Below are positions 1-64,000 of a DNA stretch of 64,000 bases, piece after piece; position 1 is the first letter of the stretch; each line of letters starts with the position of its first letter. Location of the stretch: NCBI GenBank assembly GCA_021014945.1, contig MU266362.1:1-64000 (forward strand). Direction: 5' to 3'. Source of the DNA: Leucogyrophana mollusca (Eukaryota; Basidiomycota; Agaricomycetes; Boletales). The translations under genes were made by a program, and so were the position numbers. The notes below the pieces were generated by a model. That model was not told where the DNA came from. It searched no databases and saw only the letters and a list, made by a program, of their open reading frames with translations.

Positions 1-143
1 AGAGCGTCTGTCTTGTCCTTATCAGACAATGTCGAGAGGTACACAGTTAGCAGAGTTTCCATGGGGATTAGAGCCCGAGCAAGATGTTCCAGTCCACGCA
101 AAGGAGCGCTGTGTATGCCTCGAACGAATGTTGCAGTGTCCAT
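1..143 (-). CDS. Possible 5' end of an unknown gene, cut by the window edge
   Basis: One minus-strand frame is open from about position 195 to the window edge. Its first ATG, at 143, begins MDTATFVRGIHSAPLRG and continues with leucine-rich, amphipathic sequence (LEHLARALIPMETLL). I do not recognise the family. If real, the gene runs leftwards out of the window and is head to head with the phosphofructokinase-2 gene at 465, sharing a spacer of about 320 bp. The stretch is short enough to be open by chance, and it could equally be an internal exon with an upstream splice acceptor. Confidence 0.3.
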   Translation of the reverse strand, partial: MDTATFVRGIHSAPLRGLEHLARALIPMETLLTVYLSTLSDKDKTDA

Positions 144-464
144 CTGTGTAATAGCGAGCGTATTCAAGGTCTTGACATCGCACCTGGTGATCTAGTTATT
201 TAAACTTATTTTACAAGTGACAATAAATCTAATTTTTGCCAAGTCCAGAATCCCGATTGGGTCACAATCCGCGCTGCCTCTAGATTTAAACTCAGTTTTA
301 CCAGTCCGTCTATCGACGGCTTGCCTCATAGCACGGGCTGGTCACCAGTCTAAGAGAAAAGGAGTATTTCCCAAGTGGCAGAGGTCCTTCAGGTGGATAA
401 ATAAACACGAGTGAAATTAAGGCTTTGCACATCCCGTTCTATTATCCCTCCGAACCCTGTCACA
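144..464. promoter_or_regulatory. Upstream region of the PFK2/FBPase gene, possibly bidirectional
   Basis: This spacer lies upstream of the ATG at 465. It contains an AT-rich ATAAATAAAC-like stretch near 396-405 that could serve as a TATA-like element. It holds no convincing coding sequence. Promoter function is inferred from position only. Confidence 0.35.
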
Positions 465-2797
<2,333 letters not shown>

Positions 2798-3078
2798 AAA
2801 GGGATCAGATATTTAGTTAGTAGAGTCGCCAAAAAAAGAGAGTTTAGTGATGTAAACAAAGGGTGCGTGATCTGTGGCACGTAGATCTGTTTGTTATGTA
2901 CTTGTACTGCAAGCTGCCACCACACATCTTCAGTGCATATATTTGGCGCCTCAAATTCAAACTTCGAACACCTTCAACCATCACTCGCGGAGTGTAGCCA
3001 GATCAGTAGCACTCGGACACCACTTCGACAAAGATTTCGAACTCTAGTTATATCCTGTCACTAAGTAGAAGACCAAGG

Positions 3079-4975
3079 ATGCCAAAGGAAGCACAGCGTA
3101 CTTTTACCAGCTCTGAAGCAGGTAGGTGTACACCGCCAACTAAACACTCCCTTCAATTCGTTTTATGGGTAGCGTGATTATATCTGATGGTCATTCAGGA
3201 CCGTCGAAGAAGCGCAGTGCGTCGCACTTGCCTGATGCTGACGCAGATACAGCCGAGGGAGACGCAACACGGAAGCTGGCAAAAGGTAGCTTACACGCCT
3301 TTTAGCTCGTATCTTATGGTTGACTAACTGACACGGAACGAACTCCAGTCCATCCTTTCTTTTCAAAAGCCATCGGTTCAACATCCTCAGATTTCCAGTG
3401 GCTGAAACCGTCGCTAGGTCCAAAGCGCACATGCTTGCACGGAATCAATCTGTCTCCGCAGAGCCGCTCAAAAGTTGCTGCATTTGATTTGGATGGCACT
3501 ATTATAAAGTCCAACCATCGCAATAAGAACAAAGCTTCTGCGCTGCAATGGGAGTGGTGGCGAAGTAGCGTCCCGTCAATTCTGCAAGGGCTGCATCAAG
3601 ATGGGTTCGTGATGTGTCTCCGGAGCATCCCGGACACTGAGTTTTCGTGCAGATACTCTATAGTTCTGATATCCAATCAAGCACTCAAGTCGCAGCAGTT
3701 GGAAGATTGGAAGAAGAAGATTCCACTGATTGCTGCAGCAGTAGGTCATGTTCCCGATGCGCTCCATACAGCTGCCCATGAATGCAGTTGCCCAGTTTGC
3801 CTTTTCACATTTTCGCTGCAACCGCCAAAGACAGTTACCGGAAACCTATGCCCGGCATGTGGTACGAACTATCTCGCATTTTTCTTGAGGATGGGGTTCA
3901 AATTGGTATTCGAGGTACATCTCTCACATCATAGCACGCCTTCTCACCTGGGAGTTGCAGATAATTCAACCTCTTTTTTTGTTGGTGATGCTGCTGGTCG
4001 TCCCAATGATTTCGCATCAACCGACCGAAAGTGGGCTATCAATATAGACATCCCTTTCTATACCCCCGAGGTAGTGGCTAGCCTTCGAATCGGGTACTAA
4101 GTACTCATGCCCTTGGCGCAGGAATATTTTCTCAAGTTGCCCGCAACGCAGTTCAGTTTGCCTGGTTTTAATGTTTCAACTATTCCTACTTGTCTGTCAA
4201 CACCCCTTTGGTATAACTCCAGCTTTCTCACTTGACATCTAGTACCCTTGCTCTCGCCTCACTTGGAGACCATAACGTCGGATATGTCCGCGCCCGAACT
4301 TGTTCTCTTCACTGGCTTCCCGTGTCTGGGGAAATCTTCGTTCTTTCGGCGCTATTTTGCGCCAGCAGGATACGCCCATATCAACCAAGATGTCTTGGGC
4401 ACCCGACCTAAATGCGTAAAGGCGGTCGAAGAAGCACTCCGAGCTAACAAGAGCTGCGTTGTCGGTGAGTAATCAAGGATGAATCCTGAATTCTCCACTG
4501 TAAGCTCCCAGGCTCTTCAGACAACACCAACAGAGATGTTGCGACTCGTAAACACTACGTAGACCTGGCTAAAAAGATGAAAGTCTCCGTTCGGTAAGTA
4601 TTTTCTTTGGTCTCTGGAAACCGAAAGGCTAACTATGCTTTAGATGCTTCATCTTCACAGGTTCTATCGACTTGGCCTGGCACAACAACCTGTACCGCGC
4701 ATACAACTTGGCCTCGTCCACAGCGGAGCAAGAGGCAAGTGATTCAATGGCATCCTCACATCACATCAGCCAGAGATGCTAATCAAGAGCATCATCTGAT
4801 ACAGCCCAAACGCGAAGTTGTCCCCTACCTGGCTTTTTTGGGCTTTCGTGACAACTATGAAGAACCTCAGCTGGGCGAGGGGTTCTCGTCCGTGACGAAG
4901 GTAAATTGGACATTCGAAGGAAACAAGGAAGAGCGGAGGAGGTGGAGCATGTGGCTACAGATCGATGGAAAGTGA
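3079..4975 (+). CDS. PNKP: Polynucleotide kinase 3'-phosphatase (DNA end repair)
   Basis: PNKP restores 5'-phosphate and 3'-hydroxyl ends at DNA breaks, acting in the nucleus in single-strand-break and base-excision repair. The short basic head (MPKEAQRTF..., two introns before residue 60) has no FHA domain, as expected in fungi. The HAD-type phosphatase follows, with the nucleophile motif DLDGT near 3489, VLISNQ near 3667, and FVGDAAGR near 3981. The kinase half starts near 4270 with the P-loop GFPCLGKSS near 4315; residue 5 of the loop is Leu, where Ser/Ala is usual, but GKS is intact. Next come INQDVLG and, after an intron, DNTNRD, where animal enzymes usually have DNTNPD. The C-terminus contains VPYLAFLGFRDNYEEP. 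The stop is TGA 4973-4975, about 100 bp from the convergent PITH gene. Confidence 0.94.
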
Positions 4976-5074
4976 TCAAAGCTACTACGGTTCATAATGG
5001 TAATCCAGCAGTCGTATCATTATATGCAAGGTTCCAACATACAGGTCCAGTTTTCAGAGTGAATGTAAAAAGGA

Positions 5075-5829
5075 CTACCCTTCTTGCTCCTTCAAGCCAC
5101 TTAGAGACTTTGTCGCTCTGGTTTGGAGAGAGAAAGGGTCATGAGTAATCGCGATGCGACATTCATACAGGTGCTTACTCGACAGGGACGCCGAGGATAT
5201 CTATCACATCGATTTGGGTTTGGTCCTCGCCGGTTTGATTGGACTCGACGAATATCTGCGATCCTTTCAGGAAAAGAAAAACGAAAAGAGATTATGCGGA
5301 CATGAAGACTGTTGACCGACTGGAAGCGGACAAATCTCAGCGGTATGCGGCTTCCACCTTTGATATCTTGCTCTGAGAGTGTCAGGACCTGGGCGGCTTC
5401 CATATCCTGTACATCTTCGAACCCAAGTGCTGGCCGGTTGACAAACAGTTTTATCACTTTGGGGCCATTCGAAAGTTTTTTTGACTGAATAACAACGGAG
5501 CGGATGCGAACTGCTTGGTTGAACTAGGGGGAGTGTGTTAGAGGCATTCGAATTGCGATTGCAGACGGTGGCGTACAGGTATATTCAGTAGAAGTTGTTC
5601 ATCTGCATCACTCAAAAGAACTGAGGATCCGGTATTGCGAGACCTGGAAGAGACGATTGATTTTAGGTCGTGGCGATTGACCTCATTCAAGCAGTTTATC
5701 TGGGGGATATCCAGGTATTCGAGTAGTGAAACCTGGGAAGTCGGAAGGTTCGTCAGCGATGGTTTATCTCCAAACCAGCGAGTTTCCAACATCTCCAGAC
5801 CCATCCTTTGCGCTCGATACAGCAGCCAT
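5075..5829 (-). CDS. PITH-domain protein (thioredoxin-like TXNL1 C-terminal family)
   Basis: The PITH domain is the proteasome-interacting module found at the C-terminus of TXNL1; fungal stand-alone PITH proteins are cytosolic or nuclear. Reading leftwards, exons give SLLEYLDIPQINCLNE, then LLSDADEQLLLNIP, then (after an intron near 5520-5570) IRSVVIQSKKLSNGPK and VIKLFVNRPALGFED, IPLRFVRFQSVNSLH, and finally IFVESNQTGEDQTQIDVIDI followed by LGVPVE. A last intron donor inside the codon after VPVE (near 5178) joins to ATKSLSGLKEQEG and a TAG at 5075-5077. Without that splice the frame would stop at 5175. The domain and order are clear. The start is not: I used the ATG at 5829 (MAAVSSAKDGSG), spliced to VSLLEYLD, but a longer N-terminus is possible. 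Confidence 0.85.
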
Positions 5830-6252
5830 AAGCCGGATGATATTACGATCAGAGGAGTAAAAGGTAAGCGGCGAGGACGAAACAGATGACGCGGAAGAAT
5901 TATTTATTGCAATGGCGCGTGCTCGACTAGGATGCAATGCAGTACTAGTACACACGCGAGAAACTTGAAGTTCGTGAAACTCAAGCAGCGCAACTAATTA
6001 AAAGTCGGAGAACGTCGTCGCTCCGATTGTCAACAGTTGATCGTGGTATGGCAGCTTGAAGCTGGGCGGAAATTAATCTGGAATCTGGATTGCAGAGCGT
6101 CGAAAGCAAATACATCAAGAGGGAGTAACAGCTAGTCAAAAATAAGACGACAACACTGATACACCCAAAGAGCACAAGGATTACACATCGGGATCATGAG
6201 AAATCTTGAGATGCATAGAACATCAAAGGCGACTTACGGGGGCGGTTGCATA
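5830..6252. other. Intergenic spacer between the SKT5 3' end and the PITH gene
   Basis: About 420 bp without a recognisable gene. It should hold the 3' untranslated region of the chitin synthase regulator and the promoter of the PITH gene, both on minus. Short open frames here have no family resemblance. Confidence 0.4.
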
Positions 6253-8737
6253 CTACGAAATGACGCATTCATCCTTTGCCTGCTGTCGGGTCGGACGTCC
6301 AACGTTGGAGCGCTTGTTTCCCATACGCTTCATTTCTGTCAGTCGATTCATGGCGCGCTTATTGCCCTGCGCTGTGAATACCAAACAGTGCACCCGAACA
6401 CTGCATCAGTGGTGGCATCGACCATTTCAACGACAAAGCATACCTGCTGCTCGCATGTACCAACGCTTGGCAAATTCAATATCCTGCTTGATACCTATGC
6501 CCACTTCTGCATAGTACCCTACAGCATACTCAGCCTTGCTCAAGCCCTTGTTCGCAGCTTTGCGTGCCCATAGATAGGCCTCGGAATCGCTCTGTTTCAA
6601 CACGCCTTCACTGCCGGTCAGATACCAGCCGCTCAACGCCAATTCGGCCTCCGAATCACCCTTCTCAGCAGCTCTTGTATACCACGCAATAGAACGCCTG
6701 GGATCCACGGGACACGTGAGCGCTCCGTACTCGTAACATTGCCCGAGTTTGTACTGGGACTGCGTGTACCCAAGATGTGCAGCCTGTGTGTATAGCGTTT
6801 TGGCGTAGGCAGGATCGTGGATGACGAGCTGAGAGTTGGGCATCTCGTGGAGCATAGCTAGCTCGTGCAATGCGTGGGGGTTCTCTTCATCTGCTTGCTC
6901 TGCGGCTCTCTTCAACCAATTGATTGCCTCCCGTGGGTTTTTCTGCTCTCCAAGAGACCCAAGCAGAAGGATCATCCCAAGCTTGTACATAGCCGCAGTG
7001 TCACCCAGCGATGCTGCTTTCCTGTAGAAAGCGGCAGCTCGTGGTGGCTCCCTTCGCGTGCCCGCTCCTATTTCGTTGCAAACTGCGACACGATAAGCTG
7101 CTGCTGCATGGTTCTGTTTCGCGGCCTGCAAGTAGAGATGGTATGCCCGCTCGTGGTCAACTTGAAGACCGAGAGTTCCTGTGCCATAACAATTGGCCAA
7201 AAAGAACTGGGCTTCATCATAAGCTTCGGCCTGTGTTGCCAACCGACGGATCGTCTTTAATGACTCCTGAACGAGCAGGTCACGGTATTTCTTGACGGCA
7301 CGCTGGTCTTTGGCATCCGCTCCGATCTTCTTTGCAGCCTCTATCAAGTATTTGGCGTAGAGGAAGTGGGCTTCAGGGTCAGGGTCAGCCTTGATTCTAT
7401 GGCGATACTGGTCGATGTACTCTTTGGTGTATGGTGGTGCAGTCAAGTCAACTGCCTTGGACTTTCTCGTACGAGGGTTGACCGAAGCGGTGGTGCCGGA
7501 GCGTTGTAGAGAGGGCCTAAGTTCGAACTCAGCATCATCAAGGCCTTGGCCAACGGACAGGTGATTCGAAGCGGCTCCCGAATACGGAGAGAAGCCAGGG
7601 CCGCCCTGATATGGGCCTTGACCCGGGGGTACGAGATAAGGAGTGGAATGACTGGACGGCAGAGACGCCTGGCTGGAATATGCTGAGCCGGCGGGATACA
7701 CATTGACCTGACGGGGTCCAGGCGGAGGTCCCATACCCCCTGGCGGACCCCCCATCCCGCCGTGAGTCGGCCCCAACCCTCCCGGCGGCGGTCCCATGCC
7801 CAATACATCTGATGCAGCAGCGTACAAATAGTTGTATTCACCAGGCCGTGGAAGTCCTGGGTGAATAGGTGCTGGCTGGAGACTTGTTTGTGAGCCCTGC
7901 CACCCAGCCTGGAGGTGAGGAGGAAAATTCTGGGTTGGATAATGAGGATAAGAAGCTGAGCTCTCGGGTGACGGATATTCGCTCGGTACAGAAGCACCGT
8001 CGTCATAGGTGTACATGCCGACGATGTCGGTGTCGACCGACAGACTGGGTGCATCAGCCGCATCTCCATAACCACCATTATGTTGGCTAGCTCCACTGTC
8101 CCTCGAGTACAGAGAGGCGCCGTCGGCCGAGTACTGGTGTTCGCTGGGTGAGGGTCGCGTTCGAAGCGGAAGCATTGCATTCGGTGCGGGCGGTAAAGTA
8201 TTGGCATATCGTGGTTGGTGGGGCGTGAAACGTTGAGTTGATGGCATCGACTGCATCGACATGGAAGTTCCAGCGCGCGGAACTGGATCAGACCTATAGG
8301 ACATTGCACTTGCGCCTCGGGGAACGGGGTCGCTGAGACGCATGGAATTCATACTGTCTACAAGGGATGAAGATCCGAATGATGGCAGCGGGGGTATAGA
8401 CCCATCGCCCTCATCATACTCTGGCGGCCGTTCAGAGGGTAGTGAGGGAGCGGAGAGGTTCGGATGACGCATGAATTCTTTGTCTGGGATATTTATGCCC
8501 ACAGAGTGCGACAAGCAGTGTCAGATATGAGATGACTGCCTGCGACAAGGACTCACGAGTATTGAGGTCGTGATCGAAAGCGGCGTTATCGACGTGATGA
8601 CTGGGAGCCAATCCACGACCCAAGCTTGCCTGCCCATTCAGATGGATACCGTAGCGGCGAGCACTGTGAGGGTCCATGTACGCATCTGGGGGCGACACTG
8701 GGGTGTCTTCCGGGAAGTCATAGGCCAAGTCTGACAT
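6253..8737 (-). CDS. SKT5: Chitin synthase regulator Skt5/Chs4 with Sel1-like repeats and CaaX box
   Basis: Skt5/Chs4 activates and anchors the class of chitin synthase equivalent to yeast Chs3 at sites of growth and septation. The N-terminal half is disordered and rich in Pro, Ser, Gly and Tyr (a Gly/Pro-rich block near 7690-7800). The C-terminal half is a tandem array of Sel1-like repeats with the usual AxYKLG / AxxWYxRAA pattern (for example AAMYKLGMILL near 6990 and QYKLGQCYEYG near 6740). A final exon, after an intron near 6390-6440, gives GNKRAMNRLTEMKRMGN and ends in the tetrapeptide CVIS, a farnesylation CaaX signal, at TAG 6253-6255. The start used is ATG 8737 (MSDLAYDFPEDT). The frame stays open upstream to an apparent acceptor near 8768, so another small 5' exon may exist. 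An intron near 8490-8555 joins exon 1 to DKEFMRHPN. Confidence 0.93.
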
Positions 8738-9118
8738 GGATAGCGATGGGGGACTCGGATGAAATTCTTGGCTGTAAAACGGCAACTCTCAGACAGGAAG
8801 AGAGGGAAAACGGCGGAAAACTGCATACTTGAATGCGCTGTAGGATACTCAAGGATAGCTTCGCAATCGGGGCCTCTGAGATAGTAAGTGCAAGGCTCAG
8901 CAAGGGATGAAGAGACGATACGCAGACTCGTCGAGGTTCGGAACTGCAGCAAAGGCAAGGCTTCACCCGGGTTCCCACATGATCGCAGTGGCGCATCACG
9001 ATCGTGGACCTAGGACATCACAGGTTCACTGTAATTACTCAAGTTATTCAAGCTATTAGTTCTGGTACAAAAGGATTGCAAGCAATAAAATACAAAGATG
9101 CACGCAAAATGTCCATCT
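8738..9118. other. Spacer upstream of SKT5 and downstream of JHD1
   Basis: About 380 bp separating two minus-strand genes. It contains the SKT5 promoter and possibly an extra SKT5 5' exon or 5' UTR intron (acceptor-like site near 8768). No separate gene is seen. Confidence 0.4.
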
Positions 9119-11597
9119 CTAATTCTCGATTACCATCTCACCGCCACTATGATTTGGCGGACCCACTTCAGCTGCTTCTTCGCCCTCCTCGCTCTGCAGC
9201 TCCCCTTTGCCACCTGCTAATGCTGGCGCTCCTGCAGGGCCCGGTTCGTCCGACTTCATCTCAATGTCGGGTCTACTTGATCCAAGTTCTTCGGGCATGT
9301 CATCCCATACCCACTTCTCGATGACTCGATCGATCCGCTGTCTCTCCAGCCCTCCATCAGCCCTCCTCACCTTCACAATAACCTCCCGTTTGCTCTCTAC
9401 GCTGGCTTGCGGCTCATCCTCACCCCCATCCACCCATTTTCCATCCCATTCCATCCATCGTCGGTGCCATGAATCCCCTGTTTCGGGATGGCGAGCCTTC
9501 ACCACCCTCTGCTCCGACTCACGCAGTAACTCGTCAGCTTCATCCCATGCCTTAGGCTGGAAGTTCTTAAATTGTACCAGCTGCTCATCCGCACTCTCTT
9601 GCAGTGTTCTTTTCCGCTTGGTGCCTTGCCCATTGGGGACATGGCCGTTAACGCCGTTCTTCTTGGCAGGACGGCCAAAGTCTTCGTCATCACTAGAGGT
9701 GCCTGCAGATATCCGAACTCGCCACCGCAACTCGCGAGCAACGGCAGCAGCATCCTTGACTCGATCGTTCGGAACTTGCTCCTTGGCTTCCCGTTTGGCG
9801 TGGTCTGATCCCCGCTCCATGGTGCGCACCTCTGACACGAGAAAGCCTGCAAGGGCTTCCAATGACTCAAGGACTCGTGGAGAGAACTCCTCTTTTGCCT
9901 TCAAGTCTCGCAGGTATTTATCACCCACGTACCAACAGAGCCTGTGAAGTCATCTGACAAATTGTAATGACGCCAAAGTGAAAGCACACACCTCGAGAAT
10001 AACGGAAACCTGAATTTCTTCGGTACGTGCGTTGCTTTTTCAATCTCAAGCACTTTGAGTTCTGCAGTTGTCGGGTATCAGCGGTCAGTGATTTTGGGTA
10101 ATTAGCAATACGCACGTGTGGCGACATTGTAGGAATGTAAGAAGTTACCGCCGAACACCAGGGAGTCGATGGGTGTGTGCTATATGATCAATATTGATAT
10201 ACGAAGTCCGGCAAAATATACATGAAAACGTACGACAGCATGTATCCATCCTGTGGGAATGATCATCGTGTTGCCTGCTTCCAGTGTAACTTTGATGACT
10301 TCATCCACCATATCACCCAGCCAAACGTTGTTCTGCAGCTCCGTGCCAGACCATTTTTCGTAAGCGGCAAGGTTTGCAGATGTCGGTCGAATGAAATAGA
10401 AGACCTGGGATCAAGATGTAGTAATAAGAACGTTTAAAGTCTCGTGAGAACGTACTTTGCTACCACGGAGAATGTGGTAGTACACTGATGAACCCGCGAA
10501 ATCAACATGCCAGTCCTGTACCTGCCATCAGCCTTTGGTTAACGTGTAAGAGGATATAGTCTGACCGTCCAAGCTGAAGCAACACCCATAAGACAGTATA
10601 ATTGTACCTTCGGGTAAGCATGTCCCTTTCCTCTTCTCGTGTTCGGCCAGAATTTCTCCACCCAGTCCAGCTCCCTGACCAGCCGTGGCGGTAGAACCTG
10701 GTCAGCTAGCTTCGTCCCGGAGATCTCCAGTGAAATAACGTTTCTGATTTTGTCACGAGCTGGAGGTTCTAGGTTGTAGTATTCAGCCCACTTCCCAAGT
10801 GTCCATCCTGGAGAATTGGACTGTGAAGCAACGTCTGATGGGCTAAAAGTCAGCAACCTCTCGAAGCCCGCTGCAGCTGTGCACACACCTATCACTTCGA
10901 CGGGTGTGTCGTGCCCGACTGTGTCTGCCACGTCTGAGACCGTGAAATCGGGGTCAGGCATCTTCATACCCAATCCCTTCGGGGATTCGATGACAATGGG
11001 TTCTCGCATCGCAGTTTCGTCGGTTTCTAACCACTCCACTCCGACGTCGCTACCCAGCATCCTTTTGAACTGGTCGTGTTGTATTGGTTTAGCTTGTATG
11101 ACACGTAACCAGCGACTAGCGTCAGATTCGACCCCCGAATGCAGATTCGCATAGTCGAGCTGGGTACGTTTCCTAGAAGACTTGCGAGCCGGGGGTTTGA
11201 GGGTGATGGTACGACTGGGGTTCTCCTGTACACATGACTTGCAAAACCTGTAACTGCGGTTTATACTCCAGTCATGGTGATGGCTCGAGGAACCGTACCA
11301 TTTATCTATCGTTTCGACATCCGTGCCATTTCCAGCACATAGCCAGTGATACCAGGTCTTACATGCATCACATCTAATCCAGCTTTCTTTCTCGCTGGCA
11401 TTGAGCACGGTATGCCTCCCGTCCTTGCAAGCAGGGCAAGTGTCTTCTTCCGTTAGCAAAGGTGCAGCCTCGAGCATTGGTTGATCATCCTCTACTGGAG
11501 TGAGAGAGGATCGCGTGGAGGCCGGAGAAGGCTCAGGAGTTTTCTCTGGTGTTTTCTGGGCTGCGCTGCGCGTTGTACGGCGGCGACTGCGAGCCAT
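9119..11597 (-). CDS. JHD1: JmjC histone H3K36 demethylase with PHD finger (JHD1/KDM2 type)
   Basis: JHD1 enzymes are nuclear Fe(II)/2-oxoglutarate dioxygenases that remove mono- and dimethyl marks from histone H3 Lys36. The start is ATG 11597 ([14 protein letters not shown]). A PHD finger follows: CPACKDG near 11430, [19 protein letters not shown] near 11350, and FCKSC near 11245. The JmjC domain spans about 10870-10100, with [25 protein letters not shown], and the iron-binding HVD in [20 protein letters not shown] (near 10500). Next come [10 protein letters not shown] and the third ligand His in [10 protein letters not shown] (near 10150). The C-terminal tail after residue 450 is charged and probably disordered, ending at TAG 9119-9121. 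Several introns interrupt the JmjC part. All three iron ligands are present, so activity is expected. Confidence 0.92.
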
Positions 11598-11859
11598 TTT
11601 ATACGGCTTAGAATTATGGAACCGTTGAACGCAAGGGCTCGAGGCCAACTGCGAACTTTACAGCGAGAGAGAATTTCGAAAGGAGCCTAAGGTCAGGGTC
11701 ACCACGTGGCAAGACATTTTGGGTCAGGCAAGGTCCGCGGGTGCTGTAGCAATCATGGGCTTCATCTAAATAACAAGTTAAATTACAGCCAAGTACACTT
11801 CGCGCTCTCTTTCAATATCTATTGGGTAACCACTTTCTCCTCTTGCTGTGTCCATCAAG

Positions 11860-13474
11860 TCATTTCTCGCTAAGCTCGGCAACACCAGGAAGGGTCTGCA
11901 CAACATATGAGCCCCGAAAGCTCTGGATGACATCGAATGGCGCACCTTTCCCTCAAGCAGCTCAAGACTGGCACCCCCACCAGTGCTGACATGGCTCAGT
12001 TTGTCCTCGGCCCCATACTGGGCTGCCACAGTTGCCGTATCGCCGCCACCGATAATAACCGTCGCGCCTTTCTGGGCGGCTTCTATATTGGCATCCAGGA
12101 GCGATTTTGAGCCACCAGCGAAAGCAGGGAACTCGAATACACCAGGAGGGCTGCATCGAGGTCAGGAAATTTAATTTACCCCGTAAAATTCAATGTGACT
12201 TAACCCGTTCCAGAGAATTGTTTTCGCTTCGAGGACGGTCTTGCGGTAAAGCTCTCGGCTTTGAAGGCCAGCATCAAGCCCCATCCATCCTTCGGGGATA
12301 CCTTCCGATGCGGTGGCCTTTCCAGTCTAGGCCGACATTAGCCCGCGGACATAATATTTAGGAGAAGACCAACCTTGGCGTCCTTGTCAAACTTGTCGGC
12401 AGTTACATAGTCAACCGGGAAAATGAGCTGAACATTGTTCTTCTTTGCCTTGTCGACAAGGGAGGCGACTTTCTCAGATCCCGCCTTATCAAAGAGAGAC
12501 TCTCCGATCTACGTCGCGTCAGCTAACGGATGGTACCAGTTCTCGGTCACTTACAGTCATGTTATCAAGAATTTTGGCAAAGGTAAAGGCCATACCACCG
12601 CAAATTATGAGTGAGTTGACCTAAGGAAAAGCGGTGAGAATCGGTAATTAGTGGTATCTCATATCATACCTTGTCCAACATATTCTCAATGAGCTGAATC
12701 TTATCCGATACCTTAGCCCCGCCAAGGATAGCCAGGAAGGGTCGATCGGGTTTCTCGAGTGCCTTTGCGAAGTATTCAAGCTCCTTGGCCATTAAAAGGC
12801 CAGCAGCTCTCTGCGGCAGCTTAACGCCGACCATGCTGGAATGGGCGCGATGGGCTGTGCCAAAGGCGTCGTTGACGTAGACGGTGCCGAGCTTTGTGAG
12901 ACTCTCTCTGAACGCTGCGATTTTTTCCGGTTCAGCTTTTATCTTTGTACCGTCCTTGTTCTTTACCGAGCCCTCTTCTTCGATGTGGAAACGCAAGTTC
13001 TCTAGCAAGATGATGGATCCGCCAGACGCGGAGGTTACCGCATTCTCAACGTCAGGGCCCACGCAATCCGAAAGGAAAGTCACAGTCTTTTCAAGTTTCT
13101 TTTCCTTCAACAGTCTTTCAAGTTCGATAGCGACCGGCTTCAGCGAGTACTTTTCAACGACCTTGCCGTCCGGGCGACCGAGGTGGGACATGAGAATGAC
13201 GGCGGAAGCACCTGGATGAAAAAGGAATCAGTCGAGGATAATCGGTATTACATGGTCGCTATACCTTGGTCAAGGGCGTATTGGATCGTTGGCAAGGCTG
13301 CCACGATACGCTGTGTGGGGGATGTTAGACGGCGAACCCTCTTCCCCTTGTTGGACCCACCGCTGGATTGGTGATTTTTCCGTCCTGCATGGGAACATTA
13401 AAGTCCACGCGAATAAGGACGCGCTGTCCGTTGAGCTGGAGGTCTTTGATCGAAAGCTTGCTTGAAAGCGACAT
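11860..13474 (-). CDS. PGK1: Phosphoglycerate kinase
   Basis: PGK converts 1,3-bisphosphoglycerate and ADP to 3-phosphoglycerate and ATP in glycolysis (cytosol). It starts at ATG 13474 with [16 protein letters not shown] and RVDFNVP. The substrate-binding SHLGRPDG is near 13175 and [12 protein letters not shown] near 13000. [11 protein letters not shown] is near 12850, and [13 protein letters not shown] near 12715. After introns come [14 protein letters not shown], the sequence [19 protein letters not shown] (split by an intron near 12150-12210), the ADP-binding [10 protein letters not shown], and [15 protein letters not shown]. The last exon gives [10 protein letters not shown] and TGA 11860-11862. 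All expected motifs of a full-length enzyme of about 415 residues are present. High expression is expected of this gene in fungi. It shares a promoter region with the divergent gene at 13716. Confidence 0.96.
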
Positions 13475-13715
13475 AGTTGCAGTTGAATCGATTGTAGCGG
13501 CTATGGTGTGGTAAAGCCTCAAGCACCGAAAGACGAGTTCGCGGATTTATCTTATCCGACTAGATAAAGAAATGATCTCACACGATGGTCCATGGACCCT
13601 CGTTGGTCCATCGCCGGATTCATGATTGTATACCTTTGTATACGTATTCCATATATTAGTTGGCTAAGTTACGAGTATTATAATACTAACCAGACAAGGT
13701 TGCCTGCAGCACACC
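13475..13715. promoter_or_regulatory. Shared promoter of PGK1 and the RGG/coiled-coil gene
   Basis: A 241-bp head-to-head spacer. It contains a perfect 12-bp palindrome GGTCCATGGACC at 13587-13598 and a further GGTCCAT at 13605-13611, so three half-sites lie within 25 bp. These are candidate regulator sites; no known factor is assigned. Confidence 0.45.
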
Positions 13716-14562
13716 ATGGCTGATGCAGTTCCATCCAATTCGCTCGGGCTTGATTTCGACAGTTTGCAGATAAATGACCCTCCGGAGCCGTCATCTCCCA
13801 CAGAGACTCCTAATGCAGATTCAAAAGGCGAGCAGTCAGAGAGCGCGGGGTTCGCGCCGACCGACGCGAAAGAGAAGAAAAAGCCATACATAAACCCTGA
13901 GCGCGTCAAGACAGGCGGCGCGCAACGAGTGGGTTCACTTATTTGCACTCGGGTTTTGTTGGCGCCACCTAATCCTCGCTTTAGGAGAAATTGAGCGAGG
14001 AAGAACTTGCTGAGCGTATGCTCCGGATCAAGGGCCAGAACGAGAAGATCAAACAAAGACGACTGGTATGTTGTCACTTACTCGACAGTTATCCTTGTAA
14101 CTGACCCCGGTATGATAGGACGTTCAAGCAGACGAAGATGCGTTTAAGCAGACTCAGGAGGAAGAGCGAATACGTCAAGCACAGAGACGGAAAGTGCAGG
14201 AGCATGTGGATCGCACTCGTGAACAAAACGCTCGGAGAAAGATGGACAAGATTCAGAGCCGTGAATGGGATTCTGGAAAGCCGACCGGGGACTGGAAACA
14301 GGCGAAAAGACCCGTTGCAGCCGCAGAAAGCCTTGAACACTCCACCAGTCCGACATCCCTGGAGCCGAGAGGTGGTAAACCACGGGGTGGTGCACGAGGT
14401 GGCGGATCTTCAAGGGGAAGGGGTAGGGGGAGAGGCGTCAGCGTTGACGGGGGCGGAAACCCGGCTGGTGACAGGAAGAGTGCTCCCTCTGATGATGCGG
14501 GTGAAGCAAAGGTTGAAGCATCTTCCACCTCGGAAGCAGCACCCACAGAGGCCCTTTCGTGA
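13716..14562 (+). CDS. Coiled-coil, RGG-rich protein (CCDC9-like)
   Basis: The start is ATG 13716 (MADAVPSNSLGLDFD). The acidic, Pro/Ser-rich head contains NPERVKTGG. After an intron near 13926-13985 a charged helix follows (SEEELAERMLRIKGQNEKIK), then after another intron near 14065-14118 a long Gln/Glu/Arg-rich coiled coil and the motif SREWDSGKP. The C-terminus (about 14370-14460) is a run of RGG/RGRG repeats, typical of RNA-binding or arginine-methylated segments. The short helix and the WDSGK element resemble the exon-junction-associated CCDC9 family, but that match is from memory and weak. An RNA-related role is inference. The stop is TGA at 14560-14562. Confidence 0.8.
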
Positions 14563-14926
14563 TCTTTACACTCGGCCAAACTTTATTCAATTGACGAACA
14601 TCATACGCTGCACGCAACCCTTATTGTAACGTGTACTCACGATTTCATGATCCCTGTCGATGGAAACGGGCAGCATGTAGCTCAGTGTCTTCTTGTATTT
14701 TTCTTCTCATGACCATTTTTTCATACTGATAACTACCTTTTGTTTTGTCGGACGGTACATTGATACATTTTGTGCTTTGCTTTTGTAGCAATGTTGTGCT
14801 ACAACTTAATACACAACCTGAAGCTGAAGCGCTGACCAAGCATAATTTCGAGAACGCACTTTTCAATTTCGTACACTTCACACTAGTTCCCCGACACTCC
14901 ATAGTCCCTTTTGTGCAATCGTCGGG
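14563..14926. other. Spacer before SDA1
   Basis: About 360 bp between two plus-strand genes. It is AT-rich near 14690-14780 and has no supported gene. It should contain the 3' UTR of the upstream gene and the SDA1 promoter. Confidence 0.4.
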
Positions 14927-17568
14927 ATGGGTCGCGGAGTCCTCCTAACTTCAAACCTTCCACAGTTGCAGAACCTGATCAAGCGCGACCCGGCTGCCTA
15001 CAAGGAAGAGTTCCTTCAGCAATGGAACCATTATGATAGCATACGCCAAATCTTTCAGATAAATCCCGACGAGCAGGCTCAGCACTTCAGGGAACTCGTC
15101 TCCTTCATTTCTCAAGTCCGTCCTGTCTGATTGTCCAGAAAAGCGCCGTTTGACTTCATCACAGGTCGCACAATGTTATCCGAAAGAGACAGCAGACTTT
15201 CCATCTCATCTTTCTGCCCTCCTTATCGAACACTATGGAAGTCTCTCTTCAGATACTCGAAAAACTTTGGTGCAGAATCTGGTCATGCTACGCAACAAGG
15301 ACGTTATTACCTCCATCGAGTATGTTTTTGTCGTGTTCATCGTATTTTGACATTTAGCCATCTTCAGACTCCTGAAATCGTTATTCCCTCTTCTTCCGAG
15401 GACAACGTCACCTGTTCTACGTGGATTTATCCGCAAGACTATACTTTCCGACATCAAGAATGCGAACATGCACTCCAAAAACCACAAGCTAAACCGCGCA
15501 GTGCAGGCTATGCTATTCGGAATGGTCGAGCGCGGGATGGAAGGCGAAGTTGTAGGCGATAAAGGAAAACTTCGTGCTACCACCGGTCCCACCAGCGACC
15601 GCACCGCCAACAACGGAGAGGATGCCATGTGGGCTGTAATCCTTACCAAAGAACTGTGGAGAAAGAGCATATGGTAAATTTTTACTTTCCCTTCAGCGTT
15701 CTGGGATAGCCTGATTCAATTCCAGGACGGATGCGAAGCCTGTTTCAATCGTTGCCTTGGGGTGTTTCCATCCTGTGATGAAGGTGCAGAGCGCCTCCAT
15801 TCATTTCTTTTTGGGGAGCGACGATGACAAAGAAGATAGCGACGACGAAGAGGAGGTATGGAGTTACATAAACAGTGATGTCGCTTTTCACGCAAGTAAT
15901 TTTAGGCAGCGGATGTCAGAGCCCTTCATCACAGGCGCGAGATTAACAAAAAGACGCGCAGCGGTGACAAGAAGCTGCAAAAGAAACTCAATGTCGCCAA
16001 AAAAGTACGTTATCTGCATACCTTCTCTTACTATGACCTGACACTCCCCAGAAAAAGCATAGTCACAAAAACGAACCTTCTACTCCCAATTTCCCCGCTC
16101 TTCAAATTCTCAACGATCCGCAAACATTTGCTGAGAAACTGTACGACATCCTCAATCGCTACGACAAGCGGTTTTCACTCGACCACAAGATCCTCGTCAT
16201 GCAGCTCCTGTCACGGGTTATGGGGGCCCACAAGCTCTGCGTCCTTGGTTTTTACACGTATATCATGAAGTATCTCACCTATCATCAGCTGCGCGTGCCC
16301 GCAATTCTTGTTGCATTGGCTCAGTCTGCCCATGATCTCACCCCTCCTGACGTACTCACACCAGTTATACGTAAACTGGCCCAAGAATTCGTTCATCCAG
16401 GAGTGGGGAGTGAAGTTATTGCGGCTGGCATTAATGCTATACGTGAAGTCTGCCGGAGGCAGCCGTGGTCGATGGAGGATGATCTCCTCGGCGACCTCGT
16501 GGAATACCGGAAGAGTAGAGACAAGGCTGTGACGTCTGCGGCCCGTGGCCTACTCCAGCTCTACCGCGAGATCAACCCCGGCATGTTGAAACGTCGGGAG
16601 CGAGTCAGTGTCGCCCCCCTCTACGACTGCACAGGAGTCTGTATTAACCTTTGCGCAGGGAAAAGATGCTAGTATCGGAATGACCAAAGGTGTCCAGCCG
16701 CTAGCTTTTGGGCACAGTGCAGATGCTGCAGTCGACATTGAAGGGCTATCGGTATATCTAGTCTATTTCTCCTCCCGATCGCACTGACTTCTTCTGTAGC
16801 TTCTGGAAGATCACCTGAGAAAGCTCCGTGAAGAAACAGGTGACGGGGCCGAAGAAGACAGCGAAGCGGCCTGGAAAGATTGGGACGTTGAATCAGACTC
16901 AGAATCAGACTCGGATTCAGAGGGCTGGATAGAAGTCGACACAGACGGAGACGACGATATAGAAGTCAGTGACAGCGAAGACGAGCGGGAAGAGTCGTCA
17001 TCGAAGATGACCGAGGAGCAACAACTAAATGAAAGCCGTGTATCCACCCTAGCCACAACCAAGGTTGGCCATGCGTCTCTTAGAGTCAACAGCCTCTTAA
17101 CCTCTTGGACTCTAGATCCTGACACCTGCAGATTTCGCGATGTTGAATGATCTGCGCATACAAGCTGCTACCGAAGCTGTTGAATCTGGTGGAGGCTCGA
17201 GAGCAAAACGCAAACTTGCCGCGCTGGAAGCTAACAAGAAGTCTATGCTCCAAGCTGGCCAGGAGGAAGGCTTGTTCGTCTCCGAAAATGATATACTGGG
17301 GCCTCGTAAAAAAGCCAAGGCGGATTATGCAGAGCGAATAGCGTCGATCGAAAAGGGTCGCGAAGGTCGCGAAAAATATGGATCGCTGAAAGGGAAGAAG
17401 AAAAAGGACGCGCCAAGCAGCTCTACCAATAGGGAGAAGGCTCGGAATAAGCCCATCATGATGATATTGAGCAGTGGAGCTGTTCGAAGCAAGAAGAAAG
17501 CTTCTTTGAGGGAAAAGCAGCAAAAGCTGAGGGCACATATTGACAAGGCGAAGAAGTCATACCGCTGA
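14927..17568 (+). CDS. SDA1: Ribosome biogenesis / 60S export protein SDA1
   Basis: Sda1 is an essential nuclear protein needed for maturation and export of the 60S ribosomal subunit and for passage through G1. The start is ATG 14927 ([20 protein letters not shown]), followed by [18 protein letters not shown]. Introns near 15115-15165, 15320-15368, 15675-15725 and others split a helical-repeat body with [18 protein letters not shown] and [17 protein letters not shown]. The body continues with [36 protein letters not shown] and [18 protein letters not shown], the most conserved part. An acidic stretch rich in Asp, Glu and Ser lies near 16850-17030. The basic C-terminus contains [28 protein letters not shown] and [20 protein letters not shown], ending in a TGA at 17566-17568. 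The length, near 740 residues, fits the family. Confidence 0.95.
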
Positions 17569-17702
17569 TTTATGTATTGTAGTGCTTTGGTAGTGCTATA
17601 CAAATCGATCCGATGTAGGTACGCGAAGCGTTGCCTGTGGTCTTCATACCGAGATAAATCTGGAACTCCAATTGGTGGATGGCAGGCCCCGCAGACGTCG
17701 GA

Positions 17703-18786
17703 TTAATCGAACTTCCCATTTCGGATTCTCTGAGCCATCTCGTAGCCTGAAGCAAAATATGAAAGTCTTGCGTCGACAACGAAACCCTGGTGCACGGAGA
17801 TCAGCGCCCTCAGTCATTTCGATTGGAATCCAATCTGACCTTCTTATCATATTCTGACATGCCCATGCATGAGAGTGACTCGACAGGGAGCACAAGAGCA
17901 AACTCACCTTTCAGCTCATCATTTAGCTTGTCAAGCGGGACTATGCGCTTAACGATGTGCTCGCCCTCATCGAGCTTCGAGTCTGGTGTCTCGAGCTTAT
18001 CTTCCAATGATACACTCACAACCACAAGCTTCATGTTTGCGTTGGTCATACCTGCTCAGAAAGAAGAATTAGATCAAAACATAGGTCAATTCGGCCTGTA
18101 AGAATCAGTTGGACAGGACCTGGATCACAGACGACAATTGGCGACGATTCGGTCACCCCTTCCGCTTTGTACCCAGTCTCCTCTTCCAGTTCACGAATGG
18201 CAGCATCCTCTGGTGTCTCGCCCTTGTCTATGAGGCCTGAGGAGGAGGTTATACGATTACGGAGGGATGCAATTGAAACAACCAAACCTGCCGGAAGTTC
18301 TGCGAGATAGCACAAGACTTAGAAATAGCGGCCTTGAATATGACATTTCACATGCCGATGATGACCTTATCAATGGGAGGTCGGTATTGTTCGATGATAA
18401 CCGTAGAGAGGGGGAAAGCGTTGGTCTTTGATCGAAGGATGGCTAAAATCGCAACAGCTGTGCAGTGCCATGGCTCAGGCGACAGTTTCCAGGACGGGGC
18501 TGGAATGTCGCGAACCGTCTATGCCAGATTTCCCTCGCGTTTTGCGCTCGGCGCATTCCCATACCCTCTAGCGGAGATATGAGGCAAGAACACTACAAAG
18601 CCCGTGGGAGGCGATGCGCGTACTGGTTTACCGTCTTCGTCGGTATAGTTAATTTTCTGCAGGGAGATCCATCTGTAAGATGACGGCGGCGCCAAGGATA
18701 AGTAACTTCCATTGGCATACTTCATATCCTCACTTTGCGTCTGAGCTGAGTAACTCCTCCGTCGAAGTGACCTTGGGGGACGGCAT
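17703..18786 (-). CDS. YSA1: Nudix hydrolase, ADP-sugar pyrophosphatase (YSA1/NUDT5 type)
   Basis: This family hydrolyses ADP-ribose and related ADP-sugars to AMP and sugar phosphate. Spliced by eye from ATG 18786, the protein reads [64 protein letters not shown], and [19 protein letters not shown]. The Nudix box GLIDKGE, then TPEDAAI and REL-EEETGY, fits the pattern G-x5-E-x7-RE-U-x-EE-x-GU exactly. The last exon gives [20 protein letters not shown] and IRNGKFD, with TAA 17703-17705. Six or more short introns are needed. One (18300-18355) has a GC donor instead of GT. It is convergent with SDA1, 135 bp apart. Confidence 0.9.
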
Positions 18787-19118
18787 ACACGTCTGTGCGA
18801 ACCTGTGGTATTGCTGTGGTAGGTTGATAAGTTTCGTATCAGTGGCGGGAGGAAGGGTATATGCTCCACCAATTAGTCGGCTTTAATGGTCTTTACACGA
18901 GTGTAATTGGGATGACGAGGTGCGCAGTGCATGTAATTTCACGCTGCCACTCTATAATCTATAATTATGATGCAAGCAGGCTTTCAGGCAAAATCAAGTA
19001 TAAATCCCTGTAACACGCAGACACTCCCCAAGCTATGACAACTTTCACTTGCAATCTACTTGCACATGTGGCACCGGTCGCACCGCATGCCTGATGTATA
19101 TGATACAAATTGGGAGTT
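18787..19118. other. Spacer between GAL7 3' end and the Nudix gene
   Basis: About 330 bp between two minus-strand genes. No gene is seen. It should hold the Nudix promoter. Confidence 0.4.
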
Positions 19119-20494
19119 TCACTGACTGTGAAGCACAGCGCCCTCCCCCCTCATGAGGTAATGTACCTCCGAACAGTCTCTGAGCCTCTGCGCAGCTTGT
19201 TCAGGGGTAAGATCGCGTTGATGTTCCGCCATGACTTCGAAACTTGACGAAATTGCGTGTGAGCGAACAACAAGAAGCTCATCAGGGTTTTCATCGCTCA
19301 CCCGGCACAGAACTTCCGAACGCTCGCGCTTCGTAACAAGGGGGGCTCAAAGTGAACATGGAGATGCGCCACGTCATCCTCGTCTTCCAAAAGTGTACCT
19401 CCTTCTTCGCGAGGAGGGACGGGGCGTTGGTGTATTCCCATCGCGTAGGCGAACGAACATGAAAACAGGTTGTCGTACCGCTTTGTAACACGGGACATGA
19501 TGTCGGCGAATGACGTTTTCTCGGCCACATTCAGATGACACAGGGATGATATGTGCCTTTGATACGGAAGGACTGTGTGCAAGGAGAAACTTTAGGGGTA
19601 ATATCCGCTAGGTGGGGGTAGGGGTGCTCACCCATCACTTCAAATGGCCAGTATGCCCACCATGGAACCAAGGCTACCCAATGATCATTCTTGATGACAA
19701 CTCGTCCCTCATTTTCTGGCATAAAGAATTCGTAGTGAACGTATTCACAGAGTAAACACGGATGACCATGTGGCCCTTTCGGGGCTTTGGAGGCCACGGA
19801 GGTGGAAGAAGCGTACCGCTTCAGAGATGCCAGCTCATTTGCCGGTAAAGTTGGGACAGTAGAGAGCGACCACACTTGGCTATGTGGGTGGGGATTTGAA
19901 CAACCCATTATGGCACCTTTATTCTATATCGTCATTGTGAGAGATTACGTGCTGGGTACTTGATGGGCAATAATCACCTCGAATATCTGTACATATTGGA
20001 TTCCGGTTTCTTTCCCGCGTTTAAGATAAACCTGCATCCATGTTTCGATGATCTTTTCGACGTCGGGGAGAGAGAGCGTCGGGAGACTGAGATCATGCCT
20101 AGGGTGGAAGCACACAACGTCACACCCGCCCTGTACAGGCTCCACGGTCAAAAGGGGGTGGAGACTCGGTGGTGCAATGGGTCCAGGAGGGGGTAGGACA
20201 GCCGAATAGTCATTCTCGAAGACCATTGTCGACTCATAGGCGTCGTTCTTCTTGCCTCCTGCGCGGGTGTTCCCGGGACAGAGATAGCATCCCGGATCGT
20301 ACTTTGGCAGATCGGACGGCTGGGCAGCTTCAATCTGGCCGAGCCAAGGTCTCTTTGTGCGATGGGGAGATACCAGGATGTGCTGGTTGGTCAAAGGGTT
20401 GACTGTATGCAAATTTTAATCATCGCATTCGTGAGCCGGATCGCAAGCACATACGCCGTCTGTGGGGATGAGTTGTCGGGTCGAACTCTGTCAT
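19119..20494 (-). CDS. GAL7: Galactose-1-phosphate uridylyltransferase
   Basis: GALT transfers UMP from UDP-glucose to galactose-1-phosphate in the Leloir pathway (cytosol). Exon 1 from ATG 20494 gives MTEFDPTTHPHRR, spliced to VNPLTNQHILVSPHRTKRPW. Then come DLPKYDPGCYLCPGN with its zinc-site Cys pair, and FENDYSAV. The nucleophile region reads GCSNPHPHSQVWS (near 19895), with the active-site HPH; Ser after HPH is a tolerated variant. Later exons have NDHWVALVPWWAYWPFE, the sequence SFAYAMGIHQRP and DVAHLHVHFEPPLLRSASVR. The final exon (after an intron near 19240-19305) has FEVMAEHQRDLTPEQAAQRL, ending at 19119. The tail after CSEVHYL is about 12 residues longer than usual. GAL1 and GAL10 are not in this window, so there is no visible GAL cluster. 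Confidence 0.95.
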
Positions 20495-20809
20495 GGTGAT
20501 AAGAACTAAGCACTTGTCACTTGGGCGATTGAGGTATAGAGGGTGAGAGAGGGCAATCGGCGAGCCGTGAACAATTTATCTGCGAGAGAATTTTTTTGAG
20601 GGATGTGAGAGGAAGAGTCGAGATGAGAATGAACGTTTCATTGTCAGTCTCCGGCCGCTGGATGCTCATGATATTCTCTGCGTGAGTTGGCAGATCCGGA
20701 CCGTGGCTTGCGGGCACTGGTGACCTGTTTTGGACTCCTGATACCCTGTTTGCGGCTGGTGGCTATCTGGGGGCCCTGCCTCTCTCCAAAGTGGTCACTC
20801 ATCTCGGCC
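20495..20809. promoter_or_regulatory. Shared promoter of GAL7 and the DDX41-like gene
   Basis: A 315-bp head-to-head spacer between starts at 20494 (minus) and 20810 (plus). No coding sequence is supported. I did not find a clear Gal4-type CGG-N11-CCG site by eye. Confidence 0.4.
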
Positions 20810-23128
<2,319 letters not shown>

Positions 23129-23334
23129 GGTGGGTGTTCCGTGCCGTGTACACTGGCTTTGGTGTCACGGTTGTTCGACCCGTTTCCAGAATTAATATTG
23201 CATCGATATCGTAATGTTTAGGACTACATAACGTGTGATTGACGAGAGATGACTCTGTCACTGTGATGTACGCTATCACTGGTGGCGCGAAGGAACTAAG
23301 CTGGTATCCAAGATCTGCTATAGCGCATACAGCA

Positions 23335-26300
23335 CTAGGATTTTCCCCCGAAATCGAAATCTCTGTGCATTCTGGCCGAGTCAAAAGACTTGGAAGGTCT
23401 CCTCTGCCTCGGACTGAGAGGGGGGGGGGGCGCTTTAAATGCGTGAGATACAGTTTCATAGCAACATCAACGCACCTTGGAGAACTGGCCCTACTGGTCG
23501 CTGCTTTGCAAACTTCCCAAAACGCTTTCCCGTACGCCGCTGACTTTTGCTGCGTGAGCTGGAGGTCCCCTTCGTAGGAGGTGCCCAGTGCTTCCTCAAA
23601 CGCAACGCGATCTTGAAGAGTGCGAGCCTGTCAGGTATATGGCAGGAGGGGAGTGGGAGGGAGGGGGCATACCAGTCGGACGCAGAACCGCAATGAGCTC
23701 TAATGCGGCATCGTCGAAAATGTCGTCGACAGGAACTTGATCTTTGTCAGAGAGCTAGTAATGACTTCACTATAAGCCTTCCAGTGATAGCTAACATGCA
23801 ATGCCTGCCTGTTGACGTAGCGCCTTCAAATCGCTGAAGAGACGTTGCTCGTCAGTCATCCCATCTGATGCGAGCGAGTCCGGTGCGAACTCTTCCTGAT
23901 TCGGTCTTCCGGAAGGCGCTTGAGAACTTGAAGCAACGGGAACGAATGAATTATCATCCGCATCTTTGATGCGCTCGAAGTCGGAAAACTGATCAACCTC
24001 ATCGTCGTCGTCTTGGTATAAGCTTGCATATTGCTGCTGTTCCAAGACCTTCTGCTTTCCATTTTGTGCGCCTCGTCTCGATGTTATGGTCTTCTTCTTC
24101 GAAGGCCTGGACATAGATAGTGCTGTACCTGTGTCGTCGACTCTGAATTTCAGGACTATTTTGAGTTTCCCGTCGGTGCATTCTTTTGCACCCCGACCGA
24201 GCTTTGGTGGCCTGTCAGTAGAGAAAATCCGGTGAAATAGGAGGTCACGCACCTGGAGATAGTCTTGCGTCCACCCCGAAACCACAACCCTATCTACGCA
24301 GAAGATGTTCAGCGTCATCATTGCGGTGAGGAGTCGATCGATTGTATCCGAGTCCAAGTGACGACCAGCTCCGAATAATGATAATTTTTCGTGACCTAAT
24401 CCTCGGACCTTCTGGTTTTTGCTTCCACGATAGACGTCCTTGAGCTGGTTGAGGGTGAAATGATTGGCGGAGGCAGACATCTGGTTGAATAAATGGATGG
24501 CGTTCAGCCCATCGGGGGTGTAGTCCTGCTCTTTCGCCTTCCCACCCTTGCAGCAATTATCGCAGCTCTTGTGGCAGTCCTTGGCGTCGAAGACCTCTCC
24601 AAAATGGGAAAGCACGAGGGAGCGGCGACAGTCGACGCTGTTGGAGCAGTATCCAACGACATTTCGAAGCTCCTCTTCCAGACGATTCTTCTCTGCCGCG
24701 GGGAGCGTCCTATCTCTATCGCTGCGGATCATACCGAGTAAAGCCGTTGCGTCCTTATAAGCGTAGACTGAATGAAAGTCAGCGATGTACCGGTATAGCC
24801 GGTCTTCGCACTCAACGTACAGAGAACACAATCAGAGGGCTGACCATCTCGCCCTGCGCGTCCTGTTTCTTGGTAGTATCTAGACGTTACGTGTAAGTTT
24901 TGGTGGGATCACGCCGCCGTCGGCTGTACTAGTAAGCGTACCCATCCATCGACTTTGGTATAGTGTGGTGGATGACAAATCGAACTGAAAGAGTCGGTAA
25001 ATCCAGGGATGGTGGGAGAACTGTTGCTGACAGTAACAGACTCACCGTCTGCTTTATCGATCCCCATGCCGAAGGCAATCTGTGCGGTAGAGTCAGACGG
25101 GAGGGGATAGCAGGGGTAAATATCACGAACCGTAGCAACAATGATGTTGAACTTTTTCGATTGCCAGTCAACCTGGGTGGCCTCGCGCTCCTTCGAATCC
25201 AGACCAGCGTGGTAATGCCTTGCTGAGAGGCTGTAATCTGCGCGAAGTTGCTGCGCGACTTCTTCGCAGTCGTTTCGCGAAAAACAGTACACAATGCCTG
25301 TGTCGTTGTGGTGTTGAGATTGAATGTACGCGGCGACCATTTGGATTGATTTCTTCTTCGTGCCCGGCTTTTCGCGGACCTCGTAGTGAAGATTACTTCG
25401 GTTGAATGACTGCGTGAGAGTAACGGGGTCTCGCAGGGAAAGGCTGTTGACAATGTCTTGGATGGTGGACTTATTGGCCGTCGCGGTGAGGGCCATGATA
25501 GGAACATCTGGATAACGCTCACGAAGGACGTGTAGCATGGCATACTGCGACGACGATTCAGTCGGCCGCATGGGGATGGACCCGGAGCAGGACAGTATGA
25601 AGCTGTGGACGTACCGCGTCGCGAAAATCGCGTCCCCAGCTCGCGATAACATGAGCCTCGTCAACCACGAACCGCGCCAGTAGCTTTCCTTCGTACAGTT
25701 CCGTCAGGATGCTCTGCACCTGGTTGCTTTCCTGCAGCTTTTCTGGCGTGATGTACACGATATCAGGCTTCTGGGCGCTTCTCAGTCGTCGAGCAGTGTC
25801 CCAAGCCTCCTCACTGGATGTAGCAGCAGATCCAAGACAACGTGCGTCAATCTTCTTGCCTCGAAGCGCCGCCACCTGGTCGGAGATCAAGGCCACGAGC
25901 GGGGAAAATACAAAAGTCACGCCCTGTGTCCTCCCCGTCTTGCAGACCGCAGGCAACTGATAACATAAGCTCTTCCCCCCTCCAGTTGGCATCAGCACAA
26001 AGACGTCCTTTCCGTCCAGGGTCGCGTTAATGGCCTCGAGCTGATTCTTGCGGAAGGAATCAAGGTTGAACCTTCCCTTAAGCACGGAGATGACCTCTGG
26101 ATAATATGGCGAAGCCGTGCTGTCAACGCGACAGGCTGTCGCTGTCGCTGGTTCAGAGCCTACAACAGTCAAAGCGGAAGACGTCGTCGCTACTTGGGAT
26201 TCAGACTCATGCTGGGGCCCGGGCGGAGGACCAACCGCATCCCAGTATCCGTCATCGCTGTCTGGAACAAGTATTTCCTCAGGTGAATTGTGTATTGAGT

Positions 26301-27545
26301 GAGACTCATCCTCTATCACTTGTACGATGGAGGAGTTGGCAGTGGTGGTGTTCTGGCTCAGAGCTGTTGAGGTTGAGGTTGAGGCCGACGATGACGGTAC
26401 CGACGCCCCGGCGCGCACGAAGTCAGGAGTGCGAGAACGAAACGGTGTGGACGCGGAGGGCATGTGAGGCGGGATGGGCTCCTTGGCCTTGCAACGAGCA
26501 AGCTGCTGCTTGATCGCTTCGACGCGCTTGTCCAGTTGCAACCTGAAGGTCATCTGAGTTACAGCCCCCAGCCGAGTGGTGGGAGTACATACCCGATCGC
26601 GGAGAACATGGCTAAGTCTGAATCTGTGCCATTCTGGTGGTGCTCCAGCATGTTATTCAATATGTGTACCCGAAGATCGTTGTTAGCAGATAGCAGGGCC
26701 TTCAATGATACCGCGGATTGCTGGATATCGCAGAAGATATAAGGGGCGACTGAATAATAGAAGGGACGTTCTCACAGTTTGCAGATCGGAGTGGTCCAGT
26801 AGCGGAGCCCACCCCTGCGAGCCCGCCAGGCCCTGCCGGCTTGCAGTTTTCTTCGGCACACCATTTTCAAAGGGCGAAAACGGGTCGGAGAGCGCGTCTA
26901 CATGCACATGTGCACTCGCTACATTCGAAAGTTCTGCGTCGCTGGACATGTCTTTACGCCTGGGAGCCCAGGTTCGCGAGATCGGGTCGACAAGTCCTTC
27001 GATCACACCACTTAGTTCAGGAAGATTCTCTTTAGTGGCTATATCATGCTTGATGCGCTTCAAGGGATGAGCTTGTTCGCCAGCACCTGGAAAGTCAGAC
27101 GAGGACCGCTTGCTCGGCACGTTGCTCGACACGTCGGGAGTCGACTCATCTGAGGATATGTCAATGACTTGGCGCTGGTTGGGCACCGAAGAACTAAGTT
27201 TCCTTCCGAATCCGGGGGTAGAGAAAGCCGGAAGAGCGTTAGGAGACGAACTCGAGTGCTTGCGCGCTGCAGGAGGGTGAGTCTGGGACCAGTGTATGGT
27301 CGCATGGACGAGCAACTCACTCGTGACATTGTTAGGAACTGACGAAGTTGAAGGTGCACTTGGCTTAAACTTAGACGATGACTGCCATTTTATTAGTTGA
27401 TCTCAGAGCAGCATGGGCGACAAGATCACACCTTCTTTGCACTGGTGCTTGGCGTCGTTGGATGGGCACCAAGGACCGACGTCGTTCCTCCATGGGTCTT
27501 CGGCCTGCGACGTAGATCCGCTAGATTGGTCTGAGGAGTAGACAT
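23335..27545 (-). CDS. SGS1: RecQ helicase, BLM/Sgs1 type
   Basis: This family of 3'-5' DNA helicases dissolves double Holliday junctions with Top3-Rmi1 and restarts stalled forks in the nucleus. From ATG 27545 (MSTPQTNLADLRRRPKTHGG), about 400 disordered residues contain QVIDISSDESTPDVSS. The helicase core follows: LDSFRKNQLEAINATLDGKD, Walker A MPTGGGKSLCYQ, DEAH in VVDEAHVIASWGRDFR, ALTATA, FGMGIDKAD, and QETGRAGRDG across an intron near 24900. The zinc-binding part has CSNSVDCRR and KDCHKSCDNC, and an RQC-like segment follows near 24220-24560. The HRDC-like domain (about 23520-23745) reads VPVDDIFDDAALELIAVLRP, then TDRVAFEEALG and KSAAYGKAFWEVC. After a polypyrimidine acceptor (11 G on plus at 23420-23430), the last exon gives RRPSKSFDSARMHRDFDFGG and TAG 23335-23337. 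The total is roughly 1,150 residues. A rearranged paralogue lies at 57922-59939. Confidence 0.93.
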
Positions 27546-27846
27546 ATTATGAACTTCCCAAGAGGAAAGGAGAACAAGACGATGGAAATGTAGGCCTGAG
27601 CAGAGTAACAATGGAATGATCAGCTCAAACGTTTTGGGCAATCAAGCTGTCGCGTCTGTGGCTGAGCAGCGCAGTGCACGTGCAGCCATTACTTATATGT
27701 TCATCCGACGTCCACGCCGCACTCGCGTTCGTATCTCCATTAGCATTACTACCTAAAGTACCCTCGTCCTGTCGTACGCGACTAGCCCTTCGACCTCTGG
27801 AGACCCCCTTCTTCATCTAATACTGGTGACGTTGCGACTTTCGGAA
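27546..27846. promoter_or_regulatory. Shared promoter of the RecQ gene and NUF2
   Basis: A 301-bp head-to-head spacer with no supported coding sequence. One regulatory region must serve a recombination helicase and a kinetochore gene, both expected to peak in S/M phase. I did not find a clear cell-cycle box (ACGCGT) at full match by eye. Confidence 0.4.
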
Positions 27847-29568
27847 ATGTCTGGACAATACTGGTTCCCAAATATGCCCATTGCCGAAATCATGGCTGCT
27901 CTCTCGGAGTGGGGCTTGTCTGTCAGTAATGAGCAGCTCGTCAGGCCATCCTCCGACTTTGTCGTTGGTGTTTACCACGCGTGTCTGGAGCAAGTCACAT
28001 CTTTGTCACCCAGTGCCTTGCATAACCCAGTTCAGAACATCCTCATGTCCATGGACGATGCGAATCCAGTATGACCTTACTTTTGGGCGGACCTGTCTAC
28101 TCACGCGTTTGTATAACCAGGATCTGTACGCTTCAAGCATATCGCAGAATATTATGCTCTACCATCTGTAATATCGACACCAAGTGATGCCTGTCTGTTT
28201 CTAACCTGGAATATAGGACTCGATTCGCAAACGCAGCGCGAATAATGGACTTCAGCGCCAAAGATCTTTACACACCTGAACCAGAGCGTACCCGCTTCAT
28301 CCTTTCTGCATTTATCAACTTCGTAAAGTTCGCGGAGCAGTGTGGACCATTCATCAGCAGCCTCCGTGATAAATCGACGGCTCTCGTCGAAGAACGCGTT
28401 CAAGTCGCACAAGGGCTTTCAGAGATGCAGCACAAACTGGCAGTGCTCAAGTACGCCCATCCAACAGTTTGGGCACCAGACTAATAATGTAATTCCAATA
28501 GGGCACAACGACAAAAGGACGAACCCAAGTGCGAATCGCTGCGACAAGAAAATGCAGCAATTACAGCCCACCTCATGGCAACTAAGGAAGTTCACCAATC
28601 GGTCGTCAAGGACATCGAGAATCTGAAGGTCGAGAAAGCCTCTCTTATCGCACGTAAAGAGGCCTTGAATTCTGAGACCGCGACGGCTATGGACTCCATT
28701 TCTCGGACGCGGTCACGCATAGTACAATCTCCAGAGCGTATCAAGCGCAATATATCTGTGATGGGTGCCACCGCCATCGAGGATAAAAGATCAGTTGCCA
28801 TCCATGAAGCCAAGGCCCGCGACCTGCAGGCCAAAATCTCCGCCCTGTCGAACATAGAGAAGGTACGCCTCGCCACCTGCGATTCTATACACTACTTAAA
28901 AAAAACATTCCGCCTCAGGATGTTCGATCTTGTGTTGAGCAGTTGCAAACCATAGAGAAGGAAGTTCTCGCTCTGGAGGGATCTCAGAAAGAGCTCGCGG
29001 ACCTGAGGGATAGTTTAGACTACAAAAAGATTGAGCGCAGCGAGCTTCAAATGAAGAAAGAGGTTCATACCGTCTCCCAATCTTGCATTGACCGCCCGTT
29101 GTGACTTCCCATATTTCAGCGCGTCATCAAGCAGCTCGGCAATGCTCAAGAGAAACTTGAGCGTGCCCAGCGCCACGCAGAGGAGAAACGGATCGCCAGT
29201 CAACAGACAATTACAAGGCTTCAAAGAGAGTATGAAGAGATGGTCGTCGAGCGTCAAGATAACGACAAGCTAGTGGAGGAACTGCGTGCGGAGGCCGACG
29301 AGATCGAAACCAAGGTCAGATGAAGTCTCAGTCACTTCTTCAATGATTCTAACAGCATTCGCACACTGCGGCTTAGATGTCGGAACACCTAAAAAAGAGT
29401 GAGATCGAATTGAATGAACTGCTAACCGAATACTGGAAGCTTCGGCATGAGACTGGTGAGATACTAGTGCATATCCATCGCTGGTAACCCACTTACACCC
29501 GTCCATGCGCAGAGGTATACATGGAAACTCTTGCGAATAAACTTAATATGAGCGTCTCCTCAGAATAA
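27847..29568 (+). CDS. NUF2: Kinetochore protein NUF2 (Ndc80 complex)
   Basis: Nuf2 pairs with Ndc80 to bind microtubules at the outer kinetochore. The start is ATG 27847 (MSGQYWFPNMPIAEIMAALS). The N-terminal calponin-homology fold includes LSEWGLSVSNEQLVRPSSDF, then (after introns near 28070-28120 and 28160-28215) SISQNIMLYHL, TRFANAARIMDFSAKDLYTP and EPERTRFILSAFINFVKFAE, the family signature. The rest is a long coiled coil (about 28330-29560) with heptad-like Leu/Glu/Lys composition, split by short introns. The protein ends LANKLNMSVSSE, with TAA 29566-29568. The length, about 450 residues, fits the family. It is convergent with the ING gene, 221 bp apart. Confidence 0.94.
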
Positions 29569-29789
29569 AGAAGCTGGGTGCTTGCGACTCTGTTCAAACG
29601 TTACTTTACAGCGTGGTGGAAATTATGGATATCGCGTATTGACATTTAGGATTGCGTCAGACGAGGCGGGGCTTGTATACATGGGCGGATATCAGTTGTT
29701 TAAAACCATAGCATCGTGACTCGTGAAGATGGTTCTGTGGGAACTGCAGAATAAAGCGAGCGGCCGAGACGATTGATACAAGGCGGATA

Positions 29790-31385
29790 TTACTTTTGCT
29801 TGCCCTTGTGCGCCATCTTTGGCTGACAATCACGGCAGTACCACTTCGTCTTCTTGTTGGGGACTTCCGATAGCCCAGTGCAACCAAGGTGGAACTGGAT
29901 AGTACAAATTACCGTGAGGGAAACGAGCATCACAAACGCCACAGCCAGCTCACCCACTCGAGCTTGCAGTCAGAGTTATCGCAGCCGATCAGCTGTTAAC
30001 GCGCGTAAGCAGTCAGTACGAAAAATTTACTATGGAAAAGCGTACCACGCCATAAGAAACCTGATTACAATAGCAATAGCGGGGCTCGTTAGGGGCAACG
30101 GGTGGTTGTCTCAGATGCTGGGCTGGGATCGTCAATTTCACAGCTCTCGCTGGCCGGGTCCGTTGAAGCTCCCCAAGCTCCTCTGGAGGATCGACCCTTT
30201 TTGGTAGGGCAGCTTTCTTAGCTTTCGTCGCTGACTTCTTACGCTTGACGTTAGAAGTTCCCTCTACAAGGCCATTTGGTGCAGATTCCTCGTCGACAGG
30301 CTCCTCCACTGCCGACGGAAATTTTGGCTGGGGTTCAGGAGATATTGAGGGAACGGGACTATACTCTACACGAGGAGGCCGACCCCACCGTGGCACGGAG
30401 AGGTCGGGAAGTAGAATCGGTGCGAGATGTGTCCCAGGGCGGACACCAAGAGATATCGACGCCTCTTGCTCCTTTATGGCTTGGTCTAAGAGGCGTACAT
30501 GGCGTTCTACCTGGGCAATTTGGACTTAGAAGAGCTCAGCCTGGGGCGAGGAAGCTCACTGTTTCGTAGGCTGTTTGCGCGAGATTAACCTTCTCTTCCG
30601 AAGATCTCAGCACCTCTTCAGACATCGTCGCTATACTTTGGAGAAGCTGGCGGGTTGACTCGGATGGCTCGTCCCGCTCCGTTCTAAGCACCGGGCCACT
30701 ATCAGGTAGAAGATGATTGGCAGATTTGTCCGGGGCACTGACTACCGACTCTACATCCGCTGCTTCAGATAGTGGCCGCATGGGTGGACTCCCCGATGAG
30801 GAGTGTGGGTGAAGAGATGGTCCACCGGATACATCTACAGCGTCCCGATCCGGGTCCACCAATGACGCGGGATCAGCGACAATAGGGCCGTTGTCGCCCG
30901 TGCTGAGTTCAGAACGAGCCACCAGAGTGAATCGCAATGCAATATACCGCTGAATGGTATTTAACAGCTCCGAGTTGTGTGCTAAAGAAAGCGCGCTGTG
31001 AACGGATAGCAGGGTTATACAGGATCCACTAGACTCGCCTTGTGTTTGTTCATCCAGTTCGCGCATCAGAGTGTACTGTCGATGCAAAGACAGCGGCAGC
31101 TGTTCAAGGACTGGGAAATATACCCTAAGAACGTCGTCTGATGATATGCCGTATGTTCACCATACCTTCGTGATGTTCTTCCTTGAACGCATCCCAGCTT
31201 TCGTGCGCCATCTCTCGCTCCTCACTGGGCGCTTCTGTTAATAATACATTATTTCCTACAGATGATGTATCTGCATGCTCTTCAACCCCCGATCCGGCAA
31301 GACCATTATCGTCTTGTTCCACCTCATTGAGATCGTTCGCAAAGGCCTGCGAGCGTCGACGCTTGCGAGTCTTGTAGTATGACAT
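29790..31385 (-). CDS. ING-family PHD-finger chromatin protein
   Basis: ING proteins read H3K4me3 and belong to histone acetyltransferase (NuA4/NuA3) or deacetylase (Rpd3L) complexes. From ATG 31385 (MSYYKTRKRRRSQAFAND) the N-terminal ING helices include LPLSLHRQYTLMRELDEQTQ (near 31070-31110), the expected family hallmark, and later QVERHVRLLDQAIKEQE (near 30500). The middle is disordered and Pro/Ser-rich. The C-terminal PHD finger reads YCYCNQVSYG, then GCDNSDCKLEWFHLGCTGLS across introns, then TKWYCRDCQPKM, and the protein ends in basic HKGKQK with TAA 29790-29792. Which of the three yeast ING proteins it matches (Yng1, Yng2, Pho23) cannot be told by eye. Confidence 0.9.
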
Positions 31386-31586
31386 TACTGGAGAAGATAT
31401 TGCGGGTTCGAAAACGAGGTTACGCTGTAATTTGGCACCGAAAGTAGTTGGCTATTTGGAATTTAAGCCGCTGGTCCAGATTCTGATCGAAAAGGGTTAT
31501 GAGGGCTTTAGAATTCAACAGGACCAAACAACATGTCCAGACAGCTCGAGAATGAGTTCATATTTGAGTGACAAACCAGTATAAAC
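31386..31586. promoter_or_regulatory. Shared promoter of the ING gene and RFT1
   Basis: A 201-bp head-to-head spacer between starts at 31385 (minus) and 31587 (plus). No coding sequence is supported. Function is inferred from position. Confidence 0.4.
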
Positions 31587-33531
31587 ATGGCCTCTCGGCA
31601 CTCCGCTGCAGGACATGGGTCCAGGCTCATGAAAGCGTCCATATCTTCCGCATCTTCCCTTGTGGGGCTCCAACTGTTCTCTCGAGGTTTCACGTTTATC
31701 CTAAACCAGGCTCTATTTCGCCTCGCTTCTCCTCAAGTCTTCGGCACCGCTGCCATACAATTTGAGCTCGTATTGAGCACTATACTGTTCTTGAGTCGAG
31801 AAGGTGTTAGGAACGCTCTTCTGCGCGCATGGCCATCCCCTGATGAACCGAACTCCACAAAATTAACATCCGTCGATACTGTCAAATCTACCAATCTGGC
31901 GTCCGTTCCAGCACTCATCGGGTTGCCTGTCGCTATTACCACTGTTTGCCTCTATGGATATGCTGCTTCCGCAGATACACAAAGCCAGCCCCGCTTTCGG
32001 CCCGCGCTATGGATATATGCTCTTGCCGCGGTTGGCGAGTTGTGTAGTGAACCTATGCATAACAGGTGAGACCCCAGTCATATTATCTTCCGTGCACTGG
32101 TTTTACGAATTCAGAGCAATGGGAGAAGTCCGAACGCACATACGCGTGAGGGCTGAGGGTTTGGGTATAACATGCAAAACCATCATAACCTACGTCGCAC
32201 TTTTGTACGACTCCAAGCAGGGTCATTACGCAGGCACCCATGCCCTTGAAGCTTTTGCTCTGGGCCAGCTGACGTACAGCACAGTCGTTTTTGCCGTATA
32301 CGTTATCCATTTTGGCTGGCCATCTCTCTGGCCAAAACGGTTACAACACCGCTCTCTCCTCGAAGCAAAGTGCGTAGCCACCCTTATATCTACAACGTTT
32401 TGGTCTTACTGCAGAGGGTTCAGTCAGGGCATGTGGAAAACCACTATATCGGCGTACTTTGATCCCACAATCCTGCAGTTGTCAATGACTATGACATCAC
32501 AGTCCGTTGTGAAACATTTCCTGACTGAAGGCGACAAGCTCATTGTCTCATGGTGGAGCCCGTTGCAAGACCAAGGAGGCTACGCTATCGCTGTGAACTA
32601 CGGTAGGAGTTCGAGTCCTGTAACTAAATATGACCGTGAAATGAATACTATATCTTCCTGCAGGTTCGTTAGTTGCACGTATCATATTACAGCCTGTCGA
32701 AGAGATTTGTCGAGTGTTCTTCTCCAAGGTCCTGTCCTCCTCGAACACTAGTGCAGCCGCGCCCTCTAGAGCACGGTCTGGTGTTGATGCGTCCGCCATG
32801 CAGCAAGCATCGGAAGCTCTTATGACGTTGCTATCCGTTCAACTAGTGTTCTCATTCTTGGTCGTGACATTCGGATCCCTCTACCTGCCAATATTTCTGA
32901 ACATGTTGCTTCCTCGTCAGTATATTTCCACCAGTGCCCCTGGAGTTCTCTCGGCGTGGATATGGTATATCCCCTTCTTAGCAATCAACGGAGGACTGGA
33001 AGCATTTTTCTCAAGTGTTGCTACCCCTAAAGACCTGAACAGGCAAAGTCGGTCCGTGGCGAGTATATTCTCTGAGACTCGCTGAGACTGAACCCTCTGT
33101 TCAGGTGGTTAATTGTGTTCTCGGCAATTTACTTGCTAGCTGCGATTACCCTCTACAACCTCCATTTCGGTGACACGTCTCTGGTTTATGCGAACATCAT
33201 CAATCTCACGGCACGTATTGGCTATGTGTTGAACTTCGCCTCGTCGTACTTCAAAGGACACGAAAGAGCTTACCAGCTGGCATGGAGGACCCTCATGCCC
33301 ACCTGGCAATTTATTGCGGTCTCTGTGATGTCGCTATTTGCGATCTCCTGTAATGGGAGACGCATAGACGTCATGGATATTGTGGCAACCGCCGGACGGA
33401 AGGCTCTTTTGTCTTCGGCTGTAGCTATGCATGTTGCACTTGGTGCTGGCCTGGGCATCCTTTCTATAGCTACTTGGTGGACAACTGCTGGGAACTCCTT
33501 AATTTCACGGACAAGAGCAAAAACAGCATAG
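31587..33531 (+). CDS. RFT1: RFT1, ER protein required for N-glycan precursor assembly
   Basis: Rft1 is a polytopic ER membrane protein of the MATE-like superfamily. It is needed for N-glycosylation at the Man5GlcNAc2-PP-dolichol step; whether it is itself the flippase is debated. The start is ATG 31587. The first helices give SLVGLQLFSRGFTFILNQAL and FLSREGVRNALLR, both conserved family motifs. Later come ALEAFALGQLTYSTVVF, KHFLTEGDKLIVSWWSPLQD near 32510 (a hallmark), GGYAIAVNYGSLVARIILQP across an intron near 32605-32665, and EEICRVFF. The C-terminal helices include LPRQYISTSAPGVLSAWIWY. A short intron near 33055-33105 joins to WLIVFSAIYLLAA. The last exon ends at TAG 33531. Many hydrophobic segments are spread over the whole length, as expected. 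Confidence 0.94.
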
Positions 33532-33925
33532 TCTTATATCGTAGCACCTGTATTTGCAATCCGTATGCGCGTCTTTGGTGGTATAACTAAGTCTTATACT
33601 GGGTCTGACTTGTCAATCAAAGTTAACTATGATGTCTGACAAATATTCTCTGTAACTTGACCTTCAGCTCGTGCCTTTGACCTGCACCGCCACAGCCCCA
33701 CAAGTTACAACACTCATCAAAAGCGGCAGCATCTGTACAAAGTGGTCGAACGAGTAACAACCACTTTCACGGCGCACCATCACTAATAGTCACTACCCGC
33801 CGTGGGCACACTCAACGTTCTGCAAGGTCCAACATCATTGTAACGAATCCAAATTCAGGCCATCATTTGCATTCGGACGGCAGCACTGGAGATTATGCAT
33901 TCTGAGGTCAGGATCGACGAGATTG
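33532..33925. other. Spacer between RFT1 and the HEATR5/Laa1 gene
   Basis: About 390 bp with no supported gene. It should hold the RFT1 3' UTR and the promoter of the next gene. An upstream ATG at 33895 is in another frame and runs into a stop. Confidence 0.4.
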
Positions 33926-36900
33926 ATGAGGTACAGGCCCACCATCCCTAGTCTCGCAGCAGAGGCTGACTTCTCACAGACACAGCTTTCCGGAGAAAAT
34001 GGGGAGATGTATCTCTTCCAGTGGCTTTCAGTCTTAGAGAAGCAGTTGAAGAATGTTAGTGCGGTAAGTAAGTTAGATGAAACCGAGTTACCCTTGCCCT
34101 GACCATGGTGTAGGAGCATTTGAAATCGGCGCAGCCCTCTCTAGAGGCAATATTACTGAAAGTTCTGAGTGGCTCAGAGCCATATCCTCCTCCAGGACGC
34201 GGTTTACGCAACATTTCCACTAGATGTTTTATAATGTTGTATAACCACGGAGAGTCAAGGACTTTATTCGACACCTTGAGGCTCTTTCTTAAAACTGCCA
34301 GTGATTTCAAGACATCTGACAAAGATTTAATCAAAATGTGAGTTCCTTCCTGTTACTCTGGATTTATAGCATCTGAGCATTGATTTGTAGAGCGGCATTC
34401 TGGGTCATCGGAGAATTGATGGGAACTTTTGGCTCCCAAGTAATAATTAGAGCCGGTCCATTGCGAAGATAATGCTGACCTTGACTGAAAGGTTATGTCG
34501 TTCATGGGGGAAATTGCGTCCATTGCACTGAAGACGTTCAAATCATCGAGTGTACGCCCGTCTCGGTATGATTTCCTGGTTGGCATTTATTAATTCTGTG
34601 ATTGTTCCAAGTCTCCTCAAACCCGGTTCCATGCACTCACGATGTTGCGCAAGTCTATTGTTTCCGCAAAGAGAGCTATCCCAGATGCGGTGTCTAAAGA
34701 CATCATCAAACAGTCAAAAAACGGCTTGACTGATAAAGCATTGCCTGTGCAACGTGCAGCTTCAAGCGTGAGGATTGCATCTCTACGTAATTCGTTGTTG
34801 CCTACTAAAGAGGTTCACAGGTCTTGGTCACCATGTACACGCCTGGGGACGCAGCCACTCTTCCAGAGATTGAATCCATAATCAACCTCTGCGTCAAAAG
34901 CTTGGATGGTAGCGATCAAGTAACGCGCCAGTCATTGTCTCAGCTAGTAGGCCACATGTTAGCTGCCACGCAGCTGGAACGCGTCGTATCCACAGTAGAG
35001 CTCTCTCAGAAAGGCAAGAAAGACGCTGATGATGGAGAGATATCTACTCCGGCCCATGTGGCTGCCGAAAATGCGAAGGCGTTACTCACTCCTGACGAAA
35101 TGTTCTGCCAACTCTCGGGACATTTCAACAAAATCCAAACCTCGCGGAAAGCAAGAGCCGGCATCTTCGACTTCTACGTGGCGGTCCTCACTAAATGCGG
35201 CCCCACTTTCGTGGAGAATAACTACGCGCTGATTGTCAGTCATTTGATGACCGAGATTGGGTCGAACACAAAGAATTCTGCATCGCGTTACGACAGGCTT
35301 TTCACGCGGAACCTCGTTGGGGCTTTGCTGCGGGATCTCATCGCAGTTCGCATGTTGAGCGAGCAGGGGCAGATCGGGGCCATCCAAGAACTCTCTTCTT
35401 CATATCTGAAGAGATGGCCAGCTTTGATGCCCGGTCAAGTCGCCCCGAACTCCCAATCGCTCGCCATCGCTCTGAAAGAGGTTGCTGGTTTGTTGCAGCA
35501 ACTGGGTAATGCTCCCCCTCCGGTGCAGGTGCGTAAAATCAAGCTCTGTTCACAGATTTCCATCTTATCAGGATTTTCTGACCATTCCCAACCAGGATGC
35601 TGTTTCGGAGCCGCTCCTAACTCTTTTAACACACCCCAGCCATACAGTTCGCGTTAACGCAAGCTGGGCTTTGCGATGCTTTTGCTATTCAACCCCGCTG
35701 CGTCTGCCTAGGGCAATACTTACCATTGCGGAATCGTTACAGCGCGACCTTGATTCATTGCAGTCGCCAGCGGCTCCCTCCGACATTGGTCGCCGCGCTT
35801 TGGGCCACGCATATGGCCTAGCAGCACTCGTCGCCGTCGTTCCCCAACGGCCACTATACGTGTCATTCGATGTAGCGACAAACGTGCTGGATACCGCCAC
35901 GCAGCTTCTGAAGCGCGCCAGTGACCACGAAGTCCATATTGCCGGAATTGAAGTAGAGATCGCTTGGACTCTAATAGCGTCGTTGATGCTCCTTGGTCCA
36001 AATTTTGTCCGATCCCACGTTCCCCAGTTACTGGTGCTATGGCGGAATGCGCTGCCGAAGCCAACAAGCAAAGACAGTACCACAAGGCGCACTTCTGCGG
36101 AATGGTCCTTTCTTTTGCACGTCCGTGATAGCGCTCTTGGCGCAATCCTCTGTTTTTTACTTCATAACACTCCACTCCTGACTCTCGATGTTGCTCGGAG
36201 AATATCCTCGCTGCTGGCCAATGCCCTGTCATTCACTAATGCATTCGTCTCTCAAACACAAGATGATATCCCAGGATCCTCGAGTATAGATAATAACAAC
36301 CTACCTATCCGCTCCCGAGAGGCTTCACTTCGCCAGAGGGTCTATCTATGTTTCACCGCTCTCGGGCCCTCCAATTTAACCGAGTCACTTCAGTCTAGTC
36401 TGTTACAATCGACACTATCCATTTTTGCAGGACCCGACGACAGCGGCTCCATCATGCAAGCTGCGATTGCTTCATCATCTGGAAGTTTCACGTCTATCTG
36501 GCAGGTATGGGATGGATACGCGTACGGCGTAACTACCATAGACATTGGCGAAACCGAGAGAGAGTCTGAGGATAATACCTATCGTTCTGGAAATCATCAC
36601 ACTGACAGTGATGTCGTCGAGAATTCCATGAATTTCCTCGTGAGTTTGCCAGCCTATCCATCGACTTGCCTTCACTCACGGGATACCATCAGCTCCGCAG
36701 TCCCATTTTGAGAGCGATCGAGCATGACACGCTCTCCCTCTGCCTTGCTACTTCCGAAGGGAAAATATCCGCACCGCCGCCAACGTCGTCCGTCGTTGAC
36801 GCCGCCCTGGAGCTTTTCTCACAGCTTGTTCCAATTCAAGACCTGACCTCAACCGTTCGCACCATTACCCACTTGGTTGAGTCGGTGCGGTCCCCTAAAC

Positions 36901-39900
36901 TGGAGAAGAACGTCGGTCGTAAGGCGGCGGTGCTCGTGAACAGTATAGTAGCTATCGTGCGTACCATGCGTGTGGCTATGGCCTTGCACTATCGTCACGC
37001 CAAAGAAACTCTTGGGCACTCTCAAGTTACCTCTGCTCTTGCGATATTTTTGAAGGTTTGTCTGTGTTTGTTCTCAGTAGAATGTCATAGCATTACTCTT
37101 TGTCAGGATGCGCTGGTTGATGGTGACCCTGCTCTTCGCTCCGCAAGTAGTGAAGCAATTGGTCGGCTGGCTAATATTTCCGGGACCGCATTTCTGACAA
37201 GTCAGACGAAAGTCCTGGTCGACCACGTCGTCAACAACCGTGACCCTCAAGGCCGCGCTGGGTGCGCTTTAGCATTTGGAGCCATCTATACCCATGTTGG
37301 CGGTCTGGCTGCAGGCCCATTGTTAAAAACAACGGTCAACATTTTGATGTCACTAGCCAACGATCCTCATCCGCTGGTCCACTTCTGGTCGCTGAATGCT
37401 CTTGCTCAAGTCATCGATGCCGCCAATCTGGCCTTTTCTCCCTTTGTACCAAGTGCTCTAGGAATGTTGCTGAAACTCTATATGTCCGAGTCCCACGAGG
37501 CCGAGGGAGGTACTCTGAACAACGCCAACATCAGTGGTGACCTTCAGACATACCCGGTCGTCTGCCGCATTATAGACGCGATCATCACGGTCCTCGGTCC
37601 AGACGTCCAGGACTCGCCGAGGACGAGAACGGTTGTCCTTGATCTAGTCCACGAATTTTCGTTGGAGGACGAGGAAAACGTTTCCGTTGAAACCATAAAA
37701 TGCATTCACCACCTCCTTATGTTTGCCCCTGAACATGTTCACATCCCGGAGTTTGTGGACCGTTTCAGGCGTCACCTGGCGTCTACTAGGCGCCGCCTCA
37801 AGATCGCTTCGATAGATGCGCTCTACCAGCTGGTTCAAAGGGATGCATTAGCGATGTCCAGATTAGGGGGCGACCGGCTCGTGGAGGATCTTTTTACTAT
37901 GTTGGATGGCGACCCATCCGTCGATGGCGTCAAAAATGTCATATCCAGCTGGCTTCAACAGACAGCAGTCCACAACCCATCGGCCTGGATTGACCTGTGT
38001 CAAAGAATTATGTTACGGACAACGGCTTCCCAGCAAATTGTAGACACCGCAAACATTCTCGTTGACGACGAAGGCCAGTCTCTCAGCGCTTCTGTTTCAA
38101 ACAGCGATGCTCGGCCTGATTCTTTAAATGCTACGTCGCGTTGGAGGACGCAATTGTTTGCCTTGCGCTGTCTTCACGACATATGCACCATTGTTGCTCG
38201 GTCGGATCGGAGAGAACACCTCGATATCCTCTTTGCTCGTAGCCGCGGTCTTGCCGCCCATGGACTTCTGGTTTCTCGGGTGCCGGATCTGATAAAAATG
38301 GCGTTTACCGCTTCCGCCGCATATGTAACTGAAATCCGCCTGGAAGGTCTCCTGGTTTTGCGTGACATTATTCAAGTAGATCCACATGTTTCATTCTTTC
38401 GCATGCAACTCACTTCTATCGTGTAGATCTTTGCTAAATCGCCCGACCCTGACTATCCAGATGTCCTCCTGCTGGAGCAACATCAGGCACCGATCACTGC
38501 TGCTCTCACGCCAGCTTTCTCTGCAGACTCCACGCCAGAGATCCTGGCGTTTGCAATAGACGCGTGCGCTGTATTTGTCGGTTGTGGGGTTGTCAAAGAG
38601 ATCGGTCGCATGGGTCGCATCCTGAAGCAGCTCATCATTGCTTTAGGGGAGATAACCGGTCAGTCGGGCTACCAGAAATACTCTTTGTCGCGGGCTAACA
38701 CGATTTAGACCCCGGAAATCCAGCCTTAGAAAGATATGCTAATCTGAGCCCCAATGCTTCTGGCATGCTCAGAGTGGCTACCCTCTCTGCATGGGCGCAA
38801 CTTGAGGTTGCCAGCGCGGAGCAGTCCTACCTTGTGGACGTCATGAACCCCCACCGACCAAAACTCGCAGCACAGTGGATAGCTTCGCTAAGGGACTATG
38901 CAGTCATTCGTGCGGACTCTGAATTCATTCAAGACGCCTCCGCCGTCGCCTTGGATCCTTCGTACGCGAGCCTCGGAAAGGTGGTTTTGTTACCGGTACG
39001 CTGATCCCCTTAATAAATGTGTTTAAGCGACCTCTTACCCTTCTTTAGTACTACATAGAATCCTGGCCCATCATTCTGCAAGCCATCGCAAATGCAATGG
39101 AACGAGCCGACCCGTATATCTCTGCTGCCATGTTAGGCCGAGAGGGCGAACCTGGTCCCATATCGAATAATACTAGAAGTTCTACTCGCGGCGAACCTGC
39201 TCCCATGTTCTTCATTGCTTTCGGTTTGGTCTACGAAGCGTTGGCAGTGTCCTCACCGGAGCCTTCCTCAGCTACAGAATCTCGGACGATCACCCTGGTC
39301 GCCTCACTGAGAGCCCTCAAATGTCTCGTCGATCCTCGGTATTCAGGAATGGCCCTTTTGGAGCCGATTGTGTTCAAGGAATTTATCAACCTTTGTTATC
39401 GTCTGGTCATGGTCGAGTCCGCCGTCGTTTTGGGACATCTTATAGATGTGGTCATGGCCTTCGTAAAACATTTTGGCAACCACTCAGAAGCAGACGAAGT
39501 TCTTAAGTGAGTCTGCATTTTTTCACGAGCGATTCAGTTGAAGTTATTCCGGTCAACAACAGCACCTTTGCAATCGGATCCGTCCGTGTTCACTGTCTGA
39601 AGATATGCGCCTATGTCATTCGCCATTCGTGTCGTGGTGTTTCGACGAAGCGTAAGTCGCACTCGCACCGATGCAGCTTTAGTTGCAAAGTAACCTCATT
39701 TTTATGAAAAGGAGATTCCCCTGCGGACACAGTCAGATTGATAACCCGCGCACTGGCGACATTTCAAGTCGTCGCCACTGCTGTGGAAGGCGACCTTCGT
39801 GAGGACGTACGAGGGGTGGCCTGTATGTTGTACAGTGGTACGTCAGATGGTATCTTCAGAGTTATAATGATCTAATCAACACCTTTAGAGTTACTAAAAG

Positions 39901-40870
39901 ACGAATCCTCAGAGGTCGATCTTGCAACGCCAGCGCTTCCGGCATTGAAGGCCTTGCTATCTGTACCGATACAGTCGCAGACTGCACAGGATCGGTTTGA
40001 TAAGTTGGTGCATGGCTTGCTTTCTTCATGTCTGCTGAACGTGGATGAAATGAGGTGAGCTGGTATCAATCAGTGGTGAACCGCTGCTTATGTCTGGTGT
40101 GAACTGTGTAGAGGGAGACAAGGCACTGTGTCGTCTCGGAAAGTGAAGAGCAACCTTTTGGCTTCTGTACTCATTTTGACTGTGGTACCTCAACACGTGA
40201 AACTTGCTCGCGGCGCAATAGAGCACTTATTCTTCCTCATATCTCAAAAGCTTGACGAGAGCGAGGAGGTATGGCCTCATATCCGCTATGCCAAGCATAC
40301 GCCGCTAATTCGTTTCACCCTCTAGATGGCCTTTGTTGCTATTCACTGTGCCAAAACAGTGGCAGTCGCTGCCTCGAGCAACGACTTGCTACGGAGCTGT
40401 ACTAGGCTGCTACTCCCTGCCTTAGTCCAGTATATTTCCAAAATTTCTCCTCGTTCGGACGATGGTTCTTTAACGGATCAACATGCTGCCTCCATCGACG
40501 AAGTGTGGAAGACCTTTACTGCAATGCTCTCGTTTGTTAACGAGGATCAACGTTAGTACTGACCAATGAAACCTGATGATTCTCTAATCTAACTTTTATT
40601 CGCTCAGGAATCCGCGCGCTCAGTATCATTGTTCCGACCGTTACCTTGCTCTTACGCCCGGGTCAATCCCCAGTATCACTAGTTCATTCCACCAGTGTCG
40701 CGCAGTTACTCCTGTTTGCCACTTCATCGCCTAACTCTTTCAAAGAGGCCACCATTCGGTTGGATCCGGCAACCCGCGAGACACTAGAACTTTCTATCAG
40801 AAGAACAGTCGGTGGTGCGGCCACAAATCAACATACCGCCAAACCGCAGATATCCTTAAGATCATTCTGA
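33926..40870 (+). CDS. LAA1: Giant HEAT-repeat protein, HEATR5/Laa1 family (AP-1 accessory)
   Basis: Laa1/HEATR5 binds the AP-1 clathrin adaptor and supports its recruitment and trans-Golgi-endosome traffic. I chose ATG 33926 (MRYRPTIPSLAAEADFSQTQ) because it is in frame with GEMYLFQWLSVLEKQLKNVS, the usual N-terminal helix. Successive exons give SRTLFDTLRLFLK, the stretch GLTDKALPVQRAAS near 34730, LFTRNLVGALLRDLIAVRML near 35300, and HTVRVNASWALRCF near 35645. They continue with LIASLMLLGPNFVRSHVPQL and LLVLWRNALP near 35970-36050, strongly like HEATR5. A long exon (about 36700-38425) includes RRLKIASIDALYQLVQRDAL. The tail ends in KPQISLRSF with TGA 40868-40870. About 2,000 residues of alpha-helical repeat are encoded, with more than ten short introns. 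It is convergent with the kinase-fold gene, 158 bp apart. Confidence 0.9.
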
Positions 40871-41028
40871 CCGTCCAAAGCCGTGCCCTTTGCGCAATAT
40901 AGCTCTAGAGCATCCTATCTCCCATTGATTTCGATTGCTAGTATTACATGTTGTGCACCTTGTTATACACACGGTATCAGTACATTGTACATCCTTCAGA
41001 AGCACTATCCATCATTGGTCTATATACA

Positions 41029-43445
41029 TTACGCTTGATTATCCACTGGGGACCCGTTTGGATGTGCCTCAACAACAGGTGCCATAGCTTCTAGGTAGAA
41101 AGCAAGCTCCTTTGCAGACATCCGACGTGCTGGGTCCCGAAGCCAACACTGGTTCAGGATGAACCACACGTCTCCGGTCAACCAACGAGTTACTTCTGGC
41201 TCCTCCGGTTTTGGAGGAAGCCGACCATCGAGGAGATCGGTGATCACAGATAGATCACGTTTGCGGTGGGCATAAGGCACTTTTTGTGTCAAAAGCTCCA
41301 GTACAGACATGGCAAAAGCGAAAACATCCGTCGCCGTGGACAGACGTGATTCTTCTCCTCGCATAAGCTCTGGGGCATGCCATCTTGCGGAATTTGCGTT
41401 CGTGAGTGTTGCTGTCACTGAGTTGCCAGCTTCATCCTCGATGACTTTGGTCAGACCAAAGTCGCATATGCAAGCTATGCCCTATAAACTGGCGATAAGC
41501 AAGTTTACTATTGCTCGTATACAGGTGCCCACCTCCTCCGAGACAAGCATATTGTTCTGTGCTGCTGGTTCAACCGGTGCAGAATAGACAAGAAATGGTA
41601 CTTACACATTTGACTATTTGGAAAAGAAGCAATCAAGCCGTGCGTCTAGCAGAAAGGGGCGGGCACGCACTATTACCGTGTACAATTTTGCGCTCATGAA
41701 GATACATAACCCCCTTTAACGCTTGCCATAACTGAAAGGGTGGTCGTCAAGATGCTCGAAGCAAATAAACATAAGGCGACTCACCAACGTCAAAGGATTT
41801 AGATGCTGATTCGCCTTCCAATAACTGACGGGCGGTTCTCGTTCAGGATCGTGAACCCACAATGTTGATACGTAACTTACTCGAGTATGTTTCCATTTTC
41901 TTGCCAACGAGACACCTGTAAGTTGCGGTGAGCTGTCGGCAGCTCTATAGACGGATGAGAGTAGTACAATGTGGATGGGACCGAGATTTGTCACGATGCC
42001 ATATAGCGTTAAGACTAGAGGAAGTTCGCTTTAAGTGCAAAGCAAGCTCGCGAGTTCAAAGATCTCACTGTTTTCGTGCCCCAAGTCTGACCACATATTG
42101 ATCTCATGAACGAATCGCTGCAAAGCGCATCAGGTTGAAAGCGGAAAACCACCAAAGTGCTGCCGGACCTTCTTCACTCGCTCTGCCTTTGGATCCGTGG
42201 GCTGCATTATACGAAGGCATTTGAGTGCAACCTGAGAAAAGCTGGTAAGACCATAGAGACATGACACGAGGAAAGAATCCACACCTTCTCCCCGCCTAAC
42301 CAGAGGCCCTCCCACACCTCGCTACATGGTCCACCTTTGACGGGGGAAGTACCCAACTTGGTAACCTGGTTGTCGAGGATCTTGACTGTGGGGGGGATAC
42401 CTGTTAGGCGGTGCAAGCTCATTAGAGCGTGTTCAATCTGATTTTGCACCGTCATCTCCGGGGTCGGTGACATCGGCGGCAACGTCGACGATGGAGATGT
42501 CGTAAGCCTGGGTCCAATGAAGATGGTTGCCGGGGGTGAGTGCCTTTTTTCCAGCTCAATCAGTCGCTGAGAGATTCGAAATGGTCAGCGCGGTGGCTGA
42601 GTCGCACGCAAAGATCGTTTACTTCTTGCCCAACCCTCATCAGTTCCCGGGCCTCGGTACCGCCTGCTACGTGCTGTTCAGCAGCATGCTCCACTTCTTG
42701 TTGAGAGATAAGGAGTTGCCTCAATCTCTCGTCGAGATTGGCGTGGTGCATCATCATCATGTCCATTGACCGCTGGTGCATTTTCACAATAGTGATAGGG
42801 GAGCTCACCTAGGACAGTAAAGGGGGGTCAAACAAGCGTCAGTTCTGATATCGAACACGCAGCCTCACTGCACTCACGTTAAGCTTCTCGAGTGCCATGT
42901 TGACGTCTGTCTGGCAATTATCGAGATCTTTCTCAATCTGCGAGCTTTTCACTGTGATTCAAGTCAACGCAAGTAAGGAGAGGGCAGTCAGGACGTACAA
43001 AAGCTTTTGACAGAGCCGTATCGCGACCACTTCTGGACTCGATTCTTTACTCTTGCCAAAACCCTAAACAAGACATTATATATGAGAAAAAGAATGCTGT
43101 GGGACGCATCAAAGCCCGCGTACGCCTCCGCCTCATCAATAGCAGGTGCTATCTCACTGCCCACTAGGTTGGCGGAATGTTCGTTGATCACCAGTAACAA
43201 TTGGGTGCATCTCTGCACAAGTTGTTTTGATTTCCTCTACGCCACATTGTATGTGAGGGCATTTAGAGTCAGGACAACACCACGAAACGAGCTGTATCTA
43301 CCTTATGGATCGCAACTTGGGCGCAAGAATCATTGATAGCTTGCAGTATTATGGCGGCACTTGAGACACCGGGTACACCTGAAATGGTGCCAGCGATTTC
43401 CAGAGCGCCGATGGCGGGGCTCAAACATCCAGTCACCATGGCCAT
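41029..43445 (-). CDS. MLKL-like protein: N-terminal helical bundle plus TKL-type kinase domain, catalytic Asp apparently replaced
   Basis: Start ATG 43445 (MAMVTGCLSPAIGALEIAGT) leads into ISGVPGVSSAAIILQAIND, then RCTQLLLVINEHSANLVG, RVLARVKNRVQKWSRYGSV and KDLDNCQTDVNMALEKLN. This is the helical signalling region common at the N-terminus of Agaricomycete TKL kinases and similar in layout to the MLKL/HeLo bundle. The kinase domain starts near 42400: GLWLGGEKVALKCLRIMQP keeps the VAxK lysine. Then comes MYLHERKIVHGN, spliced to IKCNNMLVSEE, then GIACICDFGLTKVIEDEAG with DFG, ARWHAPELM, SVLELLTQKVPYAH and CWLRDPARRMSAKEL, with TAA 41029-41031. The catalytic loop reads H-G-N-I-K-x-x-N, so the usual Asp appears to be Asn, depending on a splice at 41671 and an 8-nt microexon at 41606-41613. 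A scaffold or pseudokinase role is inference. Confidence 0.8.
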
Positions 43446-46400
43446 GGTGAGAGAGCGTGTTCACAGGATGCAGGGCTACAGCAGGGGAGTAGCCCTTGAA
43501 ATACTTGCGCCTGGCGGTCCGCAGAGACACAGCAACACAGCCTACTGCGAAGCCTCACACCGACTGCCTCCTGGCAGAGCCGAAGGCCAGCACCTTCCAG
43601 AACCATCGGGGGATGCCCCGGCGCTTAAATCGCAGAGATGTGGCGGCTGCGAAGTTGCTGTGCGGCTGTCCAACTTGAAGTACATCAGCCAACGTCAGAT
43701 GTTACGTGAACATTTGGGCCATGTGAATACAACTCGTTCATTCTAAATAGATGTTCCACTTCATGAGAAATATGTGCCGCCACATGTACAAGCACAGACG
43801 ATCCCAGTTACAATTGCGTCGGTCCGAGGGCCTAGTACTTTAGTACAAGGACTTCAGCAGCTGGTTTCTGCCAAGTGGTTTGCCTGCGTGCCGCGTGCTT
43901 CAACTTACAACTTGAAGCCCCCAACAGAGCCTGACCACTTTGCATTCGATTCGGATTACCGTAGGGTGCGCTCTGGACTGTGGCGGTTCGCCTTCCACCA
44001 GCAATACTCTCGTCTGTCCCACGGGTGTTAACTCCCTTACGGAGGCCAACTTGCAATAATATTCTTGGTGCACTGACAGATGAATACTGGTAACGTACCG
44101 TGGTCCTGACGAGACCCTCGCTATACGCAGATAATCACCCTTGAGCCACCGGTGCCAGTCTCTCCTGTTTTGCGCTCGCCCTCACCGCCATATCTGCTTC
44201 GACACGGCTACAGCAGTATATAGCTGTAAGACTATGCGTGTGTCGGGGGGTGTTCGGAGCTCTGGTTGAAGGTTCCTTGTTGCTGGAGCTTGTTCATATC
44301 GAGCCAATCTCGGATCCGGGGGAACACCGTAGTCGCTGTTGTGTATCCATGTCAGACAAAGTGATATTGTAGCTTGGGGCCCCTGTGGTATGATCGTCTC
44401 TCTACGCGCGCTAAGACCCTTGTATGCGGCTGCTGCTCCATGCCAATGTGAACGAATAGCAGTTGGAAGTTCGCTCACCTGGTATCCTACCAGTTCCCTT
44501 GACTCCTAACCGCCCCTGCTCCCTCGGCAGGTTACTTCATGTATTTTGTCTTCTGGTCGGCGGTGAATGGAACGCTGGGCACTTAGCGGCGAATTCGCCA
44601 AGTTAGAATACCGCAAAACGCTTGCCTCAGACCTGTGACTATGCGTCCCGCGGTTTTGCATGTTTGATCAGTGCGGACCCATCGTGATAATCGCATATTA
44701 TTGTCGACCATTCACAACTATCAGAGAATTCCTGTTCATAGACAAGGAGTGAGTGTATTGACGCGACGACATGAAGGGACCAAGAAGGGACACACCATCT
44801 ATGGATGATACGCAAAACTGCGGCTGAAGGATAAATATCCCGCAAGGGACCGGAGGAGACCCCCCTCGAGGATTTTGCGTTGGCGCTGTGTACACCAACG
44901 AACCGTTCTGTTTTCTTGGAGGATTCACAACAACATACAGCCGGGGCGCAGTCGTGAGCAGCCTAAGAAAGGTCAGGCGCAAGCATATGAACCGCGGACG
45001 AGGGGGTACAATATAAAACAGTGGAAGGCAAATAATTTGAATGGACTGACATGGGTGAGAATTAGCCGCAAGGTCTGTCACGCTGGCAAACAGGTGTAAG
45101 TGACATGGTGGGTGTGGCCTGGTGTGGCACGGCACAAGTGACTCCAACCCATTTCTCTTCCCCCGACCGAAATAAAAATTCCTGCCCGTCTCGTCCTCCC
45201 CCAGATAGCCACAGTGCAGACTTCTTACCCGTACGAGAAGCCAACGATTAACAGGCGCAGGATTCCGATTAAATATTCCTCCTCGCGGGGACCCGCTTTC
45301 TACACGAAGTTAAATTCCCTCACGAGTGGCAGGCTCCTCAAACCGTAAAAGAGATATAGACACAAATGAAGTATAGAAACTAGGAATTCTCAGCGAATTG
45401 AGGGACGGCGAGGGGAAATATTCGTCAGTATCGCCCATCTGTTTAAATAACTCGTTGGCGTCCACTTACCTCCCGTCTCCTTGCAGCCGCCTGCCTCAAG
45501 GTGCAAGTCGCAAGAACTGAACTGGATGGACCGTAAAGCTCCAAAACGCACTAAACAACCCAGCAAAGGAACATTTGGTAGGCGGGGCTGGCGGTGAGGG
45601 GCATATATTCGTCAGTATGGGGATTCTAAGGTGTCGGACAACCACTTACAGGTACCTCTATAGCACACCGCCACGGTCCTGTGTAAGCTCCGGCAACGCT
45701 GGCCTATTCATCCTCCATTCTCGTTGTCAACGCCGAGCCAAGTCGCGCAGCATCTAGTTGGAGAGAAGTGCATGACCTTTGCTTTCGACCGGCCCAACTG
45801 GAATAATTCCAGTGACAGCTTGAGCTCGCCATGGTACTTGCGACCGAGGCGCGCTCTCTGTTACCGAACCCGCCGGATACAGAGGCAACACTTCAATCGT
45901 CAACCCCGGCGTCGACCTGCTCTGAAGAGGCGCGCTACACTGCTCCGAACATCCGAAAGCTTAGTCAAAGTCTCCCTTAGGGGCTTGCGGACTCGTGGAC
46001 GGCTGGACACCGCGGCAACGCAGAACAAAGCCCTGCTGTCCAGAGGTCTGGTCCCGCACATGGGCACAGGAGCATTGCAGAGCTGAAGAAAACGAACAGC
46101 CTTGACCAGCACAAAACTGACAGTGTCAGTCTCCCGGCTTTACAACCCCCCTCAGCCGGTCTCGCAGTCAAACATTACCTGCAACATCTGGGCATCCATG
46201 AAGTCAATGGCGCGCTAGACGGACGTCTTTACCTCACGTTTAAAGTGACCACTCGAAATTACCCAGTTCCCGAATCTATTTTGCTGGTGCTGGCATTCTT
46301 TCCGCCCATCACTTCCGCCCATACGGTCCAATCACAATCCGGATTCGCCGATAGATGTACACAGGAAGGCCACGAGGATGCCCGTGCCGAACCCGCAGGA

Positions 46401-47806
46401 TCGTACCGATATAGACCATACCAAATCCCTCGGCGATCGGGGGAAGCCGTATGCCAGCGCCGTTTATGTATCGGAAGGAGCGGAATACATATTGTCCATC
46501 GTGCATGGAACTCCACTCTTCCCCCGTACGGAAGTGAAAGCGTAGTTGGAGAGTGGAACACCTGGAGACGGAGTCTTCTCGAGCTTCATCGCCGGTTCAA
46601 CGTTTACCGCCTGCGTCGTTATATGAACCGAGACACATGAGGTGGTGCGACATTGTATCTCGATGTCCAATCACATTGGGGGTCGCAAGCTGGCACGGGG
46701 TCGATTCCACGCTTCAGCCCCCATGTAGCTGATGAACCTGACCATCTTGGTCATCCTTGGGTCATCTTCTCTTCTGCCGTGGAGACTGTCGTCGTAAAAA
46801 GACATGACCCCGGTAAATGAAAACCAGCATCCTCGCCTCATGTCCGAAACGCAGCTTCCGACTCGCAACAGTCATCCACCTTGGGTTTTCCTCCCCACTC
46901 TTGAATGCCTTCCTTTCTCTCTTGCAACCCACCCAAGCCCACCCAAGTCCACCCATCTTCTTGCGACATGGATGAATGGCCTTATTTGCAGTCGCTATAT
47001 CGGGTTCTTCTCGCTATCTTGCAGGTCCTACGCTCGCATAACGCCAAAAAGCAAACCTGACGTTGGAAAAGTACCTGTCAGACTTCCATAACTGTGGCTC
47101 TTTGAATCGACCTGGGATTCGAATGTGGACCAGCCCAGGACTCAAGCGTGAATGCCGCGGCTTACCTAGGCGACACTGTCCGCAAATACAAGCGCCCTTA
47201 GCTAATGGGTACCTCCCACCGCCAAACATGCTCCTTCCTCAACCAGCCAAATCGCAGATCTTCCCACTGCCCCGTCCGCCCCAGTCTCAAGGGCGATACC
47301 CGATCATTGCCGCTGAGAATTTGCGCATCGGAGTATCCCATGAAGCCAGCGACGCTCCGCCCTGAGCAGCGATTGTTTAGTTTCGGAAAATGCGATCACA
47401 ATCTATGGGAGTGCGAGTCTATGGGTGCCTTTCGGATCAATATTCGAGTCTTAGGTTCATTTGACCGGAATGGGGAGGTGTACATGAAACGCAATTTTGG
47501 ATATTTCCATTTGCTTTGTATCATGATCAGGCGATATAGAACGAGTTGCCGCAAATGCGTTAGTTGGAAGAATCTGATTGAAGCCGGATCGCAAAGGCAA
47601 CAGCGTCTGCATTGAAGACTGAGAGATAACCAAGAAACAGCATAGCAAACCGAGGTATCGACAGCGCTATAGTACTACACGCATAGACGAACGAGGCAAG
47701 GAGCCAAACCCTCCAAACAACTTACAAAATGTACAAAAACGACAGAAAGATTGTGCTACGCAATGAGCGCCAAGAGCAAAAGTCCTTTGAGACGCACGCG
47801 TCTTGT
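43446..47806. other. Gene-poor stretch, no supported gene
   Basis: About 4.4 kb in which I support no gene. Open frames of 60-140 codons exist on both strands but none resembles a known family or chains across plausible introns. A short imperfect direct repeat ending in ATTCGTCAGTAT occurs at about 45411-45431 and 45596-45618. A pyrimidine-rich block at about 46880-46950 precedes an ATG at 46969 that opens only a 31-codon frame. Possible contents are a long regulatory region, non-coding RNA, or fast-evolving small genes. Confidence 0.4.
45411..45618 (+). repeat. Pair of short imperfect direct repeats
   Basis: The copies at 45411-45431 and 45596-45618 share AGGGG, a few differing bases, then ATATTCGTCAGTAT or a one-base variant. 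The spacing is about 187 bp. It may be chance or a remnant of local duplication. No mobile-element feature accompanies it. Confidence 0.35.
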
Positions 47807-48768
47807 CTAGTTGTCTTCACCATGCTCCCCGCGGCCACCGATATTGCCAGAGTCACTCGAACCACCAGCAGAGGGTGGTTTGCCGTACATGGGGCCAAAC
47901 GGCGCGTAGTGGGGGCTGGGGATCGACATTTGCCCGTCTGGGCGATGCGGGTGCATCATGTATGGCCCATAAGGTTGATGCGCGTACGGGAGGAACGTGG
48001 CCGAATAGAACTGCGGCTGGGGTTGAGGATACCCCTGCGGTTCTCCATCTTGACCTCCGTGTCCATTGTGATTGGGAGGAGGCACGGGGGTGATGTAGAA
48101 CTGTGGGTAGTAGGCGGGGCCATCTCCAGGCTTCGGGGTTGGCGGGGCTGGGAACTGGCCATAGAAGCTTGGAGCGTATCCCACGGGCCCAGCCACGTAA
48201 GGTGGCATGGGAGGTGAGGCGGAAGGTGGAGGCATGCCCTGAGGAATGGGAATGCCTGGCTGTTCCGGCACGTCGATTTGTTCGACGCTGTTGCCTGCGC
48301 GATCTCAACGAAAGTCAGAAATGAAACGAACACATACGCCACAACGATAAGCAAAACAGTCGCGATGATGAAACCTCGACGAATGAACTGACAAAGGCAA
48401 ACGGGATGCGATCACTTACCTTTTCCATCGCGCTTCTTGTAGGGGCCCCTTTTCACGCCCTTTTTCCTTTCCTTTCTCTGCGAATCAACGCACTCCTCCG
48501 CGATGCCATACTTGACACAGCGAAGGCAAGGGCGGGCGTCATCGCATTTCTTGCAAGCCTTCTGGCAGTTAGTGCAGGCGTTCTTGACTTGCCTGCGCTT
48601 GGAGCGCAGTGGCTGGGCAGGGACGAGACCGGGTGGGAAAGGGTACATGTGCATGGGCATGCTAGAGTAGCCTCCAACGGGATGCATAGTCATTTGAGGC
48701 TGGAGAGTATCTCCAGTATCGCCCAGGTCGTCGCCGTCAGGCGTCTTATTTCGGTCAGCCGAAGACAT
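47807..48768 (-). CDS. Zn2Cys6 transcription factor
   Basis: A fungal binuclear-cluster DNA-binding regulator. From ATG 48768 (MSSADRNKTPDGDDLGDT) a short disordered head leads to the zinc cluster at about residues 65-93: C-x2-C-x6-C-x5-C-x2-C-x8-C, reading NACTNCQKACKKCDDARPC, then LRC and YGIAEEC. An extra Cys sits inside the first x6. The basic linker DSQRKERKKGVKRGPYKKRD follows. After an intron near 48300-48418 the second exon is a Pro/Gly/Tyr/His-rich low-complexity tail (about 160 residues), ending GEHGEDN with TAG 47807-47809. The RRQVKNAC...KKGVKRGPYKK type is widespread in basidiomycetes. The target genes are unknown to me. There is no C-terminal fungal-TF middle homology domain, so the protein is short, about 280 residues. 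Confidence 0.88.
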
Positions 48769-51041
48769 GGAAGATCAGTGTGAACAATGATATGTTGTGT
48801 CGATGCTGGAGGGCTGGTAAAGAGGTGTTTGTGAAGAAGAAAGTTGTGTTTGAGGGCGCAGACGAAGAGAAGGGAGGTGGATGGACGATTTGGGAACGAT
48901 TTCGGCGTCGATTAGGTCAGGGCTCGGACACGAGTTTTACAAACTTAGGCCAGGGCAATCGTCCCTGTATGGTTTCACGTGCTGGGAGCCGAAGAAGTGC
49001 TGGCCCTTGTCCGTGCCAGGCGCCTCGGCGGTCGTCGTCGAGGACAACGACGACAAGCAAAGCAAGGATAAGAAATTCTATTAGCTATATAGCATCAGCT
49101 ATATAGCAATACCGCGGAGAGTAATAAGAAAATGGCATACGAATTGGCTGACCGGAATTCGCTGAGCTGGCGGACTGTCGGTGATGGAGTTGGAAAATGA
49201 TAGCAAGGCGCGCTGAGTTGAGAAATGGGCTTATAAACCGGACGGACTCAGAATTTCAGTTCCGCTCATGTAAGGGACTCGTTTCACACCGGAACTATCA
49301 TTGAACTGCAGAACTTGTACTGACTGGGCTAACATTGGACACAGTCTTGCCCGTATCATCGGCGCTGATCTCCATACGAAAACATTATCATTATCTCTCC
49401 CGGCTGGCACGCACGCCTTGTCGCTTTGACAGCCTTTTTTGACTCCGTATTGCGCCCGCCGCAAAGTGCCAATAGTGCGTCCGATGGTTATTACAAGTAC
49501 TTTCTGATGGCACAACAGCCACGATTGCGATTTCTCAGCGAGCGCTCAAACCTTTTAGCAGCACTCCGATCTCCGCGTCACTATCCCCCTCGCACTGGTT
49601 TCCAAGCCCGCGATGTATCGATCCGACGTGCTCAGGCTTAGGCGAATGCGGGAGGGGATGCCACCCTACAGCACCGTGCCTCAGGTCTCCCAGACGACCC
49701 AGGTTCTGCTCTTTGTACCCAGGACCCCAATCTAATTTCGGCATACTGGGCGCCTTGCCCCGGCACGAGCTGATTACAGCTTTGAATGGAGCCGATAAGC
49801 CGTAGCCGCTAAAGTGCTCTGCATTGCGTCAACTCTCACTCTCGTCACTCTTTACGCAGACAGAGCCCAAGTATAAGTTGGGTCTACCCATGAATGGCTA
49901 CAGAAAATTCCAGCGTCTCTTGTCATTCTCACGGCAGGTGATCATCCTCGACCCAACCGAGCTTCGTCGGTATGTAAGTGCTGGCGCTCATCTCACACCA
50001 TGATGCACGATTTCAATCAATGAACAGTTCATCCGCTACCCCATCAAGCCAGCTTCCACCAGCACTCTGTGGACACACATCATCGCCTAGTTTTACGTTG
50101 GTGCCCCATTGGCATTCCGCGGACCCTCCAATTCGACTGGTGGCTTTGGAATTGCGTTTGGAATGCGGAACGCTTGTTATCTCCCACTACCGACCAGAAC
50201 GCAGCTTACGTCCTACAGATACGCCGCAATGTAAAAACCAATAGCATTTCTGATCACGGACCGATGGGGACTATCGCTTTCAAACGCCTGTATAAATACT
50301 TGTGGATTTTGAGCAGTGATAGCATAGAGCTCGGTCCGTCCTCGTGTTGAATTATGAATCCATGGCGGTGGACTGAGCCTGCTGATACACATATACCAAT
50401 ATTAGTTCTCATCTCCTCTGGCGTACTGTCTATTTGCGCTCTATCGGTCGGTTGTCTTCGAAAGCCTGCGAGCTCTGGTCACGGCGGGATTTCCGATTCT
50501 CTTATGCACAGTGCGCTGGACTGTGACTTTGCTTCGCTGCTGTTCGGCCTAGGGCGATTTAGAGACTTTCACTCTGAATCTAATTCTATACCAGGTGTTT
50601 ATGCTCTGTAAGAATGCCCGACGTAGCTTTGCTCCTGATTTTTGTCTCGATAGACGACGTTATGTAGGGGCGCTTGCTCCTTGGTGAAATGCTCGAATGG
50701 AACCGAGGAAAGACAATGGCGTGAGCCACCGTGTGCAAACAAAGCGCAACAAAGGGCAAGCCAGAGGCCAAGAGCCCGCGCCACCACAGGAAGCAGAGCA
50801 GCAGCAGGACTACTCAAGCATCGCTCTGAGAGTTTCTCCGCCCACATTCCCTGTCGTCGTTCTTGGCGGTCAGCTCTTCTTTTCAACCTTCATCATCCAG
50901 CAAGATCTCGCAATTATTCAAGTATAGCTTCGTCGTTCTTATTCCTGCAAGCCCTTTTGTTCCTTTTCCCGCCTTGTCTTTTCTCTTTTTCGCCCGTCTC
51001 GTTTACGTGTTTCTTTCGCTCTTTATTGCATTTGCACTGGA
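48769..51041. other. Gene-poor stretch upstream of the Zn2Cys6 gene and the DYRK gene
   Basis: About 2.3 kb, divergent spacer between the Zn2Cys6 gene (minus) and the DYRK-like gene (plus). Several open frames of 60-95 codons occur, none convincing. A CT-rich block at about 50870-51030 directly precedes the DYRK start and is typical of a strong fungal promoter or 5' UTR. A double palindrome lies at 49084-49107. Confidence 0.45.
49084..49107. promoter_or_regulatory. Two tandem copies of the palindrome GCTATATAGC
   Basis: GCTATATAGC, a perfect 10-bp palindrome, occurs at 49084-49093 and again at 49098-49107, separated by ATCA. The pair lies about 315 bp upstream of the Zn2Cys6 start codon. Repeated palindromes are candidate dimer-binding sites, but none is known to me for this motif. 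TATA-element use is an alternative. Confidence 0.4.
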
Positions 51042-54000
51042 ATGTCGGCGACCTCTGCACCATTCGCAAGCCACCAAGAAAACGACGCCAGCTTCTCACA
51101 GAAGAGAGACAGGAACCCAACCCACGATATTGCGGATACTCACGCTGGACAGGATATCCAGCCTGAGCACACAAGTGGCAATGCGCCCCACCTCATCCAG
51201 GTCTGTGTGATTCAGTTCATTCATAGACTCTGGGTAGGCTTCTGATATCGCTATTTCGACCAGCCCCGTGTCCACATCTCAACCGTGGCTGTGAACGACC
51301 CTCTACTCACGGAACCTGAACTGGAAATGCCATCGCGCTCAGGATCGGCTACCTCTTCTCTTGATCCATATTACTTTGGTCTTCAATCCCCGTCAGACTC
51401 TCCTGCGCCACAATTGCCTGACCCGGGTCTACTTAGTACAACACCTGAAACGCGCATATTTAGTGAGCCTGTTACACCTGCCAAGGACCCAGCCAGGATT
51501 GACAGGAGAGGGCTCGTCGGCGTGGGTGAGCTGGCTACTCCACGCTGGGGCAAGATGCAGAGGCATGCAGAGGATGATGACGGTGAAGATCATCAGGAGG
51601 AAATGGAGTTGGAGGATGACGATATCGAGGAAGACGAGGGCGAGGAGTTTATCGTCCATGTAGGCGAGAAAGACGTTCCAGACAGCCCTTGGACCATTGA
51701 GGCTGTCGACGGCGAATCAGACGGGAGGGATGAGGTATGTTTGATCGTATCGGTAGTGATCGACAGGCCACTGACTCGTTATCATCAAGCCCACTGACGT
51801 CAAATCGATCCCACGAACCATTCGTCCCCGTCGCTCTATCGCAGAGGAAAGTGGGGGCGAGGAAATTCTTTACCCTCGCAAGCCGCACGCTTCTGACTTC
51901 CTCCACCCGTCGGATCAGCCCAAGACCGAGTCTCTTACGATGGAAGAATCGCCCGCGCTTTTGCTCCCCTCCCTTCCCGCCGAATCACTTCTTGCGGAGC
52001 CGATTGCTCCTTCGGCACCGTCGTCTCCGCCGAGCGCCTTCACCCCTCTGCGTAAAGCGAAGAAACGTACATCAGACGAGTTCGAGATGGACCAGTCGGG
52101 ATCACTCGTCTCGAAGCACGTTGGATCATCATCCGGTTCGAAGGACCGGACTAACTCTGGCTCCAAGGATAAGGACGAGAAACCCTCTTCTGCGCGCAAG
52201 CACCGCAGTCTTGGCACGAGTGTGTCCGGTAGCGCTTCCTCTCGTGATAGGAAGGAACGTCGTCGGGAGAGCGTTACTGGAGGAGCGAAACCATCTTTAG
52301 CTCCTACAGCTGCAGAACCTATCCCCAGCGCAATGACCGCTACTCCGCGTGCTGACAAAGATAGACATACGCATACACGACAGGTCTCCGCAGGTTCCTC
52401 ATCGTCGAGCCACGATGCTGTACATCACAACCACCCTCGACGCGTTCACACAACAGATTTTTCACATCTCCCCCCCTCCCCGTCCACTTCTTCAATCCAA
52501 CATTTTCTGCGTCACGCCGGCAGCGCGAACAGCACAAGCACACCTCCCCTTCGCCCTTCATCGTCTTCCAAAGATTCTGCGCAGGCCCACTCGTCACCTA
52601 ATGTTGCACACTCACTCCTACGCGGGACACAGGAAGGGTGGTCTGGTATGGACGATGATGCCACTGCTGAGGCGCTCCGTAAGCTTGATGGACTGTCCGG
52701 TAAGACGGCTCGAGCACGGGCAAGCGTCGGGAGCTTTGGGAGACCTGCAAGTTTGAGTCGTCCTGGGACGCCTGCGAGTACGACTGGTAAGGCTGGTGTG
52801 CACTGGGAAGGAGTGAGTTCGGAGGGAGGCGGGAAGGTTAGTCGGAGGGGAAGCACAAAAGATAAAGAAAGGGAGAAAGATAGGGAAAGTGTTTACCGTC
52901 AACCCGCCGCTGGACTTGGCCTTCTATCAGGTCCCGCCGATGCTTTCCAGGACAGCAGTGATCTACGCATTGCAAGTAGCGACGATCAGGGTCTAAACAC
53001 TTCTGGTCCCGAGCGCACCCCCAAGAAGCCTGGCTCAATGAGCGCTCGCTTGAGCTTCACTCCAAAGCGGGGCTCCGCTTCATCCACAAATTATACGAGT
53101 ACGCCTACCAGTTCGCGTGATTCTGCCTCGTTATCCACTGCCACGAGCGCAACTTCGGTTTCCGGTCCATCTGGATCTGGCCGCCATTCGACGGGCGCCA
53201 ACAAAGTCAGGCGGAACAGTGCGGGTAGCGATATTTCGAGTGTGTACTCAGGAGGGGACGCTATTTCCGGGGGCCGTGCCATTTCGCTTGCCATTGGCGG
53301 AGAAGCGCAGGAGGAAGATCGAGTTCCTCCTGTACCTCCGTTACCCAAAGATTTGTCGAGCTACCGCTCGCCTCCTCAATCTTCTCATGGCATCACCTTT
53401 CCACCTGCCAATGACGAGAATGATGCCGACCGTACTGTCTCACTGGAGGTCCCGTCTTCTGCAGGCTCATCGAAACCTCCGCAGTTTCAAGCTCAATATC
53501 TGCAGCAGCATGACAATCGTGGTAGCCTCTCCGCGCCTGAGTCGGTGCCGGCTGCGCCGAAAACACCGTCGAAGAAATGGAGCTTCTCCAATGCACTCAA
53601 CATCAAACTGAGCAGCTCGCCTTCGATATCGTCCATGAAGGAGAAGGATTCACCATCGTCGAAGTCGTCCGGATTTGCAATGAGCCCGCGAGCCGTAACA
53701 TTTGGACAACAGCTTCGCAAATCAGGGTCCAGAGAGCAGGCACTGTCGCCTCCTGTTGTACCGAAAGTGCCGTGGTCTCCCAGTCACCCCGACGCGATGG
53801 GATCAGCGGCATCTCTGGCTTCGATGTCTTCCGTTGGATCGGCTCGGACTCCCAAGTCACCTGGCGTGCTTTCTGCCAAAACACCAGACCGCGACCGTGG
53901 TCTCCCTTCCCGCACCGGAACGGGATCCAGCGCGAGTAACAACACCACTTCCGCCCTTTCGGCTCCCCACAATGCCCCTCTCAGCCCATCGTCTTCGATG

Positions 54001-57000
54001 CGCCGGCATCAGTCGAAACGTCTCACGCCTTCGTCTATTCCCTTTTTCCGTCGGTCGTCTTCCCAGAGCATGCAGCTTCCTCCCTCTAACGCGGTAGCCA
54101 TGTCTACGTCACCTACGTTATCGTCGGGCCCAAGCGTTCCCGCACAGAGTCGCGTCAAGGCAAGCAATTCCCCTAATAAGAGTTCTAATCGTGTTTTACC
54201 GGGTACCCCTGGCTCGGCGCAGAAGAAGTCCTCTGTGCTCAGCTTAGGGCTTCCTTCGCTGCTGAAATCTAGCTCAAGGAGAAGTTTACATGGCGACAAA
54301 AGCGACTCAAATAGAGATACGAAAGAGGGCTCGCGGCCGAGGGAGACGGACAAGGAGAAGGAGAAAGCGAAACAGGATCAGAAGGATCGCAGTGAGAGTA
54401 GGATATCGGTACTCATGGGGAGGAAACGAGGCAAGGTGCGTCTTCCAGGTAGATTTCCCCAGTTCCAGTGGCTGATGAGTTTTGCCACAGACTTTGTCTT
54501 CGACGGACTCTAAAAAGGCAAATCCGGCGGTAAGCCTGCCACCGATGCAGATGTCCGCCATTCCACCTGCCACTGCCCAACGGGTTGCCAACCTCAAGAC
54601 AAACTCGTCGGCTTCTACTCCTGCAGCACCCGCGATGACGCGAACTGCATCAACCTCGAGAGTCACATCTCAAACTGTCAGTTCAATGCAGAAGCAATCA
54701 GACACCTCGCTGCGCACTCGCAATCAGTTGCCCACGATCGCTGGATCGCCTTCTGTAGGGACTACAGGATATAGCGCATCGAAGGAACCCAAAGAGCCGC
54801 CACCGTCAGCTCTTTTGAACTCCATCGGTGGCATCCCCAAAGAAACACCTACCAAGATCCCGCGTATATCCAGCCGCACTTCTGCGGCTGGCTCTCCCGG
54901 ACTGGGAAGCTCGACCGTTGTCACTCGAAGAATGAGCCTCAATGTCACTGCTCCGTCGGCGAATTCGTCCCCAACAGGAGAAGCCACAACGAACGAGTTT
55001 GGCGTGTTAGAGAATGGCGAGGGCCAGAACACCAAACAAACTGTTGGCACTGCTGCCCAGCGGCAATCAGTCCGTGCATCCCCTTCGACAAATTCACGCG
55101 TTCCGCGTCAAGCGTCTGGCCCACCGTCATCTGGTGGCATCCCTCGAAAGTCCAATCGCGAATCCATATCTTTCAGTGCCTTGCGTAAAGCATCCACAAG
55201 TTCGGTTGCTTCAACCTCATCCATGGCCCCACCGCCCGACCCACAGCCACAGTCACACCACCGTTTCTCTGCCCTCTCCCCTTCGAAAAGCCTCAAGCTT
55301 CTCAGCCCCAAGATATCACTTCCCACGTCTCGCTCATCCAACAACAACAGCTCTTCCACTTCGAGCATGCATCGTGCTCATGCAGGAACCCCTTCGTCAG
55401 GCCGGCAATCTCTCTCTACCCCTTCCCCTGTCCCAAGCACGATCGACGAGGAAGAGATGCTTGGTGACGAGGAAATGATGCAATACATCAGACGCCAACA
55501 AACCAAGAAGATGGCTAATGGTGCTAGCCAGGCGGAGTTAGATGAACTGCTTAAGTTCCCAGAACCGATACCTCCAGGTGCCGGATCATCGCCTGAAGGT
55601 GTGCAAACTCTATTCCTTTAAACAGGCCCAGGTTAATTTTTCATATTCTCCAGATGTCTTGAAAGGCTCGCAAGCGAAATACTTGTCCCCTTACGAACGC
55701 GAAGAAATCCTCAACTATCCCCAAGTATATTGTGTTGGTGCCGGAAGCCAGAAGAAGCAAGCGGTTACGGAGAACATTCTCAATAATTATGGCTACGACG
55801 ACGAGCGTGGTGATTACCTGGTGGTTAACGGTGACCACCTGGCCTACCGATACGAGGTGTCGGACACTCTAGGCAAAGGGTCATTTGGGCAAGTGCTCAG
55901 CTGTCGGGATCACCAGACAGGGCAATCAGTCGCGATCAAGATAATCAGGAATAAAAAGCGATTTCATCACCAAGCGCTAGTGGAGATCAAGATTTTGGAC
56001 AACCTTCGCAAATGGGTGCGCGCTCGTCGAGCCTCATTTGTCAGTGTAGCTGATCTTTTTGCTTCAGGATCCGGAGGAAAAACACCATGTTATCATGATG
56101 ACTGAACATTTTTATTTCCGCAATCATCTTTGTATCGCGATGGAACGTCTCAGCATCAACCTGTACGAACTGATCAAGGCCAATGGTTTCGTCGGCTTCA
56201 CTACAACATTGATACGGCGATTCACAAGCCAGATGGTTATGTCTCTGTGTTTGATGCGACATCATCGAATTGTTCATTGTGATTTGAAGCCTGAGGTGGG
56301 TGCCAACTGCAGGTTTCTCTGAAGTTGTTTTAATTGCTCTACAGAATGTACTTCTGCGACATCCCGCAAAGAGCGCCCTGAAGGTCATTGATTTCGGCAG
56401 TAGCTGCTTCGAACATGAGAAAAGTATGTTACTCGGCATGTCATCCTTGAATTTGCTACTAACATGCACACAGTATACACCTACATCCAGAGTCGTTTCT
56501 ATCGATCCCCCGAGGTTATTTTAGGGATGAACTATCATATGGCCATCGATATGTGGAGTTTAGGCTGTATTCTCGCCGAGCTGTATACCGGATTTCCCAT
56601 TTTCCCCGGTGAAAATGAACAGGAACAATTGTCATGTATCATGGAAGTACTGGGCCCTCCCGATAAGGATTTCATCAACCGCAGTTCTCGAAAGAGGCTA
56701 TTCTTTGGTGAGCGTTCTGCTTGAAAGCGGATACATCTAGTTGCTGATACTCTTCATAGATAATAACGCAGCTCCTCGCCCTGTTGTGAACTCGAAGGGA
56801 CGAAGAAGGCGACCAGGGACAAAGACTTTGGCTCAAGTCTTGCGCTGCCAGGACGAGGACTTCATCGACTTTATAGCTCGTTGCCTCGTCTGGGACCCAG
56901 AACGGAGAATGAAGCCCCAGGCTGCTTTGCAGCATAATTTCCTCCGCGCAGGTCGTCGGAATAAGATCGCAAGCCCATCACCTGCGACGACCAAGGCCTT

Positions 57001-57316
57001 TTTGTCATCTTCGAGCTTATCCGGAAACCGTGCCCCTAAAGTGACAGAGACCCCTAAGAAATCGCAAATCAGTGCGCCGACACCTTTGACCGCACGGAGC
57101 TCGCGAACCACAACCAATGCAGTCCCTTCTACTCCTGTTCACGCCACCACAATGGGTTCATCTTCCCGGTCGTATCGCTCTTCGCAGTCGCATGGACTGT
57201 CCTCCCAATATTCCTCTACCCGCACACTCAACGGTCTTGCAGTGAGTTGTCCGTTTTCTTGAAAACCTTTCGAACGATAACTCATGGATAGACGCTAGGC
57301 GACTGCCTCTAAATGA
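51042..57316 (+). CDS. DYRK-family protein kinase with very long disordered N-terminus (Pom1-like)
   Basis: Dual-specificity DYRK kinases autophosphorylate on an activation-loop Tyr and then act on Ser/Thr; fungal Pom1 relatives control polarity and cell size at the cortex. Exon 1 (ATG 51042, [18 protein letters not shown]) splices after HLIQ to [15 protein letters not shown]. About 1,450 residues rich in Ser, Thr, Pro and Arg follow, mostly in exons at 51910-54434 and 54495-55600. The DYRK-homology box [19 protein letters not shown] (near 55785) precedes the kinase: [33 protein letters not shown] (split by an intron near 56295-56341), IDFGSSCF, and the activation loop [17 protein letters not shown] (near 56480) with [23 protein letters not shown] and [14 protein letters not shown] last short exon gives ATASK with TGA 57314-57316. 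Catalytic residues are intact. Confidence 0.92.
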
Positions 57317-57921
57317 TTCACGCAGATGCTTTTTTGCTTTCAATATTTACTACCCTTGGTTGCTAGATTCCTATACATAACCGAGCTGGCTTTCATTTCA
57401 TACCCTCCAGCCCTCTGTAATTTACCCCTTGCACCTCAACATAATGCTCGCATCATTCAATACAGTTGCCTTGGACCTCGATGGCTAGCCCTTCCTAAGC
57501 GGACCTTCGTCAGTGTGTCCTGCTCCTCCAGATTTCAACGAGACTATTTCTCCATAGAACCAAATTCATGTACCGACAAAGGTCGAGACGGGCCTACGAG
57601 CTCAGCGACGGTGCGTTGTGCTTCCAATTAAGTACCCCGATTTAGTCGTTGATAAGAGCTTGGGTGGAGGAGTACCTAAGGGACAATTGTCCTTCACCTT
57701 ACGCCTCCTCTCAACAAACTGGAGGAGCTGTGGCCTAGAGCGAAGGTTTTGGGTGGAAAGAAAATGTTCTCTACAACCAACACACCCCCTACTGACCTTC
57801 AAACTGTACCAAAGGTAATACTGTTCGCATAGCACGGGGTAAGGACACACTGACGAGGCAACAGCGAACGTCGAAATTCAAACCAAGCAGATGTCAGCCC
57901 ACGCACAGCACACTGAGCAAC
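57317..57921. other. Spacer between the DYRK gene and the RecQ-like copy
   Basis: About 600 bp. No family is recognised. It does not match the region upstream of the parent RecQ gene, so the duplicated copy has a different 5' context. It presumably holds the DYRK 3' UTR and the copy's promoter. Confidence 0.4.
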
Positions 57922-59939
57922 ATGCCCAGCAAACGGCCCTTATCTGGTGTCTGCGAACAGAGGCCTACTCAAGATATCTCCAGAGGTGACAGTTACATGG
58001 ATGGGGTTGGGTCTCCATCCGGGCCTCGCCTCGAGCCTAAATTGCAAGCGGCAGCGACGCATTCCTTTTTGACCGCTGTAGGTCCTGGGCCACAGTCGGC
58101 GTCAGTTGGTGAGGCCTCGAGGCCGCACTGTCCGGGGGTAGCCCTTGGTGACCATCCAACAACACCGAGCACCAGTGCACAGAAGGTGATCTTGTCGCCC
58201 ACGCTGCTCTGAAATCAACTAATATAATGGCAGTCATCGTCTAAGTTCAAACCAAGTGCCCCTTCAATTCCGTCGGTTCCTAACAATGTCACGAGTGAGT
58301 TGCTTGTCCATGCGACCACACACTTGTCCCTCAGCTTCCTGTTACAGCGCGCTCGTCTCCTAACGCCCTTCCGGCCTTCTCTGCCGCCGGATCCGGAAGG
58401 AAACTCAATTCGTCGGTGCCCTACCAGCGCCAAGTTATTGACATGTCCTCAGATGAGTCGACTCCCGACGTGTCGAGCGAGGTGCCAAGCAAGCGGTCGT
58501 CGTCTGACTGTCCAGGTGCTGGCAAACAAGCTCATTCTCTGAAGCGCCTCAAGCACGACATGGCCACCAAAGAGGATGGTGCGCCCAAGAAGACTGCAAG
58601 CCGGCAGGGCCTGGCGGGCTCACAGGAGTGGGCCCCGTTGCTGGACCACTCCGATCTGCAAACTGTGAGAACAATCGCTTCTGCTGCTCAGCTTGCCCCT
58701 CATAGTGCGATATTCAGCAATCCGTGGCGTCGTTGGAGGCCCTGTTATCTGCTAACAACGATCTTCGGGTACACATATTGAATAACATGCTGGAGCACCA
58801 CCAGGATGGCACAGATTCAGACTTAACCATGCTCTCCGCGACCAAGTATGTACTCCCACCATTCGGCCGAGGGTTGTAACTGAGATGGCCTTCAGGTTGC
58901 AGCTAGACATGCGCATCAACGCCATTAAGCAACAACTGATTCGCTGCAAGGCTAAGGAGCCCATATCGCCTCGCATACCCTCTGCATCCGTACCATTTCG
59001 TCCCGACTTCGTGCGCGTCGGAGCGTTGGTACCACCGTCGACGGCCTTTACGTCAACAGCTCCGAGCCAGAACGGTACCGCTGTCAGTGTCTCGGTCGTA
59101 CGAGGGGGTGACCCTCACGCAATGGACAATTCACTTGAGGAGGTACTTGTTCCAGACAGCAATGACGGATGCTGGGATGCGGCGGAGCCTCAGGCTCCAC
59201 CCGCGCCCCAGCCCGGGTCTGACCGCGCCAATGAGAAGCTCAAGGTAATCCCGAGATCCAGAGTAGACGACACAGGTGCAGCACTATCTATGTCTAGGCC
59301 TTCGAAGAAGACCACTACTTTAGCGTCGGGACGAGGCGCCCGAAACGGCGGGCAGAAGGTCCCAGGACAAGAGCAATATACAAGCCTATACCAAGATGAT
59401 GACGGGGCCGAGCACTTCTCCGAACTCGAACCCCCCAAGGATGCGGTCGATGTTTTACCGGTCCCCACTGCTTCAAGTTCTCGGGTGCTTTCCGGACGAT
59501 CAATTCGAGGGGGGGTTCCACTGGCCCCGTTGGCATCGCATAGGGGAAAAGAACACCCCGCACCCCCATCTTCGAAAGAAACGAGGAAACTACGGCAAAG
59601 AGTAAGTTGCTGCTTGGCCTTCAAACACCTGGACTTAATGGTCTAGTTGCAGCTTTGTGAAGAACATAACCTGCTTCCGAAGGACATCCTAAGTGACTTA
59701 GCAATGGAGCATTTGACTTTCGCATGTCCGACCGGTACGCCTCAGCTGTACTCGTCGTGCTGGAGCTGATACGCCTTAAAGACTTGGACCAATTCGAACG
59801 TTTGCTTGTCGATATCGGCGAGAGAAAATCCTACGAGAAGCGAGTTCTGTGGGGTGATGAATTCTGTGGGGTCTACAGAGCCTCTAAGTCAACCAAATCT
59901 GCCCCGCGCATTGATGCGGCAGGCCAGCCAAAAATGTAA
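57922..59939 (+). CDS. Helicase-less RecQ paralogue (RecQ N-terminal region fused to tail and HRDC-like domain)
   Basis: Spliced by analogy with the parent at 23335-27545, this gene stays open to TAA 59937-59939, giving roughly 570 residues. Exon 1 starts MPSKRPLSGVCEQRPTQD, unlike the parent. Homology begins near 58138 (HPTTPSTSAQKV), then KFKPSAPSIPSVPNN, QVIDMSSDESTPDVSS, KRSSSDCPGAGKQAH, SRQGLAGSQEWAPLLDHSDL, LSANNDLRVHILNNMLEHH and LQLDMRINAIKQQL. Introns match the parent in position and largely in sequence. At about 59230 the parental helicase, zinc and RQC segments are absent. The frame passes from QPGSDRANEK directly to RVDDTGAALSMSRPSKK, the parent's post-RQC linker. Later exons give EEHNLLPKDILSDLAMEHLT, then PTDLDQFERLLVDIGERKSY, an HRDC-like pattern. 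No Walker A or DEAH remains. It could be an expressed regulator or a pseudogene with an intact frame. Confidence 0.7.
58138..59560 (+). repeat. Segmental duplication of the RecQ gene, internally deleted
   Basis: This block is a diverged copy of the minus strand of about 23860-27490. The parts at 58138-58570, 58580-58850 and 58890-59225 match the parent's N-terminal exons and introns; 59240-59560 matches the parental linker at about 23860-24170. Introns are retained, so the copy arose at the DNA level and not through a spliced transcript. Missing relative to the parent are about 54 codons after KHDMATKED and the whole helicase-to-RQC region. By eye most aligned blocks are highly similar; I did not compute an identity. 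Confidence 0.85.
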
Positions 59940-60159
59940 CCTATCTGACAGATTCTGTGCTTGTAGTACCGTCACATATGTACAGATTTGTGGATTCTCT
60001 ACCATGACAGTAGTAAGCTATTGCGAACGATGTTTCACGAGTTTGTGGGACCTTTGATTGCCCTTGAGGGGGATGCTGATAACATGATCGGGATATCAAC
60101 GTATGAGTGATGTCAGACGAGGCTAGGTTGCAGCACCAATCTCAAGAGCGAGAATGCAT

Positions 60160-61686
60160 TCATATTTCAGCGTTACCAGCTCCATCCAGACATCTAAGCT
60201 TCAAGAAAACGTCACTCCCTACAGGTTCGTCAGGTTAACAAGATCTGAAAGAGGTACGCAGAGTACTTACCCCAACCATCTAGGGAGAACAAGTCCAATG
60301 AACCGCCAAAGTACCTGAGAGGTCGCAGCATTACTCTGTTAGTGAAGACAAGCATTTAAATCGCTAGAACTTACTTTGCGTATAGTCTACTCATCGGAAG
60401 GCCATACCCCAACCCTGCGATCGTTCCAAGGCCAATCTGTACCCCTTTCCCAGTGATTTCTCCGAACAGGTTACCTTCGCCCGATCCGTCGCTACCAATC
60501 GCAGCGCTCCCGCCAACGTGCTGCGCTGCGTAAGGCCCACCTCCATTGTCATCACTGTCTCCTCCATGCCCTGCTGTAGTAAATGCATACGAGAAGATCC
60601 GTGCCATATTTGAGGGGGACACGCCTCCGCCTTGGTCTCGAACTCTTATCGAGAGGAAGGGGGTCACGCCGGATGGAGGCGAGATTGTTATTTGTACTGA
60701 GGGGAGGTTTTTAACAGATGAAGTGCCGTGAAGTTTATAGTGGTGCTCCACGGTAGCGCGGAATGCGTTCTTTAGGATCTCAGTCAGAATGTACTCTAAG
60801 TGGACTGGAACATAGCTGAGAAGGGTCGTCAGGTGAGTAGCCCTGAGGGAAAAGGGAACAAAGGTTGCGTACGCAAAAGTTGCACCGGGATGTCCGTCTA
60901 TTGTGATGGATGGGCTCATACCAAGGGTCGCTTCACAAAGCTCGCTGACGAATGACCCACACATTCTGACCATATTCGCAGGGGAACATCGCATATCGAC
61001 TATCCCGTAATGAGACGACAGGCCACTCGGTTCGTGCGACGACAACGCATGAGAGAGTGCTATATGCTGTTCCGCGATGAGTCGCACAGAAATTCTGTTG
61101 CGAATGGCCCCGTCGAGGAAGTTGCTAATTTGTGTGGGCGACATGTATCGCGAACACTCCTGGAATCTACCCGTGAGATATACTGAGTGCCGCATCGATG
61201 TATGCAGAGACAGTTCACTCACCCCTTCGCCATAGTGGGGATGTCATTACGGTGGCTCTCTACGAGGTGGTCCAATTGTGCCGTGAACTGCGCGTTTTCC
61301 TCGAGGTTTCTGACGGGCGGATAAGTCGCGATGAACTGAAAGCTATCCCTGTACGCGCTCAATGTCTTTGCTACGTAGGGATTTGTGCCGACGATGAACG
61401 GTAGCGCCTCGAGAGTGCGGACGCGAGTTGCCAGACGGCGGGGAATCTCAGATAGAACGTACGAAACGGATCTCAGGATCGAGTCAGGCGTCAGAGGTTT
61501 CCCAAATGATACCAACGTCGACAGCGTCAAGGGCAGAGGCGGGTGAGAGGCGAAACTTGCGAGCAGCTGGGCGACCTCGCCAGACAGAGGCTCGGGTGCT
61601 TTGCGCACATGGAACCGCCGACGTTTAGAGGAAGCAAGTAACGCGTGGCTTCGCAGTGGCGAGAGCTTGCCGTTGGTCAGCTTCAT
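60160..61686 (-). CDS. Mitochondrial dehydrogenase kinase, PDK/BCKDK family
   Basis: This family phosphorylates and inactivates the E1 subunit of pyruvate or branched-chain 2-oxoacid dehydrogenase in the mitochondrial matrix. It starts at ATG 61686 with MKLTNGKLSPLRSHALLASS followed by KRRRFHVRK, a basic head that fits a targeting presequence. The N-terminal helical part includes LVSFGKPLTPDSILRSVSY, RRLATRVRTLEALPFIVG and SRYMSPTQISNFLDGAIRNR. The GHKL ATPase part has the N-box EILKNAFRATVEHH (near 60765), the G1 box RVRDQGGGVSPSNMARIFSY (near 60630), and the G2 box GLGTIAGLGYGLPMSRLYAK (near 60390). After an intron near 60242-60295, SDVFLKLRCLDGAGNAEI ends at TGA 60160-60162. It looks closer to yeast Pkp1 than Pkp2, but I cannot settle pyruvate versus branched-chain specificity. 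Confidence 0.92.
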
Positions 61687-61891
61687 GATAGACTTACGAG
61701 GAGAATAAAGAATTGGCAGAGTCACAATGGCTCACATCGAGAAAGGCAAACGGGCGGAACTCGGTCAGACACTAGTCTCAGGCTGACTGTGTCTGATAAA
61801 TCCGAATCATTACGTTTCTTCCTCTTTGCCACAGGATAATGATAGTGCTGATGATGATGATTAAAACTATGAAGGGAATACAATGGAGAAT

Positions 61892-63826
<1,935 letters not shown>

Positions 63827-64000
63827 TTTGCAATGTTGGAATGAAAGGAGTACGGGGTTCTCGAGAGTCGAAGGACGCGTCACTGTCAATAGTGGCACTG
63901 GGAGCGGGACTGGGATACGCGTCTCGGTTGTACCCGATCAATTCAGAGTCCGCTTAGAGGGTGCTCAGAGGCGCGGGCTCAAGCCGCAACGAAGCTTGTC
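63827..64000. promoter_or_regulatory. Upstream region of RPT1
   Basis: The last 174 bp lie upstream of the RPT1 start on minus. No gene is seen. I did not find a clear proteasome-associated control element (GGTGGCAAA, Rpn4 site) by eye; basidiomycetes generally lack that system. Confidence 0.3.

What the first reader, a model, noticed from the sequence alone, without database searches (positions are those of the whole stretch)
57922..59939. A second RecQ gene that has lost its helicase but kept an open frame into an HRDC-like domain
The copy matches the BLM/Sgs1-type gene at 23335-27545, including introns. The complete helicase, zinc and RQC section is missing, and the reading frame passes uninterrupted from the N-terminal region to the post-RQC linker and on to an HRDC-like module (pattern L-x-KD-I-L-SD then PTDLDQFERLL). 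In-frame survival through several introns suggests selection or very recent origin. Sgs1/BLM N-terminal regions bind Top3-Rmi1 and HRDC binds DNA, so such a protein could compete with, tether or regulate the full helicase. That role is inference.
Basis: partly seen in the sequence, partly recalled or inferred. Interest (0 to 1): 0.88.

Follow-up and report, generated by a model that had tools for sequence, protein, structure and literature searches.

The report
Helicase-less mosaic BLM/Sgs1 gene copy
A wood-rotting fungus carries, near its BLM-type DNA-repair helicase gene, an unbroken second gene that keeps the helicase's two ends but has lost the motor; it may encode a motor-free helper or competitor of the repair complex, though nothing yet shows that it is used.

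Summary
The window is from Leucogyrophana mollusca (Boletales). The locus is the deposited gene BV22DRAFT_1193402: 607 aa, 8 exons, 57764-59939, open throughout. It derives from a BLM/Sgs1-type gene like that at 27545-23381 but lacks parent residues 380-939 (helicase, zinc, nearly all of RQC). Its C-terminus is an HRDC domain by profile.

It is neither a simple nor a very recent copy. Unit B (58143-59222) is 79-85% identical to the parent, the linker 74%, the HRDC codons 42% (synonymous sites saturated). The first exons hold a second, more diverged piece of the pre-helicase linker, in permuted order. It is a mosaic, probably from partial duplication, gene conversion and in-frame deletion.

The frame was probably guarded for much of its life: no stops, and 8 of 8 exonic indels are multiples of three. 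Pairwise dN/dS corrected for transition bias is 0.61-0.70 (bootstrap 0.47-1.04) and cannot separate a weakly constrained copy from a neutral one. No orthologue was found; expression is untested. Best guess: a motor-less scaffold or competitor of the Sgs1-Top3-Rmi1 complex. Main rival: a relic not yet broken.

The parts
57764..59939 (+). Helicase-less BLM/Sgs1-type paralogue, deposited as BV22DRAFT_1193402 (607 aa); exons 57764-57814, 57865-58185, 58234-58294, 58348-58664, 58718-58845, 58896-59601, 59653-59734, 59782-59939
   Evidence: spliced translation equals P0001 letter for letter, 7 GT-AG introns
57764..58140 (+). Unit A: first N-terminal piece (TSKFKPS after an intron) fused to a piece of the pre-helicase linker
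   Evidence: residues 59-109 match parent 362-415, score 96 against shuffle maximum 76, 0 of 1000; DNA 0 of 300 shuffles; genome search E 4e-4. The first 45 aa alone is weak (21 of 1000 shuffles reach its score)
58138..59222 (+). Unit B: second N-terminal region, parent-like (85-79% DNA), with four introns shared with the parent
   Evidence: BLASTN; alignments
58647..58956 (+). Helical block of unit B (residues 245-313, with an intron), two long helices; candidate N-terminal oligomerisation hairpin
   Evidence: single-sequence AlphaFold2, 10-residue block means 80-93 pLDDT over residues 251-310; alignable across Agaricomycete Sgs1 N-termini
59209..59235 (+). In-frame deletion junction: parent residues 380-939 (helicase, Zn, most of RQC) missing
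59233..59528 (+). Post-RQC linker, 73% nt identity over aligned codons (BLASTN block 59235-59537 is 74%)
59578..59894 (+). HRDC domain (residues 521-593), split by two introns
   Evidence: four low-confidence helices at 519-588
23381..27545 (-). Parent: full BLM/Sgs1-type RecQ helicase, modelled here as 14 exons and 1149 aa (not checked against transcripts); the deposited model (821 aa) is shorter at both ends
   Evidence: the only RQC match found in the assembly

Best explanation
The locus is a protein-coding mosaic paralogue of the fungus's BLM/Sgs1-type RecQ helicase. Shown: an open 607-aa frame over 8 exons; loss of the whole motor; retention of the N-terminal region (parts of it twice), the post-RQC linker and an HRDC; and segments of unequal divergence. 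Inferred: it arose from an older RecQ copy that lost its motor in frame and was partly overwritten by parent sequence (tandem partial duplication and gene conversion). Inferred: its protein works without ATPase, as a scaffold or competitor. It would bind partners of the Sgs1/BLM N-terminus (Top3-Rmi1, RPA) and Rad51 through the linker, possibly pair with the parent through the helical hairpin, and touch DNA or the parent's ATPase through the HRDC, thereby tuning the dissolution complex.
For: Deposited gene model reproduced exactly. No stop in 607 codons; neutral mutation of 458 parent codons at bias-corrected divergence leaves no stop in 0.65-1.75% of 2000 runs per setting; earlier settings over 388 codons gave 0.45-6.5%. 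Exonic indels in the aligned tracts, counted by eye, are multiples of three in 8 of 8, intronic ones in 1 of 6 (p 0.003). HRDC pattern kept despite saturated synonymous sites. Synonymous differences 85 of 290 in the tracts against 44 of 53 in the HRDC (p 2e-13), hence a mosaic. Confident helical hairpin at 245-313. Helicase-independent roles of Sgs1 and RECQ4A: passages of PMC7074392 and PMC3919593; BLM N-terminus controls oligomerisation: passages of PMC9042962.
Against: Corrected dN/dS is 0.61 (ML) and 0.70 (YN00, bootstrap 0.47-1.04 on 200 replicates); a parent at 0.1 with a neutral copy at 1.0 reproduces the counts. Shared introns (12% different) are no more diverged than nonsynonymous sites. 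At conserved columns the copy lost the consensus more often than the parent at every threshold tried: 8 and 5, 9 and 6, 11 and 5, 9 and 8; for 8 (or 7 without a start-Met artefact) P of so few losses under neutrality is 0.015-0.17. No orthologue among proteins searched. No expression data. The acidic motif PDSDD..W has N for a D that all compared Boletales-like rows keep (76% of the wider set). Isolated HRDCs of BLM and Sgs1 bound DNA weakly or not at all in some studies (passage of PMC7074392). Frame-keeping may date from a time when the copy still had its helicase.
Confidence: 0.42

Rival explanations
1. A relic in decay: a RecQ duplicate that lost its motor and now drifts, still open by luck or because the deletion is young.
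For: dN/dS compatible with a neutral copy; introns and nonsynonymous sites diverged alike; other broken pieces of the same gene on C228 (148 bp) and C123 (159 bp with a 13-bp gap); no orthologue found.
Against: No stop, counted exonic indels all in frame, seven introns keep GT-AG; HRDC pattern still recognisable.
Confidence: 0.4
2. The retained parts serve at DNA or RNA level (a donor for gene conversion into the parent, or a source of antisense or small RNA), not as a protein.
For: Patchy identity to the parent suggests sequence exchange; 59 bases of exon 4 are identical to the parent.
Confidence: 0.1
3. Gene-model or assembly artefact: the copy is a collapsed or chimeric assembly of the parent.
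For: Draft assembly of 545 contigs.
Against: At least 15% divergence from the parent in each BLASTN block, both genes on one 167-kb contig, separate deposited models.
Confidence: 0.04

Closest known systems
Sgs1 / Rqh1 / BLM (RecQ helicases with RQC and HRDC)
   Same: N-terminal region, post-RQC linker, HRDC, shared introns with the local parent; derived from the same kind of gene
   Different: no ATPase or zinc domain and almost no RQC; part of the N-terminal region present twice and permuted
Arabidopsis RECQ4A/RECQ4B paralogue pair and helicase-dead RECQ4A (PMC3919593, passages)
   Same: a duplicated BLM-type gene; motor-independent functions of the N-terminus
   Different: both plant paralogues keep the helicase domain (recalled); the dead form there is engineered
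Sld2 (region homologous to the RecQ4 N-terminus; PMC4757822, search listing only)
   Same: a motor-less protein corresponding to a RecQ N-terminus
   Different: other RecQ branch, conserved, no HRDC (recalled)
Truncated, helicase-deficient RECQL4 (PMC13076768, search listing only)
   Same: a motor-less RecQ product can suffice for a cellular role
   Different: mutant alleles, not a separate gene

Membership tests
RecQ helicase (BLM/Sgs1 type) | DEAD/Helicase_C motor | tested here: not met
   no helicase family in the copy (573-aa version without exon 1 scanned); parent residues 380-939 absent
RecQ helicase (BLM/Sgs1 type) | RecQ zinc-binding and RQC winged helix | tested here: not met
   only about the last dozen RQC residues remain
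RecQ helicase (BLM/Sgs1 type) | descent from a BLM/Sgs1-type gene | tested here: met
HRDC domain | HRDC profile match over the domain | tested here: met
   37.5 bits with an 11-sequence Agaricomycete HRDC profile, itself matching solved RecQ HRDCs 1wud, 2rhf, 2ma1; Pfam PF00570 does not reach the copy and gives the parent 18.4 bits, under its cut-off of 23.8
HRDC domain | compact helical fold | tested here: inconclusive
   four helices at 519-588 but low pLDDT, single-sequence model
BLM N-terminal dimerisation bundle (DHBN) | similarity to the BLM 362-414 bundle | tested here: inconclusive
   confident hairpin 245-313; no convincing sequence match in PDB; fold hits look like generic hairpins
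Top3-Rmi1 partner | binds Top3-Rmi1 | not testable with these tools
   needs biochemistry
Functional gene | dN/dS clearly under 1 on its own branch | tested here: inconclusive
   pairwise NG86 0.43, YN00 0.70 and ML 0.61

The most novel reading that the evidence does not exclude
A natural separation-of-function gene: a fungus has split off a motor-free BLM/Sgs1 protein with a doubled N-terminal region that assembles with the helicase or its partners and sets how recombination intermediates are handled, analogous to how Sld2 relates to RECQL4.
Probability: 0.25. Interest if true: 0.75.

Novelty: new variant of a known kind. Interest (0 to 1): 0.42.

Why it matters
If translated, it is a natural version of motor-less Sgs1/BLM alleles otherwise made in the laboratory. 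It would let one ask which duties of the Sgs1/BLM complex need no unwinding, and whether a paralogue can tune crossover control. As sequence evolution, it shows a gene built from segments of clearly different divergence while keeping one frame across eight exons.

Tried and rejected
A first dN/dS by Nei-Gojobori (0.43, 0.31-0.59) looked like clear purifying selection. It ignores the strong transition bias (155 transitions, 56 transversions); with YN00/ML it rises to 0.70/0.61, so I dropped it as proof. Likewise the conserved-column test (P 0.009-0.019) weakens to 0.015-0.17 with corrected divergence.

A tree of HRDCs (28 rows chosen by me of the 72 complete enough) could not say whether the copy's HRDC is old or merely fast: AU p 0.32 for copy plus parent as one clade.

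Aligning full-length orthologues to the copy with the alignment tool placed C-terminal residues of the copy in conserved helicase columns (seen in the summary; searches did not look better), so the structure was predicted from the single sequence. Fold searches returned what look like generic helical hairpins, best Foldseek E 0.47 (50 rows each shown). BLM's DHBN was not among the rows shown, which proves nothing.

The PDB search of the N-terminal helical block gave nothing convincing (best E 0.04); phmmer of the whole protein gave none. No held paper contains BV22DRAFT. Searches for helicase-less RecQ paralogues showed no such natural basidiomycete gene in the titles and abstract starts listed (15 of 44 papers, 7 of 8); most subscription journals are not held.

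Full report
WHERE IT IS. A protein search with the spliced product identified the genome as Leucogyrophana mollusca and the locus as the deposited hypothetical protein BV22DRAFT_1193402, 607 aa. The window is bases 1-64000 of a 167,473-base contig in a 32.3-Mb, 545-contig assembly. Exons 57764-57814, 57865-58185, 58234-58294, 58348-58664, 58718-58845, 58896-59601, 59653-59734 and 59782-59939 translate to the deposited protein letter for letter, all seven introns being GT-AG.

THE PARENT. The gene at 27545-23381 (minus strand) models as 14 exons and 1149 aa; its splice sites are my choice, guided by frame and GT-AG, without transcripts. On an earlier version of the model with a longer C-terminus Pfam finds DEAD, Helicase_C, zinc-binding and RQC domains, and a sub-threshold HRDC (18.4 bits, cut-off 23.8). 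By my reading its deposited record (821 aa) starts late and runs into an intron inside the HRDC. RQC gives one match in the whole assembly, in this gene.

WHAT IS MISSING AND WHAT IS KEPT. Parent residues 380-939 are absent. The frame runs from the acidic pre-helicase region straight into the last residues of RQC and the linker. The C-terminus is an HRDC: a profile of 11 Agaricomycete Sgs1 HRDCs chosen by me, which itself matches solved RecQ HRDC chains (1wud, 2rhf, 2ma1), scores 37.5 bits on the copy and 52.2 on the parent (best domain). Of 200 C-terminal shuffles 133 gave any score, the best domain being 0.0; of 100 whole-protein shuffles 32 did, best domain -1.1 (best whole-sequence score of any shuffle 1.6). 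hhalign gives 95.7% and E 9e-9. The Pfam model alone misses the copy. A single-sequence AlphaFold2 model has low mean confidence (41) but a confident two-helix hairpin at 245-313 and four low-confidence helices at 519-588.

IT IS A MOSAIC. Identity to the parent is 85% (58143-58577), 79% (58576-59222) and 74% (59235-59537), and stops abruptly on both sides. In the HRDC only 42% of aligned codon bases agree; synonymous differences are 85 of 290 in the two tracts but 44 of 53 in the HRDC (p 2e-13). Upstream, residues 59-109 match parent residues 362-415, the pre-helicase linker (0 of 1000 protein shuffles and 0 of 300 DNA shuffles reach the score; also found by genome search). The copy therefore reads: N-terminal piece, linker piece, second N-terminal region, linker start, [motor deleted], post-RQC linker, HRDC. 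A second SKFKPS motif directly behind an intron suggests that the first exons are an original N-terminus, but that short match alone is weak (21 of 1000 shuffles). The simplest history is an older paralogue, tandem duplication of the N-terminal unit or its conversion by the parent, and an in-frame loss of the motor. An HRDC that simply evolves very fast is not excluded: over comparable lengths the best identity to any other row is 30% for the copy's HRDC and 34% for the parent's (a 35-residue fragment gives the copy 37%), and the tree is unresolved.

IS IT UNDER SELECTION? For: 607 open codons, where composition predicts 22 stops. Neutral mutation of 458 parent codons at the corrected divergence leaves them stop-free in 0.65-1.75% of 2000 runs per setting; the settings over 388 codons gave 0.45-6.5%. 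Exonic indels in the aligned tracts, counted by eye, are multiples of three in 8 of 8, intronic ones in 1 of 6 (p 0.003), though some indels belong to the parent's branch. Against or neutral: dN/dS is 0.43 by NG86 but 0.70 by YN00 (bootstrap 0.47-1.04) and 0.61 by ML. Simulations show that parent 0.1 with copy 1.0 fits as well as parent 0.4 with copy 0.6. The four shared introns differ at 24 of 199 sites, no more than nonsynonymous sites. Where at least half of the wider set of relatives agree (84 columns) the copy alone lost the consensus 8 times and the parent alone 5 times; three other settings gave 9 and 6, 11 and 5, 9 and 8. P of so few copy losses under neutrality is 0.015-0.17 depending on the divergence used. 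I conclude that the frame was probably guarded for much of its history, and that amino-acid-level constraint is unproven.

RELATIVES AND DEBRIS. No orthologue of the truncated form was found: the full-length search returned only itself and the parent, with scoring limited to the 7995 candidates that share most words; the C-terminal search returned only itself among 364 candidates. The parent's best full-length relatives are 43-47% identical over 82-94% of the query, and a partial Suillus record 60% over 54%, so close kin may simply be unsampled. Two broken pieces of this gene lie elsewhere: C228 (148 bp, 89% to the parent and 95% over 115 bp to the copy) and C123 (159 bp of helicase with a 13-bp gap). 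Over 115 bases the C228 piece shares 9 changes with the copy, has 1 of its own and the copy 5, and it lacks the copy's 162-bp deletion. So a fuller copy of that lineage probably once existed. Two neighbouring stretches of about 4 kb used as controls gave no such pieces, except one 73% match of about 130 bp.

MECHANISM (INFERENCE). In yeast the Sgs1 N-terminus binds Top3-Rmi1 and others, Rad51 binds just after RQC, the HRDC contributes to DNA binding or touches the ATPase (though isolated BLM and Sgs1 HRDCs bound DNA weakly or not at all in some studies), and helicase-defective Sgs1 keeps some repair function (passages of PMC7074392). Plant RECQ4A has helicase-independent suppression of recombination (passages of PMC3919593). 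The BLM N-terminus controls oligomerisation (passages of PMC9042962) and carries RPA-binding motifs (passages of PMC10479964). The copy keeps the counterparts of most of these regions without the motor, so a scaffold or competitor is the most natural guess.

VERDICT. A real, correctly spotted, helicase-less and HRDC-bearing paralogue; a mosaic rather than a recent copy; function plausible but unproven.

Noticed in passing
G000:C228:19988-20135 (L006 7989-8136) and G000:C123:6163-6308 (L029): Short broken pieces of the same RecQ gene (N-terminal and helicase) in other places; the C228 piece groups with the copy and lacks its 162-bp deletion. How they got there is unexplained.
   Followed up: partly
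window 27545-23381: The deposited parent protein (821 aa) seems to lack its true N-terminus and to read into an intron within the HRDC; my exon model gives 1149 aa, not checked against transcripts.
   Followed up: partly
window 58746-58804 and 26692-26634: 59 bases of exon 4 are identical between copy and parent although fourfold sites over the tracts differ by 24%; possible recent conversion tract or strong constraint.
   Followed up: no
G000:C115:44396-44530: The only PF00570 (HRDC) match of the assembly-wide exon search (30.5 bits); perhaps the exosome nuclease Rrp6 (recalled, not checked). The intron-split RecQ HRDCs escape that search.
   Followed up: no
window 27850-28500: The gene divergent from the parent helicase looks like the kinetochore protein Nuf2 (recalled from its sequence, not searched).
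   Followed up: no
window 60300-64000: Downstream neighbours look like a mitochondrial protein kinase (BCKDK/PDK type) and a proteasomal AAA ATPase (Rpt type), both recalled from sequence, not searched.
   Followed up: no
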